64,000 nt of DNA from Ancylobacter vacuolatus. Its GTDB lineage: Bacteria > Pseudomonadota > Alphaproteobacteria > Rhizobiales > Xanthobacteraceae. The notes below the pieces were generated by a model. It ran no database searches, was not told where the DNA came from, and saw nothing but the letters and a program-made list of their open reading frames with translations. The stretch lies in assembly GCF_030813595.1 (NCBI RefSeq), contig NZ_JAUSUH010000003.1, positions 186,001 to 250,000 on the forward strand, read 5' to 3'. The stretch's first letter is position 1. Each line of letters opens with the position of its first letter. Below are positions 1 through 64,000 of the stretch, in pieces. The position numbers were made by a program, and so were the translations under genes.

Positions 1-64
1 ATCATGCTGTGCAAGCGAGCCCGCTCCGTCTCGGCACGCAACTTCCATTGCCGCGCCCGCGACG

Positions 65-814
65 TCAAGGTTCATGAGCCGACGAATCCGTTCGGACCAC
101 TGCGTGTCCATCCGTTGAGACGACACCGTCGCCGGGGCGCTGGAACGCCCCTGAATCGTCGGCCGGCAACTCGTGATGCCGTTCTGCTATGCGCCGTTTG
201 GATGCGAGGATATCGGCCTGCCGCTCAAGCTGCGGCAGGCCGATCGCGGCGGCGACTTTGGTCATGCGGTCGCTGAACACGAGCTGATCGTGCCAACAGC
301 GCTGCACGAAGCTCTGGCCCTGCCCCTTGACCTTGCGCATTCTCGTGGCCGGCGTCCGGGCGCCCGTCACCACGGCCCACCTTTCCCGGTAGTGATGGTC
401 TTGTTGCCGAAGCAGGAGACCGCGCCGACATCCCCGAAGGCGCCGGTGTGAGTGTTGGCGCGCGACGCGCTGAGGCGCTCCGCGCAATTCTCAATCGCCC
501 TCAGGCCGTGCTTCCCGGCGATCGCCATGATCGTCCATGTCGCACACGGCTCCGTAAAGAGGCACCGGCACGATCGCCTTGGTCCGGGAGGTGATCAGGG
601 GCGCCATATCCTCAGGCCCCATCTGCCAGCCATCCGCGCAGCAGTCGGCGAAGACGGGGGTGGCGACCGTCAGCGCGTTCCTTTTCACCGACGCGATGTA
701 GATGAAGGATAGGACCATTGCTTCGTCGCCGCGGCCGATGTCGAGGCAATGAAAGGCGAGATGAAGAGCGGTTGTCCCGTTGCGTATGCTGATCGCGCGG
801 TCGATGCTGGTGAA
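65..814 (-). pseudogene. DegT/DnrJ/EryC1/StrS-type sugar aminotransferase, broken remnant
   Basis: Read on the minus strand, three frames in succession give one family-like protein. The first part (about 814 to 491) contains NGTTALHLAF, ATPVFADC and PLYGAVCDMD. A second frame carries GDVGAVSCFGNKTITTGKGG, where the lysine in NKT is the expected PLP-binding residue of perosamine-synthase-like aminotransferases. A third frame (to 65) carries MRKVKGQGQSF and AAAIGLPQLERQADILA. At least two frameshifts separate these pieces. The extreme N-terminus and the C-terminal third are not recognisable, so the gene is dead. Such enzymes make amino sugars for surface polysaccharide. It lies in the decayed block next to tRNA-Gly. 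The family call is firm; the original substrate is unknown. Confidence 0.8.
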
Positions 815-841
815 GGGACTTCTCCGCGTAAATAAACACAG

Positions 842-1056
842 TCAATTTGCTGCGCTTGAGAGTGCGCGAGCTATCGCGTCGGCGATGGCATGGCCGTCAT
901 AGGGTTTTGGGAAGAACTGGCTTCCCAAGGGCAGGCTGCCCTCCTCCAGGATCGCCTTGCCGGAGGCCACGACCAGCTTCACCGCCGGCCAGCGGTCGCG
1001 GATGTAGTGGGAGAGCTTGATGCCGTCCATGGTGCCGGGCATCTGCACTCGTGCTC
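842..1056 (-). pseudogene. Truncated response-regulator receiver domain
   Basis: The minus-strand reading that ends at 842 contains VQMPGTMDGIKLSHYIRD, then KLVVASG and FFPKPYDGHAIADAI. These correspond to the second half of a CheY-like receiver: the segment just after the phospho-acceptor aspartate, the beta-4 strand, and the conserved lysine with the final helix. The first half, with the acidic pocket and the acceptor aspartate, is missing; upstream residues in the same frame are arginine-rich and do not resemble a receiver. The remnant cannot be phosphorylated. The best reading is a 5'-truncated stand-alone receiver of the kind common in rhizobia. It adds to the picture of a degraded segment left of tRNA-Gly. 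Confidence 0.65.
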
Positions 1057-1592
1057 GCCGCCTCGAAATGCGCAATCGGTTCGTTTGACACGGCATGGCC
1101 CTCATGGGCCGAAAACCCGCTGAGCGAGCCATCATTCGGCGGGAACGTCCTCGCACAACGGATCTGAGGTGGACGTTCCGCTGCATCCTACCATGCTGGT
1201 CCAACGTGCAGGCATACTAATCGGTGCAGGCCCCTGCCCCGCCTTCGCCACCGAGCCAACTCACCCGAATCGTTCTGGGTAGCGCGGACGCGCCAAACTC
1301 GGCTGCTCACGATCAGCGGCGAGACGCCAGCCGAAACCCATCTCCTCTCAACCTAACCGAGCATCCTGTGCCCCGTGACACGCGCAACGTGGGCCCGCAT
1401 CGAAGGGAGCGTGCGGTCCGCCCCTGCGCCAAGGATGCCTATTCCGGCGAGTGGCGCGTGATCGCCCGCGCGGCCGGCATCCCGGACGAGGTGTGGAACA
1501 GTTGTAGCGGGTATGGGGACCGCGATGGGGAACGTGGCGAACGTGCAGTTCAGCGGTAGGCCGACAAACCGTTGTTGCATAAAGGTTTGCGC
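1057..1592. other. Decayed non-coding stretch next to tRNA-Gly
   Basis: About 535 bases without an intact gene between the truncated receiver domain and the 3' end of tRNA-Gly. The only coding trace is a short recombinase-like reading at about 1425-1499, listed separately. A minus-strand open frame over 1353-1652 runs through the tRNA and is a typical false gene. Together with the two pseudogenes to its left, this looks like the eroded end of an inserted element. Confidence 0.5.
1425..1499 (+). pseudogene. Possible tyrosine-recombinase (integrase) scrap
   Basis: In the plus frame the reading CAKDAYSGEWRVIARAAG followed by IPDEVWN resembles a segment I associate with integrase-domain proteins of alphaproteobacterial islands (RxIARAAGIPDxVWNMDxRAG). 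The match stops after VWN, and no catalytic R-H-R-Y residues are visible, so at most a fragment of roughly 25 codons survives. Its place, beside the 3' end of a tRNA gene, is where integrases of tRNA-targeting elements sit. The match is short and made from memory, so confidence is low. Confidence 0.35.
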
Positions 1593-1666
1593 TGGAGCGG
1601 GCGAAGGGAATCGAACCCTCGTATGCAGCTTGGGAAGCTGCCGTTCTACCATTGAACTACGCCCGC
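1593..1666 (-). tRNA. tRNA-Gly (anticodon CCC)
   Basis: Read on the minus strand the gene begins GCGGGCG at 1666 and ends CGCCCGC, discriminator T, and an encoded CCA at 1593-1595. The acceptor arms pair over seven bases. The anticodon arm is GCAGC / TTCCCAA / GCTGC, so the anticodon is CCC. The T arm contains GGTTCGATTCC. All cloverleaf parts are present in 74 bases including CCA. The 3' end points left, toward the pseudogene block, which fits use of this gene as an integration target in the past. Confidence 0.97.
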
Positions 1667-1914
1667 TCAGGCAGGCGGCACCTTAATGGCGCGGCGCGGG
1701 CGCTTCAAGTCCCCCGGCGCACGCTTCACAGGAGAGAAGCCTCCCTGCCGTCCACCTTACAGGTCGGAGCCCTCGACGGAGGGCAGCTGAGGCGTCCGCG
1801 CATTTTGGACGTGAGTTGATCCCCGTCCTGCTCGTCACGCCCCCGCCTCGCGAAGCGCAACGAACAGGACAGGAAGGACCCGTCCCCCAGGGGGATGGAA
1901 AGAACACGGTAGCG

Positions 1915-3447
1915 TCAGAGTTCGGCGATAGCGCTATCCGGCACCGGCGCCTTGGCAGCATGGTGACCGTGCGTGCCCACCGCGTCGAGGCTGACACCTG
2001 TCGTCTCAATGCGGAACCACCAGGTGACGGCGGCACCGAGCAGCGACATCACCACGAGGCCATAAAGCAGCGCCTGCTGGCCGATCGACGCAAGGAGAAT
2101 GGGGAAGCCGAAGGCGGTAAGCACGGCACCCATCTTGGCGAAGGCAGCCGCAAAGCCCGCGCCCTTGCCCCGAATGGCGGTGGGAAACACTTCGCCGGCA
2201 AGCAGGTAAGTCTGCGCGTTCGGGCCGAGATTGGTCATGAAGTTGAACATCATGAAGCCGATAAAGATGAGCGCCGTCCCCATCGTACCGTCGTAATAGG
2301 CGGAGAAGGAGGCGATCAGCAGGCCAGCGGCGCAGCCGATAAAGCCGAGGATCTGCAAAGGTACGCGACCGACCCGGTCGGCGAGGGCCACCGCGAAGAT
2401 GATGCCCACGATAAGCAGTACGTCGATCATGGCCGCGCCCTCGGCAGCGCCGATGTCGTTCTGTATGATTTCGGCGATGTTGCGGGCGTTGCCACTGTCA
2501 TGACCGAGCGCCGCGGCGAGGATGGTGGGGGTGAAGATGCCGATTCCATAGGTCGACAGGTCCTGAAGGAACCATGGCACCGAGGCGAGGATGGTTGCGC
2601 GGCGGTTTCGGCGGTCGAACAGCGCCTTCCAGCCGCTGGCGCCGGCCTCCACCTGGCGGGTTGCGGAGAGCACCACCTTTTTCGGATAGGTCGGCTTGCG
2701 CTGCAGCAGGCGTGCGGTTTCGCGCTCGGCTTCGTGTTTCCGGCCCCGGGCGAACAGCCAGGGCGCGCTCTCGGTGACGAAGAAGCGACCGGCAAGGACG
2801 ATCATGGCCGGGATGATGGCTGCGGCATACATCCACCGCCACGCCGTCACATCGGGATCGAATGTGAGGACGACATAGCCGACACCCGTGCCAACCAGGG
2901 CACCAACTGCCTGGAAGGCGAACGCGCCGAGCACGAGGCGGCCACGGGCACTCGTCGGGATGCTCTCGGAAATGATGAGATGCGCCGTCGGGTAGTCGCA
3001 GCCGAGTGCCAAGCCGATGCCGAACAGGAAGATGACCAGCCAGACGTAGCTCGGCGCCACCGAGAGCAGCATCAGGAAGATGATGAACAGCACCATCTCG
3101 ACGATGAACATGAGCTTGCGCCCGAACTGATCGGCAAGGCCACCGAGCAGCAATGCACCCACCAGGATGCCGGCAAGCGAGGCGGCACCGACAACCCCGT
3201 GCTCGACCGCGCCGAGGCCGAATTCGTTGGCGATCAACGGCATCGCCACACCGGTCATGAAGACGACGAGCCCTTCGAAGAACTTGCCGGCCGCAGCGAG
3301 CCCCCAGATGCGCCACTGCATCGTCGTCATTGGTGTCACGGGCACAGGCGTGCCATCCGGCCAGCTCGGCCGCTCGTCGATGTAGGACTGAACCGTCCTG
3401 CCGAGGGCGGGCTCGTGACTCGGATGGGTAGAGTGCTGTTGCATCAT
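1915..3447 (-). CDS. MFS transporter, metabolite:H+ symporter type
   Basis: A 510-residue inner-membrane protein with about twelve hydrophobic segments. The cytoplasmic loop 2-3 motif is GGLADQFGRK near residues 102-111, and a second copy (ALADRVGRVP) starts the second half, as in the sugar-porter/metabolite:H+ symporter branch of the major facilitator superfamily. The central loop is basic. I chose the ATG at 3447 because AGGA lies just upstream; an in-frame start at 3516 would add 23 residues that do not look conserved. The gene stands alone: tRNA-Gly lies downstream and the helicase is divergent. The substrate cannot be read from the sequence; an organic acid or sugar is likely by family. 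Its C-terminal tail is histidine- and alanine-rich. Confidence 0.85.
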   Translation of the reverse strand: MMQQHSTHPSHEPALGRTVQSYIDERPSWPDGTPVPVTPMTTMQWRIWGLAAAGKFFEGLVVFMTGVAMPLIANEFGLGAVEHGVVGAASLAGILVGALLLGGLADQFGRKLMFIVEMVLFIIFLMLLSVAPSYVWLVIFLFGIGLALGCDYPTAHLIISESIPTSARGRLVLGAFAFQAVGALVGTGVGYVVLTFDPDVTAWRWMYAAAIIPAMIVLAGRFFVTESAPWLFARGRKHEAERETARLLQRKPTYPKKVVLSATRQVEAGASGWKALFDRRNRRATILASVPWFLQDLSTYGIGIFTPTILAAALGHDSGNARNIAEIIQNDIGAAEGAAMIDVLLIVGIIFAVALADRVGRVPLQILGFIGCAAGLLIASFSAYYDGTMGTALIFIGFMMFNFMTNLGPNAQTYLLAGEVFPTAIRGKGAGFAAAFAKMGAVLTAFGFPILLASIGQQALLYGLVVMSLLGAAVTWWFRIETTGVSLDAVGTHGHHAAKAPVPDSAIAEL

Positions 3448-3793
3448 GGTTCCTGCATCGTTCGGCGACGGTATGATGCAACTTGATGACTTGGGGTGAA
3501 AGGCGCGTGACGGCACTCGCCGGCGAGGCGGGCGCGATTCAAGGGAAGCCGGCCGGAAGGTGGTGTGGACACGCCTGCGTCAGGAGGGACAAGGCCGCGT
3601 CCCTGCACGGCCAGGGCTCCGTCCGGCCCCAACACAGTCAACAAAAGGCGCGCGCCCCGCGCAGGACACGGCGCGGGGATGCGCGGACGGTAGTGGCGTC
3701 GCGGCCCCGGCGCGATTAAGGAAGGGGCTTACAGACATTTTTCCGATGGCTCCCCTCGACGCCTGACGAGACTGCGACATAGGCGGACCAGCC
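3448..3793. other. Divergent intergenic region, MFS transporter and RNA helicase
   Basis: These 346 bases separate two genes that point away from each other and must hold both promoters. I could not pick a convincing -35/-10 pair or an operator by eye. The small open frames here overlap each other on both strands and show no recognisable motif, so I call no gene. Confidence 0.5.
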
Positions 3794-5920
3794 GTGACCT
3801 TCATGACGACGAACCCGGCGCTTGCCCAAGCGCTGGCCGAACGGGACTATAACAACCCGACACCGGTGCAACTGGCCGTGCTGGCACCCGAGGCGACGGG
3901 GCGCGACCTGCTGGTGTCGGCGCAAACAGGTTCCGGCAAGACCGTGGCCTATGGCCTTGCCATGGCCGAGACGCTGCTGGGCAGCGAGGAGCGCCTGCCG
4001 CACGCAACGGCTCCCCTGGCGCTGGTTGTGGCGCCCACCCGCGAGCTAGCGCTGCAGGTCCAGCGCGAATTCGCCTGGCTCTATGCGGCGACGGGCGCGC
4101 GCATCGTTTCCTGTGTCGGCGGCATGGATCCGCGCCAGGAACAGCGACTGCTGAACCAGGGCGCCCATATCGTCGTCGGCACGCCGGGGCGGCTGCGCGA
4201 CCATCTGGAGCGCGGCCGGCTCGATCTCTCCGCGCTGAAGGTCGTCGTACTCGACGAGGCCGACGAGATGCTCGACCTCGGCTTCCGCGAGGATCTCGAG
4301 TTCATTCTCGATGCCACCCCGCCGGAGCGGCGCAGCCTGCTGTTCTCTGCCACCATGCCCCGCGGGATCACCGCGCTGGCCAAGCGCTATCAGCGGGACG
4401 CCCTGCGCATCGAGGTGGCGAGCGCCGAGGGCGGGCACGCCGATATCGAATACCGCACCATCCGCATCGCCCCGACCGAGATCGACCATGCGGTGGTCAA
4501 CGTGCTGCGCTTCTATGACACGCCGAGCGCCATCGTGTTCTGCAACACGCGCGAGGCGGTCCGCCGGCTGCACGCCATGCTGCAGGAACGGCAGTTCTCG
4601 GCCGTGGCATTGTCCGGCGAACTCAGCCAGAACGACCGAAACCACGCTCTGCAAGCCCTCCGGGACGGGCGCGCGCGGGTGTGCGTTGCCACCGACGTCG
4701 CCGCACGTGGCATCGACCTGCCTAATCTCGGCCTCGTCATCCATGCCGACCTGCCGAACGATGCCGAGAGCCTGCAGCACCGCAGCGGCCGCACAGGGCG
4801 GGCCGGGCGCAAGGGTGTGAGCGTGCTTCTGGTGCCGCCCTTCCGGCGCCGGCGGACCGAGGACCTTATGCGCGGGCTCGGCATCGCGCCGGCCTGGTCC
4901 GGCCCGCCGACCTCGGAAGAAATCCGCAAGCTCGATCATGAGCGCATGTTGCGCGACGCCCTGCTCACCGATGAAGCGAATGAGGAAGACCTCGCCGCCG
5001 GTCGCACCTTGCTCGCCGCCCATGCGCCCGAGCATCTGGCCGCCGCGCTGGTGCGGCTCTATCGCGCCGGCCTGCCGGCGCCGGAGGAGGTCGCCGACCC
5101 TGGCGAGCCGCGCGGGGGCGCGGTGCGCGATCGCGCCGCCGACCGGGAGTTTGGCGGACCGTCGGGCGGCGGAAGCGTGTGGTTCCGCCTCAATGTCGGG
5201 CGCCGCAGCAATGCCGACCCCAAATGGCTGCTGCCGCTGATCTGCCGTCGTGGCAACGTGACCCGCAAGGAAATCGGCATCATCCGCATCCTCGACGAGG
5301 AGACCGCCTTCGAGGTGAGCCGCGCGGCCGCTGATCGCTTCGGCAAATCGGTGCGCAAGATCGAGGGCGGCGACGTCGTCATCGAGCCGCTGCCCGGCGG
5401 GCCGTCGGAGGAACGTTCGTCGCGCCCACCGCGCAGCAGGCCTTCGCCGGAGCGGCCGCAACGCCAGCGCCCGGAGCGCGACAAGCCCGCTTACGACAAG
5501 CCCGCTTACGAGACACCCCCGCACCAGAAGCCGGTTTACGAGAAGCCTTTCCGCGAGCCCGCTATTCGCCGCGAGCCGGCAGAGGGCACGCCGGCAGATA
5601 GCCGCCCGAAGCGCGATGCGCCGGAAGGCGGAACCTATGAGCGCAGCAAGCCGGCGCACCGCAAGGGCGGGTTCGAGAAGCCGCGCGAATGGAACCCGCT
5701 GGCCAATAGCGACGGCGAGCGGCCGACCAAGCCCGCGCGTCCCACTGCGTTCGAGGGGAAACCGCCGGGCAGGTTCGAAGGCAAGAAGCCGGAGGGCAAG
5801 GGAGCTCCGGGCAGGAAGCCCGCGGGAAAACCGTTCGAGGGCAAACCTTTCGAGGGCAAGAAGGCAGGCGGCAAGCCCTACGCCAAGCCCGCAAAGAACA
5901 AGCCGCCACGGCGCCCCTGA
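3794..5920 (+). CDS. DEAD-box ATP-dependent RNA helicase with long basic tail
   Basis: A 708-residue ATP-dependent RNA helicase for unwinding RNA in ribosome assembly or cold adaptation. The Q motif (PTPVQ) ends at residue 26 and the Walker A AQTGSGKT is at 43-50. PTRELALQ, DEAD (VLDEADEM) and SAT (LLFSATM) follow, then ARGIDLP and HRSGRTGRAGRKG. After the helicase core comes a DbpA/CsdA-type RNA-binding domain (FRLNVGRRSNADPKWLLPLI). The last 170 or so residues are low complexity, rich in Lys, Pro, Glu and Gly, with repeats such as KPAYDKPAYE and EGKPFEGKK. The start is GTG at 3794 after AGGCGGA; an ATG three codons later is the alternative. It resembles DeaD/CsdA by architecture, but the paralogue is not certain. 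Confidence 0.93.
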   Translation: MTFMTTNPALAQALAERDYNNPTPVQLAVLAPEATGRDLLVSAQTGSGKTVAYGLAMAETLLGSEERLPHATAPLALVVAPTRELALQVQREFAWLYAATGARIVSCVGGMDPRQEQRLLNQGAHIVVGTPGRLRDHLERGRLDLSALKVVVLDEADEMLDLGFREDLEFILDATPPERRSLLFSATMPRGITALAKRYQRDALRIEVASAEGGHADIEYRTIRIAPTEIDHAVVNVLRFYDTPSAIVFCNTREAVRRLHAMLQERQFSAVALSGELSQNDRNHALQALRDGRARVCVATDVAARGIDLPNLGLVIHADLPNDAESLQHRSGRTGRAGRKGVSVLLVPPFRRRRTEDLMRGLGIAPAWSGPPTSEEIRKLDHERMLRDALLTDEANEEDLAAGRTLLAAHAPEHLAAALVRLYRAGLPAPEEVADPGEPRGGAVRDRAADREFGGPSGGGSVWFRLNVGRRSNADPKWLLPLICRRGNVTRKEIGIIRILDEETAFEVSRAAADRFGKSVRKIEGGDVVIEPLPGGPSEERSSRPPRSRPSPERPQRQRPERDKPAYDKPAYETPPHQKPVYEKPFREPAIRREPAEGTPADSRPKRDAPEGGTYERSKPAHRKGGFEKPREWNPLANSDGERPTKPARPTAFEGKPPGRFEGKKPEGKGAPGRKPAGKPFEGKPFEGKKAGGKPYAKPAKNKPPRRP

Positions 5921-5960
5921 CGCTGCACTTGGCGGGGCGGCTCTTTTGGCCCCGGACGCG

Positions 5961-5995
5961 AAACGGGACGCAGGCGATGCCGCCGCGTCCCGTTT
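5961..5995. terminator. Hairpin between convergent genes (bidirectional terminator)
   Basis: Perfect 11-base arms AAACGGGACGC (5961-5971) and GCGTCCCGTTT (5985-5995) with a 13-base loop. A-rich and T-rich ends on the two sides suit termination from both directions. It sits just after the helicase stop and before the end of the convergent hydrolase gene. Confidence 0.6.
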
Positions 5996-6007
5996 GGTAG
6001 AGGCAGT

Positions 6008-6040
6008 GCCGGCACCCGATGAGAGCCACCCGGTGCCGGC
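6008..6040. terminator. Second hairpin between convergent genes
   Basis: Arms GCCGGCACC (6008-6016) and GGTGCCGGC (6032-6040) pair over nine bases. It lacks a clear T tract, so it may act only as a stem that stabilises the 3' end or as part of a tandem terminator with the hairpin at 5961-5995. Confidence 0.4.
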
Positions 6041-6050
6041 GAAATGCCGT

Positions 6051-6755
6051 TCAGACGACCTTGACCGTGAGCGTGCCGACGCCGTCGACGCCGCCCTCCA
6101 TGACATCGCCGCGGACAATGGCGCCGACACCGGCCGGGGTGCCGGACATGATCACGTCGCCCGGCTCGAGCTCGAACAGGCCGGAGAGGTAGGAGATCAT
6201 TTCCGGCACCTTCCAGATCATCTGGTTGAGGTCGCCGACCTGGCGCTGCGTGCCGTTGACGTTCAGCCACACCTTGCCAGCGGCGGGATGGCCGATGACC
6301 GAGGCGGGCACCAGCGCCGAGCAGGGGGCAGAGTCCTCGAAGGCCTTGCCAATTTCCCACGGACGGCCAAGCTTCTTGGCCTCGCCCTGCAGGTCGCGGC
6401 GGGTCATGTCGAGACCCACGCCATAGCCCCACACGTGATCGAGCGCGGATTCGACCGGGATGTTCACACCGCCCTTGCCGATCGCGACCAGCATTTCCAG
6501 CTCGTAATGCACGTCGCTGGACTTGTCTGGATAGGGGAAGGTGCCGTCAGTGATGACGTTGTCGGGATTCTTCTGAAAGAAGAAGGGCGGTTCCTTGTCG
6601 GGATCATGCCCCATCTCGATGGCGTGCTCGGCGTAGTTGCGCCCGACGCAGTAGATGCGGTGGATCGGGAACAGCTGGTCCGAGCCTTCGACGGGCAGCG
6701 TCGGAATGCCAGGAGGCGTGATCACATAGACGGAAGTGTCGATAGGCGCGTTCAT
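6051..6755 (-). CDS. Fumarylacetoacetate hydrolase family protein, fumarylpyruvate-hydrolase-like
   Basis: A 234-residue cytosolic enzyme of the FAH fold. IYCVGRNYAEHA near residue 35, PFFFQKNPDN, the metal-binding YELEMLVAIG (ExE) and GYGVGLDMTRRDLQ (Asp) are present, followed by GDVIMSGTPAGVG near the C-terminus. Length and motifs fit the short fumarylpyruvate hydrolase branch, which splits fumarylpyruvate to fumarate and pyruvate at the end of the gentisate pathway; related acylpyruvases look the same. Its ATG shares one base with the stop of the upstream permease, so it is the last gene of the ABC operon. This suggests that the importer brings in an aromatic acid or other compound degraded to an acylpyruvate. 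No ring-cleavage gene is in the window. Confidence 0.85.
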   Translation of the reverse strand: MNAPIDTSVYVITPPGIPTLPVEGSDQLFPIHRIYCVGRNYAEHAIEMGHDPDKEPPFFFQKNPDNVITDGTFPYPDKSSDVHYELEMLVAIGKGGVNIPVESALDHVWGYGVGLDMTRRDLQGEAKKLGRPWEIGKAFEDSAPCSALVPASVIGHPAAGKVWLNVNGTQRQVGDLNQMIWKVPEMISYLSGLFELEPGDVIMSGTPAGVGAIVRGDVMEGGVDGVGTLTVKVV

Positions 6756-7507
6756 CAGCGTACTCCTGCGTAATAGTCGACGCGTTTCTCAATGCTCTCG
6801 ATCAGGGCCGAAAGCCCCATCGCGGCGGCGAAAAGGATGATGGTCAGGGCCCAGAAGTTCTCCATGTCGAAATTGCGCGAATAGAGCTCGAACAATTCGC
6901 CATAGCCGATGATCGCCACCAGAAGTTGGCCGATCACCACGCCCTTGACGCCGCGCACCACGCCCAGCCGGATGCCGGCAAGTATTTCGGGCAGCGCAGC
7001 GAAGAATATGATCTTGCCGTAGAGCGTCCAGGGCGACGCACCATAGCTGCGCCCCATCTCGACGAGCGAGGGCGGCACGCCCTGAATGCCTGCCCGCGTG
7101 TCGAGCACGATGATCCAGACGGCGAACAGGAAAACCGTGACCACCACGGTGGTCTCGCCCATGCCAAACAGGATCATCAGCACCGGCACCAGCGCCGAGA
7201 GCGGCGCCGAGACGAAGATGTTCACCCAGATGCCGAGCAGGCTGTCCGCGGTGGTCGAGCGCCCCATCAGCACGCCAATGGCGATGCCGACGACGATGGC
7301 GAAGAACATGCCGAGCAGGAAGCTGTTCAGCGTGGTGATCGCCGCCGACTGCCAGGTAGCGGTTTGTACCAGCGCCACGGCCGCGACAATCACGTCGGAG
7401 AGCGGCGGGATGAGGAACATGGCGCCGGAGCGCCCGACGATTTCCCAGATGACGCACCACACGAGCAGCGACGCCATCATGGGCACGCGAAAACCAAACA
7501 AAGTCAT
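6755..7507 (-). CDS. ABC transporter permease, NitT/TauT family (second permease)
   Basis: A 250-residue inner-membrane permease with about six hydrophobic segments. The cytoplasmic coupling loop around EMGRSYGASPWTLYGKIIFFAALPEILAGIRLG is the EAA-type motif that docks on the ATPase; this form is typical of SsuC/TauC-like proteins. The start at 7507 is preceded by GGGGAGG at good spacing. It is separated from the ATPase gene by eleven bases and overlaps the hydrolase gene by one. The operon encodes two different permeases, so the transporter is probably a heterodimer in the membrane. The substrate class (sulfonates, nitrate, aromatics, pyrimidine precursors) is not resolved by sequence. Confidence 0.88.
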   Translation of the reverse strand: MTLFGFRVPMMASLLVWCVIWEIVGRSGAMFLIPPLSDVIVAAVALVQTATWQSAAITTLNSFLLGMFFAIVVGIAIGVLMGRSTTADSLLGIWVNIFVSAPLSALVPVLMILFGMGETTVVVTVFLFAVWIIVLDTRAGIQGVPPSLVEMGRSYGASPWTLYGKIIFFAALPEILAGIRLGVVRGVKGVVIGQLLVAIIGYGELFELYSRNFDMENFWALTIILFAAAMGLSALIESIEKRVDYYAGVR

Positions 7508-7518
7508 CGCAGCCTCCC

Positions 7519-8325
7519 CTAATCGACGTAGCGCTTGAGGCCCTGCCAGATTTCCTCGACCGTATCGAGGTAGCCCTGGTCACGGCGAATGGCGTCCGGC
7601 GAGGCCGTACGGTCGATTTCCGGCTCAATGATCTGGGCGATCCGGCCGGGCCGGCGCGAGAGGATCACGATGCGGTCGGAGCAGTAGACCGCTTCCTCGA
7701 TCGAATGGGTGACGAAGATGAAGGTCTTCTTCTCCTTCTCGACCAGTTCGAGCAGGTCCTCCTGGAACTTGCGCCGGTTCTGCTCGTCCACCGCCGAGAA
7801 CGGCTCGTCGAGCAGGAGCACATCGGCATTCACCGCGAAAGCGCGGGCGAGGCCGACGCGCTGGCGCATGCCGCCGGAAAGCTCGTGCGGGTACTTGCTC
7901 TCAAAGCCAGACAGGCCGACCTCGGCGATGTACTTCCGGGCGATCGACTGGCGCTCGTCCTTGCCCATGCCCTTGAGCTCCAGGCCGAAGGCGACATTGC
8001 GCATGACCGTTGCCCACGGCATCAGCGCGAAATCCTGGAACACGAAGGCGCGCTCGGGACCGGGGCCGGTGACGGTCTGGCCATTAACCCGGATCTCGCC
8101 CGAGGTGGCGGGGATCAGACCGGCTATGATCTTGAGAAGCGTGGTCTTGCCGCAGCCGGACGGGCCGAGCAACGTGGTCAGCTTGCCGGCGGGGAAGTCG
8201 AGATCGATGCCGCGCAGGGCTTCGACCTCATTATACATCTTGCATACGCCGCGCACTTCGACCGCGACGTCCGAGCCGGCGGCGACGGCGGCGGCACTGG
8301 CCGCCTGAGCGGTAATGTTCCGCAT
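7519..8325 (-). CDS. ABC transporter ATP-binding protein, NitT/TauT family
   Basis: A 268-residue cytoplasmic ATPase. Walker A is LLGPSGCGKTTLLK near residue 54, the Q loop follows, the signature is ELSGGMRQRVGLARAF, Walker B is VLLLDEPFSAVDEQ and the switch histidine is in FVTHSIEEAVYCSDRI. These match the SsuB/TauB/NrtD-like group. The gene lies two bases after the upstream permease stop and eleven before the next permease, so it is co-translated with them. The first 18 or so residues are alanine-rich and vary in the family. It powers import by the two neighbouring permeases. Confidence 0.93.
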   Translation of the reverse strand: MRNITAQAASAAAVAAGSDVAVEVRGVCKMYNEVEALRGIDLDFPAGKLTTLLGPSGCGKTTLLKIIAGLIPATSGEIRVNGQTVTGPGPERAFVFQDFALMPWATVMRNVAFGLELKGMGKDERQSIARKYIAEVGLSGFESKYPHELSGGMRQRVGLARAFAVNADVLLLDEPFSAVDEQNRRKFQEDLLELVEKEKKTFIFVTHSIEEAVYCSDRIVILSRRPGRIAQIIEPEIDRTASPDAIRRDQGYLDTVEEIWQGLKRYVD

Positions 8326-8327
8326 GA

Positions 8328-9158
8328 TCAGGACTTTCTCTTCTCGGGACGCAGCACGCGAAGCTCGAAAGCCTCAAGCGCGGCCAGCGTCAGGGTGGAC
8401 ACGAGGATGATGGAGACGACAGCCGCATACATCTCGGCATAATTCGCCACCGAGCGATGATAGGTGATGAGATCGCCGATGCCGGTCGGAGTGATCAGCA
8501 GTTCCGCCAGGATCACGCCGATGAAGCCAGCGGCGAGGCCGAGGCGAAGGCCGGCGAAGATCACCGGGCTCGCATCGGGGATGATGATCTTGGTGATGCG
8601 CTGCCAGAGATTTCCCTGGAACGAGTAGCACATGGCCACCAGCGAGGGATTGGCGTTGCGCACCGCCTTGTAGCCGTTGAGAACGATCACCGGCAAAGCG
8701 AGCATGATCACCGCCAGCGTCTTCGACACCAGTCCGATGCCATAGACAAAGGTGATGAGCGGGATCAGCGCCGCCATGGGCGCCGCCTGGAGCACGATGA
8801 ACACCGGCGCGACCAGCCACTCGGCGAAGCGCGACAGACCCATGACGATGCCGAGGCCAATGCCGATGACAGCGGAGATGGCGATGCCGATCACCAGCGG
8901 CTGCAGCGTCTCGGCATAGGCGGCGACGAAGGAGCCATCGAGCGTCATCGTCACGAAGGCACGCAGCGTCTCCAGGAAGGTCGGGAAGGCGAAGCTGATC
9001 GGAATGCGACCGGCGATCTCCCAGACGAGGAAGAAGAGGCCAATTGACGCCAGGCGCCAAAGGGCCGTGCGGTGCTCCGAGAGCTTCCTCCAGAAGAAGG
9101 AAGCCTCGGAGTTGGGAACGGCTCGCGGGGAGCCGTTCGCCTGTACCGGGAAACTCAT
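8328..9158 (-). CDS. ABC transporter permease, NitT/TauT family (first permease)
   Basis: A 276-residue inner-membrane protein with five to six hydrophobic segments after a roughly 30-residue polar N-terminus. The coupling motif is in SLVAMCYSFQGNLWQRITKIIIPDASPVIFAGLRLG, close to the SsuC/TauC form. It is distinct in sequence from the second permease at 6755-7507, so the pair arose by old duplication rather than recent copying. It lies ten bases after the binding-protein gene and two bases before the ATPase gene. It should form half of the channel of this importer. Confidence 0.88.
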   Translation of the reverse strand: MSFPVQANGSPRAVPNSEASFFWRKLSEHRTALWRLASIGLFFLVWEIAGRIPISFAFPTFLETLRAFVTMTLDGSFVAAYAETLQPLVIGIAISAVIGIGLGIVMGLSRFAEWLVAPVFIVLQAAPMAALIPLITFVYGIGLVSKTLAVIMLALPVIVLNGYKAVRNANPSLVAMCYSFQGNLWQRITKIIIPDASPVIFAGLRLGLAAGFIGVILAELLITPTGIGDLITYHRSVANYAEMYAAVVSIILVSTLTLAALEAFELRVLRPEKRKS

Positions 9159-9168
9159 CCCACCGGCC

Positions 9169-10173
9169 TCAGTTCGTGCCGACCTTGCCGAGCGCGCGGT
9201 TCAGCGGCTCGAGGGCCCAGAAATCCTCGACCTTCAGGCTGGCAGGGTCGCCCTGGAGCTGGCCGGAGAGGGTGTAGAAGGCGAAGTCGTCCTTGGCCGC
9301 CGCCTCGCCGCCGCCATTCAGCGGGAACGCCTTGCCCTTGGCGAGTTCGGTGAAATACGGCGTGATCTCCGCCACCTGATCGGCCGGCAGGTCGGGCAGC
9401 AGCTTGTACTTGGTGCGCCACTCCGCGACGATCGCCGGGTTCTTGGTCACTTCGCGCCAGGTGGTGATGACCGACTCGACGATGACGTCGACATCCTTGG
9501 GGTTCTTGTCCAGGAAGTCCTGGCGGGCGAACAGCGCCTCATCCGTGGCATTGATGCCGTCGAGCGGCAGGATGATGAACTTGCCGGGGGCCTTTTCCTG
9601 CAGCAGCCGGCGGCCGGCGGAATCAACGATCGTCGCCTTGACGTTGCCCTGCAGCAGGGCGCCGGTACGCACTTCCGAGCCCGGGATGTAGCTGATCTTG
9701 GAGAACTTGATGCCCTGCTTCTCTTCCATCAGCTTCATGATGGCTTCGGTACCCGAACCGCGCGAGTGGACCGCGACTTCCTGGCCGTTCAGATCTTTCC
9801 AGGTCTTGTAGAACTCGGCATTGACCGCCGGATAGAAGCGAAGGGTCGAGAGCTGCAGGAAGATGCGGACCGGCACCTTCACCTTCTGCATCAGCGCGTA
9901 GGGGCCGCCGACACCAATATCCGCCTGTCCGCTCACCACCGCCTGCGCAGCAATATCCTCGGACTTCAGATAGGTCATCTCGATCTCGACACCCCGCTGC
10001 TTGGCGAGCTCGAAAGCGGCCAGCAGGTGAAGATTCTCGACAGAGGCGATATCGCCATAGGCGACGCGGACCTTGGCTTCGGCCTGCGGCACCGCCACCA
10101 GGGCCAGCCCAATGCCGGCGGCAATCGCCAACCCGGACAGGCCGCACAGCTTCTTCGTCAGTTCCTTGAGCAT
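9169..10173 (-). CDS. ABC transporter substrate-binding protein, NMT1/SsuA-like
   Basis: A 334-residue periplasmic binding protein. The N-terminus (KKLCGLSGLAIAAGIGLAL then VPQAEA) is a Sec signal peptide with cleavage near residue 33. The mature protein shows the NMT1/TauA layout: VRVAYGDIASVENLHL, SGQADIGVGGPYALM, LNGQEVAVHSRGSGTEAIM. The start at 10173 follows GGGAGA six bases upstream. It is the first gene of the five-gene operon running down to 6051, facing the GntR-type regulator across a 184-base gap that carries two similar inverted repeats. The ligand is unknown; the linked acylpyruvate hydrolase hints at an aromatic or keto acid. Confidence 0.88.
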   Translation of the reverse strand: MLKELTKKLCGLSGLAIAAGIGLALVAVPQAEAKVRVAYGDIASVENLHLLAAFELAKQRGVEIEMTYLKSEDIAAQAVVSGQADIGVGGPYALMQKVKVPVRIFLQLSTLRFYPAVNAEFYKTWKDLNGQEVAVHSRGSGTEAIMKLMEEKQGIKFSKISYIPGSEVRTGALLQGNVKATIVDSAGRRLLQEKAPGKFIILPLDGINATDEALFARQDFLDKNPKDVDVIVESVITTWREVTKNPAIVAEWRTKYKLLPDLPADQVAEITPYFTELAKGKAFPLNGGGEAAAKDDFAFYTLSGQLQGDPASLKVEDFWALEPLNRALGKVGTN

Positions 10174-10238
10174 TTTCAGTCTCCCATGAGAGCCGAGCGG
10201 TTTCAGTCCGCCACTTATGCCAACCCGCGAGGTTGGAT

Positions 10239-10255
10239 ACCAATTTCATTTTGGT
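10239..10255. promoter_or_regulatory. Inverted repeat, candidate operator of the GntR-type regulator
   Basis: ACCAA-N7-TTGGT. It lies in the gap between the binding-protein gene and the regulator, 66 bases upstream of the binding-protein start. A second copy with almost the same half-sites is at 10327-10344. An overlapping TTGG-ATA-CCAA adds a further half-site pair on its left. FadR-subfamily regulators usually bind short TGGT/ACCA-type dyads, which fits. Confidence 0.5.
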
Positions 10256-10326
10256 TTATATTGGCCGCCGTGGGCGGTCAAGGCCGGACTGGCTTGACCG
10301 AAGGATTTGATGCCGCCATAGAATGA

Positions 10327-10344
10327 ACCAATTCACGATTTGGT
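10327..10344. promoter_or_regulatory. Second inverted repeat at the regulator start
   Basis: ACCAA-N8-TTGGT, with one further matching base on each side (AACCAA...TTGGTT). It ends 13 bases before the regulator ATG, where binding would block transcription or initiation of the regulator itself. Shared half-sites with 10239-10255 suggest one protein controls both directions. Confidence 0.5.
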
Positions 10345-10357
10345 TGATCCGGACACC

Positions 10358-11047
10358 ATGCTTAATTCTTCCACCGACCCTCATCTGGAAAAAGGCATCG
10401 TCACGCAGTTGCGTGGCTATCTCGCCCAGATCGATCTCGCCGACGATGGCCGCCTGCCGCCGGAAAGGGAGTTATCGGCGGCTCTTGGCGTGTCACGTAC
10501 GGAACTGCGCAAGGCCCTCGACGTGCTTGAAGCCGAGGGTCAGCTCTGGCGTCATGTCGGCAAGGGCACGTTCATGGGCAGCCGGCCGCTGGACACCTTC
10601 GCCGACATCGCGGCACTGGCCAGGCGCAGCAATCCAGCCGAGGTGATGCGGGCGCGCATCGTGATGGAACCTGAGATCTGCCGCGCCGCGGCCTTCACCG
10701 CGACGCCGGAAGACATCGCCGAAATGCGGATGTGCCTGACCCGCTCCCGTCAGGCCGAGACCTGGCGCCAATATGAGGCCTGGGACACGCGCCTGCACCG
10801 CACCATTGCCGAGGCCTCGCAAAACACGCTGTTGCTCGGCCTGTTCGACACGCTGAATGCGGTGCGCCGGGCCGTGACCTGGGGCCGGCTGCGCACCGAA
10901 CCGGTGAAGCCGCTGCCCGACCATCACAGCTTCGCCGAACATGAAGCGATCGTCGACGCCATCGAGCATCGCGACATCGCCGCCGCGGCGGCGGGCATGC
11001 GCGCCCACCTGCAGACAGTCGAGCGCAAGCTGCTCGACCGCCAGTAA
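10358..11047 (+). CDS. GntR/FadR-family transcriptional regulator (FCD domain)
   Basis: A 229-residue DNA-binding regulator. The winged helix-turn-helix has the GntR signature LPPERELSAALGVSRTELRKAL at about residues 36-58, then VGKGTFMG. The C-terminal FCD ligand domain follows with RARIVMEPEICRAAA, FHRTIAEAS-like LHRTIAEASQN (metal-site Asp and His) and HEAIVDAIEHRD. I use the ATG at 10358; a TTG at 10340 would overlap the proposed operator. It is divergent from the ABC importer operon and is the obvious candidate to control it, with the imported compound or a breakdown product as inducer. Confidence 0.9.
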   Translation: MLNSSTDPHLEKGIVTQLRGYLAQIDLADDGRLPPERELSAALGVSRTELRKALDVLEAEGQLWRHVGKGTFMGSRPLDTFADIAALARRSNPAEVMRARIVMEPEICRAAAFTATPEDIAEMRMCLTRSRQAETWRQYEAWDTRLHRTIAEASQNTLLLGLFDTLNAVRRAVTWGRLRTEPVKPLPDHHSFAEHEAIVDAIEHRDIAAAAAGMRAHLQTVERKLLDRQ

Positions 11048-11214
11048 ATCCCAGCCTCCACGCCGACGGGCGGGCTTGAGAAACCGGCGGCTTCGGTCTT
11101 GGATGGCTTTCCGGATCGTCGAGAGGAGATTTGCCTCCCGGGCGCTCCTATGGAGGCACCGCACATAGTGAAGCCCCGCCTATCGCCGACCGACCTGGCC
11201 CGAGTTGTGCCCGT

Positions 11215-11721
11215 ATGGGACATCGCGCCGTGAGCGCCGCCCGGCGCTCGCCCTCACTTGCCGCCCGCTGGCAACGTCTGGCGTGGCGCGACCGCCTGCT
11301 GCTGGGCGAGGCGCTGGTGACGGTGGGTCTCGCCCGGCTGGCGATCGTGCTGCTGCCGTTCCGCCATGTGGCCAGCATTTCCGCCACCCGGCCGACACGC
11401 CCACCTCCTTCGGATGCTCGGGAGCAAATCACACGGGCGCGCTGGGCGATCCGCGCTGTGGCACGCCGCATGCCGTTCCGCACCATGTGCCTCGAACAGG
11501 GCCTGTCGGCCCGGGTGATCCTGCACCGGCGCGGGGTGCCGACCACGCTGTATTATGGTGTGATGAAAGGTCCGGAGGGCCAGTTGATGGCCCATTTGTG
11601 GGTGCGCTCGGATGCGATCGACGTGATCGGCACCGAGGAACTGGAACGGTTCACCCTGCTGGCCACCTTTCCGCCACTCGACAAGGCCGACACCAGCCTC
11701 GGCACAGGCGGCGCGTGCTGA
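11215..11721 (+). CDS. Lasso peptide biosynthesis B2-type protein (transglutaminase-like), stand-alone
   Basis: A protein of about 168 residues matching the McjB C-terminal (transglutaminase-like, PF13471) family, which in lasso peptide clusters acts as the leader peptidase. The catalytic triad positions appear as CLEQGLSARVILHRRGV (Cys), AHLWVRSD (His) and AIDVIG (Asp). The N-terminus WQRLAWRDRLLLGEALVTVGLARLAI is the usual helical lead-in of split B2 proteins. No B1 (PqqD-like recognition) or C (asparagine-synthetase-like cyclase) gene is within the window. Start codon is uncertain: ATG 11215, GTG 11230, or an upstream TTG at 11131. Downstream and convergent is a HlyD/ABC exporter. Isolated B2-like genes are known from genomes, with roles unproven. 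Confidence 0.8.
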   Translation: MGHRAVSAARRSPSLAARWQRLAWRDRLLLGEALVTVGLARLAIVLLPFRHVASISATRPTRPPPSDAREQITRARWAIRAVARRMPFRTMCLEQGLSARVILHRRGVPTTLYYGVMKGPEGQLMAHLWVRSDAIDVIGTEELERFTLLATFPPLDKADTSLGTGGAC

Positions 11722-11744
11722 TCCACCGGGCCGTGCGCGGCCGG

Positions 11745-12899
11745 TCAGTCCAAGGTCTGCCGGAAGCGCTTCACCGCGATGACCATGGCGACAAGCATGA
11801 TCACGCTGAGGCCGACGATGTTCTGCGCCAGATCGGCTGAGGTCGCCCCTTTCAGCAGAATGCCGCGCACCATTCGGAGATAGTGGGTCAGCGGCAGCGT
11901 CTCAGCGATCCATTGCGCCCAGGTCGGCATGCCGGCGAAGGGAAACATGAAGCCGGACAGCAGGATATTCGGCAGGAAGTACATAAAGGTCATCTGCACC
12001 GCCTGCAGCTGGTTCTGCGCCAGGGTGGAGAATGTGTAGCCGATCGAGAGGTTGGTGAGGATGAACAGGCCGGTCAGGACGGTGAGGAGCGCCAGATTGC
12101 CGACGACGGGAACATCGAACAGCAGCACGGCCGCGCCAAGGATCATTGCCGCCTGCATCGCCCCGACCATGACATAGGGCGCAATCTTGCCCACCATGAT
12201 CTCCACCGGACGGATGGGCATGGCGAGCAGTGTCTCCATCGTTCCGCGCTCGATCTCCCGCGTCACCGACAGGGCGGTGAAGATGAGCATGGTCATGGTG
12301 AGGATGGTGCCGAGCAGTCCCGGCACGATGTTCAGCTGGGTGACGGCGGCCGGGTTGTAGCGCGGATGCGTGCGGAAATCGAAGGGAGGCGGCGCCTGTT
12401 CCAGCCCGCTGCCCTCAGGCGCATCGTCCACATTGAAGCGCTCGCGTCGCACCGAGGTCTCCACCAGCCGCCCCAGTGCCGCCAGCGCGCTGGTCGACGC
12501 CACAGGATCCGTGGCGTCCGCCGAGACGAGCAAGGACGGGCTCTCCCCGCGCCGCACGGCACGCTCGAAGCCGGCGGGGATTTCCACCACGAACAGCACC
12601 TGCCCCGAGCGCAGCAGATGCTCGGCCTCGGCCTCGTTCACCGGATGATGGATGATGGAGAAGTACTTGGTGTTCTCGATGGCGGCGAGGATGGAGCGGG
12701 CCAGCGACGACTGGTCATAGGCCAGCACGGCGGTCGGCAGGTGCCGCGGCGTCGTGTTGATGGCATATCCGAACAGGATCAGCTGCAGCAGCGGGATCGA
12801 CACCATCGACGCGAAGGAGACGCGGTCCCGCATCAGCTGAATGAATTCCTTGCGTATCATCGCGCCGATACGGCGCAGGGAGGCTGCAACCCCGTTCAC
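11745..12899 (-). CDS. ABC-2 type exporter permease (YhhJ/YbhR-like)
   Basis: A 384-residue inner-membrane protein. One N-terminal membrane segment (near residues 28-48) is followed by a large extracytoplasmic domain of about 150 residues, then five C-terminal hydrophobic segments, the standard ABC-2 layout. MIRKEFIQLMRDR at the start and EIERGTMETLLAMPIRPVEIMVGKI in the membrane domain are family hallmarks. Its first four bases overlap the ATPase stop, so it is the last gene of a three-gene exporter operon. Only one permease is present where E. coli ybhFSR has two, so it probably works as a homodimer. Confidence 0.9.
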   Translation of the reverse strand: MNGVAASLRRIGAMIRKEFIQLMRDRVSFASMVSIPLLQLILFGYAINTTPRHLPTAVLAYDQSSLARSILAAIENTKYFSIIHHPVNEAEAEHLLRSGQVLFVVEIPAGFERAVRRGESPSLLVSADATDPVASTSALAALGRLVETSVRRERFNVDDAPEGSGLEQAPPPFDFRTHPRYNPAAVTQLNIVPGLLGTILTMTMLIFTALSVTREIERGTMETLLAMPIRPVEIMVGKIAPYVMVGAMQAAMILGAAVLLFDVPVVGNLALLTVLTGLFILTNLSIGYTFSTLAQNQLQAVQMTFMYFLPNILLSGFMFPFAGMPTWAQWIAETLPLTHYLRMVRGILLKGATSADLAQNIVGLSVIMLVAMVIAVKRFRQTLD

Positions 12900-13876
12900 C
12901 GGAAATTATCCCTCGAGCGGTTGATGAGGTCGATGAACACGTCCTCCAGGTTCGGGCTGTCCGGGCGCCAGACAAGCTCCTCCCGCGCGGCGAAACGGGC
13001 GATGGCGAGCTCCAGCGCCGCACGGTCGCGCCCACCGACATGCACGCTGGTGCCGAAGGGGGCGACCAGTTCGATACCGGGGACCTCCATCAGCTCGCGT
13101 GCCAACCCCGCCGGGTCCGGCCCGGTGACGCGCCACATGTGCAGCGCGGAGCCGGCAACGACCTCCTCCACCGTGCCCTGCGCCAGCAATTCGCCATAGG
13201 CGATATAAGCGATCTCATGGCAGCGCTCGGCCTCGTCCATGTAGTGGGTAGAGACGAGCACCGTGACACCCGCTGCCGCGAGGTCGTGAATCTGGGCCCA
13301 GAATTCGCGCCGTGCCTTGGGGTCGACGCCGGCGGTCGGCTCGTCCAGCAGGAGAAGCTGAGGCTTGGGCAGGATGCAGGCGCCAAGGGCGAGACGCTGC
13401 TTCCAGCCGCCGGACAGATCGCCGGCCAGCTGCCGCTCGCGCCCCTCCAGCCCGAGGGAGGCGATCGCCTCCCCCGCCGCCTTTTTGGCATCGGGCACGC
13501 CATAGATACGGGCGATAAACTCGAGGTTCTCCTGCACCGACAGATCAGCATAGAGGCTGAATTTCTGCGTCATGTAGCCGACGTGACGGCGAATGGCGCG
13601 GCCCTGCGTCAGGATATCCATGCCAAGGCAGGTGCCATGCCCCTCGTCCGGGGTCAGCAGCCCGCACAACATGCGGATGGTGGTGGTCTTGCCCGAACCG
13701 TTGGGGCCGAGAAAGCCATAGATCTGCCCGCGCTTCACCCGCATGGAGAGATCGCGGACCACGCGGTTGGGACCAAAGCTCTTGCTCAGCCCCTGAACAT
13801 CGATCGCGTAGTCGACGTCGCGGCCGGGCCTGGGCTCCAGCGGAACCGCCTCCACAGGCTCCCGGTGGGCGCTCAT
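12896..13876 (-). CDS. ABC-2 type exporter ATP-binding protein
   Basis: A 326-residue ATPase. Walker A GFLGPNGSGKTTTIRML lies near residues 54-70, the signature is DLSGGWKQRLALGACI, Walker B LLLLDEPTAGVDPKARREFW and the switch histidine in VLVSTHYMDEAERC. This is the DrrA/YbhF-like exporter class, with a C-terminal domain of about 90 residues after the NBD. Four-base overlaps join it to the HlyD-like gene before and the permease gene after. It drives efflux through the ABC-2 permease; the cargo is unknown, with drugs, small peptides or lipids all possible. Confidence 0.93.
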   Translation of the reverse strand: MSAHREPVEAVPLEPRPGRDVDYAIDVQGLSKSFGPNRVVRDLSMRVKRGQIYGFLGPNGSGKTTTIRMLCGLLTPDEGHGTCLGMDILTQGRAIRRHVGYMTQKFSLYADLSVQENLEFIARIYGVPDAKKAAGEAIASLGLEGRERQLAGDLSGGWKQRLALGACILPKPQLLLLDEPTAGVDPKARREFWAQIHDLAAAGVTVLVSTHYMDEAERCHEIAYIAYGELLAQGTVEEVVAGSALHMWRVTGPDPAGLARELMEVPGIELVAPFGTSVHVGGRDRAALELAIARFAAREELVWRPDSPNLEDVFIDLINRSRDNFR

Positions 13877-14853
13877 GGCGCGATCTCGACCGTGACCGGC
13901 TGTCCGGGGCGCAGCTTCGAGGGATCGCGCGGCCTGGCCTCCATCATGAACACCAGCTTGGAGCGCTCATCCAGGCTGTAGATGACCGGTGGCGTGTACT
14001 CGGCACTGGCGGCGATGTAGCTGACCGTGGCGTCGATCTCCTCGGCGCAGCCATCGCAGCTCACCGCCACGGCGGTGCCGAGCTGGAATTGGGGTAGCGC
14101 CGGTTCGGGTACGAAGAAGCGCACCTTGATCAGTTCCGGCGGCAGGATCGACACCACCGGCCTGCCGGCTGGCACGAGTTCACCCGTGCGGAAATACAGC
14201 GTCTCCACCGTGCCGCTGACGGGCGCGAACATGCGCCGCCGGTCCAGCCGCACCTGCGCGGCGGCCAGGCTGGCGCGGGCCGCATCCACCGCCTTTTCGG
14301 CGGCGGCGATCTGGTCGTCGCGGCCCGCGAGCTTGGCGGCTTCGATCTCATGGCGCGCCTGCTCGAGCGAGGCTTCGTTCTGGTTATAGGTCTGCTGCGC
14401 AGCATCGAGGGCTGCTTGCGACGCCACCTGCTTGGACTGCAGGTCCTTCTGACGGTCGAGTTCCAGACGGGAAAGCTCCAGCGCCGCCGCGGCCCGCCTC
14501 CCGCTGGCCTCCAGAATCGCCACTTCCGCCGGGCGCTTGGCAGCAGCCTTGACGTTGGCAAGCTCTGAAAGCGCCTGGCCGAGGGCAGCTTCGGCCGCCT
14601 TCAGGTCAGCCACCTGCAAATCCTCGTCGATGGTGAAGAGCGGCATGCCCTTCGTCACACGCGCACCCTCATCGACCTTGAGGTCGACGACGCGCCCGGC
14701 CTCATCCGGGCCGACAAAAATGAAATCCGCCTCCGCATAGCCCTGATACCCGCCAGGCGCGGAGACGACGAAAATGGCGGCGAGCGAGAACAGAACCAGG
14801 GTGAGAATGACGACGACGACATTGGTCGGCAAGCGGAAACGCGGCGTCATCAT
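13873..14853 (-). CDS. HlyD-family membrane fusion protein of the ABC-2 exporter
   Basis: About 326 residues. A single N-terminal membrane anchor (VVVVILTLVLFSLAAIFVV) is followed by a lipoyl-like half (GRVVDLKVDEGARVTKGMPLFTID), a coiled-coil hairpin of roughly 130 residues rich in Ala, Glu and Gln, and the returning half GTVETLYFRTGELVPAGRPVVSI. The tail RPGQPVTVEI is typical. Two adjacent ATGs at 14853 and 14850 follow a GGGGG run, so I take that start rather than an in-frame start at 14964. It is the first gene of the operon and links the permease to the periplasm, possibly to a TolC-like channel encoded elsewhere. Confidence 0.88.
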   Translation of the reverse strand: MMTPRFRLPTNVVVVILTLVLFSLAAIFVVSAPGGYQGYAEADFIFVGPDEAGRVVDLKVDEGARVTKGMPLFTIDEDLQVADLKAAEAALGQALSELANVKAAAKRPAEVAILEASGRRAAAALELSRLELDRQKDLQSKQVASQAALDAAQQTYNQNEASLEQARHEIEAAKLAGRDDQIAAAEKAVDAARASLAAAQVRLDRRRMFAPVSGTVETLYFRTGELVPAGRPVVSILPPELIKVRFFVPEPALPQFQLGTAVAVSCDGCAEEIDATVSYIAASAEYTPPVIYSLDERSKLVFMMEARPRDPSKLRPGQPVTVEIAP

Positions 14854-15133
14854 ACCCCCAACAACAAAGCCCGCGAGAGTCCCCCTCGCTGTCAGGCCGG
14901 CGCCCTTCCCCCGGGCTGCACTTGTGCGGAAAGCACTTCGTCCGCGCATGTCTTGCGCGAACACGCCGAGGTCGGGAGCTTTTCCATACGATCAGGTTTT
15001 CTTGCGGAGTTCCAGCACACGGGCCGATCAGATGCTTCAATGACCTAGTTCCGATCAAAAAAAGTCACTGACCTTCGATCATTCTTCCGGTGTAGAAAAA
15101 GATTTATTCCTGTCGCCCAGCCTGGAAAATGCT

Positions 15134-15152
15134 TGCATGACATCCTCATGCA
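15134..15152. repeat. Inverted repeat TGCATGA-N5-TCATGCA
   Basis: Perfect seven-base arms around CATCC. The size and symmetry suit a dimeric regulator. It is about 280 bases upstream of the HlyD-like start, and no regulator gene is adjacent. Confidence 0.4.
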
Positions 15153-15160
15153 CCACCGGG

Positions 15161-15193
15161 GGCAAAAACATGCCAAACCTTGCCATTTTTGCC
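15161..15193. repeat. Inverted repeat GGCAAAAA...TTTTTGCC
   Basis: Perfect eight-base arms (15161-15168 and 15186-15193) around a 17-base loop. On the plus strand the right arm contains five T residues, so it could be a weak terminator or an operator. It is nine bases from the repeat at 15134-15152. Confidence 0.35.
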
Positions 15194-15258
15194 GGGTCTT
15201 TGCCGGATTATTGATCTTTTCAGCTCAAATCGAAATAGTGCGAAGTAAGTGATACGAA

Positions 15259-15579
15259 CCAATCGCATTCGACGATCTCTTCGTCAAATTCGAGAAGAAC
15301 TTCAGCACCGCACCTAGCCTTATCGACACAGCGTGACCGTCGATACCCATCTGATCTGGGGCGCGCATGGCCGGGCGGCATCGCTCGACCCCTGGCGGGA
15401 AATGGCGGCGGCCAACCTCTTCCTGCACCTGCCCACCATCGCTCATGCCGGTCATTGCCCGATGACCGCCCCCCGAGGCGTTCAACGCCGTGTTGCAGCG
15501 CTCGCTTGATAAGGAGCGGGTGACGCCGCCTCCGATGGCAACCGTGGAGCGCGCCCGGCCCCGTGACCTCACCCGGTGA
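15259..15579 (+). pseudogene. Alpha/beta hydrolase, C-terminal remnant with frameshifts
   Basis: Three plus-strand readings join into the C-terminal third of an alpha/beta hydrolase. The first gives FDDLFVKFEKNF then SLIDTA and a stop. The second, from 15333, gives THLIWGAHGRA, LDPWREMAAA and HAGHCPMTAP, where the histidine after HAG is the expected catalytic residue. After a run of C near 15471 the frame changes to PEAFNAVLQRSL, the usual last helix. No upstream half with the nucleophile serine is visible. The 3' end overlaps the small gene on the other strand by eleven bases. Confidence 0.6.
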
Positions 15580-15781
15580 AGGCGACTTCCTGCTTCTCGA
15601 AGCGCTGCGAGCCGAAATCCTGATGGTGGTTGCAGAAATACTGCCGGGCGATCTCGGCCACCAGGCGGGCGCGGGTCACGTTTGACCCGGGAATCTTCTT
15701 GTCGATCCAGGCGTCTGGCACGGTAAGCACCATCCCTGTTTCCAGTCGACACAGAATCGTCCGCAATTCCTCGCCTTCCAT
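15569..15781 (-). CDS. Small hypothetical protein
   Basis: A 70-residue protein that I do not recognise by name. It starts EGEELRTILCRLETGMVL and continues with VPDAWIDKKIPG and ARLVAEIARQYFCNHHQDF. Its composition is normal for a folded cytosolic protein, unlike the arginine-rich shadow frames nearby, and this supports it as real. I take ATG 15781, with GGAGAG upstream; a GTG lies directly before it. It stands alone between the hydrolase remnant and an intergenic stretch. No membrane segment or signal peptide is present. Function unknown. Confidence 0.6.
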   Translation of the reverse strand: MEGEELRTILCRLETGMVLTVPDAWIDKKIPGSNVTRARLVAEIARQYFCNHHQDFGSQRFEKQEVAFTG

Positions 15782-16251
15782 CACGCTCTCCGCCCCTCAG
15801 TCATGCGAAGCCTCGCTATAGGATGGGGCGCGGAGCAGATCCAGCCCTCCATTCCCACAGGCGAGACGGAAGGGAAGCGCCTACCCCGCACGGAAGCCGC
15901 CGCACACCCGAAGGCCCTGGCCGAGCCGCGCAGCCCGCTCTAGTACAGCTGCCTCCTTGCGAATCGCCGAGCGCCTTTGGGGCGCAACTACCCCCGCATC
16001 AGGCTAGCCCTCCAAAAGAACTCAGCTTGTTGCCCAAATGCCACAATGCGGCCGACGGCTTACAAGTCATTACACGGCCTCCCCTTTTTGATGCAGCGCC
16101 GGCACCTTAGGGTTGCAGCCGCAAGGCCGCGACACACGAGGTCCCCGTACGGCACCCGCCTTCCAATGACGGACGTTTTTTATGTGCATGGATATGCTAT
16201 GCAAAGGTAAGGTCGTTCTGCGGCACTCTGTGTCCTCGGAGGTCAAGGTCT
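15782..16251. other. Intergenic region without recognisable gene
   Basis: About 470 bases. The short open frames here are rich in Pro, Arg and His and carry no motif. The right part should contain the promoter of the exported protein at 16252; the ribosome site of that gene is within TCGGAGGTCAAGG. Nothing else stands out. Confidence 0.45.
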
Positions 16252-16683
16252 ATGATGCGTAATATGTTCTCGATGGTGGTTGCGGGCGCTCTCTCGCTTG
16301 GCGCTGTTGGAAGTGCGGCTGCTCAGGATGCCTGCCAGACGGGGGGGCGTCTGACACAGGCTGTCGGATCGGTCATGGTCGACAAGGGCACCGGCTTCAC
16401 GCCGGGCGTGCTCGGCACTTCACTGGTTTCCGGCGACAAGGTTTCCGTGCTCGGGCAGGGCAAGGCAGTGGTCGATTTCGGCAGTGATCGCACGCTGACG
16501 GTCGCCAGCTCGACGACCGAGATTGTCAACGTTCCGGGTTGCGGCTTCGGGTTGACGAATTCGGGCACCGTGAACCCCGCCCTTGCCATCGCCGGCACTC
16601 TTGCCGTCGGCGCGGGTCTTTCGGCTGCGATTTCGGCGGCGGACAACACGAACGGAACCATCATCATTCCCGTCAGCCCCTGA
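16252..16683 (+). CDS. Exported FecR-like hypothetical protein
   Basis: A 143-residue protein with a clear Sec signal peptide (hydrophobic MVVAGALSLGAVGSAAAQ, cleavage after AAA near residue 24). The mature part reads RLTQAVGSVMVDKG, VSGDKVSVLGQGKAVVDFGSDRTLTVASSTTEI, which is the beta-rich pattern of FecR-type domains (a value that is set, then a uniform or sharp property). Two cysteines (mature start and near residue 99) may form a disulfide. The C-terminus holds a glycine/alanine-rich hydrophobic stretch, ALAIAGTLAVGAGLSAAIS, that could be a membrane anchor. Start supported by the upstream GGAGG. Role in the envelope is inferred only. Confidence 0.7.
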   Translation: MMRNMFSMVVAGALSLGAVGSAAAQDACQTGGRLTQAVGSVMVDKGTGFTPGVLGTSLVSGDKVSVLGQGKAVVDFGSDRTLTVASSTTEIVNVPGCGFGLTNSGTVNPALAIAGTLAVGAGLSAAISAADNTNGTIIIPVSP

Positions 16684-16986
16684 GCGGACAGGACTGAATT
16701 CCATCGGGACTCTTGGGGCGTCAGCTTCTCGCCCCTCGATGGGGTGAAGGGGGCGCTTCCTGTTCCAGCGCGTCTGGCTTGTTGAGCCAGCCCACCTCTA
16801 TATGGCGCCTACACTCATCTGCTCGCCTCTTCCGACCCTTCATTCGGTTGAGTAGTAGGTTTGGCCGGAGAAAAAGGCCCGGCTGGGCCCTTGCCTTCCG
16901 GTTGACCGCAGCCGGCAGCCGATGGAGCATCAATCTGCTCCGACTGCGGACTATTCCAGAACAAGACGGCGGAGCAGGAGGATCGC
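16684..16986. other. Intergenic region upstream of cytochrome c
   Basis: About 300 bases separate the exported protein from the cytochrome gene. The bases just before the cytochrome start (GGAGCAGGAGGATCGC) give a strong ribosome site. I see no gene or convincing hairpin. Confidence 0.45.
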
Positions 16987-17499
16987 ATGCCTGCACGCCC
17001 CGGCGCGGCCGTCGCCGCCTGCCTGCTTTTCTTGATGCCCCCTGCCCTGGCCGACCCTTCCGGCGACCCGGCCGCGGTCAGTTCCGACAACGGCGAGTAC
17101 AGCGACAAGCAGGGCAACCCGACCTACAAGATCGACAAGGATGGCACGGTCGACTGGTACACGGCGATCGGCTACATCCGCTACACCGCGAATTGCATGC
17201 AGTGCCACGGCCCCGACGGACTGGGCTCCAGCTTCGCGCCCGCGCTGACCGATGCCTTGCAGGGCCTCAGCTACAGCCAGTTCCTCGACACCGTCACCAA
17301 CGGCAAGAAGAATGTGAGCGTCAGCCAGGATCTGGTAATGCCGGCCTTCGGCACCAATCCGAATGTGATGTGTTTCATCGACGCCATCTTCATCTATCTC
17401 AGGGCGAGATCGGACGGCGCGCTCGGGCGGGGGCAGCCCGCGAACAGCGCGCCAAGACCCAAGGGCTACAGCGCCACGGAGGATGCCTGCCTCGGCTAG
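16987..17499 (+). CDS. c-type cytochrome, methanol-metabolism-related (four-cysteine) family
   Basis: A 170-residue periplasmic cytochrome. A signal peptide (AAVAACLLFLMPPALA) ends near residue 22. The heme site is NCMQCHGPDG near residues 70-80, and VMPAFG supplies the likely methionine ligand. Two extra cysteines, in NPNVMCFID and at the end (DACLG), make the four-cysteine pattern of a family that I recall as 'c-type cytochrome, methanol metabolism-related'. The context DGTVDWYTAIGYIRYTANC is also typical. The ribosome site AGGAGG is well placed. No PQQ alcohol dehydrogenase is adjacent, so the electron donor is not shown. Family assignment is from memory of the pattern. Confidence 0.85.
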   Translation: MPARPGAAVAACLLFLMPPALADPSGDPAAVSSDNGEYSDKQGNPTYKIDKDGTVDWYTAIGYIRYTANCMQCHGPDGLGSSFAPALTDALQGLSYSQFLDTVTNGKKNVSVSQDLVMPAFGTNPNVMCFIDAIFIYLRARSDGALGRGQPANSAPRPKGYSATEDACLG

Positions 17500-17698
17500 C
17501 CGTAGCTGCCCGCACGGTAGCGCGATGCCGGGATTGGCGCGATAGTGGGCGCACCTCTCCATGCGAATTCGCAGGATCCGCTGCCGACAACACCGCTCCA
17601 TCATGACGCGTGATGAGCAAAGGCTGCCTTTCGACGCCCTCACCGCCGGCGGGCCGGGTGATGGCGCCGCCTCCCTCGCCGCCGCGCATGAGTCGCCG

Positions 17699-19054
17699 AT
17701 GAGCCTTGAGCGTCCCATCTCCAATCTCTTCTACCAGACCCGCCTGCGCCGGCCGACGCTCGCGCGTGGCGAGGGCGTCTATCTCTGGGACAGCGAGGGC
17801 AAACGCTATCTCGATGGCTCCAGCGGGGCGATGGTTTCCAATATCGGCCATTCCAATCCGGCCGTGCTCGACGCCATGCGCCGGCAGATGGAGCTTTCCA
17901 CCTTCGGCTACCGGTTGCATTTCGAGAACGAACCGGCCGAACGCCTCGCTACCCGCATCGCAGGTCGCATGCCGGAAGGGCTCGACCGGGTGTTCTTCGT
18001 CTCCGGCGGCTCGGAAGCGGTGGAGAGTGCGCTCAAGCTCGCCCGGCAATATGCGGTGGCGCGTGGGCAGGCCGAGCGCTGGAAGGTGATCTCGCGCTTT
18101 CCCTCCTATCACGGCTCGACCCTGGGGGCGCTGGCCGTCACCGGCATGTCGCTGATGAGCGCGCCCTTCGCGCCGATGCTGCGGGAGATGCCAAAAATCC
18201 CCGCCCCTACCTGCTATCTCGACCGCGACGGGCTCAGCCTCGAAGAGCGCGGCCTGCGCTATGCCCTCATGCTGCGCGAGGAAATCCTGCGGCAGGGGCC
18301 GGAGACCTGCCTCGCCTTCATCATGGAGCCGGTGGGCGGGGCCTCCACCGGCGCGCTGGTGGCACCGGATGGCTATTATGCCGCGATCCGCGCCATCTGT
18401 GACGAGTTCGGCCTGTTGCTCATTTGCGACGAGGTGATGAGCGGGGCCGGCCGCACCGGGCGCTATCTCGCCAGCGAACACTGGAATCTTCGACCCGACA
18501 TCGTGGCGCTCTCCAAGGGCTTCGGCGCCGGCTATGCGCCGCTCGGCGCCATGGTTGCGGACCGCACCATTGCCGAGACGGTGATCGACCATGGGGGGTT
18601 CGTTCATGGCCACACCTATGCCGGCAACCCGCTGGCCTGCGCCGCCGGTCTCGCCGTGCTGGAGGAGATCGACCGGCTCGGCCTCATCGAGGCCGCCGAG
18701 CGGCAGGGGGCGGTGCTGAAGGCACGGCTCGAAGGGCTGATGGCGCATTTCCCCTTTATCGGCGATGTTCGCGGCAAGGGTCTTCTGCTGGCCTTCGAAC
18801 TGGTGGCCGACCGCGAGACGATGGCCCCGCTGCCACCGGCGCTCAACGCCCATCTGCGCCTCGTCGACATCGCCTATGATGCCGGGCTCATCATCTATTC
18901 GCGCCGCACTCGTGGCGGGAGAGTCGGCGATCACTTCATGGTCTGCCCCCCGCTCATAGTCACCGATGCGCAGATCGACGAGATCATGGCACAGCTCACA
19001 TCGGCGCTGGAGAGTTTCGCAATCGAAGCGAAGCTGCCGGCGGGAGGGGCGTGA
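17699..19054 (+). CDS. Class III PLP-dependent aminotransferase
   Basis: A 451-residue cytosolic transaminase of the omega-amino acid type. Key points in order: GEGVYLWDSEGKRYLDGSSG near the start, the phosphate-binding VSGGSEAVESALKLARQY, SYHGSTLGALAVTG, the PLP-ring aspartate in LLLICDEVMSGAGRTG, the Schiff-base lysine in IVALSKGFGAGYAPLGA, and HGHTYAGNPLACAAGLAVLEE. An upstream ATG at 17603 would add 32 residues of low similarity; I take 17699. It heads a four-gene operon with overlapping stops and starts (cleavage enzyme, deacetylase, acetyltransferase), so its amino donor is probably a diamine, polyamine fragment or beta/gamma amino acid. Confidence 0.9.
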   Translation: MSLERPISNLFYQTRLRRPTLARGEGVYLWDSEGKRYLDGSSGAMVSNIGHSNPAVLDAMRRQMELSTFGYRLHFENEPAERLATRIAGRMPEGLDRVFFVSGGSEAVESALKLARQYAVARGQAERWKVISRFPSYHGSTLGALAVTGMSLMSAPFAPMLREMPKIPAPTCYLDRDGLSLEERGLRYALMLREEILRQGPETCLAFIMEPVGGASTGALVAPDGYYAAIRAICDEFGLLLICDEVMSGAGRTGRYLASEHWNLRPDIVALSKGFGAGYAPLGAMVADRTIAETVIDHGGFVHGHTYAGNPLACAAGLAVLEEIDRLGLIEAAERQGAVLKARLEGLMAHFPFIGDVRGKGLLLAFELVADRETMAPLPPALNAHLRLVDIAYDAGLIIYSRRTRGGRVGDHFMVCPPLIVTDAQIDEIMAQLTSALESFAIEAKLPAGGA

Positions 19055-19995
19055 TGAACCGTCCGGTCATTCTCACCTGCGCGGTCACCGGCTCCATTCA
19101 CACGCCCTCGATGAGCCCCTATCTGCCTATTACGCCCGAACAGATCGCCGACCAGGCGATCGAGGCGGCGGAGGCCGGCGCGGCGATCCTGCATCTGCAC
19201 GCGCGCGATCCCGCCACCGGCATGCCCTCGGCCGAGCCGGCACTGTTCCGCGAGATCGTCGCCCGGATCCGCGCCGGCAGTGACGCGGTGCTGAACCTGT
19301 CAACCGGCGGCTCCTCTCGGATGACGCTCGACCACCGGCTGGCTGCCGCCAGGTTGATTGAACCGGAAATGTGCTCGCTGAACATGGGCTCGATGAATTT
19401 TGGGCTGTTTCCGCTCGCCGATCGCTATGAGTGGAGCCATGACTGGGAACGCGGCTTTCTGGAAGCCACCCGCTCGGTCATCTTCCGCAACAGCTTCGAG
19501 GACATCGAGACCATTCTCGCCGACCTCGGGGCGCAGCGCGGCGCCCGCTTCGAGCTGGAATGCTACGATGTCGGTCATCTCCAAACCGTTGCCTTCTATC
19601 TCAGGCAGGGCCTGTTGAAGCCGCCGGTGTTCCTTCAGTTCGTGCTCGGCGTGTTGGGCGGCATCGACGCGGCGCCGGAACAGCTGATGCACATGAAGGC
19701 GACCGCCGACCGCCTGCTTGGCACCGACTACCATTTCTCCGTGCTCGCCGCCGGCCGCCAGCAAATGCCGCTCGGCACCATGGGGGTCATTCTCGGCGGC
19801 AATGTCCGCGTGGGGCTGGAGGACAACCTCGCCATCGCCCGCGGCGAGCTAGCGACTTCGAATGCCGAGCAGGTGCGCAAGATGCGGCGGATCGTCGAGG
19901 AACTCGGCTACCGGCTCGCCACTCCCAACGAGGTGCGCGCCCGACTGGCACTGAAAGGCTCGCCAGCCCCCGCCACAGGGACCCCCGCGCCATGA
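19054..19995 (+). CDS. Beta-keto acid cleavage enzyme (BKACE, former DUF849)
   Basis: A 313-residue zinc enzyme of the family founded by 3-keto-5-aminohexanoate cleavage enzyme (Kce). These condense a beta-keto acid with acetyl-CoA to give acetoacetate and a new CoA ester. The metal site AAILHLHARDPATG (HxH) lies near residue 45. VLNLSTGGSSRMTLDHR, PEMCSLNMGSMNFG and the glycine-rich GVILGGNVRVGLEDNL near the C-terminus are all family features. The ATG overlaps the aminotransferase stop (ATGA). A transaminase followed by a BKACE suggests that the amine is removed to a keto acid which is then cleaved. The family covers many substrates, so the exact one is open. Confidence 0.9.
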   Translation: MNRPVILTCAVTGSIHTPSMSPYLPITPEQIADQAIEAAEAGAAILHLHARDPATGMPSAEPALFREIVARIRAGSDAVLNLSTGGSSRMTLDHRLAAARLIEPEMCSLNMGSMNFGLFPLADRYEWSHDWERGFLEATRSVIFRNSFEDIETILADLGAQRGARFELECYDVGHLQTVAFYLRQGLLKPPVFLQFVLGVLGGIDAAPEQLMHMKATADRLLGTDYHFSVLAAGRQQMPLGTMGVILGGNVRVGLEDNLAIARGELATSNAEQVRKMRRIVEELGYRLATPNEVRARLALKGSPAPATGTPAP

Positions 19996-21041
19996 AGGTG
20001 ATCTTCGATGCCGCGCAGAAGCGGCACTATCCCGGCTTCTTCCTGACCAGCGGCGCCCGCGCGCCCAACCCGGAGACGCCCGCTCGCGCCGACATCCTGC
20101 TCGACGCCGCGCGTGCCGCGGGCCTGACGCCGGAAGTGCCGCCCGATCTTGGCCTGGCGCCGGCGGCGTCCATCCATACGCCGGAATATCTCGCCTTCCT
20201 CGACGGCATTTTCGCGCGCTGGCAGCGGATCGAAGGCGCGTCGGAAGAGGTGATCCCGAACATCCACCCCGACCGGCGGGGCGGCGGCTACCCGCTCTCC
20301 GCCGTGGGGCAGGCCGGCTACCATATGACGGACACGTCCTGCCCGATCGGGGCCGAGACCTTCCCAGCCGCGTTGCGCAGCGCCCATGCCGCCGCTCATG
20401 CGGCGCATCGCGTGATGGAAGGTGAAGGCGCCGCCTATGCGCTGTGTCGCCCGCCCGGCCACCATGCCTTCAAAGATCTGGCCGGCGGCTTTTGCTACCT
20501 GAACAATGCCGCCATCGCCGCGCAGACGCTGCGAGCGAGCACGCCCCGCGTCGCCATCCTCGATGTTGATGTTCATCACGGCAATGGCACGCAGGGCGTG
20601 TTCTACGACCGGGCTGACGTGCTCACTGTTTCGCTTCATGCGGACCCGTCGCGCTTCTATCCCTTCTTCTGGGGTCATGGCGATGAGCGGGGCGAAGGGA
20701 CGGGCCTCGGCTATAATTTCAACCTGCCGCTGCCACGCAAGACCGGCGACGAGGGCTTCCTCGCCGCGCTCGACCGGTCACTGTCGCGCATTGCCTCCTT
20801 CTGCCCGGGCGCGCTGGTGATCGCGCTCGGGCTCGACGCCTATGAGGGCGACCCCTTCGCCGGCCTCAGCGTTACAACGCCCGGCTTCCGCCGCATTGGT
20901 GCGAAGATCGGCGAGCTCGGCCTGCCGACCGTGCTGACGCAGGAAGGCGGCTATGTCTGCGACGGCCTTGGCGGCAACCTGGTCGCCTTTCTGGACGGTT
21001 TCGGCGCGACCCATCGCGTGGCGCCGGAGGGATGTCGGTGA
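19992..21041 (+). CDS. Histone-deacetylase-family acetylpolyamine amidohydrolase
   Basis: A 349-residue zinc hydrolase of the arginase/deacetylase fold. Active-site motifs: RPPGHHAFKDLAGGFCYLNN (general-base histidines), AILDVDVHHGNGTQGVFYDR (zinc Asp and His), and ALGLDAYEGDPFAG (second zinc Asp). The N-terminus KVIFDAAQKRHYP and the absence of eukaryotic extensions place it with bacterial acetylpolyamine amidohydrolases (ApaH type), which remove acetyl groups from acetylputrescine, acetylcadaverine and similar. ATGA overlap with the gene before, and ten-base overlap with the acetyltransferase after. Substrate inferred from family and from the amine-related neighbours. Confidence 0.9.
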   Translation: MKVIFDAAQKRHYPGFFLTSGARAPNPETPARADILLDAARAAGLTPEVPPDLGLAPAASIHTPEYLAFLDGIFARWQRIEGASEEVIPNIHPDRRGGGYPLSAVGQAGYHMTDTSCPIGAETFPAALRSAHAAAHAAHRVMEGEGAAYALCRPPGHHAFKDLAGGFCYLNNAAIAAQTLRASTPRVAILDVDVHHGNGTQGVFYDRADVLTVSLHADPSRFYPFFWGHGDERGEGTGLGYNFNLPLPRKTGDEGFLAALDRSLSRIASFCPGALVIALGLDAYEGDPFAGLSVTTPGFRRIGAKIGELGLPTVLTQEGGYVCDGLGGNLVAFLDGFGATHRVAPEGCR

Positions 21042-21541
21042 AGGCCATCGAAGCCCGGGAGCCGCCGACGATCCGGCCGATCGAGCGGGGCGACCTTGCC
21101 GCCGTCGCCGACATGATCGCGCAGCTGGCCGACCATGTCCGGCCCGGCTTCACACCGGGTGCCGATGCGGCGAGCCTGGAGCGCTACGGCCCGACCGGGC
21201 TTGGCCTATTCGAGGCGGTCATCGCCACGCAGGAGGGCAAGCCGGTGGGGCTTTGCCTCTACACGTATGCCTTCTCGGGCTGGCGCGGCCGGCCGGGGGT
21301 GTTTGTCGAGGATCTTTATGTCGCGCCGTCCGAGCGCGGCGGCGGGCTGGGGCGCGCGCTCCTTGCCGCCGTCATCGCCCGCGAGGCCCCGCGGGGGTGC
21401 GCGTTCATGAAGCTGCATGTGGACAAAGCGAATGCCGGCGCCCACGCCTTCTATGCCCGCATCGGCTTCGTGCCGGAGGTGCATGACGACACTCTGCTGA
21501 TCGACGAGATCGGCCTGCAGGCGCTCTCCCGGGGGCACTGA
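21032..21541 (+). CDS. GNAT-family N-acetyltransferase
   Basis: A 169-residue acetyl-CoA-dependent acetyltransferase. The core shows TIRPIERGDLAAVADMIAQLADH, the beta-4 segment VFVEDLYVAPSERGGGLGRALLAAV with the pyrophosphate loop RGGGLG, and LHVDKANAGAHAFYARIGFVPE at the end. The layout resembles diamine acetyltransferases of the SAT type, but no single residue proves this. The start overlaps the deacetylase gene and has GGAGG just upstream. Its pairing with a deacetylase means that the operon both adds and removes acetyl groups, perhaps on different compounds. Confidence 0.88.
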   Translation: MSVKAIEAREPPTIRPIERGDLAAVADMIAQLADHVRPGFTPGADAASLERYGPTGLGLFEAVIATQEGKPVGLCLYTYAFSGWRGRPGVFVEDLYVAPSERGGGLGRALLAAVIAREAPRGCAFMKLHVDKANAGAHAFYARIGFVPEVHDDTLLIDEIGLQALSRGH

Positions 21542-21569
21542 CATCCCCATCGGGGAGCCAATCCGGCGA

Positions 21570-23192
21570 TCAGTTTCTCAGCCCCGGCGCTTCCTGCCCG
21601 GTGCGGGCGACATATTCGGTGTAGCCGCCGCCATATTGGTGGATACCGTCCGGGGTGAGTTCCAGCACACGGTTCGACAGCGCAGCGAGAAAATGGCGGT
21701 CGTGGCTGACGAAGAGCATCGTGCCCTCATAGTCGGCCAGCGCGGCGATCAGCATTTCCTTGGTGGCGATGTCGAGATGGTTGGTCGGCTCGTCGAGCAC
21801 GAGGAAGTTCGGCGGGTCATAAAGCATGCGCGCCATGGCGAGGCGCGCCTTCTCGCCGCCTGAGAGCACCCGGCACTTCTTCTCCACATCGTCGCCGGAG
21901 AAACCGAAGCAGCCGAGCAGCGAGCGCAGGGAGCCCTGCCCCGCCTGCGGGAAAGCATCCTCCAGCGTCTCGAACACGGTGCGCTCGCCCTCCAGCACCT
22001 CCATGGCGTGCTGGGCGAAATACGCCATCTTCACGCTGCCGCCCACCGAGACGCTGCCGTCATCAGGCACGGTCTCGCCCGCCACCAACTTGAGCAGGGT
22101 CGACTTGCCCGCGCCGTTGACGCCCATCACGCACCAGCGCTCACGGCGGCGGACATGGAAGTCCAGCCCGTCATAGATGCGCCGGGCGCCATAGCCCTTG
22201 TGTACGTTCTTCAGGCTGACCACGTCCTCGCCCGAGCGCGGCGGCGGCTGAAACTCAAAGGCCACCGTCTGGCGCCGGCGGGGCGGCTCGACGCGCTCGA
22301 TCTTGTCGAGCTTCTTCACCCGGCTTTGCACCTGCGCGGCATGGGAGGCGCGGGCCTTGAAACGCTCGATGAAGGCGATTTCCTTGGCCAGCATCGCCTG
22401 CTGACGCTCAAACTGTGCCTGCTGCTGCTTCTCCGCCAAGGCGCGCTGCTGGGCATAGAACTCGTAATCGCCGGAATAGGAGGTGAGCGAACCGGCATCG
22501 ATCTCGACGACCTTGTTGACGATCCGGTTCATGAAGGCGCGGTCATGCGAGGTCATCATCAGCGCGCCGTCGAAATTCTTCAGGAACGCCTCCAGCCAGA
22601 TCAGGCTCTCAATGTCGAGATGGTTGGAAGGCTCGTCGAGCAGCATCACGTCGGGACGCATGAGCAGGATGCGTCCGAGCGCCACCCGCATCTTCCAGCC
22701 GCCGGACAGCCGCCCGACGTCACCGTCCATCATTTCCTGCGTGAAGCCGAGGCCGGCGAGCACCTCGCTGGCGCGGCCCTCCAGCGAATATCCGTCCAGC
22801 TCCTCGAAGCGGGCCTGCACCTCGCCATAGCGCTCGATGACCGCATCCATCTCGTCGGCGCGGTCGGGGTCGACCATCGCGGCCTCCAGCGCCCGCAATT
22901 CGGCGGAAATGACGCTAATCGGCCCAGCGCCGTCCATCACCTCGGCCAGCACCGACTTGCCGGCCATGTCGCCGACATCCTGGCTGAAATAGCCGATGGT
23001 GATGCCACGGTCGGAAGATACCTGCCCCTCGTCAGGAGCCTCCTCGCCCGTGATCAGGCGAAAAAGCGTGGTCTTGCCGGCGCCATTGGGACCGACGAGG
23101 CCCACCTTCTCGCCTTTCAAGAGCGTCGCCGACGCCTCGATGAAGACGAGCTGCTTGCCGTTCTGCTTGCCGATGGAATCAAGCCGGATCAT
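21570..23192 (-). CDS. ABC-F family ATPase
   Basis: A 540-residue cytosolic protein with two ATPase domains and no membrane segments. Walker A sequences GPNGAGKTTLF (near 36) and GVNGAGKSTLL (second domain), signatures RLSGGWKMRVALG and LSGGEKARLAMAR, and twice LLDEPSNHLDI / VLDEPTNHLDI are visible. The linker between domains is rich in Glu, Gln, Arg and Lys, as in the P-site tRNA interaction motif. ABC-F proteins act on the ribosome. This one has the length and linker of YbiT/EttA-like housekeeping members rather than of known antibiotic-resistance types. I use ATG 23192; an in-frame start at 23345 adds 51 residues without similarity. Confidence 0.92.
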   Translation of the reverse strand: MIRLDSIGKQNGKQLVFIEASATLLKGEKVGLVGPNGAGKTTLFRLITGEEAPDEGQVSSDRGITIGYFSQDVGDMAGKSVLAEVMDGAGPISVISAELRALEAAMVDPDRADEMDAVIERYGEVQARFEELDGYSLEGRASEVLAGLGFTQEMMDGDVGRLSGGWKMRVALGRILLMRPDVMLLDEPSNHLDIESLIWLEAFLKNFDGALMMTSHDRAFMNRIVNKVVEIDAGSLTSYSGDYEFYAQQRALAEKQQQAQFERQQAMLAKEIAFIERFKARASHAAQVQSRVKKLDKIERVEPPRRRQTVAFEFQPPPRSGEDVVSLKNVHKGYGARRIYDGLDFHVRRRERWCVMGVNGAGKSTLLKLVAGETVPDDGSVSVGGSVKMAYFAQHAMEVLEGERTVFETLEDAFPQAGQGSLRSLLGCFGFSGDDVEKKCRVLSGGEKARLAMARMLYDPPNFLVLDEPTNHLDIATKEMLIAALADYEGTMLFVSHDRHFLAALSNRVLELTPDGIHQYGGGYTEYVARTGQEAPGLRN

Positions 23193-23371
23193 GCGCGCGA
23201 AGGTTCCCGAGAAAATCTCCCGCGCACTTAGGCCATTCTCCGCTCCGGCGGAAGAGGCCGGCGGCCATTGGATGCTTCGGTGACAACCGGACCGTTGAAT
23301 CTCGACCCCAGCGCCCCACAACCACTCGACAGCGACACCGAGCACGATTTTAGATCATCAATCGGTACCAT

Positions 23372-24028
23372 ATGCCTAATTTGGAGCGTAACGTGATCGA
23401 TCACGAACGAAAAGTCATCTTCGTTCACATTCAGAAAACCGGCGGAACATCCATCACCGCCCATTTCGGTCTTCCCGCCGCGCTGCCAGAGAAGCACTTC
23501 ACTGCACTCGAGCTGCGTGAGCTCTATGGCCGGCCTCAATGGGATACCTGTTTCACCTTCTCTGTGGTGCGGAATCCATGGGATCGCCTCGTGTCGTGGT
23601 GGGCGATGATCGACGCCCGCCGGGCGGATTGGCTGCGGGGGGCGCAACTGAATGCCTTCCAGACCTATGTGCTGCAGCGGACGACGACGTTCGAGGATTT
23701 CCTCGCCCATTGCGGCGACTTGGTGCGCGATTCGGACGGCGCGAAATCGATCCACCGCAACCAGCTCGACTATCTCGTCGACGAGGCCGGCACGCTCATG
23801 GTCGATCACGTCTGCCGCTTCGAGCGGCTTGCCGAGGACTTCAAGCAGGTTACGGAGCGCACCGGCATCACCGGCCCGCTACCGGTCATCAACGCCTCGC
23901 GTCGCAGCGACTACCGCCGCTACTACACTGACGGGACCCGAGCCTTGGTGGCGGAGCTCTATGCCCGCGACATCGCCTTTTTCGGCTTCGACTTCGACGA
24001 CGGCAGGATCGGTCCTGCCGTCGCCTGA
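23372..24028 (+). CDS. Sulfotransferase family protein
   Basis: A 218-residue enzyme of the PAPS-dependent sulfotransferase fold. The 5'-phosphosulfate loop is VIFVHIQKTGGTSI at about residues 15-28 and the 3'-phosphate motif is FTFSVVRNPWDRLVSWW near 61-77. This matches the sulfotransferase-2-like group that acts on carbohydrates. No signal peptide or membrane anchor is present, so it acts in the cytosol. It stands between the divergent ABC-F gene and the convergent sugar dehydrogenase gene. No PAPS synthesis gene is in the window. The acceptor is unknown; surface sugar or lipid is a guess from family. Confidence 0.85.
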   Translation: MPNLERNVIDHERKVIFVHIQKTGGTSITAHFGLPAALPEKHFTALELRELYGRPQWDTCFTFSVVRNPWDRLVSWWAMIDARRADWLRGAQLNAFQTYVLQRTTTFEDFLAHCGDLVRDSDGAKSIHRNQLDYLVDEAGTLMVDHVCRFERLAEDFKQVTERTGITGPLPVINASRRSDYRRYYTDGTRALVAELYARDIAFFGFDFDDGRIGPAVA

Positions 24029-24049
24029 CACTCATCAGCTGCGCCAGCC

Positions 24050-25372
24050 TCAGATCGCCGAGACGCGCCAGATGCAGTCGCCGACATCGTCGACGCACAG
24101 AAGTCCGCCGCGCTTGTCGACGATCACCCCGACCGGGCGGCCGAGCGCCTTGCCATTGACCCGGAAGCCACCGAGGATTTCTTCCGGCGGCCCGGCCGGC
24201 TTGCCGTCCTTGAAAGGAACGAAGATGACCCGGTAGCCAGAGGGCGGGTTGCGGTTCCAGGAACCGTGCTGGCCGATGAACGCTCCGTGGGTGAAGCGCG
24301 CGCCGAAGCGGTCGTCATCGACAAAGGTGAGGCCGAGCGAGGCGGTGTGCGAGCCGAGCGCATAATCTGGCTTGAGCGAAGCGGCCACGAGGTCCGGCCG
24401 CTGCGGCTTTACCCGCTCGTCGACGATCTTGTCGTAATAGCAATAGGGCCAACCGTAGAAGGCGCCGTCCTTCACCGATGTCATGTAGTCCGGCACGAGG
24501 TCGTCGCCGATCTCATCGCGCTCGTTGACGCTGGTCCACAATTCGCCAGTGACCGGGTTCCAGTCCATGCCAACCGGATTGCGCAGGCCGCCGGCGAAGA
24601 CGCGCCGCGTCCCGGTGGCGATATCGACCTCCAGAATGGCGGCGCGGTCGACCTCCTCCTCCATCCCGAACTCGGCGACGTTGGAGTTGGAGCCAACGCC
24701 GACATAGAGCTTGGTGCCCTCCTTGTTGGCGACCAGGCTCTTGGTCCAGTGATGGTTGCGGCCCGAAGGCAGGTCACACACCTTCACCGGCGGCGCGTCG
24801 ATGCGGGTGGCGCCGGGCACATAGGGAAACCGCACCAGCGCATTTGCGTTTGCGACATAGAGCTGATCGCCAACCAGCGCCATGCCGAAAGGCGAATACA
24901 GATTCTCCAGGAAGGGCAGCTTGATCTCGGCGACGCCGTCGCCATCGGCATCGCGCAGAAGGGTGATGCGGTTGGCGCTCTTCACCCCCGCCCCGGCGCG
25001 CACCATGACGAAGCCCATCGCCCACCAGCGCAGGCTGAAAATACCGGCCGGCCAGGGCGGTCCGGCGGTCTCGGCGACGAGGATGTCACCGTTCGGCAAT
25101 TCATAGACCCAGCGTGGATGATCGAGATCTTCGGCGAAGAAGCTGACCTTGTAGCCCGGCGCGGGCGTGGGTTTCTGGCCCGGACCCCAGCCGATGGCGG
25201 GGGCGATCTTCATGATGGGAATGAGTGTCGGCTTGGGCTTGGGCAGCTTGGGGAGGTCGCCATAGCCGGCTTCCTCGGCAAGGGCGGGGGCCTTGCGCAG
25301 ATCGGTGAGGAAATGCACGACGCCCGTGATGCAGGCGCCCAGAAAGCCGCTGATCTTCACGTAATTGGCCAT
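24050..25372 (-). CDS. PQQ-dependent sugar dehydrogenase / sorbosone-dehydrogenase-like beta-propeller
   Basis: A 440-residue protein of the soluble glucose dehydrogenase fold. LDHPRWVYELPNGDILVAET, LPSGRNHHWTKSLV (histidine region), GGLRNPVGMDWNPVTGELWTSVNERDEIGDDL, and GQHGSWNRNPPSGYRVIFVPF mark the propeller and the PQQ pocket. The N-terminus has a hydrophobic stretch (ISGFLGACITGVVHFL) that may act as an uncleaved anchor to face the periplasm. Start ATG 25372 follows GGAG six bases upstream; an in-frame ATG at 25402 is the alternative. Such enzymes oxidise sugars or aldehydes and pass electrons to cytochromes. The sugar specificity is not clear from sequence. Confidence 0.88.
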   Translation of the reverse strand: MANYVKISGFLGACITGVVHFLTDLRKAPALAEEAGYGDLPKLPKPKPTLIPIMKIAPAIGWGPGQKPTPAPGYKVSFFAEDLDHPRWVYELPNGDILVAETAGPPWPAGIFSLRWWAMGFVMVRAGAGVKSANRITLLRDADGDGVAEIKLPFLENLYSPFGMALVGDQLYVANANALVRFPYVPGATRIDAPPVKVCDLPSGRNHHWTKSLVANKEGTKLYVGVGSNSNVAEFGMEEEVDRAAILEVDIATGTRRVFAGGLRNPVGMDWNPVTGELWTSVNERDEIGDDLVPDYMTSVKDGAFYGWPYCYYDKIVDERVKPQRPDLVAASLKPDYALGSHTASLGLTFVDDDRFGARFTHGAFIGQHGSWNRNPPSGYRVIFVPFKDGKPAGPPEEILGGFRVNGKALGRPVGVIVDKRGGLLCVDDVGDCIWRVSAI

Positions 25373-25443
25373 GACTGGCTCCGGCAGAGGGGGATGGGCC
25401 ATCTCAGCCCGGAAAGACGCGCCAGCGCAATACCTTCCTTGGG

Positions 25444-26721
25444 TTATCCTCCTTCGGGCAGCCCCTCTCCCAGCGTCACCATCGGAAATTCAAGCACCTG
25501 ACGCAAACCGACCGCCATGTTCTCCAGTTTCAATGTCCCGCCATTGCGGGTAACGATCTGCTCGGCGATGGCCAGGCCCAGCCCCGCCCCAGGGGTAGGC
25601 GCACCGCGCGCCGGATCGACACGAAAGAAGGGTTCGAACACGCGCGGGAGCAGTTCCTCAGGTATTCCGGGACCTGCATCCTCGATCAGCACCTGCACCC
25701 TGCCAACGCCACTCGCCATCCGCACCGTCGCCCCGCGCCCATGGGTGGCCGCATTGATGAAGAGGTTGCGCAGCGCCCGCCGGAGTGCCTCCGGCCGCGC
25801 TCGGATGATCGCCGGGCAAGTCTGTGCCAACGTCACCGCGTAGCCGATCTCCTGCAGCTCCGCCGCCGTATCGGCGACCATCGAGTCGAGACGCATCAGC
25901 TCGCCGCCATCGCCCTCCACCTCCTCACGCACTAGGCGGATGGCGCTGTCGGCAATCCGGTCGAGTTCGTCGAGGTCGTCGATGAAGGCCGTGCGCTCTT
26001 CCTCCGCCAGAAATTCGGCCCGCAGCCGCATGCGTGTCATCGGCGTTCGCAGATCGTGCCCGGCGGCCGCCACCAGCCGCATGCGGCTTTCCATCACCTG
26101 CCGCAACCGTGTCGCCAGCTGGTTGATGGCGCGCGCTGCGGCCCGGACCTCGGCCGGCCCCTTCTCCGGAACCGGATCGACATCGCTGCAGGGCATTATC
26201 GCATCAGCGGTTCGTTGCAGCAGCGCCAGTGGCTCCGTCATCCGCCGCACGGCGACGACCATGACCAGCGTGACCCCAAGCGCGACAAGCAGTATCCAGC
26301 CGACCAGAGGCCACGCATTGTTGGGACCCGGGACAGGAAGACCCCACGGGACAATGAGCCAGCGGCCGTCGGAGAGTGGGGCCGATATGACCGGCCAATC
26401 CAGATCCGGCGGCTCGCTGATGAGCACATGCAGCGCCCGCCCGCGGCGCGCGAGGGCGCCGTTGATTGAGTCGGTGATGAGCTCGATCCGGTGCCCGCCG
26501 GCAGGGGCGCGAGCGATGCGGCCATAGGGAGCTTCCCCCACCGCGTCCTGCGTGCGCTCGGCGAGATCGACGAGCAAGCCGAGCTGAACCGCCGCGGCAT
26601 CGTCCACCCGGCCGAAATCGGGAGGCGTCAGCATGAGGAAGGAAAGCCCGGTCGCCACCACGAGCACGCCAAGCACGCAGCCGACCAGAAGTGCCGTAAG
26701 CTTGGTGCGAATGGTGTTCAC
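25444..26721 (-). CDS. Sensor histidine kinase
   Basis: A 425-residue membrane kinase. First membrane segment near residues 8-30, a periplasmic domain of about 100 residues, a second segment (WPLVGWILLVALGVTLVMVVAV), then a HAMP domain. The phospho-histidine is in VAAAGHDLRTPMTRMRLR near residue 220. The ATPase part shows the N box LRNLFINAATHG, the G1 box IEDAGPGIP and the G2 box GAGLGLAIAEQIV. The start is GTG and overlaps the stop of the regulator gene by four bases, so the two are translated together. EnvZ/OmpR-like by layout; the signal is unknown. It also sits beside the sugar dehydrogenase gene. Confidence 0.92.
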   Translation of the reverse strand: MNTIRTKLTALLVGCVLGVLVVATGLSFLMLTPPDFGRVDDAAAVQLGLLVDLAERTQDAVGEAPYGRIARAPAGGHRIELITDSINGALARRGRALHVLISEPPDLDWPVISAPLSDGRWLIVPWGLPVPGPNNAWPLVGWILLVALGVTLVMVVAVRRMTEPLALLQRTADAIMPCSDVDPVPEKGPAEVRAAARAINQLATRLRQVMESRMRLVAAAGHDLRTPMTRMRLRAEFLAEEERTAFIDDLDELDRIADSAIRLVREEVEGDGGELMRLDSMVADTAAELQEIGYAVTLAQTCPAIIRARPEALRRALRNLFINAATHGRGATVRMASGVGRVQVLIEDAGPGIPEELLPRVFEPFFRVDPARGAPTPGAGLGLAIAEQIVTRNGGTLKLENMAVGLRQVLEFPMVTLGEGLPEGG

Positions 26722-27479
26722 GAGGAGGCGCTGTCCGCGCCAGCTGCGGGCTCGACGCGCGCGGCCAACTGATAGCCTCCATTGCGCAACGTCTTGATAA
26801 TCTGGAAGTTTCCAGCGTCGCCGAGCTTGCGTCGCAGCCGGCTGATCAGCACGTCGACCGAGCGGTCGAAGCCGGCCGAGGCGCGGCCATGGGTGATGTC
26901 GAGAAGCTGCTCGCGCGACAGCATGCGGCCCGGCCGCTCCAGAAGGGCGAGCAGAAGGTCGAACTCAGCGCCGGTGAGCACGATTTCCCGGCCCTCCGGG
27001 TCCCAGAGCTGGCGGCTGGTCGGATCGGCGAGAAAGCCGCTGAAGCGCAGGCGCATGACGGGCGCGGCGGGCGCCGCGTCGCGCTGCGAAAGGCGCCGCA
27101 GCACGGCCCTGATGCGGGCGACAAGCTCGCGCGGATTGAACGGCTTGCCGAGATAATCGTCGGCGCCGATCTCCAGCCCGATGATGCGATCGACATCTTC
27201 CTTCAGTGCAGTGAGGAGGATGATCGGTACAGTGGAACGCACACGGATCGTCCGGCACAGGTCAAGGCCGGAGACATCCGGCAGCATCAGGTCGAGCACG
27301 ACCAGGTCGATGCGCCCCTCGGTGAGGCGGCGCTCCGCCTCCTTGCCATCGGCGGCCAGCGACACGCGAAAATTCTGCTCGGCGAGATAGCGCCCGAGCA
27401 GCTTGCGGATTTGCTGGTCGTCATCGACCACGAGAATGTGCGGGCCACTTCCCGCTTCCGAACCGCGCATATCGTCCAT
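26718..27479 (-). CDS. OmpR-family response regulator
   Basis: A 253-residue two-component regulator. Receiver: acidic pocket VVDDD at 17-21, phospho-acceptor Asp63 in VVLDLMLPDVSG, switch residue in ILLTALKE and Lys in GKPFNPREL. The C-terminal winged helix has EIVLTGAEFDLLLALLERPGRMLSREQLLD and SVDVLISRLRRKLGD. The start at 27479 follows TAGGGA; upstream starts at 27500 or 27725 exist in frame but lack similarity. It pairs with the kinase that follows with a four-base overlap. Targets are not known; the carrier-protein cluster is divergent from it across about 240 bases and could be one. Confidence 0.92.
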   Translation of the reverse strand: MDDMRGSEAGSGPHILVVDDDQQIRKLLGRYLAEQNFRVSLAADGKEAERRLTEGRIDLVVLDLMLPDVSGLDLCRTIRVRSTVPIILLTALKEDVDRIIGLEIGADDYLGKPFNPRELVARIRAVLRRLSQRDAAPAAPVMRLRFSGFLADPTSRQLWDPEGREIVLTGAEFDLLLALLERPGRMLSREQLLDITHGRASAGFDRSVDVLISRLRRKLGDAGNFQIIKTLRNGGYQLAARVEPAAGADSASS

Positions 27480-27723
27480 GCCGTCCCTATACGCGCCCAT
27501 CCCCGACCCTGCCGAAGATTTTTGCGACCGAGCATTGCTGCCCCGGCTCGCGCAACGCCGGGAAACAATTCTGGCGCATTTTTCCGGCTGCGGGAAACAG
27601 AGCGGCAATGCCTGCTCGCGGTAGGCGGGCCGGAGAAGGACAACCGGCCCTTGCTCCAGGTTCGGGCGTATGCATATGTTATCCGAGGCCGACCCACCGC
27701 TACTCTCTCGCTGACATTCTCTC

Positions 27724-27990
27724 ATGCAGACATCACTGGACAGCGAGCGCGTGCGCCGTTGGATCGTTATCTATCTCGCCGTCATTTCGGGCGAGGACAG
27801 CGATACGATCGATTTGGATTCCCGCCTCTCCCATTTCGACATCGATTCCGTCGACGCCGTCGAAATGGCGCTGCAGTTCGAGACGACGTTCAATCGTCCC
27901 ATCGGGGCAGAGTTCTTTCTCGTTAGCGAACTAACAATCCGGGAACTTGCCGGACAGATCGTCGCCAATGCCGCCGGACACCACGTTTAG
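27724..27990 (+). CDS. Acyl/peptidyl carrier protein
   Basis: An 88-residue carrier protein. Ser42 in SHFDIDSVDAVEMALQFE is the phosphopantetheine attachment site, in the usual D-S-[VL] context, and the protein has the length and charge pattern of a four-helix ACP. It is not the housekeeping AcpP, whose motif is GADSLD and whose neighbours are fab genes. The next gene, an alpha/beta hydrolase, starts inside its last codons, so the two are coupled. A discrete carrier protein with a hydrolase and an ATP-grasp ligase suggests a small dedicated pathway that loads, transfers or releases an acyl or aminoacyl group. No adenylating enzyme is in the window. Confidence 0.88.
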   Translation: MQTSLDSERVRRWIVIYLAVISGEDSDTIDLDSRLSHFDIDSVDAVEMALQFETTFNRPIGAEFFLVSELTIRELAGQIVANAAGHHV

Positions 27991-28990
27991 CGCGTCGGCG
28001 CTCCGTCCCTCCCGGCGGATCCACGCCGCCTCGCGACTCGATTCATCCTACCTCGCCTATGCCAAGTCCATCGCGCACGGGAACTCCGATCCCCAGCTGC
28101 GCCTCGACGTCTGCCGCCAGTTCGTCCGCTGCGGCATGATTGGCGAGACGGTCGCCATGCTGGCGACACTCATGGATGTGCGCGACCTGCGCGCGAGCGT
28201 CGCGGAAGTGATGGCGGATCTGCGGGAGCTGCGGCGACATCGCGCCGGTGACCTCAAGCTTCTGCCCGATATGGGGACCGAGGATGAGGGGGCGGAGGAC
28301 CGCGGCTATTGGGTCGTTCCAGCCAATTCGGATACGACGCTGGTCGCCTTCACCGGCAGGGCCAAGCGCCTGGGCTTGTCCGTCTACTTCATGCAAAACC
28401 TGCTCGGACGGCTGAACGTCAACGTCATTTATCTCTTCGACTGGTCGCACAGCTATTATTTCGGCGGCGTGTCGGGGCTTGGCGCCGACGTGGAGACCAC
28501 GGTGCGGCAATTGCGCGGCCTGTGTGCCGACCTCCAGTCTCGCCGGGTGCTCTGCCTCGGCCAGTCCGCCGGCGGCTACGGGGCTCTCCATTACGGCCTT
28601 AAGCTGGGCGCCGAGGGCATCATGGCCTTCAGCCCCATCATCCTTCCGGTGCTGGCGGGAAGGACACGGGACCGCATCGGAACCAAGATCGGACGCCCCT
28701 TGACCGAGGACGAGACCAATCTGCGGCAGCAGATCGCCAGCGCCGATCGAACGCCCCATATCGAGATCGTCTACGGTGCCGAGAACGTCGCTGACACGGC
28801 TTCGGCGCGTTATCTCGCCGCCTTGCCTCAGGTCGTGGAGCACCCCCTCCCAGGCGTCAGGTCTCATGGAACGATACAGGAGACGGTGGCCAGCAACACA
28901 TTCGGTATGCTGATGGATGGATTCATCCGATCATCCGGCCGGGGGGGCTGGGACGCAGGGGATCAATCGGCGATCAGCGACAGCCAGTAG
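27968..28990 (+). CDS. Alpha/beta hydrolase coupled to the carrier protein
   Basis: A 340-residue protein. The first 110 residues are helical and unassigned. The hydrolase core follows: strand WVVPANSDTTLVAFTGR, then the nucleophile elbow LCLGQSAGGYGALHYG with Ser200, and a probable catalytic histidine in PGVRSHGTIQE near residue 304; a candidate acid lies near IEIVYGAEN. No signal peptide. The ATG overlaps the carrier-protein gene by 23 bases, and the 3' end overlaps the convergent ATP-grasp gene by 28. It may be a thioesterase or acyltransferase that takes a group from the carrier. The N-terminal extension is not typical of type II thioesterases, so the exact reaction is open. Confidence 0.78.
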   Translation: MPPDTTFSASALRPSRRIHAASRLDSSYLAYAKSIAHGNSDPQLRLDVCRQFVRCGMIGETVAMLATLMDVRDLRASVAEVMADLRELRRHRAGDLKLLPDMGTEDEGAEDRGYWVVPANSDTTLVAFTGRAKRLGLSVYFMQNLLGRLNVNVIYLFDWSHSYYFGGVSGLGADVETTVRQLRGLCADLQSRRVLCLGQSAGGYGALHYGLKLGAEGIMAFSPIILPVLAGRTRDRIGTKIGRPLTEDETNLRQQIASADRTPHIEIVYGAENVADTASARYLAALPQVVEHPLPGVRSHGTIQETVASNTFGMLMDGFIRSSGRGGWDAGDQSAISDSQ

Positions 28991-30009
28991 GTCATCACCG
29001 GGCCCATCCGTTCAACTTCGGCACCATTGGCGAGGGGGCGCTTGTTGGCTTCGAGGAACCAGAAATGGAGATCCTGGTCGACGGCGAAGTCGATGCCGAA
29101 CTCATAACAGGCGCTCAGGCCGGGCTCGCGGCACAGCGTGGTGGCGATGTCCCGGGCAAGCGCCTGAATCTCGTCCACTTTTCCAGCCGGGTCGATCGCC
29201 CCACGCGCGGCGAAAAAGGATTCCGCGTCCACGAGCGCGCTACCCTTGGCCCGGTTCGACACCAGCTTGGAGCCGATGGAGATGCGGCCCGTCAGGCGGT
29301 AAATGTCCCAGCCTTCATCCGGCCGGCGGACCATATCGGGCCTCACGGTCGCCGGCTGGCCAACCGCATCGCGGGTGTCGATGAAGCGCTGAACCAGATA
29401 GGTCCGGTACGCCATGCGCGCGCGGATCGCGCCAACGACGCGTGCCATCGCCTCGGCGGCCGTGCCGCTCCAGGACTGCGAGTCCTTGTGAACGACAACC
29501 TCGCCGCCTTGCGGAACGATGAAGAAGATACCGGTTCCCAGAGCGCCATCGGACCTCTTCACCACGATCGGGCCATCTTCCAGCCACTGGGCGAGTTGTG
29601 CCTCGATCCGCTCAGCGACGAGCACCTCTTCGGGAATCAGGTGCGGCACAAGGTGGGGATAGGCGGCCAGCAGCGCGGTCATTTCGTGCTTGTCGAAGCC
29701 GTCAAAGCCGAGAAGCTTGGTCGTCTCGCGCAGCCAGTTCTCGACGACGCGATGCTCGGGCCGCGTAACCGGCGCCGCCGCGACGACGAGCGGAGGCACA
29801 CCGATCTCGACGCTCGTCCAGGCCCCTTCGACGAACTCGTTCGCCCTTATCCGCCCTGTGGAAACGTCGCAATCGGCACTACGGGCCAGGACCACCCTGA
29901 CACCCCGGAGCGCCGCCTCGCCGAGCAGGGCTCGGATCCGGATCGGAGAAAGGGATTCATGAAGCGTCGCCTCATGTCCCAGCAGGAGGATTGTGGGGGC
30001 ATCCGGCAT
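28963..30009 (-). CDS. ATP-grasp protein, YheC/YheD-like
   Basis: About 348 residues. The N-terminal 120 residues look like a preATP-grasp domain (ILLLGHEATLHESLSPIRIRALLGEA). The ATP-grasp core then shows a nucleotide lysine region GPIVVKRSDGALGTGIFFI, EVLVAERIEAQL and the metal and catalytic end in YEFGIDFAVDQDLHFWFLEANKRP. The layout resembles YheC/YheD family proteins, whose function in Bacillus is linked to the spore coat but chemically undefined. ATP-grasp enzymes usually join a carboxylate to an amine or thiol through an acyl phosphate. It is convergent with, and overlaps, the hydrolase gene. Start may be ATG 30009 or 30021. Confidence 0.75.
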   Translation of the reverse strand: MPDAPTILLLGHEATLHESLSPIRIRALLGEAALRGVRVVLARSADCDVSTGRIRANEFVEGAWTSVEIGVPPLVVAAAPVTRPEHRVVENWLRETTKLLGFDGFDKHEMTALLAAYPHLVPHLIPEEVLVAERIEAQLAQWLEDGPIVVKRSDGALGTGIFFIVPQGGEVVVHKDSQSWSGTAAEAMARVVGAIRARMAYRTYLVQRFIDTRDAVGQPATVRPDMVRRPDEGWDIYRLTGRISIGSKLVSNRAKGSALVDAESFFAARGAIDPAGKVDEIQALARDIATTLCREPGLSACYEFGIDFAVDQDLHFWFLEANKRPLANGAEVERMGPVMTYWLSLIAD

Positions 30010-30210
30010 CGTGTTTTCCATCTGCGTTACCGGTGGTTCTAGCCGGTGGGGCGGTAGCGGTGAACTCCTGACCGTGGCCCAGGCACCAGATTATTTTCAA
30101 GGGGGTGGAAAGACTTTGCCCCCCTTCGGAAAGCCCCGGCTCCTGTACCGGCAAAGTACGTCGCCGCCGGAACCAAATGGTGCCCTGGTGATTGATCGCT
30201 GGGGGTGAGC

Positions 30211-31506
30211 ATGGAACATCTGTCATTGCCGACCTGGCTGCTGGGCGTGTGGGATCGCCTGCGCTCCAGCTTCTGGTTCCTGCCCTCGACCATGGCGGCG
30301 GGCGCTGCCGCCCTCTCCTTCGCTCTGGTCTGGCTCGACACCGCGCTGGACGATGGGGCGATCAAGCGCCTCGGCTGGCTCTACGGCTTCGGGCCGGAAG
30401 GCGCGCGTGCCGTGCTCTCGGCGGTCGCGGGGTCGATGATCACCGTGGCCGGCCTCACCTTCTCGATGACCATGCTGACGCTCCAGCTCGCCTCGTCGCA
30501 GTTCGGTCCCCGGCTGCTGCGCAGTTTCATGAGCGACCGTGGCAACCAGCTGGTGCTCGGCACCTTCACCAGCACCTTCCTCTACTGCCTCCTGGTGCTG
30601 CGTACCGTGCGGGGCACCGAGGAAGCGAGCTTCGTCCCCCATATCTCCGTCACCTTCGGCGTGGTGCTGGCAACGCTGAGCCTTGCCGTGCTCATCTACT
30701 TCATCCACCACATCGCCAACTCGATCCGGATTGAAACCGTGCTGGCCGAGCTGGCGCGCGAGACGCAGGCCGCGATCGACCGGCTGTATCCCACCCAGCT
30801 GGGACAGGAACCGAGCCCGCGTGACGCCCACGCGCCGGCGGGCCTGCTGCGCGAGCTGGAGGCGGACGCGCGTGCCGTCTTCATCCCGGGCAGCGGCTAT
30901 GTGCAGCGCCTCGACGAAGAGGCGGTGATGCGGATTGCAACCGAGCACGATCTCATGGTCAGCGTCGACACTCCCCCAGGCCGGTTTGTCACCGAGCGGG
31001 ACGCCGTGCTGCGCGCCGCGCCCCGCGCGCGCGCCTCGGACGAGGTGCTCGAGCTTTTGCGCGAGGCATTCGTGGTGGGATCGGACCGCACGCCGACACA
31101 GGACCTGCACTTCTCGCTTCGCCGCTTCGTCGAGATTGCCCAGCGGGCGCTTTCGCCCGGCATCAATGACCCGACGACCGCGCTCTATTGCATCGACCGA
31201 TTGGCACAGGCGCTGTGCGCGCTGGCGGAACGGGAGTTCCCCTCGCCGGTGCGGGCGGACGAACAAGGGCGCCCGCGCGTCATAACCCCGGTGAGTTCGT
31301 TGCAGGATTTCGCCTGCCCCGCCCTGGCGGCGATCGCACGCTATGGCATGAACGACGCGGATGTGGTGCGCCAGCTCGTGTCCGCGACGGCGGCGCTGGC
31401 CGCAAAGGCCGGCCCCGGCGCACGGGAGGCGCTGCGGGGCCTGGGGGCCGCCATCGAGGCGGAGAGCCGGTCGACGCTCAACGCGTTCGATGGAGGGCGT
31501 GGATAA
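30211..31506 (+). CDS. DUF2254 family membrane protein
   Basis: A 431-residue inner-membrane protein. Four hydrophobic segments lie in the first 170 residues (around 24-44, 70-95, 112-130, 145-170), with the family-typical AGSMITVAGLTFSMTMLTLQLASSQFGPRLLRSFM between them. The C-terminal 260 residues are soluble, with FSLRRFVEIAQRALSPGINDPTTALYCIDRL, another hallmark. Start ATG 30211 has GGGGG five bases upstream; a GTG at 30205 is less likely. The biochemical role of the family is not known. It is divergent from the ATP-grasp gene across about 200 bases. Confidence 0.88.
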   Translation: MEHLSLPTWLLGVWDRLRSSFWFLPSTMAAGAAALSFALVWLDTALDDGAIKRLGWLYGFGPEGARAVLSAVAGSMITVAGLTFSMTMLTLQLASSQFGPRLLRSFMSDRGNQLVLGTFTSTFLYCLLVLRTVRGTEEASFVPHISVTFGVVLATLSLAVLIYFIHHIANSIRIETVLAELARETQAAIDRLYPTQLGQEPSPRDAHAPAGLLRELEADARAVFIPGSGYVQRLDEEAVMRIATEHDLMVSVDTPPGRFVTERDAVLRAAPRARASDEVLELLREAFVVGSDRTPTQDLHFSLRRFVEIAQRALSPGINDPTTALYCIDRLAQALCALAEREFPSPVRADEQGRPRVITPVSSLQDFACPALAAIARYGMNDADVVRQLVSATAALAAKAGPGAREALRGLGAAIEAESRSTLNAFDGGRG

Positions 31507-31569
31507 GGCACCCTCCCCACCCTTTCCCGCGCGCCGATGAACCGGCGACGCGGCCCCGGCGCCGCCGCG

Positions 31570-31833
31570 TCAGTTGACCAGCGGCCCAATGGCCAGGGCT
31601 TCGGTGATGAAGCAGAAGCCATCCGCCGCGATCGCCTCGGCAGCGGCGTCATGGCCGGCGAAACGCTGGGCCGGCAGGCGGCGGAAATCCTCCCAATGGC
31701 CGCTGTCGTCGATCCGCGGCAGCACGGCGGCGCTTTCCACCGGGAGAATCGCCCAGATCTTCGAGCGGACATTGCCGCGCTTGACCCAGTTCATGATCGC
31801 CCATTCGTCTTTCAAGCCCGACACTCCTTCCAT
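31570..31833 (-). CDS. Small hypothetical protein after the TRAP permease gene
   Basis: Up to 87 residues, possibly shorter if translation begins at ATG 31794 (MNWVKRGNVRSKIWAI). It contains WAILPVESAAVLPRIDDSGHWEDF and ITEALAIGPLVN. No membrane segment or motif is recognisable. Composition is that of a normal protein. It follows the TRAP large permease stop by fifteen bases and is probably the last gene of that operon. A short hairpin (GACGCGG / CCGCGTC, 31547-31571) overlaps its stop codon and may end the transcript. Confidence 0.55.
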   Translation of the reverse strand: MEGVSGLKDEWAIMNWVKRGNVRSKIWAILPVESAAVLPRIDDSGHWEDFRRLPAQRFAGHDAAAEAIAADGFCFITEALAIGPLVN

Positions 31834-31848
31834 TGCGGCGTCGCCCGC

Positions 31849-33129
31849 TCAGTCCTTCATATAGGCGGGCAGCCATGTCGAGAGCCCCGGCACCGCCATC
31901 AGCACGAGCGTAAACGCCAGCGTGATGATGAAGAACGGCATGTTGGCCCGGAACACCTGCCATTGGTCGACCTTGGCGATGCGGGCGGTGATGATGAGCG
32001 ACATCGCCACCGGCGGCGTGATCTGGCCGATCACCACGGCCATGATCATCAGCACGCCGAAATGGGTGAGGTCGATGCCATAGGCCAGCAGCGCCGGCAT
32101 CAGCACCGGCACCAACACGGGGATCAGCGGATCGATGAACATGCCGGCGATGATGGCGATGATCATCATCGCCAGCAGGCGCATGAACACGCTGTCGCCA
32201 ACGGTGAGCAGATCGATGAGGCCGGTGAAGGCCTGCGGCACATGGGCGGCCGACAGCGCGCTGCCGAGCGCCACCGACAGCGCGACGATGCCCAGCAGCT
32301 CACCGGTCATCTGCACCGCGGCGACCGTGGCGCGGTAAAGGCCCTTGAAGTTCAGCGTGCGGTAGATCGCACAGGACACGAAGGCGGCATAGAAGGCCCC
32401 GAACGCGCCGGCCTCCGAGGGGGTGAAGGCGCCGACCACGAGCCCACCGATGATCAGCCCGGGCATACCAAGCGCGAAGGCGGCGGCAAGGCCGGTCTTC
32501 CACACCTCGCGCAGTGAGAAGCGGCCATAGGTGGGATAGCCATGCCGCCGCGCCAGAAACGCAATGGTCAGCATGAAGACGCCGCCGAGCAGCAGGCCGG
32601 GGATCAGCCCGGCCAGAAACAGCGCGCTGAGCGAGGTGCCGGTGACCGCGCTGTAGAGAATGGCCGGCGAGGAAGGCGGGATCAGCGGCCCGACGCCGGA
32701 GGACGAGGCGCTGACGGCGGAGGCCAGCGCACCGGAATAGCCGTGGCGCTTCATCGCCGGAATCAGCACCGAGCCGGTGCCCGCAAGGTCCGCGGCGGAC
32801 GAGCCGACCATGCCGCCGAAGAAGATGCTGGTCAGCACGTCGACCTGGGCGAGCCCGCCCTTGGTCCAGCCGATCAGCGAGCGGGCGAAGTCGAACAGCC
32901 GCACGGCGATGCCGCCGGAATTCATCAGCGTGCCGGCATAGACGAACAGCGGCAGCGCCAGCAGCGTGTAGCTGGACATGCCTGCCACCATGGTCTGCGG
33001 CAGCGACAGGCCCCACTGGCCACTGAGATAGAGCAGCAGCGCGACGGAGGTGAGCAGGGCCGCGATCATCGGCACGCCCAGCACCAGGAAGCAGAGCAGA
33101 ACCCCGATGGCGATGAGAGCGCCGGTCAT
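31849..33129 (-). CDS. TRAP transporter large permease (DctM)
   Basis: A 426-residue inner-membrane protein with eleven to twelve hydrophobic segments. The DctM pattern is present: GVPMIAALLTS, LPLFVYAGTLMNSGGIAVRLFDFA, GMVGSSAADLAGTGSVLIPAMKRHGYSGALASAVSASSSGVGPLIPPSSPAI, and VIGQITPPVAMSLIITA near the end. It forms the transport channel that uses a sodium gradient. Its start overlaps the small permease stop by four bases. The bound substrate is set by the DctP-like protein at 33793-34785. Confidence 0.93.
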   Translation of the reverse strand: MTGALIAIGVLLCFLVLGVPMIAALLTSVALLLYLSGQWGLSLPQTMVAGMSSYTLLALPLFVYAGTLMNSGGIAVRLFDFARSLIGWTKGGLAQVDVLTSIFFGGMVGSSAADLAGTGSVLIPAMKRHGYSGALASAVSASSSGVGPLIPPSSPAILYSAVTGTSLSALFLAGLIPGLLLGGVFMLTIAFLARRHGYPTYGRFSLREVWKTGLAAAFALGMPGLIIGGLVVGAFTPSEAGAFGAFYAAFVSCAIYRTLNFKGLYRATVAAVQMTGELLGIVALSVALGSALSAAHVPQAFTGLIDLLTVGDSVFMRLLAMMIIAIIAGMFIDPLIPVLVPVLMPALLAYGIDLTHFGVLMIMAVVIGQITPPVAMSLIITARIAKVDQWQVFRANMPFFIITLAFTLVLMAVPGLSTWLPAYMKD

Positions 33130-33716
33130 CGGGCTGCCCCTTCCTCGGAAATCGGGGCCGCCTGTGGGGCCCGCAGGCCCCGCAGGAAATCCACCAGGAA
33201 GGCAAGGGCAAGCAGCACCGAGCCGATCACCATTGCCGAGACGAACCAGCCCTTTGGGATCTTCAGGTAGATGGTCTTGTCGCCGCCGAACAAGGCGAAA
33301 TAGTCCAGCGAGAAGAAAGCGAGATAGGCGAAGGCGGCCGCCGAAAGCAGATCGGCGAAGGCGCCGATGAAGCGCCGAAGCCTCTCGGGCAGGCGATTGG
33401 CGAAATGGGTGATGCGGATGATCTCCCGCCGGCGCACCGACAGGAACATGCCGATCATGGTGAGCCAGGGAACGAGCGCAATCACGATCTCATCCGCCCA
33501 GATGATGCCGAAGTTGAAGAGGTAGCGCAGCGCGCCATTGGTGAAGACGAGGATGGTGATGACCGCCAGCGTCGCCGCGCCGAGAGCGCCGGCAATGCCG
33601 TTGATCCATGCGTCCAGGCCGCGTTCATTCTGTCCAAGCTCGACCTCGAATTCGGTCTCCTCCAGCTGTCGGCGGAGGTCTTCGTCGGTCGGGGTGGGCG
33701 GGGCGGGCAAAGACAT
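33126..33716 (-). CDS. TRAP transporter small permease (DctQ)
   Basis: A 196-residue protein with four hydrophobic segments after a 45-residue acidic N-terminus. IITILVFTNGALRYLFNFGIIWADEIVIALVPWLTMIGMFLSVRRREIIRI holds the family hallmark (WADE...) near residues 60-110. It pairs with DctM and stabilises it. I take ATG 33716, with GGA close upstream; the longer frame from 33770 adds 18 residues. The stop overlaps the DctM start. Confidence 0.88.
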   Translation of the reverse strand: MSLPAPPTPTDEDLRRQLEETEFEVELGQNERGLDAWINGIAGALGAATLAVITILVFTNGALRYLFNFGIIWADEIVIALVPWLTMIGMFLSVRRREIIRITHFANRLPERLRRFIGAFADLLSAAAFAYLAFFSLDYFALFGGDKTIYLKIPKGWFVSAMVIGSVLLALAFLVDFLRGLRAPQAAPISEEGAAR

Positions 33717-33792
33717 CGCTTCCGTTCCTGAAAAGGGCGCCCGCCGGCGCATCATGCCGCCGGATGCCACGTTTGCGCGGGGCGGGGTGCCG

Positions 33793-34785
33793 CTACTTGA
33801 CGGCCTTCAGCAGGTCGGCCGCGTAGGTGCCGCCGGCGATGGCACCGATCTGCTCGTAGAGCGGCTGCGAGGCGGCGATGAACGAGGCGCGGTCGATCTC
33901 GATGATCTCGTTCTTGCCCGCCTGCTTGAGCTTGGCGAGGAGCTCGACATCCTTGACGGCGCCAAGTTCCCGGATCTCCTTGGCGGATTCCAGCGCGGCC
34001 GCCTTAAGCATGGCCTTCTGGTCGTCGGGCAGGGCCGTGAATTTGCGGGCGTTCATCACGAAAGTGACGGGCGTATAGACGTGGTTGGAGATCGAGATGT
34101 AGGGCTGAACCTCGTTGAGCGAGCGCTCGACGATATCGTTCAGCGGGTTCTCCTGCCCGTCGATGGTCTTGTTCTGCAGGGCGAGGAAGACCTCGCCGAA
34201 ATTCATGTTGACCGGGGTCGCGCCGAGCGTCTTGAAGGTCAGCATGCGGGTTTCACTGCCCGGAACGCGGATCTTCATGCCCTTGAAATCTGCCGGGGTC
34301 TTGATCGGCCGGACGCTGTTGGTGATCTGGCGGAAGCCGATCTCGCCGAAGGCCAGCACTTCAAGCCCGGCCTTCTCGCGCATGGAGGCGGCAAGCTCCT
34401 GCCCGAACGGACCGTCGAGCGCCTTGGCCACCGCCGCGCGATCGGCAAAGATGAACGGCATGTCGAACACCGCCCACACCGGATCTAGGGTGACGGCATC
34501 CGAGCCGAGCGGCGTCATGTCGATCTGGCCGGTTCGCACCTGCTGCATGTGGACGACTTCGTCGCCGATCGTGGCATTGTCGAACAGTTCATAGGTGAAC
34601 TGGTCGCCAAGCTTTGCCTTCATCTTGTCGGCGATCTTCTGCGCCATCACGGTATCGAAGCCGCCGGCCGGCGACGGGCTGGCGATCTTGAGATGCAGCG
34701 GTTGGGCGCTCGCGGGGGTGGTGAGAAGGGCCGCACCGAGAGCGAGGGCTCCGAGCACGGCACTGGACGTGAGGCGGCGTGTCAT
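33793..34785 (-). CDS. TRAP transporter substrate-binding protein (DctP)
   Basis: A 330-residue periplasmic protein. A Sec signal peptide (SSAVLGALALGAALLTTPASAQ) ends near residue 28. The mature part has LHLKIASPSPAGGFDTVMAQKIADKMKA, DMTPLGSDAVTLDPVWAVFDMPFIF, the conserved arginine region MKIRVPGSETRMLTFKTLGATPVNMNFGEVFLALQNKTIDGQENPL, where the arginine usually grips the carboxylate of the ligand. This predicts an organic acid. The gene lies 24 bases after the enolase-superfamily gene and before the two permeases, so transport and that enzyme are co-expressed. Confidence 0.92.
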   Translation of the reverse strand: MTRRLTSSAVLGALALGAALLTTPASAQPLHLKIASPSPAGGFDTVMAQKIADKMKAKLGDQFTYELFDNATIGDEVVHMQQVRTGQIDMTPLGSDAVTLDPVWAVFDMPFIFADRAAVAKALDGPFGQELAASMREKAGLEVLAFGEIGFRQITNSVRPIKTPADFKGMKIRVPGSETRMLTFKTLGATPVNMNFGEVFLALQNKTIDGQENPLNDIVERSLNEVQPYISISNHVYTPVTFVMNARKFTALPDDQKAMLKAAALESAKEIRELGAVKDVELLAKLKQAGKNEIIEIDRASFIAASQPLYEQIGAIAGGTYAADLLKAVK

Positions 34786-34809
34786 TACTCAGTCTCCTGC
34801 GTTGGCCCG

Positions 34810-35904
34810 TCAGGCGGTGACGAGCGTTTCCTTGAGGACATCCCGGTTGAGTGTGACGCCGAAGCCCGGGGCGGCCGGGATGGCGATCCGTCCGTTCACC
34901 GCCCTTGGCGGATCGACAAACATCTGTTCCTCGACCTGCTCGGTGCCGAGGTGGATTTCCGCCAGCGTGCCGTTTCGGAAGCCGGCGACGTGATGAACAC
35001 ACCACACGCCACCGCCGCCGGCGTCGGACAAAGGCTTGTTGTAGATCTGGGAGAGATGAGCGACCCGGCGGGTCTCGGTCATTCCGCCATTATACATGCT
35101 GTTCGGCATGAAGATGTCGATCGCGTCATGCTCGATCCATTCACGGAAGCGCAGCGAATGCCCGTCCATCTGGCCTGCAGAGAGCGGGATGCTGGTACGC
35201 TTGCGCATATTGCCGAGATCGCGGGCATCCACACGCTGCAGCGGATCCTCGAACCAGGCGATGTTGTAGGGCTCGATCATCTTGGCGATGCGCAGCGCCT
35301 CTTCGGCCCGCAGGCTTTCATTGGCGTCGACCGCCAGCAGGATGTCCTCGCCCACCGCCTCGCGCACGGCGGCGACACGGCGGGCGTCGGCGACGAGGCC
35401 CCGGCCGGTGCCGACCAGCATCTTGAGGCGCGTATGCCCCTTGCCGATCAGTATCCGCGCCATTTCGATAAGATGTTCGGTCTCGAAGGCGCCGAAGCCA
35501 TAGGTGACATAGGCGTCGGCATAATCCTTGGCGCCGCCGAGCATCTGGGCGACGGTGCGGTTGCTGGCCTTGCCGATCACGTCCCAGAGCGCGAGATCGA
35601 CGCAGGACAGGCCGGCGAGGTTGATGCCGGTCATCGCGCCGCGCTCGGAAATTAGCGGTTGGAGCCGGGCGTGGATCTTCTCGAGATCACGCGGGTCCAT
35701 GCCGATGATGGCGGGCCCCAGATGCTTCTCGACGATCGCGGCCACGCCGTGCCAGAGAAAGCGGGACGCCATGCCGATTCCGACATGCCCCTCATCGGTC
35801 TCGATCTCGCAGATGATGCGGTAATCATCCTCGATCGGCTTGTTGATCAGCGGCACCGTGTTCTTGAAACGATGGACGCTGACGCGAACCTCCTTGATCT
35901 GCAA
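34810..35904 (-). CDS. Mandelate racemase/muconate lactonizing enzyme family protein
   Basis: A 364-residue enolase-superfamily enzyme. The capping domain starts IKEVRVSVHRFK. In the barrel, the lysine strand is TRLKMLVG, metal ligands Asp in LLAVDANESL and Glu in IAWFEDPLQ are clear, and the C-terminal base region is NKPLSDAGGGGVWCVHH. The third metal position reads SAGQMDG, with Gln where many members have Glu. The start is TTG at 35904, with GGAGAG six bases upstream; the frame stays open to 36042 but the extra residues do not look conserved. It heads the TRAP operon, so the substrate is probably a hydroxy or sugar acid that the transporter imports. Confidence 0.88.
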   Translation of the reverse strand: MQIKEVRVSVHRFKNTVPLINKPIEDDYRIICEIETDEGHVGIGMASRFLWHGVAAIVEKHLGPAIIGMDPRDLEKIHARLQPLISERGAMTGINLAGLSCVDLALWDVIGKASNRTVAQMLGGAKDYADAYVTYGFGAFETEHLIEMARILIGKGHTRLKMLVGTGRGLVADARRVAAVREAVGEDILLAVDANESLRAEEALRIAKMIEPYNIAWFEDPLQRVDARDLGNMRKRTSIPLSAGQMDGHSLRFREWIEHDAIDIFMPNSMYNGGMTETRRVAHLSQIYNKPLSDAGGGGVWCVHHVAGFRNGTLAEIHLGTEQVEEQMFVDPPRAVNGRIAIPAAPGFGVTLNRDVLKETLVTA

Positions 35905-35910
35905 AATCGA

Positions 35911-35916
35911 CTCTCC
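35911..35916 (-). promoter_or_regulatory. Ribosome binding site that fixes a TTG start
   Basis: Read on the minus strand this is GGAGAG followed by TCGATT and TTG. Six-base spacing supports TTG 35904 as the start of the enolase-superfamily gene instead of ATG 35949, which has no such site. Confidence 0.6.
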
Positions 35917-36537
35917 AGTGACTGACGGAACTTCAGCCTCGACAGGCATCCGGGCTGGCGGGCGCGCGATCGAGCGTCGGGGGGGGGGATCACCTGCCTG
36001 GCCAAAGCGGCGAAAGGGCACTGACGTAAGGAAAAGTCGCATTGACCCACGCTGGACACATCGGGCGAAGGTCTAGCCGCGACAATGGCTCCCGACCGAC
36101 AAGCGTTCTCATCCGCCGAGCGGCTGCCTCAAGCATTCACAACACCCCTCATGTGTCGTGAATTTTGAAAAAAGCCGACGTTACGTCAAGTATAAATACT
36201 TATTTTCGACATATCATCGATAAATTTGTGCATTTGACTAAATTATAGACAGCGATTTGTTTCAACTTGAAGCACAATTTAGAATATAAATATCGAAGCA
36301 ACAACGACAACCCAAGCGTTAAAACGCTCAGGTTTCTGTTGTATTGTATGCCTATACTTAAGTGATCTATTATTTTCGTAAAAATTGCGAAACGTTGCCG
36401 GGCTGGGATTGCCCGCTCCCGCCCCTCCTAGGATTTATCTTCCGAACGTGCCGACTCTCTTGCTATCAATAAAATATATTTATTTTCTTCTTGGCATCGG
36501 ATTTGCCGATGCAGCAGCTCGCAATTGGGGGTGCTCT
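35917..36537. other. AT-rich intergenic region
   Basis: More than 600 bases without a gene. From about 36150 to 36500 the sequence is strongly AT-rich (for example TAAATACTTATTTTCGACAT), unlike the GC-rich genes on both sides. It contains a palindrome AGCGTT-AA-AACGCT at 36315-36328. It must hold the promoter of the enzyme/TRAP operon, and may hold binding sites for a nucleoid protein or a regulator. All reading frames are closed by stops within short distances. Confidence 0.5.
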
Positions 36538-37341
36538 TCACCGCGCCAGACGGTTGTCGAAAAGCTGGCCGTAGCCAGGGCGCGCGCCGTGGATGCCGGT
36601 AATCTCCAGGCAGTGCCAGAAGGACGCCTGAACCGCCGAAATCACCGGTTTGCCCAGCGCCGCCTCCAAGGCCGCGATCACGCCCACCGAGCGGAAATTG
36701 GTGCAGCTGATGAAGATCGCGGTGGCGTCGGGATGGTCGACGGAACAGACGAGGTCATAGACCTTTTCCAGCGGCACCTCCGCCAGGGCGTGGTCCTCGT
36801 CGATCCCCAGATTACCGTGCCGCAGCACCGGGTGGCCGTTCGAGCTGAGGAAGTTGATGGCGCGCTGGTGGATGGCGTCGACATAGGGCGTCGCCAGCGC
36901 GACCGGGCCGGCCTTCACCGCCGCCAGCGCCGCCAGCGAGGCCGTGGACGCCGTCGTCACCTTCGGCCCCGGCACCCAGCCTTCCATGCGCGCGATCAGC
37001 GCCTTGTCATAGGCGGTGCCGTAGACGAAGGAGGCGCTGGTGCCACCGAAACACAGCGCGTCAATGGGCGCCGAGCCGACCAGGCGCGCGGACTGCTCCA
37101 GTTCCGGTGCTGTCATCATGGCGTCGATCCCTTCGAGCGTCACCTTGGGCAGGCGCAGCCGCGTGGTGTGCATGCAAAGGCCGGGCGCCGCCATCGCGGC
37201 CATCTCCGCATCCATCACCACGCTGGAGGCGATATAGATAAGGCCGATGCGTCCGAGGGTGGCGTAGCCGTCATAGGCGAAGGCAGGACCCGCTTCGGCT
37301 CCAGAAAGTCTCGTCATCTCGGCGTTATCCGTCCGTTGCAT
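36538..37341 (-). CDS. Maleate isomerase / arylmalonate decarboxylase / Asp-Glu racemase family protein
   Basis: A 267-residue cytosolic enzyme of the Asp/Glu racemase superfamily. Two cysteines stand at the expected catalytic places: Cys97 in DALCFGGTSAS and a second in AIFISCTNFRS near residue 218. Maleate isomerases need both cysteines, and arylmalonate decarboxylase has only the second, so isomerase or racemase chemistry is favoured. Other features: RIGLIYIASSVVMD at the start and GKPVISAVQASFWHCLEITG near the end. I take ATG 37341 although AGGAG is only one base upstream; ATG 37317 is an alternative. If it is a maleate isomerase the product, fumarate, is the substrate of the nearby fumarase. 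Confidence 0.82.
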   Translation of the reverse strand: MQRTDNAEMTRLSGAEAGPAFAYDGYATLGRIGLIYIASSVVMDAEMAAMAAPGLCMHTTRLRLPKVTLEGIDAMMTAPELEQSARLVGSAPIDALCFGGTSASFVYGTAYDKALIARMEGWVPGPKVTTASTASLAALAAVKAGPVALATPYVDAIHQRAINFLSSNGHPVLRHGNLGIDEDHALAEVPLEKVYDLVCSVDHPDATAIFISCTNFRSVGVIAALEAALGKPVISAVQASFWHCLEITGIHGARPGYGQLFDNRLAR

Positions 37342-37779
37342 GCTCCTGAACCCTACAGGTCTGTGTAACCGACACGGATTTTGTTTGAAACTACAAATCC
37401 ACCACAAACTATTTCACCGATTTAATATTATCAAATCTTCTGCATAGAGATGCCCTATGATCGAAGGTCTTTGATCGATGCCTCAATACGCCCGGAAAGG
37501 CTGCAATCTGGCCGAAAGAGGACACCGGCGCCCGGCCGCGCAGCGTGAGCCCTGGGTTGTACGCCCGCCGGTTGAAATCCCGCCACACGTCGATGGGCAG
37601 GCGGCTCAGAGCTCCCCGCCCGTTGGCGCTGGACGTTCCGCGACCGCCCGTCCGGCGCTGAGCGGCGGCCTTGACAGGCGGAGGTGAACCCCTAGAGCTT
37701 GGCGCTGAGGATCGGAGGTAGGATGTCCCTCCTCGCTCCCATCTGATACGGCGTGGCCTGCGCCACCAAAAGGTTCCTC
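37342..37779. other. Divergent intergenic region, isomerase gene and fumC
   Basis: About 440 bases. The left part (37370-37450) is AT-rich and should hold the promoter of the isomerase gene. The right part is GC-rich with a candidate promoter before fumC, listed separately. I see no gene here. Confidence 0.45.
37671..37698 (+). promoter_or_regulatory. Candidate promoter of fumC
   Basis: TTGACA at 37671-37676 is a perfect -35 box. Sixteen bases later TAGAGC (37693-37698) is a weak -10 box, tolerable for alphaproteobacterial housekeeping promoters. It lies about 80 bases before the fumC start. Confidence 0.35.
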
Positions 37780-39192
37780 ATGTCCGATTTCCGCAAAGAA
37801 ACCGACAGCCTGGGCGAAGTCCAGGTCCCGGCCGACAAGCTCTGGGGCGCCCAGACCCAGCGCTCGCTGGAACATTTCAGCATCGGCAAGGACCTGATGC
37901 CGCGCGAGATGATCACCGCCTATGCCCTGCTCAAGAAGGCGGCGGCGCGCGCCAATCATGCCGGCGGGCGGCTTCCCGACGAGGCGTTCAAGCTCATCGT
38001 CGACGTGTGCGACGAGATCCTCGCCGGCCAGCACCACGACATGTTCCCGCTGCATGTGTGGATGACCGGCAGCGGCACCCAGTTCAACATGAACGTCAAC
38101 GAGGTGATTTCCAACCGATGCTGCCAGCTCGCCGGCACTCCATTGGGCAGCAAGGCACCGGTTCACCCGAACGACCATGTGAACATGTCGCAGTCGTCCA
38201 ACGACTCCTTTCCCTCGGCAATGCACATCGCCGTCGGGATGAACGCGACGCAGCGCCTGATCCCGGCCCTCAAGGCGCTTGAGGGCGCCATCACCGCCAA
38301 GGCGGAAGAATGGGCGGATATCGTCAAGATCGGCCGCACCCACATGCAGGACGCGACGCCGATCACGCTGGGCCAGGAATGGTCGGGCTATGCCGGCATG
38401 CTGGCCGATGACGTGGCGCGGCTCGAGGCTGCTCTTGGCGACGTCTACCGCCTCGCGCTCGGCGGCACGGCGGTGGGCACCGGCATCAACGCGGCGCCGG
38501 GCTTTGCCGAGGCGGTGGCGGCGGAGATCGCCACACTCTCGGGCCTGCCCTATGTGACGGCCCCGAACAAGTTCACCGTGCAGGGCGCCCATGACGCGCT
38601 GGTGCAGTTTTCCGGCACGCTGCGCACCGTGGCGGTCTCGCTCTACAAGATCGGCAACGATATCCGGCTGATGTCCTGCGGGCCGCGCGCCGGCTTTGCC
38701 GAGCTGATCATCCCCGAGAACGAGCCCGGTTCCTCGATCATGCCCGGCAAGGTCAATCCGACCCAGGCCGAGGCGCTGACCATGATCGCCGTGCAGATGA
38801 TGGGCAATGATGTCAGCGTCGGCTTCGGCGGCGCCAGCGGCTATCTGGAGATGAACGTCTACAAGCCGCTGATGATCTTCAACATCATGCACTCCATCGC
38901 TATTGCCACCGACGGGTGCACCAATTTCCGCAGGTTCCTGGTCGAGGGGACCAAGCCGAACCTCAAGCGCATCCAGCAATATGTCGACCGTTCGCTGATG
39001 CTTGTCACGGCGCTGGCACCCGTGATCGGCTATGACCGTGCTTCGAAGATCGCCCACCACGCGATGGACAACGACCTTTCGCTCAAGGAGGCCGCGCTCG
39101 CGCTCGGCTTCGTGACCGAAGAGGAGTTCATGCGGGTGGTCGATCCCGCAAAGATGGTGAAGCCCTACGTCGCCAAGGAACAGGACGGCTGA
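37780..39192 (+). CDS. fumC: Fumarate hydratase class II
   Basis: A 470-residue cytosolic enzyme that converts fumarate to L-malate in the TCA cycle. The N-terminus [23 protein letters not shown], the substrate loop [49 protein letters not shown], and the mobile catalytic loop [18 protein letters not shown] with its serine are all intact. Class II enzymes have no iron-sulfur cluster and tolerate oxygen. The start is ATG 37780 with AAGG six bases upstream; a longer in-frame start at 37753 is possible. The malic enzyme gene follows 92 bases later in the same direction. Confidence 0.96.
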
Positions 39193-39284
39193 CGGGCTTT
39201 CCGGAGATCCCGCCGGGGCCCGCGTGGCCCTGGCGTCGCCATACAGCTGAAAGCCTTCCAAGCGTCCTCCTGGAGAACCAAGCC

Positions 39285-40925
39285 ATGTCGCAGTCCGGCA
39301 CCCAGCCCGCCCCGAGCGGTCCGTCCCTGCTGCACGATCCCGTCTTCAACCGCGGCAGCGCATTCTCCAGCGAGGATAGAGCGCGGCTTGGACTCGAGGG
39401 CTTCCTGCCGCCGACGGCCGATACGCTGGAGACGCAGGTCGCGCGCATCCACCTGCAGCTGTCCATCCTCGACAACGATCTGCAGAAATATCTGCTGCTG
39501 AGCGACCTGCAGGCGCGCAACGAGACCCTGTTCTATGCGGTGCTGATGTCCGATCCGGCAGTGTTCATGCCGCTGGTCTACACCCCAACGGTGGGTGAGG
39601 CCTGCCAGAAATACGACCATGTGCTGCGCGCAACCCGCGGCATGTACCTGCCCATCACCATGAAGGGCCGCCTGAAGGAGGTGATGTCGCACTGGCCGCA
39701 GCGGGATGTGCGCTTCATCGTCGTGACCGATGGCGAGCGAATTCTCGGGCTGGGCGACCTCGGCGTCAACGGCATGGGCATTCCTGTCGGCAAGCTCGCG
39801 CTCTACAGCGTTTGCGCCGGCGTGCCGCCGGAGATGACGCTGCCGATCACCCTCGATGTCGGCACCAATAATGGCACGCTGCTCGACGACCCGCTCTATC
39901 TCGGCCTGCGCCAGAACCGCGTGCGCGGCGCCGAATACGATGCCTTCATCGCCGAGTTCGTCGCCGCGGTGACGGAGCTCTTCCCGCTGTGCTGCCTGCA
40001 GTGGGAGGACTTCGCCAACATCAACGCCGTGCCGATCCTGGAGCGCTACCGCGACCAGATCTGCACCTATAATGACGACATCCAGGGCACGGCGGCTGTG
40101 GCCGTGGCCGGTATCTATGGAGCGCTGAAGCTCTCCGGCGAGAAGCTCACCGACCAGACCTTCCTGTTCCTCGGTGGCGGTTCGGCGGCGACCGGCATTG
40201 CCGAGCTGATCAGCCAGGCGATGGTGCTCGAAGGCGCGACCATCGAGGAAGCACGCGCCCGCAACTGGCTGTTCGACGTCAATGGGCTGATGGTCAATTC
40301 GCGCACCGACATTGCCGGTTTCCAGAAGCCCTTCGCCCACGACCACGCGCCGGTCTCCTCCTTTGTCGAGGCCATCGAGGCGATTCGGCCGACGGGAATC
40401 GTCGGCGTCAGCACCGTGCCGAAGCTGTTCAACCAGGCGGTGATCGAGGCCATGGCGACGATCAACGCCCGGCCGATCATCTTCCCCTATTCCAACCCCA
40501 CCTCGCGCTCGGAATGCACGGCGGAGGAGGCCTATAGATGGTCCAACGGGCAGGCGATCTTCGCCAGCGGCAGCCCGTTCCCGCCGGTCGAATTCGGCGG
40601 CAAGCGCTTCGTGCCCGGCCAGGGCAACAACGTCTATATCTTCCCCGCCATGGGCATGGCCGTGCTTGCCACCCAGTCGACACGCGTCACCGAGGACATG
40701 TTCATCGTCGCCGCGAAGGCGGTGGCGGAGCAGGTCACGCCGGACGATCTCGCACTCGGCCTCATCTATCCGCCGCAGCGCGATATCCGGAAGGCTTCGT
40801 TGCATGTGGCGGCGCGCATCGCCGAGCTCATCTTCGACAAGGGCCTCGCCCGGGTGCCCCGCCCCGCCGACATCGAGGCGCATATCAATGAGCTCGCCTA
40901 TATCCCCCGCTATCCCACCATCTGA
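39285..40925 (+). CDS. NAD-dependent malic enzyme (SfcA/MaeA type)
   Basis: A 546-residue enzyme that decarboxylates malate to pyruvate. YTPTVGEACQKY contains the catalytic tyrosine, and MKGRLKEVMSHWPQRDVRFIVVTDGERILGLGDLG, the metal-binding QWEDFANINA, and the dinucleotide region YNDDIQGTAAVAVAGIYGAL with LFLGGGSAATGIAELI follow. The length matches the SfcA/eukaryote-like class and not the fused MaeB type with a phosphotransacetylase tail. NAD is preferred by family. The ribosome site GGAGA is eight bases upstream. It sits after fumC and one base before the ThrE-like gene, so fumarate can be taken to pyruvate by two adjacent genes. Confidence 0.93.
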   Translation: MSQSGTQPAPSGPSLLHDPVFNRGSAFSSEDRARLGLEGFLPPTADTLETQVARIHLQLSILDNDLQKYLLLSDLQARNETLFYAVLMSDPAVFMPLVYTPTVGEACQKYDHVLRATRGMYLPITMKGRLKEVMSHWPQRDVRFIVVTDGERILGLGDLGVNGMGIPVGKLALYSVCAGVPPEMTLPITLDVGTNNGTLLDDPLYLGLRQNRVRGAEYDAFIAEFVAAVTELFPLCCLQWEDFANINAVPILERYRDQICTYNDDIQGTAAVAVAGIYGALKLSGEKLTDQTFLFLGGGSAATGIAELISQAMVLEGATIEEARARNWLFDVNGLMVNSRTDIAGFQKPFAHDHAPVSSFVEAIEAIRPTGIVGVSTVPKLFNQAVIEAMATINARPIIFPYSNPTSRSECTAEEAYRWSNGQAIFASGSPFPPVEFGGKRFVPGQGNNVYIFPAMGMAVLATQSTRVTEDMFIVAAKAVAEQVTPDDLALGLIYPPQRDIRKASLHVAARIAELIFDKGLARVPRPADIEAHINELAYIPRYPTI

Positions 40926-40926
40926 C

Positions 40927-42213
40927 ATGGCGGCGTCAATGACGGCGGCGGGCGACACCGTCGCCGTCGTCGCCGCTGTCGCCCGGCTGCTCTACAGCAA
41001 CGGGCTGACCACCGAACGCCTGATCGAAACCGTGGAGCGGCTCGGCCGGGCCTGCGGCCTGACGGTCTCGGTGCTGCCCGCCTGGGGCGAGATCGTCCTG
41101 CGGATGGAGGGCGACAGCCTGCCCGGCGGCCCGGTCGTGGAGACTGTGGCCGCCGCGCCGACGGGCGTCGAAATGAACAAGGTGACGCGAACCCTCGACA
41201 TCGTCGAGGCGGTGGCGGCCGGGCGCATGAACGCCGGGCAGGCGCTGGCGGCGCTGCGGGCCATCGACCGTTTGGCGCCGGTGTCGCTGCTGCGCGCGGT
41301 AGCGATGAACGGGGCCGGCGCTGTCGCTCTGGCGATCATCTTCGGTGCCAGCGACCCGGCGACGCTTCTGCTCACCGGCTTCAGCGCCTGCGCCGGCGGT
41401 GCACTTCGGCGCGGCCTCGCCCATATCGCGGCGAACATGCTGACCCAGCCGCTCTGCGCCGCCCTGCTGGCCGGCTTCGTCGCCGCGCTGACCTCGCGGC
41501 TGCTGCCGGATGCCGATCCCTACCTCATTGCGCTGTGCCCCTGCATGATCCTGGTGCCCGGCCCGCATCTGCTCAACGGCGCGCTCGATCTGGCGCGGCT
41601 GCGCATCGCTCTCGGCGTGGCCCGCTTCAGCTTTGCCGGCTTGATCATCCTGGTCATCTGCACCGGCCTCATCGCCGGGCTGGCGCTCGGACGCGAGAGC
41701 CTGCCGCCGCCCGGGCCGGTGGTGGCGGTGCCGCTGCTTTTCGACGTGCTCGCCGCCGGCGTCGCCGTGGCGGCCTATGGCACGTTCTTCTCGATGCCCT
41801 GGCGCACACTGGGGATTCCCATCGTCATCGGCATGCTGGCGCATGCGAGCCGGTGGCTGGCGCTGGCGGACGGAACGAGCGTGGCGGGCGGCGCCTTCAT
41901 CGCCTGCCTCCTCGTCGGCGTGATCGTGACCCCGGTCGCCAACCGCCTCCATCTGCCCTTCGCCGCCGTCGCCTTCGCTTCGGTCGTCTCGCTGCTGCCC
42001 GGCGCCTTCCTGTTCCGGCTGGCGGCGGGCCTGGTGACGCTGATGAATGCCGGCGAGACGGCCGCCCCGGCGATTCTGGTGCCCCTCGTCGTCGATGCGA
42101 CAACGGCAGCGGCGATCCTGCTGGCTATGGCCTTCGGCCTCATCCTGCCCAAGATGATGCTCGAACGCCTTTTCCCCGTGTGGTCGGGAGTGGCCCCGGC
42201 GACACGCCGCTGA
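40927..42213 (+). CDS. Threonine/serine exporter family protein (ThrE-like)
   Basis: A 428-residue inner-membrane protein. The N-terminal 110 residues form a soluble domain (ARLLYSNGLTTERLIETVERLGRACGL, then TRTLDIVEAVAAGRMNAGQALAALRAID) typical of the ThrE N-terminal half. About ten hydrophobic segments follow in two groups. Single-chain ThrE proteins carry both domains that are split as YjjP and YjjB in enterics. It begins one base after the malic enzyme stop, so it is likely co-expressed with it. YjjPB exports succinate, so a dicarboxylate rather than an amino acid could be the cargo here; this is inferred from neighbours only. Confidence 0.87.
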   Translation: MAASMTAAGDTVAVVAAVARLLYSNGLTTERLIETVERLGRACGLTVSVLPAWGEIVLRMEGDSLPGGPVVETVAAAPTGVEMNKVTRTLDIVEAVAAGRMNAGQALAALRAIDRLAPVSLLRAVAMNGAGAVALAIIFGASDPATLLLTGFSACAGGALRRGLAHIAANMLTQPLCAALLAGFVAALTSRLLPDADPYLIALCPCMILVPGPHLLNGALDLARLRIALGVARFSFAGLIILVICTGLIAGLALGRESLPPPGPVVAVPLLFDVLAAGVAVAAYGTFFSMPWRTLGIPIVIGMLAHASRWLALADGTSVAGGAFIACLLVGVIVTPVANRLHLPFAAVAFASVVSLLPGAFLFRLAAGLVTLMNAGETAAPAILVPLVVDATTAAAILLAMAFGLILPKMMLERLFPVWSGVAPATRR

Positions 42214-42251
42214 TCGACGACGTTCGGGTCAGCGCAACGGAGCGGTTCGGT

Positions 42252-44360
42252 TCAGCTCCGCCATTGGCGCGTGGTGGCCATGATGGCGTCGATACCGGCG
42301 CCGGCGTCCGCATAGCCGGCGGCGCGCAGCGCCTTGAAGATCCGCCCGGCGGACGCAAAGTCCCTGAGCTTGAAATAGCACCAGGCCCGGATCATCATCA
42401 GGTCCTGCTGCTCCGGCGCGAGACGGTTGCGCTCGTCGAGCGCCAGGATCGCCTCGACATAGCGGGCGTCACGATAGGCGGCAATGGCGCGCTGGGTGAG
42501 AAGATCGACGCTCAGTTCCACCGCGCGCGCGGGCGGCTGGGCCGTTTCGATCGCCGCGACCTGCGCCTGGTTGGTGAGGCCAAGCCGGAGATAGGCCAGA
42601 GACTTGCCATAGGCCGCATCTTCCGCGGTCCGGCCCGCACCGTTCCGAATGCCGACATCGAACGCATTGATGGCCTCCCTCGGACGGTCGAGATCGAGCA
42701 GGCACCAGCCGCGCGCCACCGCGTCGTCGGCCGAGAGGCGGTCCGCGCGGAAAGCGGGGGCGCCGGCACGTGAACAGGCGGCGCCCCCACGTCCGGCCGA
42801 CGATTCCGGCGCACGGCCCGTATCATTTGTACCGACCCGGTCAGTCGGCGCCGGATGGAGCGGCATGGGTGCGGCAGGCTTGACAGAGGTCGCTACTGCC
42901 GCCGGCCGGGCTATGGGCGTGGGTGCCACGGCGGCCGGCAGCGGAAGCGGGCTGCTGGCCGGCGCACGGCTCGCCAGCTGTCGGCGGGTGGCCGGCGAAA
43001 CCAGCGCCAGGATGCGTTCAGACTTTCCGACCCAGGTGGCCGCGATGGCGTCGAGCGTCGCGGTGTCCTTCAGGCGCACGCTGGAAAGGGCGAGGCCAAA
43101 GGCCGAAACCTCGTCCTCGGGCGCCCATTGCACGGCGGTGCGGAACCAGGAGGCGGCGGTACGGATCTGCCCGGTATTGTAGGCGTACCAGCCGAGCGCC
43201 TGCGCCCCGGTTGCGGATTTGTCCTGCGACACGACCGGCGCGAAACGGGCCACGATCGACTGGTCGAGACGGGGCGGCGGCGAGGCTGAGAGTAGGCCGG
43301 CCATGAGATCGATATAGGCGGTCCGGTTGTCGGCCCCCGCGTCGCGCCATTGATAGGCGATCGGCTCCGCCTCCAGCGCCCGCCCGGACGCCTCCAGCGC
43401 CAGCACATAGCCCTCGGCGGCCGAGGCCCCGCCCTTGCGATCCAGCGCCAGCTTGAACCAGTCGAGCGCCTGCGCGGCATTCCCGCGCCGGAATGCATAC
43501 CAGCCGAGAACCAACGCATCGTCCGCCGTCGAACCATTGCGGGCCAACTGCTCCAAAGCGTCGATGTCTTCAGCGGAAACGTTGAGGGTCGCATCCTGCG
43601 CGGCGCGGCCGACGAGCGAGCGCAGAAGATCGCCGCGCAGGCTGGCGAACTCGGGGGTACCGTCAGGCTTGGCACGCTGAAGAGCCAGCAACGAATCCAG
43701 CTCCGGTCCATCGAGAACCTGCATAGCCTTCTGCGCGGTGGCCAGACGCTCCTTGGGGTCGGAACAGGATCTGAGAATATAGGCGTAGACGTCCTTGGCC
43801 CGCTCGGTCGCATCGGTCCGCACAAAGGCCTCCGCCACCCGCCACAGCACATCCATGTTGCCGCAGACGAGCATGCCGGGCGTGTCAGTGGCGATGCGCA
43901 GAACAGACGCCCATTGCTTGGCCTCTGCGGCATTGACCAGCCGGCGGGCGGCCTCTCCCTCATCGAGCCGGGTCACCAAGTCCGCCGGAGGCTGCCAGTC
44001 GGGCTCCGCCGCCTGCCGCTGGGCGATGGCGGCGCGTATGTCGGAGAACTTGCCCTCAGCGAACAATTGCCACAGGCGGACCAGGTCTGGATCCTGGTCG
44101 GGGGTCGGACTGAACAGGTCCTTGGGCGGCTGCCAATTGGGATAAAGCGCCCGCAGCCGCGCCATTTCGGCTTCCAGCCGCCGGCTATCGCCCTGGGCTG
44201 CGAAGAAGCGCAGCGCCGAATCGTCGACCTTGGGCGCCGGGGCTGTGCTGGAGGGGGCGGCGGTGCCTTCGGAGGAAGTGGGAGAGGTGAACTGCTGGCC
44301 GATGGCCGGGACGGCAGCCGCCCCGATCAGGACCAGCAAGATTACCCTCAGCGAAGACAT
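42252..44360 (-). CDS. Exported TPR-rich protein of the cellulose operon
   Basis: A 702-residue protein with a signal peptide (LRVILLVLIGAAAVPAIGQ). The mature part is helical, with TPR/Sel1-like repeats such as DALVLGWYAFRRGNAAQALDWFKLAL and ALGWYAYNTGQIRTAASWFRTAVQW. A Pro/Ala-rich linker near residues 470-540 splits it in two; a last repeat block ends near the stop. Its start overlaps the cellulase gene by thirteen bases, so it is the fourth gene of the bcs operon. BcsC of enterics has periplasmic TPRs and an outer-membrane barrel; I see no barrel here. It may supply the periplasmic scaffold that guides the glucan to an outer-membrane pore. Confidence 0.8.
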   Translation of the reverse strand: MSSLRVILLVLIGAAAVPAIGQQFTSPTSSEGTAAPSSTAPAPKVDDSALRFFAAQGDSRRLEAEMARLRALYPNWQPPKDLFSPTPDQDPDLVRLWQLFAEGKFSDIRAAIAQRQAAEPDWQPPADLVTRLDEGEAARRLVNAAEAKQWASVLRIATDTPGMLVCGNMDVLWRVAEAFVRTDATERAKDVYAYILRSCSDPKERLATAQKAMQVLDGPELDSLLALQRAKPDGTPEFASLRGDLLRSLVGRAAQDATLNVSAEDIDALEQLARNGSTADDALVLGWYAFRRGNAAQALDWFKLALDRKGGASAAEGYVLALEASGRALEAEPIAYQWRDAGADNRTAYIDLMAGLLSASPPPRLDQSIVARFAPVVSQDKSATGAQALGWYAYNTGQIRTAASWFRTAVQWAPEDEVSAFGLALSSVRLKDTATLDAIAATWVGKSERILALVSPATRRQLASRAPASSPLPLPAAVAPTPIARPAAVATSVKPAAPMPLHPAPTDRVGTNDTGRAPESSAGRGGAACSRAGAPAFRADRLSADDAVARGWCLLDLDRPREAINAFDVGIRNGAGRTAEDAAYGKSLAYLRLGLTNQAQVAAIETAQPPARAVELSVDLLTQRAIAAYRDARYVEAILALDERNRLAPEQQDLMMIRAWCYFKLRDFASAGRIFKALRAAGYADAGAGIDAIMATTRQWRS

Positions 44361-45385
44361 GTCGGATATTTCTCACCCACCAGCGAAAGGCTCAGGAGAT
44401 AAAGGGTCGACGGATAATATTGGCTCGGTTGCAGGCGCCGCAGGTCGGCCGGAATGGCCGTGCCGTCGATCGCACAGGCAAGTGTCGCCGCAAGCATCCG
44501 GTAACCCGGCTCCGACAGCCGGGCCAGGGCCTTGCCGGTCGGAATATTCACGATCGCCGGCATCCCGCCATTCTGGACCATCCAATTATTGAGAATGGCC
44601 TTTTGAACGTCGGTATCGGTGATGCCAGCGCGCAGAAGGTAAAGAACTATCCTTAATGAATTGTAACCAAAGACCGGCTCGAAGCCCTGCGCCGGCTCCA
44701 GCGGGCCGTCGGCGGGGGCGGAGATCCAGTCCGGCGGCAGCTTCGCCGGGCCGAGACGGGCGAGGGACAGCAATTCCCGGCCGGAGGCGGCGAGGCCCTC
44801 CCAGTCGATCTCGGGCGCCAGGCGGGCGAGAACCGGAAAGGCCTCGAAAATCCAGTAAGAAAGATTGAGGACCGGCCCATCCGGGCGTTCGCCGACCGAA
44901 AAGCCGGTCGCGCCCGGCAGAAGGACGAGCCGCCCGCCTTCACGGCGGATTACCTGCTGGCCGAGCGCCTGGGCGATGCGGGTCGCGCTCCGGTCATAGG
45001 CCGGCACGTTCCACGCCTGGCCGGCAAGGGCGAGCGCATAGGCGATGAGAATGTCGCCATCGCTGGCGACATTGATGTCCGTGACATGCGGGTCCGCATT
45101 CGGGTCCCAGCGCCAGGCGGCCAACCCGTCGTCACGGATCAGCAACTCGGTACGGGTGAAGGTCCATATCCGCTCGAAGGTCGCCTTGTCATCGGCGAGA
45201 TAGGCCAGCAGCATGCCATAGCCCTGCCCCTCGGAATGGCTGATGCGGCCATTCGCGTCATCGATGACCCTGCCGCTCGTGTCGATGAAACGCGCGCCAT
45301 AGGCGGACCAGTCGCTGGGCGAGATCATGCCAGGCTGGACCTTGGCATGGGCCGGTGCGGCGATGAGAGCGACCAGAAGCAACAT
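44348..45385 (-). CDS. bcsZ: Endo-1,4-beta-glucanase, glycoside hydrolase family 8 (BcsZ/CelC)
   Basis: A periplasmic cellulase required in many bacteria for proper cellulose output. The mature protein begins KVQPGMISPSDWSAYGARFID. The proton donor Glu is in ISHSEGQGYGML near residue 52 and the second acidic residue in DINVASDGDILIAYALALA. NLSYWIFEAFPVLARL and VFGYNSLRIVLYLLRAG are family features. The signal is ATG 45385 (short hydrophobic MLLLVALIAAPAHA); a longer in-frame start at 45487 would overlap bcsB. The start is therefore uncertain. It lies between bcsB and the TPR gene, the order seen in rhizobial cel operons. Confidence 0.9.
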   Translation of the reverse strand: MLLLVALIAAPAHAKVQPGMISPSDWSAYGARFIDTSGRVIDDANGRISHSEGQGYGMLLAYLADDKATFERIWTFTRTELLIRDDGLAAWRWDPNADPHVTDINVASDGDILIAYALALAGQAWNVPAYDRSATRIAQALGQQVIRREGGRLVLLPGATGFSVGERPDGPVLNLSYWIFEAFPVLARLAPEIDWEGLAASGRELLSLARLGPAKLPPDWISAPADGPLEPAQGFEPVFGYNSLRIVLYLLRAGITDTDVQKAILNNWMVQNGGMPAIVNIPTGKALARLSEPGYRMLAATLACAIDGTAIPADLRRLQPSQYYPSTLYLLSLSLVGEKYPTCLR

Positions 45386-45420
45386 CGCCGGAAGCAGGGA
45401 AGCGAGACGCGAGAGGCCGC

Positions 45421-48066
45421 CTAGCCCCCGCCTCTCGCCCGGCGCCGGAGCAGCAGGCTGGTGACAATGGCGAAGGCGATGCAGCATAGGACCAGAACCA
45501 GCGCGTAGGTGACAATGTTCAGCGACAGCCAATTTGCCGCGATGAGCCGCAGATTGGACGGCCCGAGCGCTTCGGTCACGATAAATCGCCGATCGCTGGC
45601 CGTTCGAATGTCCATCTGTCCGTTCGACGCATCGAACGCGGCAGCCTGGCCAAAGGCCTTCAGCCAGTACTCCGGCAGAGTGAAATCGTCGATGGCAGCG
45701 TCGAGACTCTCATCCGTATGGCCGGCGATGAGCGTCCAGACCGCATCGCTGTTCGGCGCGAAGCCCTGAGCCAACAGCACCGAGGTGTTCGGCGGCGGAT
45801 TGAACGGTTCCTCGGCGCCACCGGCCCCGGGAAAGGTGAGCGAGATGCCGAAGGTGGCGCTGACCCACCTCTGGAAACGAAGGAGTTCGGTGCTGATGAC
45901 GCTTTCGCCGGCGACTTCATCGCGCCAGCGGCCGTAAATGTCGTCATTGCCGGAGCCCGAGCGCACGCGCACCGCCGAATCCAGCATGGGGAACTGCACC
46001 GGCGATGACGTCAGGCTGCCATCCCATGTGGGCGCTGGCCCCCGGCCCTCGCCGTCGCCAGGAGGGTCGGCGAGCCAGCGGATCTTGCTCGCATCCACCA
46101 CCCTGACCTGACGCAACACGTCGGGCGGGATGTGATTGATGTCGCCGATGAAGAGAACGGGCCGGCTGGCGAGAGACGCGGGCGCAGGGGCGGTTTCGAC
46201 CAGCGTCGTGCCCTCATGGGAAAGGGCGAGCCGGGCCATGACCGTCGCAGCGGCCGCGACCGTCGAGACGTCATGGCGCATGACGACCGCAACAGGCTGG
46301 GTCGATTGGAAATAAGGGAACCCCCGGCCGACGAACGCCGCGAGATTGGGACTTGTGCCGATCCTCGCGAAATTGTCCATGACGAACTGGCTTGAATCGA
46401 ACACGACAAAGCGCTGCTGGCGCTCCAGCGTGGCGCCGGGGCCGCAGATCTCGTCGGCCTCGACATCCAGCGTTATCTCGATCCAGACCCGATTGATACC
46501 GGCGCGGAAATGGGTCAGCGGAACCTTGATGACCTTTCGCTCCATCAGCCCGCCATGCGGCTCGGTGAGCATGTAGGCGGAAGCGAGTGACCCGTTGACG
46601 TAAACGGAAAGCTGGCTACCCGGACGCACGCTCGGAGCATAGGCAGCGTCAAGCAGAATGCGCGCCTGACCATTTGCCGCGCCATAGAAATCGGCTGGCA
46701 GGCCGATGGGAAAACGCATCCGGAGGCGGCGGCCGGAAAATTCCTGGGTCGCCACGCCGAGTTCGGAAAAGCGGACGCTGCCCGCGCCGGTGAAGAAGGG
46801 GGTGTCAGGCGCGAAGCGGCTGGACGTCATCACCTTGTTGTCGTCGGACTGCCCGCTGCCGGAAGCCAGGCGGTCGATAGCCGCCTCGACGGTGCGCGCC
46901 GTTTCACCGGCCAGCACCAGGACGGTCCCGCCGGCCCGGCTGTCGTTGACGAAACGGACCAGCGGTTGATTGGCCGCCATCGGCGGGGGAAACGCCATCG
47001 CATTGCGCAGATCCTCGGGCGAGCCGAGAACCACGTTCAGGGTGCCCGGCGCGGGGGGACCCGGGTCAGGCCCAACGATCGAGACGACGGGATGGGAATA
47101 GCGGCCGCGCAGCGCCAGCGCCTGGGCGGCCAGCAGCATCTGAGCGCTCTGATGGGGCTCGATCGGCCCGGCATGGACGAAGCGGATATGGGTCGTGCCC
47201 CGCGTATCGACGCCGACGGCAGGAAGATCGTCGACCATGGAAGGCGGCGAGACCGGCCCGCCCGCGAACGAGACGCCTGTCAGCTCATTGTCGAGTTCCA
47301 TCCAGAGATCGTAGGTTGATTCGATGGAGCAGTCGGTGCGATGCACCGCCTGCATATCAAGGCGGATGAGATTCCCGCCGGCGCGCAGGACACCGGCGGG
47401 GATCGCCGCCTTCACCTGTGTCGGCCCCTGTGGCGAGGCAATCGAAATTTCGGTCACGTACTGGCCATTGATCGTGACGCGAAGCCTCGACAGCTCCGGC
47501 ATGACGTAGATGGCATTGACGTAGGCGATCAGCAGCGTGACAGGGCGCTCCACCTCCTGCTGAGTAAAATACGTTACCCAGCTGCGCGACACGGACTCCC
47601 CTTCGAGCCGAAGACGCGGAACGGGAACGATGAAGCGGTCGGGCGCGATCGGCCCCGCCACCTCGGTTTTCGCCGACGCGGTTGCGATCTGCTGGCCCGG
47701 CTGCATCTGGAAGGGCGCCACATCGCCCGGAGCCGCAGTGCCAGGCTGAGGCGTGGCACCCGACGCACCGGCGGCCCCGGGCGCCGTCATGGTAAAGGGC
47801 GCGCCCGTGGGGGCCGTCATGGCCGGAACGGGCACGGGATCCCCCGGCCAGCGCATCCTGCCCTGAATGTCAAAAATGGGGGCACGGGCAGCGCCCGCGC
47901 CGGTGCCGTCCTTCCGCATGTCAAAGGCAGGCGACACCACTGCGCCGACAGGCGCCGCGGTTCCTTCGTTCATGTCAAAAGCCGGCTGCGCCGCAGCGCC
48001 GAAGGTCGCAAGAAGCAGCGCAGCGAGGAGGGCGCCGCCCGGCAAAGAGGACAGGGGGGTCTTCAT
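45421..48066 (-). CDS. bcsB: Cellulose synthase regulatory/periplasmic subunit BcsB
   Basis: An 881-residue periplasmic protein with a signal peptide (GGALLAALLLATFGAAAQ) and one C-terminal membrane anchor (WLSLNIVTYALVLVLCCIAFAIVTSLLL). The body has the BcsB pattern of alternating carbohydrate-binding and flavodoxin-like domains: VTLLIAYVNAIYVMPELSRLRVTINGQYV, RLDMQAVHRTDCSIESTYDLWMELD. Between the signal and the body is a Pro/Ala-rich segment of about 100 residues. It carries five short repeats of the form P-x-F-x-M or a close variant: PAFDM at 28 and 46, PIFDI at 63, PFTM at 90, PFQM at 118. I do not know these from other BcsB proteins. Start overlaps bcsA by four bases. Confidence 0.94.
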   Translation of the reverse strand: MKTPLSSLPGGALLAALLLATFGAAAQPAFDMNEGTAAPVGAVVSPAFDMRKDGTGAGAARAPIFDIQGRMRWPGDPVPVPAMTAPTGAPFTMTAPGAAGASGATPQPGTAAPGDVAPFQMQPGQQIATASAKTEVAGPIAPDRFIVPVPRLRLEGESVSRSWVTYFTQQEVERPVTLLIAYVNAIYVMPELSRLRVTINGQYVTEISIASPQGPTQVKAAIPAGVLRAGGNLIRLDMQAVHRTDCSIESTYDLWMELDNELTGVSFAGGPVSPPSMVDDLPAVGVDTRGTTHIRFVHAGPIEPHQSAQMLLAAQALALRGRYSHPVVSIVGPDPGPPAPGTLNVVLGSPEDLRNAMAFPPPMAANQPLVRFVNDSRAGGTVLVLAGETARTVEAAIDRLASGSGQSDDNKVMTSSRFAPDTPFFTGAGSVRFSELGVATQEFSGRRLRMRFPIGLPADFYGAANGQARILLDAAYAPSVRPGSQLSVYVNGSLASAYMLTEPHGGLMERKVIKVPLTHFRAGINRVWIEITLDVEADEICGPGATLERQQRFVVFDSSQFVMDNFARIGTSPNLAAFVGRGFPYFQSTQPVAVVMRHDVSTVAAAATVMARLALSHEGTTLVETAPAPASLASRPVLFIGDINHIPPDVLRQVRVVDASKIRWLADPPGDGEGRGPAPTWDGSLTSSPVQFPMLDSAVRVRSGSGNDDIYGRWRDEVAGESVISTELLRFQRWVSATFGISLTFPGAGGAEEPFNPPPNTSVLLAQGFAPNSDAVWTLIAGHTDESLDAAIDDFTLPEYWLKAFGQAAAFDASNGQMDIRTASDRRFIVTEALGPSNLRLIAANWLSLNIVTYALVLVLCCIAFAIVTSLLLRRRARGGG

Positions 48067-50258
48067 CGGCCATGCGCCCCCGCAAAAAGGCCGGGTGCGA
48101 AGCGGCGGGTCAGCCGTTCAAGCTGCGTGACATAGGCGAGGCCGCGCAGCGTCTGGTAGCCCGCCATCACCACGAACATAACGGTGCCGCGCAACACACC
48201 GGGATTTTTCCGCCTCCCCGCCTGGAATTTCTTCCACTCGTCCGCATTAGCGAAAATGAGATCGGCGATCAGCTGGTAGTGAGCGGCGGTCTTGGCGTTG
48301 AACTGAGTCCCCAGCACCACCACGCCCTCATCGAGGGCGACGTTGCGCACGAGCACCGGGAGCGTGTCGTTGATGCACGCGTCTGGAGGCGTTACCCGAA
48401 CCACGGCGTGCATGCCGACGCGCGCCGTCGCCTCGGGGGGAAGCTCCGTGCGGACGCGCAAACCGCCCATGGAGACGTCGTCGATGATGGCCGGCACCTC
48501 TACGCCAGCGATCAGCAGACTGCAGCGCCGGGTAATGGCGATGCGCTGGCTGTGCCGCTTGGCCGCCTTTTCCGACACCACGCCCAAGGCGCAGCCCGAG
48601 ATGATCAGGTTAAGCAGGTTCCACATGCCGACGACGATGGTGATGTCAGCCGAATAGGGTTCCGTCGCGATCCGCCAGAAGGTCACAAACACGGCGACGA
48701 TCTGGATCACGAAGATGACGAAGAACGGAATGCCGATCTCCGAAATGCGGTTCTCGTCAATGGTTTCACCCTTCGATGTCACCTTGAAGGTCGGCTTCTT
48801 CGGATTGATCATGACGGATAGAAGTGCCGGCAGGAGATAGACCGTCTGGATGTACTCGTAGAGCTCGGAAAACCAGGGCCAGCGATACTTCCCGTATAGA
48901 TAGCTCTGTATGAAGAGATTTATAAGTAGGTATACGGCCGTATAGGCAGCGAACTCGGCCCCCGATCCGTTGAATATTTCGAGAGAGAAAAAAAGATAGA
49001 AGAACGGAGAAACGAGAAAGATGGCGCGCGAAATCGGAAAGAACCAGAACAGGATGCTGGACATGTAGCAAATGCGCTGCGCGATGGTCAGGCCGGAGCG
49101 GAACAGCGGGAAATGAAAGCGCAGGATCTGGTACATGCCCTGCGCCCAGCGCGAGCGCTGGCCGATGAAGCTGGCGAAGGTTTCCGGCTGCAGCCCGGCG
49201 ATGAGCGGCGTGTCGACATAGACACTGTGCCAGCCGCGCGCATGCAGAGTGAGCGCCGTCTCGCAATCCTCGGTGATGGAGGAATGAGCGAAGCCGTTGG
49301 TTTCCTTCAGCGCTTCGCGGCGCAGCACCGCAGCCGAGCCACAGAAGAACGCGCCGCCCCAGCGGTCGAGGCCGCGCTGGATGACACCGTAGAACATCTC
49401 GTTCTCAGACGGCATGCGCCGCCAGGTGTCGAGGCTGCGCTCCACCGGATCGGGATTGATGAAGAAATGCGGCGTCTGGACGAGGAACAGGCGCGGATCC
49501 TCGTTGAAATAGCCAATGGTCTCCCGCAGGAAGGGGCGCGCCGGCGCATGGTCCGCATCGAAGACGACGATGAGTTCGCCGCTCGAATGGGCGAGGCCAT
49601 GGTTGAGATTGCCGGCCTTGGCGTGCTCATTGCGCGGGCGGGTGAGGTAGTTCACGCCCAGTTCGCGGCAGAGCTCGGTCAGCGTCTCCCGCCGCATCTG
49701 GGCCTCGCGGGCCGCTGCGAGGTCATGCTGTTCACATTTCTGGTCGGTACCGCCATCGTCCAGCAGCCACACGGTGAGCCGATCGCGGGGATAATCCAAC
49801 GCCGAGGCAGCTGCCAGCGTGGTGGCGAGGAGGCCTGCGTCCTCATTATAGCTCGGCACAAAGATGTCGACCGTCGGTTCCTTGCCCGGCGCGATCACCG
49901 GCGCTATGCGCGGGGGCTGCGGCGACGAGACGACGAACAGGCTGAGCGCCATCAGCGCGACACTGTACATTTCCGCGCTGTAGAGCAGCACGGCGGGAAT
50001 GAAATTCGCCAATTCCTCCATCGGCGGCAAAGTTGACGTCGTCCGCCAGTAGACATATCTGAATACCATTGCCACACCGAGAGCCAACGCGACCATGCGC
50101 GGAACCCCTTCGGACGCAAACATTTTCAAAAAGACAATTAGTAGAATCACAATACAGCCGGTAACCAGCTGTGCCTGCAAGTTAACCGGCAAGGTGATGA
50201 TGAACGCTACCACAGCGATCAAAACTACCCAAATACCAGTAAGCCATTTCCTATTCAT
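48063..50258 (-). CDS. bcsA: Cellulose synthase catalytic subunit (UDP-forming) BcsA
   Basis: A 731-residue inner-membrane glycosyltransferase family 2 enzyme that makes and exports beta-1,4-glucan from UDP-glucose. Motifs in order: VPSYNEDAG near 135, DDGG at 167-170, DAD at 234-236, TED at 329-331, and QRSRW at 367-371. Membrane segments flank the catalytic domain. The C-terminal PilZ domain shows the RxxxR-type stretch RHSQRIAITRRC and DDVSMGGLRV, so it should need cyclic di-GMP. It is the first gene of bcsA-bcsB-bcsZ-TPR with overlapping reading frames. bcsN is divergent 167 bases away. All key residues are present, so the synthase is probably active. Confidence 0.97.
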   Translation of the reverse strand: MNRKWLTGIWVVLIAVVAFIITLPVNLQAQLVTGCIVILLIVFLKMFASEGVPRMVALALGVAMVFRYVYWRTTSTLPPMEELANFIPAVLLYSAEMYSVALMALSLFVVSSPQPPRIAPVIAPGKEPTVDIFVPSYNEDAGLLATTLAAASALDYPRDRLTVWLLDDGGTDQKCEQHDLAAAREAQMRRETLTELCRELGVNYLTRPRNEHAKAGNLNHGLAHSSGELIVVFDADHAPARPFLRETIGYFNEDPRLFLVQTPHFFINPDPVERSLDTWRRMPSENEMFYGVIQRGLDRWGGAFFCGSAAVLRREALKETNGFAHSSITEDCETALTLHARGWHSVYVDTPLIAGLQPETFASFIGQRSRWAQGMYQILRFHFPLFRSGLTIAQRICYMSSILFWFFPISRAIFLVSPFFYLFFSLEIFNGSGAEFAAYTAVYLLINLFIQSYLYGKYRWPWFSELYEYIQTVYLLPALLSVMINPKKPTFKVTSKGETIDENRISEIGIPFFVIFVIQIVAVFVTFWRIATEPYSADITIVVGMWNLLNLIISGCALGVVSEKAAKRHSQRIAITRRCSLLIAGVEVPAIIDDVSMGGLRVRTELPPEATARVGMHAVVRVTPPDACINDTLPVLVRNVALDEGVVVLGTQFNAKTAAHYQLIADLIFANADEWKKFQAGRRKNPGVLRGTVMFVVMAGYQTLRGLAYVTQLERLTRRFAPGLFAGAHGR

Positions 50259-50425
50259 GTTTTTGGCCGCTCTCCGCAGTCGCCTTGGCGGCGGCTCTTA
50301 CGTGACACTGGGAATAGCCGCAAGTCGCCGGGCGAGCTGAGACTTCATAGGGCCCTCACTTCGTCCGACATCTTGTTCGATCTTTGACCGTTTCTGCGGC
50401 GGCCCCAGAGCGCTAGATTGCTAGA

Positions 50426-51385
50426 ATGCGTGATTCGTTTTGCGAGACTGACAAGCTGGCCATGACCCGCCTCTCCCCAGGCACGGGCAACGTCGCCGTG
50501 CATCGCGCGAGAGCACGCGCCGCGCAGGCAAGCACGGGAAGCTTGCCCCGGCGTGTGCTCGCCATGGGTTGCCTTCTGGTGGTGGGAGGCTGCGTCACGG
50601 CGCGCGGCGGGCCGCCGGTCGTCGCCACCATGGCCATCGAGGTCCCCACGGTTGAGGCACTGCTTCTCCCCGAGCCAGGCGGCCCGCGGATCATTGGCGT
50701 CATCGAGACCCGCTTTGCCAACGCATTGCAGCAGGAGGTGATGCTCGCCACCGACGCCGCGACGCCGGGCCAGAACGCCTTTGACGTCACTTTTTTCGGT
50801 CCGGTGGAGGGGCGCACCGGCCCCGAAAACCTCAAGGACGACACGTTCCTTGCCGACGATGCGCTGGCGGCAGAAATGGAACGGGCCCTGCCGGGCATCG
50901 GCATGAGCCCCTCGACCTATTTCGTCCAAAACCGCTATGGGCCGTTCGGCTACGCGCTTGGCCGTGGGCAGGGGCGCGATCTTTGCTTGTATGCTTGGCA
51001 GCGCATCCAGGGGCAGGACCGGGTCAATGTCCTGACCGGCGATCGCGGCGTGCTCTCGGTCCGCCTGCGCTTTTGCCAGAGCGGGGCGACGGAGGCCTCG
51101 CTCCTGCGAATCATGTATCGCTACACCATCAATGGCTATTTCCTGCCGCGCAGCTGGCAGCCCTATGGTCGCCCACTCCCGGCCTCGCCGGAGCTGGGTC
51201 GGATCGGCGGGCCGATCATCTATCCCGCCGAGGCATTCGGGACGAACGGTGCCAGCGCCCCGCCGCCTGCGCCGGCGCGCACACAGGAGAGCACGCCGCG
51301 CGCCGTGTCGCCCGCTTCCGAAGCCGTGCCCAGTGTGCCCAGCGCTCCGCTGGAGGGGTATCCGACCGTTCCGGCGCCGCTATAA
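50426..51385 (+). CDS. bcsN: Cellulose biosynthesis protein BcsN (lipoprotein)
   Basis: Up to 319 residues. The lipobox LLVVGGC lies near residue 54, so mature protein starts at Cys and is lipid-anchored; ATG 50462 or GTG 50555 would give shorter leaders. The body carries the pattern I associate with BcsN/CelG of rhizobia: EALLLPEPGGPRIIGVIETRFANALQQEV and YALGRGQGRDLCLYAWQRIQ, RLRFCQSGATEASLLRIMYRYTINGYFLPRSW. Two cysteines there may pair. The last 60 residues are Pro/Ala-rich. It is divergent from bcsA, as in other alphaproteobacterial loci. Its exact job is not known, but mutants in rhizobia have altered cellulose. Confidence 0.85.
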   Translation: MRDSFCETDKLAMTRLSPGTGNVAVHRARARAAQASTGSLPRRVLAMGCLLVVGGCVTARGGPPVVATMAIEVPTVEALLLPEPGGPRIIGVIETRFANALQQEVMLATDAATPGQNAFDVTFFGPVEGRTGPENLKDDTFLADDALAAEMERALPGIGMSPSTYFVQNRYGPFGYALGRGQGRDLCLYAWQRIQGQDRVNVLTGDRGVLSVRLRFCQSGATEASLLRIMYRYTINGYFLPRSWQPYGRPLPASPELGRIGGPIIYPAEAFGTNGASAPPPAPARTQESTPRAVSPASEAVPSVPSAPLEGYPTVPAPL

Positions 51386-51460
51386 GCGCGACCTATTGCC
51401 CGCGCCCGCGCTAGGGCGCGATCCGATCAGATTGAACCCATCTGACCGGTGAAGGGCCCT

Positions 51461-52096
51461 CTAGCCGCGCGGACGGTCGCCGGGGGGAAGCGGAATGCCG
51501 AGGCTCGCCGCGGAGGGCAGGTCAGGCAGAGTGAAAATCGCGGGCGCACCCGCCGCATTCGCCTGGACAGGCTTTGCGGGCTCCGGTTGAGCTGGCGTCT
51601 CCGCCGCGCGGGCGACAGATCCTGTGGCCTCCGGCTCAAGCGGTTCTGCGGTGATGGAACCGAGACGCCAATGCCCCTCGACCGGCAGAAAGGCGATGTC
51701 GAAACCGATCCTCAGCGGCGCGGTGGGGAAATAGCCGCGCAGGCGCAGCGCGCCGTCCGGTCCGATATCCGGCGCGGCAGACAGCTTGGCGTCGAGCAGA
51801 ACCACGGCGGCGAAGTCGAGCTGGCCCTCGCGCCATTTGCGAAAGCGATCGGCGAGCGTGGCACTCGAATTGGCATCCCGGAAGGAGGGTGCGGCAAGGT
51901 CGCGCAGCACCGAGTAATTGCCCGTGATATTGGCCTGGTTGAGCGCCATCAGCGTGCCGCGCAACAGGGCCAGCAGCACCGCCGGCTGGGGTATCGCCTC
52001 GGCACGCTTCTCTTGCGCGCGGGCAGGAACCGGCACGAGCATGGCCAGAACGAGCGCGAGAGCCATGAGGTGAACGCAGCGCCGCATCGCCCTCAC
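51461..52096 (-). CDS. Exported hypothetical protein paired with the adhesin gene
   Basis: A 211-residue protein with a Sec signal (HLMALALVLAMLVPVPARAQ, cleavage near residue 28). A compact domain follows, ALLRGTLMALNQANITGNYSVLRDLAAPSFRDAN and RLRGYFPTAPLRIGFDIAFLPVEGHWRLGSI, which resembles the cystatin/NTF2-like pattern of small periplasmic proteins by spacing only. The last 55 residues are rich in Pro and Ala. The GTG at 52096 overlaps the adhesin stop by four bases, and ATG 52087 is the alternative. Translation coupling suggests a role with the adhesin, for example in folding or anchoring. Function unknown. Confidence 0.72.
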   Translation of the reverse strand: MRAMRRCVHLMALALVLAMLVPVPARAQEKRAEAIPQPAVLLALLRGTLMALNQANITGNYSVLRDLAAPSFRDANSSATLADRFRKWREGQLDFAAVVLLDAKLSAAPDIGPDGALRLRGYFPTAPLRIGFDIAFLPVEGHWRLGSITAEPLEPEATGSVARAAETPAQPEPAKPVQANAAGAPAIFTLPDLPSAASLGIPLPPGDRPRG

Positions 52097-53319
52097 CAGG
52101 CAAACAGCACGCCGGCCTTGCCACCGACCGTGCCTTCGTTGAGCCCGATGCCGATGCTGCCGGTGACGAAGAAGGAATCCTCATGAATCCGGGCGATACT
52201 GGACAGGGCGAGCGCGTTCTGCCCGCCAAACGTTCCCCATTGCGCACTCAGTGCCATGTTCTTGCCGCTGGGCAGAGGCGGCGTGTCCATCGCCATCGCC
52301 ATGGCGACGCCCTCGCTGACGCGGTCGATCTCAGCCATGACCGGGCGCAGGTCGAACAGTTCCGCCGTGCTGGCGCTGGCAAGGTTGCCGGCCGCGTCGG
52401 TGGTGACGATCTGCACAGCCCCGCTCTGCGCGGCGCGGCTGGCGCCGGAGGTTAGGCCAGACATGGTGTAGGTGGAGCTGGAAGTTCCCAGCGCGACCTG
52501 GTTGGCGCGGCTGGTGGTCGCCCCGGCGCCGAGTGCCGTCGAGCCCTCATAGGCGGCGATGGTACCATAACCCAAGGCGCTAGACTGGGAGGCGGAGGCA
52601 TTGGCGTTCTGGCCCAGCGCTGTGGCCCCCGCCCCGGCCGCGACGGCGTTCTGGCCGAGAGCGGTGGCCCCCGCGCCATTGGCCGTCGCGCCGAAGCCGA
52701 GCGCCGTAGCGTTATCCGCATTGGCGACGGCGCCTTGCCCGAGCGCGGTCGAGCCGGCGCCGTTGGCCGTGGCGCCGGTACCGAGAGCGGTGGCATTTGC
52801 CGCATTCGCGACGGCCCCCTGGCCGACGGCAGTGGTCGCGGAAGCGTTAGCCCGCGCGCCCTGCCCCACGGCTGTGGCGTTGGTGCCATTGGCGAGCGCG
52901 TTCTGGCCGAGGGCGGATGAGGCAGCTCCGTTGGCGCTCGCCCCGCTGCCGAAGGCCGAGGAGAAGGCGGCATTGGCGACGGCGCTCTGGCCGGTCGCGG
53001 TCGCTGCCTGGCCATTGGCCGTGGCGCTCCAGCCGATGGCGGTGGAGGACACGCCATTGGCCACGGCGAGCTGGCCAAAGGCGCTGGCATTATCGGAGAA
53101 TGCGCGTGAGCCCTGCCCGACGGCGGTCGTGCCAGACTGGGTCGCCTGCGCGTCATCGCCAATGGCCGTAGAATCAGCACCGCTCGCCACGCCGCCGCAC
53201 TGCAGAGCCGTGGCGGTGAGCTGACAGCTGATATCGTCCGCAGCCGCCAGCAGGGGCGGCAAGCCCGCCCAAAGGGCGAGCATCGCCGATCCGAATCGTG
53301 TGAAAAGGCGCCGTCGCAT
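52093..53319 (-). CDS. YadA-like trimeric autotransporter adhesin
   Basis: A 408-residue surface protein. A signal peptide (LFTRFGSAMLALWAGLPPLLAAA) ends near residue 27. Residues about 50-284 are YadA-head repeats of roughly 14 residues of the type A-x-A-x-G-A-x-A-T-A-L-G, which fold as a left-handed beta roll. There is a short neck, then the C-terminal 75 or so residues form the outer-membrane anchor: MAEIDRVSEGVAMAMAMDTP, WGTFGGQNALALSSIARI, and the last strand ending in FAW. The C-terminal aromatic fits Bam-dependent insertion. There is no long coiled-coil stalk, so the adhesin is short. ATG 53319 is preferred. A CtrA-type site lies 67-83 bases upstream. Neighbour to cellulose genes. Confidence 0.88.
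   Translation of the reverse strand: MRRRLFTRFGSAMLALWAGLPPLLAAADDISCQLTATALQCGGVASGADSTAIGDDAQATQSGTTAVGQGSRAFSDNASAFGQLAVANGVSSTAIGWSATANGQAATATGQSAVANAAFSSAFGSGASANGAASSALGQNALANGTNATAVGQGARANASATTAVGQGAVANAANATALGTGATANGAGSTALGQGAVANADNATALGFGATANGAGATALGQNAVAAGAGATALGQNANASASQSSALGYGTIAAYEGSTALGAGATTSRANQVALGTSSSTYTMSGLTSGASRAAQSGAVQIVTTDAAGNLASASTAELFDLRPVMAEIDRVSEGVAMAMAMDTPPLPSGKNMALSAQWGTFGGQNALALSSIARIHEDSFFVTGSIGIGLNEGTVGGKAGVLFAW
52470..53172 (-). repeat. DNA encoding the YadA-head repeats (about 42-base period)
   Basis: Imperfect tandem units of about 42 bases code for the 14-residue head repeats of the adhesin, about 16 units. The units vary in third positions and at x residues, so the array is old rather than freshly expanded. 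Out-of-frame readings on both strands give long Ala/Pro-rich false genes here. Such arrays can change copy number by recombination. Confidence 0.7.
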
Positions 53320-53637
53320 CAACAATTCTCGAATCCGCCCTGCGGCGCTCCCGAAGCGCACCGTCGGCAGGATCGGGGTAGCATGGTTAACGCGGCGTTA
53401 ACTTGTCGCAGCGCTCCACATCAGACCTGATCCTAGCCGGCGCGACATGACAGGAGAAGCTGCCTGGCCGCGTGTGGCGGCGGCTTGCATCAACCAGCAT
53501 TGCTGTGCCGGCCTGGAGTCACTCCGGGACACAAAATGCCTCTCTTCGCAACATCGCCGGAAACAGCCCCGCAATCGGTCGGGGCTACTCCAACGCAGCT
53601 CGCCGAGCGGGCGACGGGTTGAACCGAGTGAGGAAGA
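53320..53637. other. Divergent intergenic region, adhesin and MacA-like adaptor
   Basis: About 320 bases between divergent genes. It contains the CtrA-type box listed separately, on the adhesin side. GTG 53638 of the adaptor has GAGGAAGA just upstream. The remaining sequence has no recognisable gene. Confidence 0.45.
53386..53402. promoter_or_regulatory. CtrA-type binding site (TTAA-N7-TTAA)
   Basis: The 17-base perfect palindrome is GTTAACGC-G-GCGTTAAC. It contains TTAA (53387-53390), seven bases, TTAA (53398-53401), the consensus of the alphaproteobacterial cell-cycle regulator CtrA, in both orientations. It lies 67 bases upstream of the adhesin start, a good place for activation of that gene. 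Confidence 0.6.
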
Positions 53638-54858
53638 GTGAAGAGAAGGCTTGTCACGCCGCTCCTGCTGGTGGCGTTTCTCATTGTTCTGTCAGGCGTT
53701 TACGGCACGCACCGCCTTTGGACCGCCGACCCCAACGCGACGCTGGTAACGGCAAGGGTGGCGCGCGGCGAGGTGGAGGAGGCCGTACTGGCCACCGGCA
53801 CTCTCAAGCCGGTCAAACTGGTGGCTGTCGGGGCGCAGGCCTCCGGGCGCATCACCCACGTCGCCGTCGCGCTTGGTGAGCAGGTGAAGGCCGGCGATCT
53901 GCTCGCCGAAATCGATTCCGTGCTGCAGGAGAACGCCCTGCGCACTGCCCAGGCGGCGCTCGACAATGTGCGGGCCCAACGCGAGGAGAAGGAAGCACTG
54001 CTGAATCGCGACGTGCTGATCCTTGAGCGCCGCGCCTCGATGGTGACGAGCAAGATCGTGTCACAGGCCGATTTCGAGGCGGCCGAAGCGGATGTGAAGG
54101 CTACCCGGGCGCAGATCGACCAGCTGAAGGCGCGGATCATCGAGGCCGAAGTTGCGGTCGAGAACGCGCAGTCCAATCTCGGCTATACGCGCATCACTGC
54201 CCCCATCGACGGCACTGTGCTCGCCATCGTCAGCCAGGAGGGCCAGACGGTGAATGCCGCCCAGTCCACGCCGACCATCATGGTGCTGGGCCGGCTCGAC
54301 ATGATGACGGTGCGGGCCGAAATCTCCGAGGCCGACATCGTGCGTGCCGCCCCCGGCCAACGGGCTTATTTCAGCATCGTCGGCGAAGGCACCCGCCGCT
54401 ACGAGACCGAGCTGGCCTTCATCGAGCCGGCACCGGAATCGATCAAGAGCGATGACAGCTTCTCCTCGAGTACCGCCACTTCTTCCTCGTCGAGCACGTC
54501 GAGCAGCAGCAGTTCGGCGATCTATTACAACGGCATCCTCAACGTACCGAACCCGGAGGGACGGCTGCGGACCTATATGACGGCTGAGGTCCACATCGTC
54601 GTCGGCCATGCCGCCGACGTCCTCACCCTCCCCGCCATGGCGCTCGGCGCGCGCGGGGCGGACGGGCTCTACGAGGTTCGGGTGCTGCGCGGCGATGGCG
54701 CGATAGAGACCCGCAGGGTTGAGATCGGCCTCAACGACAAGACCGTGGCCGAAATTCGCACCGGCCTGTCGGAGGGTGAACGGGTGGTGACGGGCGACAC
54801 GTCCAATGTCGCGCCCTCCACGTCCGGCATGCCCGGTCCGCCGGCCATGGGGTTCTGA
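53638..54858 (+). CDS. MacA-like periplasmic adaptor (HlyD/RND-MFP family)
   Basis: A 406-residue adaptor anchored by an N-terminal segment (LLLVAFLIVLSGVYGTHRLW). The lipoyl halves are TLKPVKLVAVGAQASGRITHVAVALGEQVKAGDLLAEID and GYTRITAPIDGTVLAIVSQEGQTVNA, with a coiled-coil hairpin of about 90 residues between. The beta-barrel domain contains an odd low-complexity insert near residues 278-297, mostly Ser and Thr, before YYNGILNVPNPEGRLRTYMTAEVHI. The start is GTG. Two bases separate it from the MacB-like gene, so they form one exporter. No outer-membrane channel gene is adjacent. Confidence 0.9.
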   Translation: MKRRLVTPLLLVAFLIVLSGVYGTHRLWTADPNATLVTARVARGEVEEAVLATGTLKPVKLVAVGAQASGRITHVAVALGEQVKAGDLLAEIDSVLQENALRTAQAALDNVRAQREEKEALLNRDVLILERRASMVTSKIVSQADFEAAEADVKATRAQIDQLKARIIEAEVAVENAQSNLGYTRITAPIDGTVLAIVSQEGQTVNAAQSTPTIMVLGRLDMMTVRAEISEADIVRAAPGQRAYFSIVGEGTRRYETELAFIEPAPESIKSDDSFSSSTATSSSSSTSSSSSSAIYYNGILNVPNPEGRLRTYMTAEVHIVVGHAADVLTLPAMALGARGADGLYEVRVLRGDGAIETRRVEIGLNDKTVAEIRTGLSEGERVVTGDTSNVAPSTSGMPGPPAMGF

Positions 54859-54860
54859 CC

Positions 54861-56840
54861 ATGAACGACGCAGACGCCGGCACGGCGCCGCTCATCGCGC
54901 TGGAGGGGGTGACGCGCGCCTACACCTCGGGCGAAGGAACGGTTACGGTGCTTCGAAGCCTCGATCTCTCGATCATGGCCGGCGAAATGGTCGCTATCGT
55001 CGGCGCCTCGGGCTCCGGCAAGTCGACGCTGATGAACATTCTCGGCTGCCTCGACCGGCCGAGCGAGGGACGCTACCGCATCGCCGGCCGGGACGTGGCG
55101 CAGCTGACGGCGGATGAACGGGCGAGCCTGCGGAGCGCACATTTCGGTTTCATCTTCCAGCGCTACAACCTCCTGGCCGAGCTGACCGCGCTGGGCAATG
55201 TCGAGATGCCTGCGATCTATGCCGGCCTGTCGCCCGGCACCCGCCGGGCCCGCGCGGCCGCGCTGCTCGGCCGGCTCGGCATGGCGTCGCGGCTCGCCCA
55301 CCGGCCGGGCCAGCTTTCCGGCGGCCAGCAGCAGCGTGTCTCCATCGCCCGCGCGCTGATGAACGACGCGGAGGTGATCCTCGCCGACGAACCAACCGGC
55401 GCGCTCGACCGCCACAGCGGCGAAGAGGTGTTGCGGATTCTCGACGAACTCAACGCCGAGGGTCGCACCGTGATCATCGTCACCCACGACATGAATGTGG
55501 CGGCGCGGGCCCGGCGGATAATCGAGATCGATGATGGCCGGATCGTCGACGACCGCCGCTCGGGGGCGGACCGCGCGCCCCCGCCAGCCGCATCGACGGC
55601 GCCGGCAGCGACCCGGCCGGGCTGGCGTCGAAAGCTCGATCCGTTCCGCGAGGCATTCCGCATGGCGCTGATGTCGATGAATGCCCATCGGCTGCGCACC
55701 GGCCTCACCATGCTTGGCATCGTTATCGGCGTCGCCTCCGTGGTGTGCGTGGTGGCGCTGGGCGAAGGCTCGCGGCAAAGGGTGCTGGCCAATATCAGCG
55801 AGCTCGGCACCAACACGATCGAGATCTTCGCCGGCAAGGATTTTGGTGACACGCGCTCGGGCAAGATCACCACGCTGGTAGCGGCCGATGCCGAGCAGCT
55901 CGCCCGCCAGCCCTATGTCGCCGCCGCCACCCCCACCGTTTCGACCCAGAGCACGGTCCGCCTCGGCGCCAAGGAGGCGAGCGCGCTGGTGAACGGCGTG
56001 AGCGAGCGCTATTTCGCCGCCAAGGGCACCAAGCTCGCACGCGGCAGCTTCTTCAACGCGGCGAGCGTCACCTCCCGGGCGCTGGACGTCGTCATCGACG
56101 AGAACACTCGCAAGGCGCTGTTCGACACGGCAGGCGTCGAACCCATCGGCACCGTGGTCCTGATCGGTACCGTGCCGGCGCGCGTAGTCGGCGTCACCCA
56201 GCCCCAGCAGGGCGGGTTCGGATCAAGCCAGAACCTATCGCTCTATCTGCCCTACACCGCGGTGCAAACCCGCATTCTCGGTTCCACAGCCCTGCGCTCC
56301 ATCACCTTGAAGATCAGGGATGACGTCGACAGCGCCTATGCTGCGCAGGAGGTGACGCGGTTTCTCACCCAGCGCCACGGCAGCAAGGACTTCTTCATCC
56401 TCAACACCGATGACATCCGTCGCACCATTACCAGCACGACCCAGACAATGACGCTGCTGATTGCCGCGATTGCCGTCATCTCACTGGTGGTCGGCGGCAT
56501 CGGGGTGATGAACATCATGCTCGTATCGGTGTCCGAGCGGGTGGGCGAGATCGGCGTGCGGATGGCGGTCGGCGCCCGGCCGGTCGACATCCTCCAGCAA
56601 TTCCTCACCGAGGCGGTGATGGTCTGCCTGCTGGGCGGGGCGGTGGGTGTGGGGCTGGCCCTGGCCTGTGGGGTCGCGTTCTCGCTGGCGGGCTCGCCCT
56701 TCACGCTCATCTATTCCAGCGGGTCGATCCTCATCGCCCTCACCTGCTCCAGCTTCATTGGCGTGGCGTTCGGCTACCTGCCGGCGCGCAATGCCGCCCG
56801 CCTTGATCCGGTCACAGCATTGACAAATTCTCGACAGTAA
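54861..56840 (+). CDS. MacB-like ABC transporter, fused ATPase and permease
   Basis: A 659-residue protein. The N-terminal ATPase has Walker A GASGSGKSTLMNILGCLDRPS near residue 50, signature LSGGQQQRVSIARALMND, and Walker B VILADEPTGALDRHSG. The membrane domain begins near residue 275 (MSMNAHRLRTGLTMLGIVIGVASVVCVVAL). A periplasmic domain of about 230 residues follows, then three membrane segments with VVGGIGVMNIMLVSVSERVGEIGVRMAVGARP. This is the MacB fold, which drives efflux by mechanotransmission with a MacA adaptor and a TolC channel. Cargo may be macrolides, siderophores or peptides; it is not shown here. Confidence 0.93.
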   Translation: MNDADAGTAPLIALEGVTRAYTSGEGTVTVLRSLDLSIMAGEMVAIVGASGSGKSTLMNILGCLDRPSEGRYRIAGRDVAQLTADERASLRSAHFGFIFQRYNLLAELTALGNVEMPAIYAGLSPGTRRARAAALLGRLGMASRLAHRPGQLSGGQQQRVSIARALMNDAEVILADEPTGALDRHSGEEVLRILDELNAEGRTVIIVTHDMNVAARARRIIEIDDGRIVDDRRSGADRAPPPAASTAPAATRPGWRRKLDPFREAFRMALMSMNAHRLRTGLTMLGIVIGVASVVCVVALGEGSRQRVLANISELGTNTIEIFAGKDFGDTRSGKITTLVAADAEQLARQPYVAAATPTVSTQSTVRLGAKEASALVNGVSERYFAAKGTKLARGSFFNAASVTSRALDVVIDENTRKALFDTAGVEPIGTVVLIGTVPARVVGVTQPQQGGFGSSQNLSLYLPYTAVQTRILGSTALRSITLKIRDDVDSAYAAQEVTRFLTQRHGSKDFFILNTDDIRRTITSTTQTMTLLIAAIAVISLVVGGIGVMNIMLVSVSERVGEIGVRMAVGARPVDILQQFLTEAVMVCLLGGAVGVGLALACGVAFSLAGSPFTLIYSSGSILIALTCSSFIGVAFGYLPARNAARLDPVTALTNSRQ

Positions 56841-56946
56841 TTTTCAGAAACAATCTCGTATAGGCGAGAAATAATTCAACCATACTCTCAGCCAATTTTA
56901 CCGCGAGTGTACATTCAACAATTCGTCATCGCGGTGAAGAGCATTC

Positions 56947-57066
56947 ATGCTGAAACTTGTCATGCGTCTTTGGCACTGGCTGACCGACGCTTACGAATTC
57001 CACTGCCCTTACTGCCAATCCGACGAGTTGTGCGAGGAATGCCTGCACTTCTGGGCCATCAAATAA
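56947..57066 (+). CDS. Four-cysteine miniprotein (39 residues)
   Basis: A small reading frame that begins MLKLVMRLWHWL and carries CPYC at residues 20-23 and CEEC at 29-32, ending in LHFWAIK. Four cysteines as two CxxC pairs, five residues apart, form a plausible zinc-ribbon-like site. An amphipathic aromatic helix (residues 2-18) precedes them and could bind membrane. GAAGAG lies five bases before the ATG, which supports translation. Codons look like those of normal genes. It sits 106 bases after the MacB-like gene on the same strand and is convergent with the RND pump gene. I do not know a named family. Function unknown. Confidence 0.6.
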   Translation: MLKLVMRLWHWLTDAYEFHCPYCQSDELCEECLHFWAIK

Positions 57067-57138
57067 CGCCCTCGGGCAAGGCCCGTCGGCAGGAAGAGCC
57101 GGGGAGAACCGTCCCCCCGCCCACGCTTCGTTCCCACC

Positions 57139-60100
57139 CTACTCGGCTGGCGTGTGGACAATGCCGGGAGCGACCTCGGCATGGGGCGTGTGATGGACGC
57201 GCCCGATGAGCGAGTAGACCACCGGCACCACAAACAGGGTGAGCAGCGTGCCCAGCGTCATGCCGCCGACAATGACCCAGCCGATCTGCGCCCGGCTCTC
57301 GGCGCCAGCACCGCTCGCCAGCGCCAGAGGAACGGCGCCGAGCACCATGGCGCCCGTGGTCATCAGAATGGGCCGCAGGCGCAGCACGGCCGCTTCAATG
57401 ACCGAGGCCCGGCGATCAAGCCCGGCCTCCTGCTGCTGGTTGGCGAATTCGACGATCAGGATGCCGTGCTTGGTGATCAACCCGACCAGCGTCACCAGCC
57501 CGATCTGCGAATAGACGTTGAGAGATCCGCCGGTGAAGTACAGCGCCGCCAGCGCCCCGGTCATCGACAGAGGAACGGTGAGCATGATGATGACAGGGTC
57601 ACGGAAGCTCTCGAACTGCGCCGCGAGCACGAGATAGATGAAACCCAGTGCTAGCAGGAACACCACCACGAGGCTCTGCCCCGCAGCGCGGAACTCGCGG
57701 CTCTGGCCGGCGACATCGGTCTGCACGGTCTGCGGCAGCACCTCGCGGGCGGTCTGGTCGAGGAAATCGAGCGCCTCCCCCTGAGAGAAGCCCGGCGCCA
57801 GATTGCCGGAGATTGTGGCCGAGCGCAGCTGGTTGAAGCGCTTCAGCTCCTGCGGCGCCACGCTCTCGCGCACGGTGACGAGGTTGGAGAGTTGCACCAT
57901 TTCCCCGCCCGCCGAGCGCAGATAGATCGTGTCGAGGGTCGCAGGCGTCGAACGATCGCGGGCATCGAGCTGGACATAGACGTCGTACTGCTCGCCCCCC
58001 ACCTCGAAGCGCGTCACCTGCCGCCCGCCGAGCAGGCTCTCCAGCGTGCGGCCAAGAACCGCGATATCGATGCCGAGATCCGCCGCCTTGGCGCGATCCA
58101 CCGCGATGGATATCTCCGGCTTGTTCAGCTTCAGGTCGCTGTCGAGGCTGACGAGGCCGGGATAGTCGCGGATGCGCTCCAGGAAGCGGTTCACATAGTC
58201 GTCGAGCTGCTCATAGGTGCCGGACGTCTGGATGACAAACTCGATGGGCCGCGAATTATTGGAAGCGCCGAGGGAGGGCGGGTTGTTGGCATAGGCATTG
58301 ATGCCGGCGATGCGCCGCAGTTCTGGTGTCAGCTTGGCCACGAGTTCCTGCTGGCGCACATCGCGCTCGTCCCAATCCTTCAGCCGGCCGATCACCAGGA
58401 AACGGTGCACTTCGGGAAAGCCATTGATGATCAGGACGCTGTCGACCTCGGGCTCCTTGGAAACGATCTGATCGATCTGGTTGGTGTAGCGGGTCGTGTA
58501 GGCAAGGGTGGAGCCCTCCGGCCCGCTGCCGGAAACGCGGATCACGCCGCGGTCTTCGACTGGTGACAGCTCCGATGGCAGCACGGCGATGAAGAAGGCG
58601 CTGGCACCGGCCACCATCAGCGCCAGCAGCAGGATCAGGGCGCGGATCCGCAGCGTCGTGGCGAGCAGCCGGCGATAACCGCTCTCCATGGCCCGCAGGC
58701 GCCCCTCGATGAAAGCCGAAACCCGCCCCGGCTTGGCCTCATGCTTGAGGAGGCGCGAGCACATCATGGGGGTCAGTGTCAGCGCCACGAAACCGGAGAT
58801 GATGACCGCGCCGGCAAGCGTCAACGCAAATTCAAGAAACAGCCGCCCCGTGCGGCCGGGCGCGAAGGCGACGGGCGCATAGACAGCGGCCAGCGTCATG
58901 GTCATGGCGATGACGGCGAAGCCGATCTCGCGGGCGCCCTTAATGGCGGCGGGGATCGGCTTCATGCCGTGCTCGATGTGGCGGAAGATGTTCTCCAACA
59001 CCACGATGGCGTCATCCACCACCATGCCGATGGCCAGCACAAAGGCCAGCAGGGTCAGCGTGTTCACACTGAAGCCTAGCGCGTACATGATGGCGAATGT
59101 GGTGACCAGTGAGATCGGGATGGTGACTATCGGAATAATCGATGCCCTGAACGAGCGCAGGAACACCACGATCACCAGCACCACCAGAATGACCGCCTCG
59201 AAGATGGTGTGGAACACGGCTTCGATCGAGCGGTCGATGAACACCGCATTGTCATTGCCGATGGTAGCGGTCATGCCCTCGGGCAGGCTCTCATTGACCG
59301 CCGGCAGCACGGCGCGGGCACCTGCGGAGACGTCGAGCGGGTTGGCCACCGCCTGCTTGATCACGCCGATAAAGATGGCCGCGCCACCATTGAAGCGGCT
59401 CGCCCGGCGCTCGTCGGCAGCGCCCAGCTCGACGCGGGCGACGTCGCGCAGATGTACCTGCGCGCCATCGGCCCGCTTGACGACGATCTGGTCGAACTGA
59501 TCCACCGTGGTCAGCGCCGTGCGCGAGAGCACGGTAAATTCGCGGTCGACACTCTCGATGCGGCCGGAGGGAATCTCGACGTTCTGGGCGCTGAGTGCGT
59601 CCTCCACGTCCTGGACGGTGAGGCTATAGGCGGCGAGACGCTCGCGATCGATCCAGATCCGCATGGCGTAGCGCCGCTCGCCATAGATCTGCACATCGGC
59701 GACGCCACTAATATTCTTGAAGCGATCGACGACGTAGCGGTCGATATAGTCGGAGAGTTCAAGGCCCGACATGCGGTCGGATCGGAAGACAACGAACAGC
59801 ACCGGCTGGGCATCGGCCTCGACCTTGGAGATGACCGGCTCGTCGATCTCGTCCGGCAGGCGCTGGCGCACACGGCTTACCCGATCGCGCACATCGCTGG
59901 CCGCGACGTCGGGGTCGATCTCCAGCCGGAATCGCACGGTGATGCGGCTCGATTCCGAACGGCTGGTCGATTCCAGAACGTCGATGCCCTCGATGCCGGC
60001 AATGGAGCCTTCGAGCACCTGGGTGACCTGGCTCTCGACGATGCTGGCCGACGCGCCGGGATAGGTGGTGAGAACGGAAACGGTCGGCTCGTCGATATTA

Positions 60101-60213
60101 GGGTATTCACGCACCGAAAGGCGGCTGTAGGAGACGATGCCGATGAGGATCAGCAGAAGGCTCAGCACCGTCGCGAAGACGGGACGGCGGACGCAGAGTT
60201 CGGAAATACCCAT
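57139..60213 (-). CDS. RND efflux transporter, inner-membrane pump (HAE1-like)
   Basis: A 1024-residue pump with the twelve-segment RND layout. The N-terminus SELCVRRPVFATVLSLLLILIGIVSY, the first large periplasmic loop, and proton-relay residues in LLAFVLAIGMVVDDAIVVLENIFRHIEHG are intact, followed by LFLEFALTLAGAVIISGFVALTLTPMMCSRLL and IGLVTLVGLITKHGILIVEFANQ near the end. It resembles MexF/MdtB-type drug pumps. The adaptor gene lies nine bases upstream. No outer-membrane factor gene is present, so the pair probably shares a TolC/OprM-type channel from elsewhere. Substrates unknown. Confidence 0.94.
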   Translation of the reverse strand: MGISELCVRRPVFATVLSLLLILIGIVSYSRLSVREYPNIDEPTVSVLTTYPGASASIVESQVTQVLEGSIAGIEGIDVLESTSRSESSRITVRFRLEIDPDVAASDVRDRVSRVRQRLPDEIDEPVISKVEADAQPVLFVVFRSDRMSGLELSDYIDRYVVDRFKNISGVADVQIYGERRYAMRIWIDRERLAAYSLTVQDVEDALSAQNVEIPSGRIESVDREFTVLSRTALTTVDQFDQIVVKRADGAQVHLRDVARVELGAADERRASRFNGGAAIFIGVIKQAVANPLDVSAGARAVLPAVNESLPEGMTATIGNDNAVFIDRSIEAVFHTIFEAVILVVLVIVVFLRSFRASIIPIVTIPISLVTTFAIMYALGFSVNTLTLLAFVLAIGMVVDDAIVVLENIFRHIEHGMKPIPAAIKGAREIGFAVIAMTMTLAAVYAPVAFAPGRTGRLFLEFALTLAGAVIISGFVALTLTPMMCSRLLKHEAKPGRVSAFIEGRLRAMESGYRRLLATTLRIRALILLLALMVAGASAFFIAVLPSELSPVEDRGVIRVSGSGPEGSTLAYTTRYTNQIDQIVSKEPEVDSVLIINGFPEVHRFLVIGRLKDWDERDVRQQELVAKLTPELRRIAGINAYANNPPSLGASNNSRPIEFVIQTSGTYEQLDDYVNRFLERIRDYPGLVSLDSDLKLNKPEISIAVDRAKAADLGIDIAVLGRTLESLLGGRQVTRFEVGGEQYDVYVQLDARDRSTPATLDTIYLRSAGGEMVQLSNLVTVRESVAPQELKRFNQLRSATISGNLAPGFSQGEALDFLDQTAREVLPQTVQTDVAGQSREFRAAGQSLVVVFLLALGFIYLVLAAQFESFRDPVIIMLTVPLSMTGALAALYFTGGSLNVYSQIGLVTLVGLITKHGILIVEFANQQQEAGLDRRASVIEAAVLRLRPILMTTGAMVLGAVPLALASGAGAESRAQIGWVIVGGMTLGTLLTLFVVPVVYSLIGRVHHTPHAEVAPGIVHTPAE

Positions 60214-60222
60214 GACGCGGCC

Positions 60223-61323
60223 TTAGCCTTCAGGTGCCGGCGGCGGTGCGACCACCTCCACCGCGACGCCCGCCTGAAGGCGCCCCTGCCCCGCCACGAC
60301 GATGGAGGCCCCGGGGGCGACACCCTTGACCTCGACCTCGCCTTTTGCGCGCTGGCCCAGCTGAACGCTGAGCTGCTGTGCCTTGCCGTCGACAATCTGC
60401 CAGACCAGCCGCTCCTGCCCGCGCGGCACGATGGCGCTCTCCGGCACGAAGACGGCGTCACGCGCCTGGCTTCCCTGCACCACAACGCGGGCAAACAGCC
60501 CTGGGCGCAATTCAAGGTTCTTGTTGTCGAGCCGGGCGCGCACGCTGAGCGAGCGGCCATTAATGTCAATCATGGGATCGATGGCGTAGATCGTGCCCGT
60601 GAAGCTGCGGCCAGGAAGCGCGTCCAGCGTGATGGTCACGGTCTGGTTTTCGGCAATGCTGGAGAGCTGGGTTTCCGGCACCTTGAAGTCCAGCTTCAGC
60701 GTGTCGATCTTTTCAAGGTTCACCAACTCGGTGCCGACCGCGATATAGGCGCCGTTCGACACCGTGCGCAGACCGACCACCCCGTCAAACGGCGCGGTGA
60801 TGGTGTGCTTGGCGATCTGCACCCGCTGGGAATTCAGCAAGGCGCGCGCCGTGTTGAGTTCCGCCTGCGCCTCGTCGAGCGCGCGCGCGGTGCCCGATCC
60901 CGTCTTCTGCAGTCGCTGGGCACGGTCGTAATTGGCCTCGGCAAGCTCCAGCCGCGCTTCGGTCTCGTCGAGCGAGGCCTTCACCAGCGCCGCGTCGAGT
61001 TGCACCAGCACGTCGCCGGCCTTCACGTGCTGGCCTTCCTGGAATCGGATTTCCTGGATGCGCCCCGACACCTCCGGCGCGACCTGCACCGATTCATCGG
61101 ACTGAAGGGAGCCGATGGACGAGATGTCCGTCGTCACAGACGCCGCACGGGCCGGCGCCACCTCGACCGGAACCGCGCGCGCCTTGGCTGGCTGGGCCGC
61201 GGCGTTCGCCTGGCTGCGTCCGCCGAACAGCGCTTCCGTCTCTACCCAGCCCTGCTCATGGATAAGCCAGCCGGCTCCCGCAAGAGCGGCGATCGTCAGC
61301 AGTAAGCCGGTTCCGCGTCGCAT
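60223..61323 (-). CDS. RND efflux periplasmic adaptor
   Basis: A 366-residue adaptor with an N-terminal anchor or signal (GLLLTIAALAGAGWLIHEQG). The lipoyl domain is split as SIGSLQSDESVQVAPEVSGRIQEIRFQEGQHVKAGDVLVQLD and HTITAPFDGVVGLRTVSNGAYIAVG around a coiled coil. The barrel has LDFKVPETQLSSIAENQTVTITLDALPGRSFTGTIYAIDPMID. ATG 61323 follows GGGGG at four bases; an in-frame start at 61398 is not favoured. It is the first gene of the adaptor-pump pair. Confidence 0.92.
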   Translation of the reverse strand: MRRGTGLLLTIAALAGAGWLIHEQGWVETEALFGGRSQANAAAQPAKARAVPVEVAPARAASVTTDISSIGSLQSDESVQVAPEVSGRIQEIRFQEGQHVKAGDVLVQLDAALVKASLDETEARLELAEANYDRAQRLQKTGSGTARALDEAQAELNTARALLNSQRVQIAKHTITAPFDGVVGLRTVSNGAYIAVGTELVNLEKIDTLKLDFKVPETQLSSIAENQTVTITLDALPGRSFTGTIYAIDPMIDINGRSLSVRARLDNKNLELRPGLFARVVVQGSQARDAVFVPESAIVPRGQERLVWQIVDGKAQQLSVQLGQRAKGEVEVKGVAPGASIVVAGQGRLQAGVAVEVVAPPPAPEG

Positions 61324-61528
61324 CAGGCCCCCATGAAACGGTGTCGGAAAGCACGAAATCCCATGCTGCGACACAACAGATATGAGGAACAGTTCCAACT
61401 TAATTATGTGTCACATTGCGTCGCAACGATCACATTCGCGAGGCTGCCGGAACATCATACTCCATCTTGCGGATAGTGCCGACCACTCTGCTGCATCACC
61501 CTGCTCCTTGGCGCAAAGCCACGCTGAA

Positions 61529-62980
61529 TCAAGCGTTCTTCACCATCACATGGCGAATGACGGTATAGTCTTCCAGCGCATAGGCGCTGAGATCCTTGCC
61601 ATAGCCGGACTGCTTAAGCCCGCCATGAGGCATCTCGCTGACCAGCATGAAATGGCAGTTCACCCAGGTGCAGCCATATTGCAGGCGCGAAGCGGTGGCC
61701 ATGCCGCGCCCGATATCCCGCGTCCACACCGAGGAGGCGAGGCCGTAGTCGCTGTCATTGGCCCAGCCCACCGCCTCGTCGACATCGCTGAAGCGCGTGA
61801 CCGACACAACCGGCCCGAACACTTCGCGCCGGACGATCTCGTCGGACTGCAGGGCACCGGCCACCACGGTCGGCTCGTAGAAGAAGCCCTTGCCGGAACC
61901 GGCGCCGCTGGCGAGCTTGCCGCCAGTGGCGATCTCGATGTGGTTGAGCTCGGAAGCACGCTCGACGAAGGAGGCGACGCGGGCGCGTTGCCGGGCGGAG
62001 ATCAGTGGGCCGATGTCGTTCTCGCTGTCATCGGCCTGTCCGAATTTGAGCCCCGATACGGCGGAGGCGAGGTCTGCCACCAGCTTTTCATAGACCTTGG
62101 CGCCGGCATAGATGCGGCAGGCCGCCGTGCAGTCCTGCCCGGCGTTGTAGTAACCAAACACCTTCACCCCTTCGACCACGGCGTCGATATCGGCATCGTC
62201 GAACACGATGACCGGCGCCTTGCCGCCGAGTTCCAGATGGGTGCGCTTCACCGTCTTGGCGGCGGCGGTCAGCACCTTCTTGCCGGTGGCGATGTCGCCG
62301 GTGAGCGAGACCATCGCCACCTTGGGATGGTTGATCAGCGCATTGCCGACACTCTCGCCGCGTCCGACGACGACATTGACCACGCCCTCCGGGAAGATGT
62401 CGGCGATGATCCGGGCGAGCTTCAGCAGGGTGAGCGGCGTCTGCTCGGAAGGCTTGATCACCACCGTGTTGCCGCCCGCCAGGGCCGGAGCAAGCTTCCA
62501 CGCCGCCATCATCAGCGGGTAGTTCCACGGCGCGATCGAGGCGACAACGCCGATCGGGTCGCGCCGGATCATCGAGGTGTGGCCGGCGAGATATTCACCG
62601 GCCACCATGCCGTGCTGGGTGCGCGCCGCGCCGGCGAAGAAGCGGAAGCAGTCGACCACGCCGGGAAGCTCGTCGTTCAGCACCGCATGGCGCGGCTTGC
62701 CGCAGTTGAGCGCTTCCAGCGTGGCGAAGGATTCTGCCTCGGCCTCAATGCGGTCGGCCAGCTTCAGCAGCATGTAGGAGCGCTCGGCCGGTGTGGTGCG
62801 CGACCAGGTGCGGAACGCCTTGTCGGCCGCATTCACGGCGGCGTCGATCTGGTCCGGCGACGCCTCGGGCAGTTCGATCAGCGTCTCCTCGGTCTTCGGG
62901 TTCAGCACCGTTTCCGGCGTCTCCGTGCCGGCGACGAAGGTGGAGCCGATCAGCATGTCGGTATCGGACAGGGCAGTCAT
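61529..62980 (-). CDS. Aldehyde dehydrogenase, gamma-aminobutyraldehyde dehydrogenase-like
   Basis: A 483-residue NAD(P)-dependent aldehyde dehydrogenase. Features in order: [34 protein letters not shown], the NAD site [13 protein letters not shown], the catalytic Glu in [19 protein letters not shown], and the catalytic Cys in [17 protein letters not shown] near residue 285. The N-terminus [25 protein letters not shown] and the internal patterns fit the PatD/YdcW branch, which oxidises 4-aminobutanal in putrescine breakdown. ATG 62980 has AGGAG six bases upstream. It follows the PotC-like permease gene by ten bases, so putrescine or a related amine may be imported by that system and oxidised here. 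Confidence 0.9.
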
Positions 62981-62990
62981 GGGGCGTCTC

Positions 62991-63791
62991 CTATTTTCCA
63001 GCGCCGGCCACCGCCTCGCCATGGCGGGTGAGGTAATAGGCGGCGAGGATGGGCAGGAAAGTCACAAGGATCACGAGCACGGCGACCACATTGGTGACGG
63101 GCCGCTGCCGCGGGCGGATGAGCTCGGACAGCATCCAAATCGGCAAAGTCGATTGCTGGCCGGCGGTGAAGGTGGTGACGATCACTTCGTCGAAGCTGAG
63201 CGCGAAGGCCAGCATGCCGCCGGCCAGCAGTGCCGTGCCGATGTTGGGCAGCACGACGAGGCGGAAGGTCTGGAAGGCATCGGCGCCCAGATCCATCGAC
63301 GCCTCGATCAGCGAGGGCGAGAGCCGGCGCAGCCGCGCCACCGCATTATTGTAGACGACGACGATGCAGAAGGTGGCGTGGCCGAGCACGATGGTCCAGA
63401 CGGAGAACGGGATCTCCATCAGCCCGAAGGCCTGGCGCAGGGCGATGCCGGTGACGATGCCGGGCAGTGCGATGGGCAGCACGAACAGCAGCGAGATCGG
63501 CTCGCGGCCGAAGAACCGCGCCCGCGCCAGGGCGCCTGCCGCCAGCGTGCCGAGGATCAGCGCCAGCACAGTGGCGATGCTCGCCACCTTCAGCGACAGG
63601 CCCACCGCCGCCCAGATATCGGCCCGCCCCCACACCACGCCGAACCATTTCAGCGTGAAGCCAGGCGGGGGGAAGGCGTAGCTCTTCTCTTCGGTGGTGA
63701 AGCAGTAGAGCAGGATGAACAGCAGCGGGATGTGCAGGAAGGCAAGCCCGCCAATGGCGGCGATCTTGAGCGAGAGCGGGGCGCGGGTCAT
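62991..63791 (-). CDS. ABC transporter permease, PotC-like
   Basis: A 266-residue inner-membrane permease with six hydrophobic segments. The coupling loop [32 protein letters not shown] is the EAA motif of the spermidine/putrescine group, and [16 protein letters not shown] after it is the PotC hallmark. An aldehyde dehydrogenase gene follows directly and a PotB-like gene precedes, which supports a polyamine or amine importer. The binding protein and ATPase genes would lie beyond the window edge. Confidence 0.92.
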
Positions 63792-63830
63792 GGCAGGGTG
63801 CTCCCATCGAGATTGCCGATACGCCCGACC

Positions 63831-64000
63831 TCACAACGCATCGAACGCCCCCGTGCGCTTGGCGAGGGTGAGGAACACGGCCATGACCAGGATCGGCACC
63901 AGCGAGAAGGCCGCCGCCAGCGGGATGTTCCCGGCCGTACCCTGCAGCGTGTAGACCGCCTGCCCCAGTACCAGCGCCGACGTGCCGATGATCTGCGGCA
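63831..64000 (-). CDS. ABC transporter permease, PotB-like (cut by window edge)
   Basis: Only the C-terminal 55 codons are in the window. They read IIGTSALVLGQAVYTLQGTAGN, then IPLAAAFSLVPILVMAVFLTL and KRTGAFDAL before the stop at 63831. This is the last membrane segment and tail of a PotB/PotC-type permease, the partner of the permease at 62991-63791. The gap between the two genes is 39 bases. The start and the rest of the gene are outside. Confidence 0.8.
   Translation of the reverse strand, partial: PQIIGTSALVLGQAVYTLQGTAGNIPLAAAFSLVPILVMAVFLTLAKRTGAFDAL

Follow-up and report, generated by a model that had tools for sequence, protein, structure and literature searches.

A cassette of three genes that overlap end to end lies in the window that we analyzed, which is a stretch of 64,000 nucleotides from the 5.02-Mb genome of Ancylobacter vacuolatus (G000). 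The genes encode a carrier protein, an alpha/beta hydrolase, and a YheC/D-like ATP-grasp enzyme. Their positions in the window, along with those of two neighbors, are as follows.

23372-24028: Sulfotransfer_2 gene, from a Pfam scan
26718-27725, minus strand: gene for an OmpR-type regulator, divergent from the cassette
27612..30168, no strand: block with exactly the three genes of the cassette; the empty-site genome G028 has 45 bp instead
27724..27990, plus strand: stand-alone carrier protein of 88 amino acids (PF00550), with its phosphopantetheine site at Ser42
27968..28990, plus strand: alpha/beta-hydrolase-fold protein of 340 amino acids, starting at the ATG at 27968, recognized by its triad (S200-D276-H300) and by fold matches
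28963..30021, minus strand: YheC/YheD-like ATP-grasp ligase of 352 amino acids (PF14398)

The carrier and hydrolase genes, both on the plus strand, overlap by 23 bp, while the hydrolase and ATP-grasp genes are convergent and overlap by 28 bp. The ATP-grasp gene has a longer start at 30021, and 30009 is its second in-frame ATG. An earlier note, made from the letters of this DNA, had described a carrier with Ser42, a 340-residue hydrolase, a YheC/YheD-like ATP-grasp enzyme, and their overlaps, as well as a divergent gene for an OmpR-type regulator and a sulfotransferase gene nearby; all of this is confirmed.

Two of the three proteins belong to recognizable families. The carrier matches PF00550 at 30.3 bits (the cutoff is 20.8), and its Ser42, within DSVDAVE, is invariant in six of six aligned sequences, the window's included. 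The genome has two matches to PF01648, the phosphopantetheinyl transferase family. The ATP-grasp protein matches PF14398 at 95.8 bits against a cutoff of 26.8, and K155, D311, E324, and N326, which we take to be the residues that bind ATP and Mg (Lys, Asp, and Glu-x-Asn), are invariant across all five aligned sequences (alignment A5). Sequence searches of solved structures returned no convincing homolog of this enzyme (best E values of 1.1 and 0.017). Foldseek matched its predicted structure to RimK, D-Ala-D-Ala ligase, and glutathione synthetase, and because the model is weak (pTM 0.44), this list serves as a consistency check alone. We propose the YheC/D-like ATP-grasp as a candidate acid-activating enzyme.

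The hydrolase has a helical N-terminal part (residues ~1-110) and a catalytic domain (~111-325). Its triad is invariant in all seven aligned sequences from loci with the trio (counting the window's). In an alignment of 17 sequences from the wider family (A3), S99, D175, and H199 in domain numbering are likewise invariant in every row, the window's included, and so are D57 and A179. The earlier note had allowed for the hydrolase having clear homology to a known and unrelated family. We found none: the protein scored below the cutoff of every Pfam and NCBIfam family scanned, the best being PF00756 at 14 of 22 bits. We rejected membership in the XcbB/CpsF capsule proteins (16.8 of 125 bits). The window's protein has no match to TIGR03712 or PF16929 (Asp2) up to an E value of 0.1; among its 17 relatives, TIGR03712 has weak matches in 3 (best 7e-4) and PF16929 has matches in 2 (best 0.076). 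Sequence searches of solved structures found no convincing homolog, either with the single protein (best E value of 1.2) or with the family profile (best E value of 0.0019, to generic hydrolases).

The AlphaFold model of the hydrolase (pLDDT 65.5, pTM 0.66) aligns over ~170-220 residues to esterases and acyltransferases with Z scores of 15-17. The top tied matches include 6oyc_B, which comes from the Gap123 glycosylation complex and which we take to be the counterpart of Asp2 (Z 16.8), and 6yuo_A, the capsule O-acetyltransferase SacC (Z 16.2); ordinary esterases score just as high as these two. We propose that the hydrolase is a candidate carrier-dependent acyltransferase.

Inheritance of the cassette in Ancylobacter

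Orthologs of the hydrolase and of the ATP-grasp enzyme are found in the same 6 of 30 genomes from the genus (G000, G002, G009, G016, G020, and G024). The hydrolase orthologs are 72-100% identical, with that of G024 present in part, and the carrier gene adjoins the other two in all five of the intact Ancylobacter loci. Six further genomes (G001, G004, G011, G025, G026, and G027) have a distant relative of the hydrolase only. Under the type labels that we use below, which are our own, some genomes of the genus have hydrolase loci of type A, others of type C, and others of type D.

The three-gene block is gained or lost as one piece. At the empty site in G028, 45 bp stand in place of 2,557 bp (window positions 27612-30168), the flanking genes are kept on both sides, and the flanks are 88% identical on both sides. 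In A. rudongensis (G024), all three genes are damaged: one deletion (at about 27622-28372 in the window) has removed the carrier gene along with roughly the first 130 codons of the hydrolase gene, and another has removed 87 codons of the ATP-grasp gene, the conserved Asp311 among them. When compared to the orthologs in strain 501b, dN/dS is 0.11 for the carrier, 0.21 for the hydrolase, and 0.12 for the ATP-grasp enzyme, versus 0.03 and 0.07 for two control neighbors, so all three genes are under purifying selection, less strict than that on the two controls. That the three genes form a real, co-inherited unit is well supported. We note that G002 and G009 encode a second YheC/D enzyme (41% identical), and no carrier or hydrolase was found in the 20 kb around it.

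Two neighbors that the earlier note had mentioned, the OmpR-type regulator and the sulfotransferase, do not belong to the unit. We rejected the regulator as a part of the cassette, as it and its kinase are in place in the cassette-free G028. The sulfotransferase is likewise present in G028, as well as in G000 and G020, and was not found at this site in G002, G009, G016, or G024, so we rejected it too. A DUF2254 membrane protein was considered as a constant member; its ortholog is found in 7 of the 30 genomes, six of which bear the cassette, but it remains at the empty site and we rejected it.

Recurrence in Azospirillum and relatives of the hydrolase

With the hydrolase as the query, we found four loci in Azospirillum (A. 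lipoferum 4B, TSH100, B506, and TSO35-2), and all four have the trio. The order there is a sulfotransferase-like gene, a glycosyltransferase gene, the YheC/D gene on the opposite strand, a second ATP-grasp-like gene, the carrier, and the hydrolase, so the gene order differs from that in Ancylobacter but the partners are the same. (Neither the sulfotransferase-like protein nor the second ATP-grasp of TSH100 reaches a Pfam cutoff.) Identity to the window's proteins is 37-39% for the Azospirillum hydrolases and 30 and 32% for the two ATP-grasp proteins that we aligned. Type I secretion genes adjoin the clusters at two of these loci (L023 and L029). Because PF14398 is rare in this class of bacteria (3 of 367 genomes at E ≤ 1e-8, counting the window's own) and yet the trio recurs, chance can hardly explain why these genes keep occurring together. 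The co-occurrence across genera that the earlier note had looked to as a sign of a real unit thus exists, and it spans two orders.

More distant relatives of the hydrolase were drawn from 151 related genomes, 385 from the class, 297 from the order, and 398 from the phylum, which are overlapping sets. The 48 wider loci comprise all of the non-orthologous matches, some of which are short or weak. A carrier gene lies in the stretch at 18 of the 48, as identified with a wide profile that was partly built from the carriers of L043, L049, L056, L059, L060, and L061; the matches at L051, L109, and L110 are weak, and the carrier of L105 is on the other strand. In 15 of the 18, the carrier is on the same strand as the hydrolase and within 2.5 kb; at least 12 of the 18 carriers are matches to PF00550 as well; and a carrier profile that was built from types A and B alone identifies 10 of the 48 loci. 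Given 238 matches to PF00550 in ~197 Mb (41 genomes), about 1.1 carrier-bearing loci would be expected. The corresponding binomial P value is ~1e-17, which treats the loci as unrelated and sets our carrier profile against a background counted with PF00550. At the other 30 loci, the fetched stretch contains no carrier gene, so the hydrolase domain does not depend on a carrier in every setting. A scan of contigs with two narrow peptide patterns returned 5 loci.

Some of the loci picked up by our profiles for GSP_synth, U230, and fatty acyl-AMP ligase had also gone into building those profiles. At three type C loci (L043, L055, and L056, two of which were tested with Pfam), there is a row of a GSP_synth ATP-grasp, an unknown protein of ~230 residues, a carrier, and the hydrolase. 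L047, which we also call type C, has the unknown protein, the carrier, and the hydrolase without GSP_synth, and no ATP-grasp was recognized within 20 kb. The unknown protein of type C has a weak relative whose gene is likewise adjacent to a carrier gene. A fatty acyl-AMP ligase is found at 9 of 10 type D loci (L057 is labeled type D without it), often with genes for P450, PhyH, and pyruvyl transferase; an annotated example, with the ligase, is on a plasmid of Sphingobium sp. RAC03. Two relatives are in annotated plasmid records, one in a capsule cluster and the other in a pseudaminic acid cluster. By eye rather than by profile, we read ORFs in L135 as genes for a nonulosonic acid synthase, an LpxD-like protein, and a ketosynthase.

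A quick tree of the hydrolase domain, with SH-aLRT support and no bootstrap, covers 52 of 58 loci (L053, L054, L115, L118, L119, and L124 were left out as their domain matches are too short). Types A and B each form one clade and jointly form another (SH-aLRT 99), and these are joined by type C together with the carrier-free L044 and L045 of G331 (SH-aLRT 89, unstarred). Nine of the 10 type D rows form a separate clade (SH-aLRT 97). This tree fits one family of transferases that work with different activating enzymes.

A possible acyl transfer system

We think it quite possible, if not quite probable, that the cassette is a carrier-based system for activating and transferring acyl groups, the likeliest acceptor being a sugar in a surface glycan or a secreted one. 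The cell's phosphopantetheinyl transferases would convert the carrier to its holo form. The YheC/D-like ATP-grasp would then turn a carboxylic or amino acid into an acyl phosphate, from which the group would pass to the thiol of the carrier. Finally, the hydrolase would use its Ser-Asp-His triad to move the group from the carrier to the sugar. As a rule, it is adenylating enzymes or acyltransferases that charge carriers, and fatty acyl-AMP ligases do so by adenylation; in butirosin biosynthesis, the ATP-grasp BtrJ charges the carrier BtrI. Given that fatty acyl-AMP ligases and BtrJ charge carriers, and that the hydrolase is the constant partner, the hydrolase is best placed after loading. Against this reading, GSP_synth and most ATP-grasp enzymes are known as makers of amide bonds, and the gene associations would fit more than one loader of the carrier, for which we propose the ATP-grasp as the candidate.

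Because there is no glycosyltransferase beside the Ancylobacter cassette, the case for a sugar acceptor rests on the relatives. It draws on the capsule and pseudaminic acid clusters, on the fold matches to Gap123 and SacC, and on the weak matches of some relatives to the Asp2 profiles. The earlier note had suggested a small ATP-dependent route to a peptide-like or acylated molecule. Its small route stands insofar as the trio is a unit and has no recognized adenylation or ketosynthase partner, but the contexts of the relatives favor decorated surface sugars as the outcome over a free peptide. A broader statement, which we consider doubtful as a whole, is that there is one family of carrier-dependent acyltransferases with the hydrolase fold, served by at least three kinds of activators (the YheC/D ATP-grasp, the GSP_synth ATP-grasp, and the fatty acyl-AMP ligase), and that the window holds its smallest form, a self-contained set that would put acids, amino acids included, onto surface sugars without an adenylating enzyme.

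The main rival, which seems rather unlikely to us, keeps the same unit but makes the hydrolase a thioesterase that releases a free peptide-like or acylated metabolite. An intact serine-hydrolase triad would suit such an enzyme, the two ATP-grasp-like genes in Azospirillum fit a dipeptide-like product, and the type I secretion genes beside L023 and L029 are in its favor. On the other hand, relatives of the hydrolase are found in capsule and pseudaminic acid clusters and beside genes for glycosyltransferases or pyruvyl transferases, and there is no exporter inside the Ancylobacter cassette. It is less likely still that some other enzyme of the cell loads the carrier and that the ATP-grasp amidates the tethered group or the acceptor, as in a tailoring route. 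The ATP-grasp's fold neighbors are mostly amide or peptide ligases (from the weak model), and the fatty acyl-AMP ligase of type D shows what could load a carrier, but neither the cassette nor the Azospirillum clusters have a recognized adenylating enzyme.

Could the carrier and the hydrolase be a working pair, with the ATP-grasp gene as an independent passenger in the block? L047 has the pair with no recognized ATP-grasp in 20 kb, and neither partner was found in the 20 kb around the second YheC/D enzyme of G002 and G009. Still, an enzyme that few genomes of the class encode has the same partners in different orders in Ancylobacter and Azospirillum, and all three genes are damaged in A. rudongensis, so we view a passenger as improbable. 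Lastly, convergent overlaps between genes on opposite strands are common in compact genomes, so the overlap by itself might reflect neighbors that met by chance. All of the evidence for co-occurrence stands against this, and recurrence in another bacterial order would then be very unlikely, so we give chance next to no credence.

If the acyl transfer reading is correct, then the cassette, with an ATP-grasp as the loader and a dedicated partner of the hydrolase fold, would be a minimal carrier-based set for acyl transfer that could be reconstituted in a test tube. It would also offer candidate functions for the YheC/D-like ATP-grasp enzymes of alphaproteobacteria and for an unnamed family of triad-bearing hydrolases, as well as a way into the GSP_synth and fatty acyl-AMP ligase clusters, in which this hydrolase also occurs.

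Comparison with known systems

In the open-license literature, we found no description of a carrier, a YheC/D ATP-grasp, and a hydrolase in combination. The closest parallels share one or two features with it. The butirosin unit includes a decarboxylase, a monooxygenase, and a BtrH-type transferase, none of which is in the three-gene block. BtrI and BtrJ resemble the cassette in that a discrete carrier is paired with an ATP-grasp in place of an adenylation domain; in contrast, the ATP-grasp of the cassette is from the YheC/D family and an alpha/beta hydrolase would take the place of the transferase. The genes BtrI and BtrJ are named in PMC11405602.

Amino acid:carrier protein ligases, as presented in PMC2922099, are similar in that a small carrier is charged with a single amino acid, and the authors predict its ligation to the amino group of a cell-surface sugar. 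Those activators are class II enzymes (seryl-tRNA-synthetase-like) rather than ATP-grasp enzymes, and a Pfam scan of 8 proteins encoded near the carrier identified no such ligase. Asp2 (from the accessory Sec system, Gap123) and SacC share the alpha/beta-hydrolase fold with the cassette's protein, but the window's hydrolase has no family-level sequence match, and esterases rank level with them in the fold search. No dedicated carrier protein is known in the Asp2 or SacC systems. Asp2 is an acetyltransferase of GlcNAc on an adhesin, according to PMC5578698.

Type D clusters, such as that on the Sphingobium sp. RAC03 plasmid, have the same hydrolase family and a carrier in one stretch. Unlike the cassette, these clusters (fatty acyl-AMP ligase, P450, PhyH, carrier, TPR-hydrolase, and pyruvyl transferase) contain an adenylating ligase, oxidases, and glycosyltransferases. 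The scleric acid pathway (PMC6335953) is another carrier-based pathway with an ATP-grasp condensing enzyme (SclG); it differs in having an NRPS module and a thioesterase, and its ATP-grasp step is proposed to occur after release from the carrier. The earlier note had remarked on the lack of adenylation or ketosynthase partners, and we too recognized none, whether in the cassette or at the Azospirillum loci; Pfam identified no adenylation, condensation, or ketosynthase domain in the three proteins. Elsewhere, contig C2 has long carrier-bearing frames that we read as NRPS or PKS genes.

The gene row with a GSP_synth-type ATP-grasp

Three type C loci share a row of four genes, and a fourth locus, from genome G429, has the last three of them:

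L043, 9379-12578: GSP_synth-type ATP-grasp, ~230-residue protein, carrier protein, hydrolase
L055, 7279-10289: GSP_synth-type ATP-grasp, ~230-residue protein, carrier protein, hydrolase
L056, 7211-10262: GSP_synth-type ATP-grasp, ~230-residue protein, carrier protein, hydrolase
L047, 8337-10211 (G429): ~230-residue protein, carrier protein, hydrolase

In the 20 kb that hold the row of L047, we did not recognise an ATP-grasp or ligase gene; its loading enzyme is missing or unrecognised. The ~230-residue protein was found in 3 of 284 genomes of the class, two of which are sources of alignment A6, and a Pfam scan of two members of the protein (from A6) gave no match. We also note a weak relative of this protein close to a carrier protein in L135 (genome G215), where, judging the ORFs by eye, we saw a nonulosonic acid synthase, an LpxD-like acyltransferase, and a ketoacyl synthase III.

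Other settings of the hydrolase family

Loci with relatives of the window's hydrolase also contain these regions:

L128, 4841-15529: annotated fatty acyl-AMP ligase cluster, Sphingobium sp. RAC03 plasmid
L129, 4678-9089: TPR-hydrolase region, Tritonibacter mobilis plasmid
L023, 8926-12710, strand opposite the hydrolase: type I secretion genes adjoining an Azospirillum cluster
L029, 10866-14640, strand opposite the hydrolase: type I secretion genes adjoining an Azospirillum cluster

The first is an example of a recurring cluster (also in L049, L059, L060, L099, L102, L103, L125, and L126) that combines a fatty acyl-AMP ligase, oxygenases of the P450 or PhyH type, a carrier protein, a TPR-hydrolase, and pyruvyl transferases; in L128, glycosyltransferases join it. 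The TPR-hydrolase of L129 adjoins a pseudaminic acid synthase and is three genes away from an annotated ATP-grasp protein, and no carrier was recognised in that stretch.

A second ATP-grasp and a sulfotransferase

Two genomes encode a second YheC/D-like ATP-grasp about 26 kb from the cassette, and the window has a sulfotransferase gene:

L064, 9166-10353 (G002): second YheC/D-like ATP-grasp
L066, 10192-11325 (G009): second YheC/D-like ATP-grasp
Window, 23372-24028: Sulfotransfer_2 family gene

This second protein is 41% identical to the window's ATP-grasp, and neither a carrier nor a hydrolase was found in the surrounding 20 kb. The Sulfotransfer_2 gene, which lies between GSDH-like and ABC-F genes, is present in the window genome (G000), in G020, and in G028, which has the empty site; its presence or absence varies independently of the cassette.
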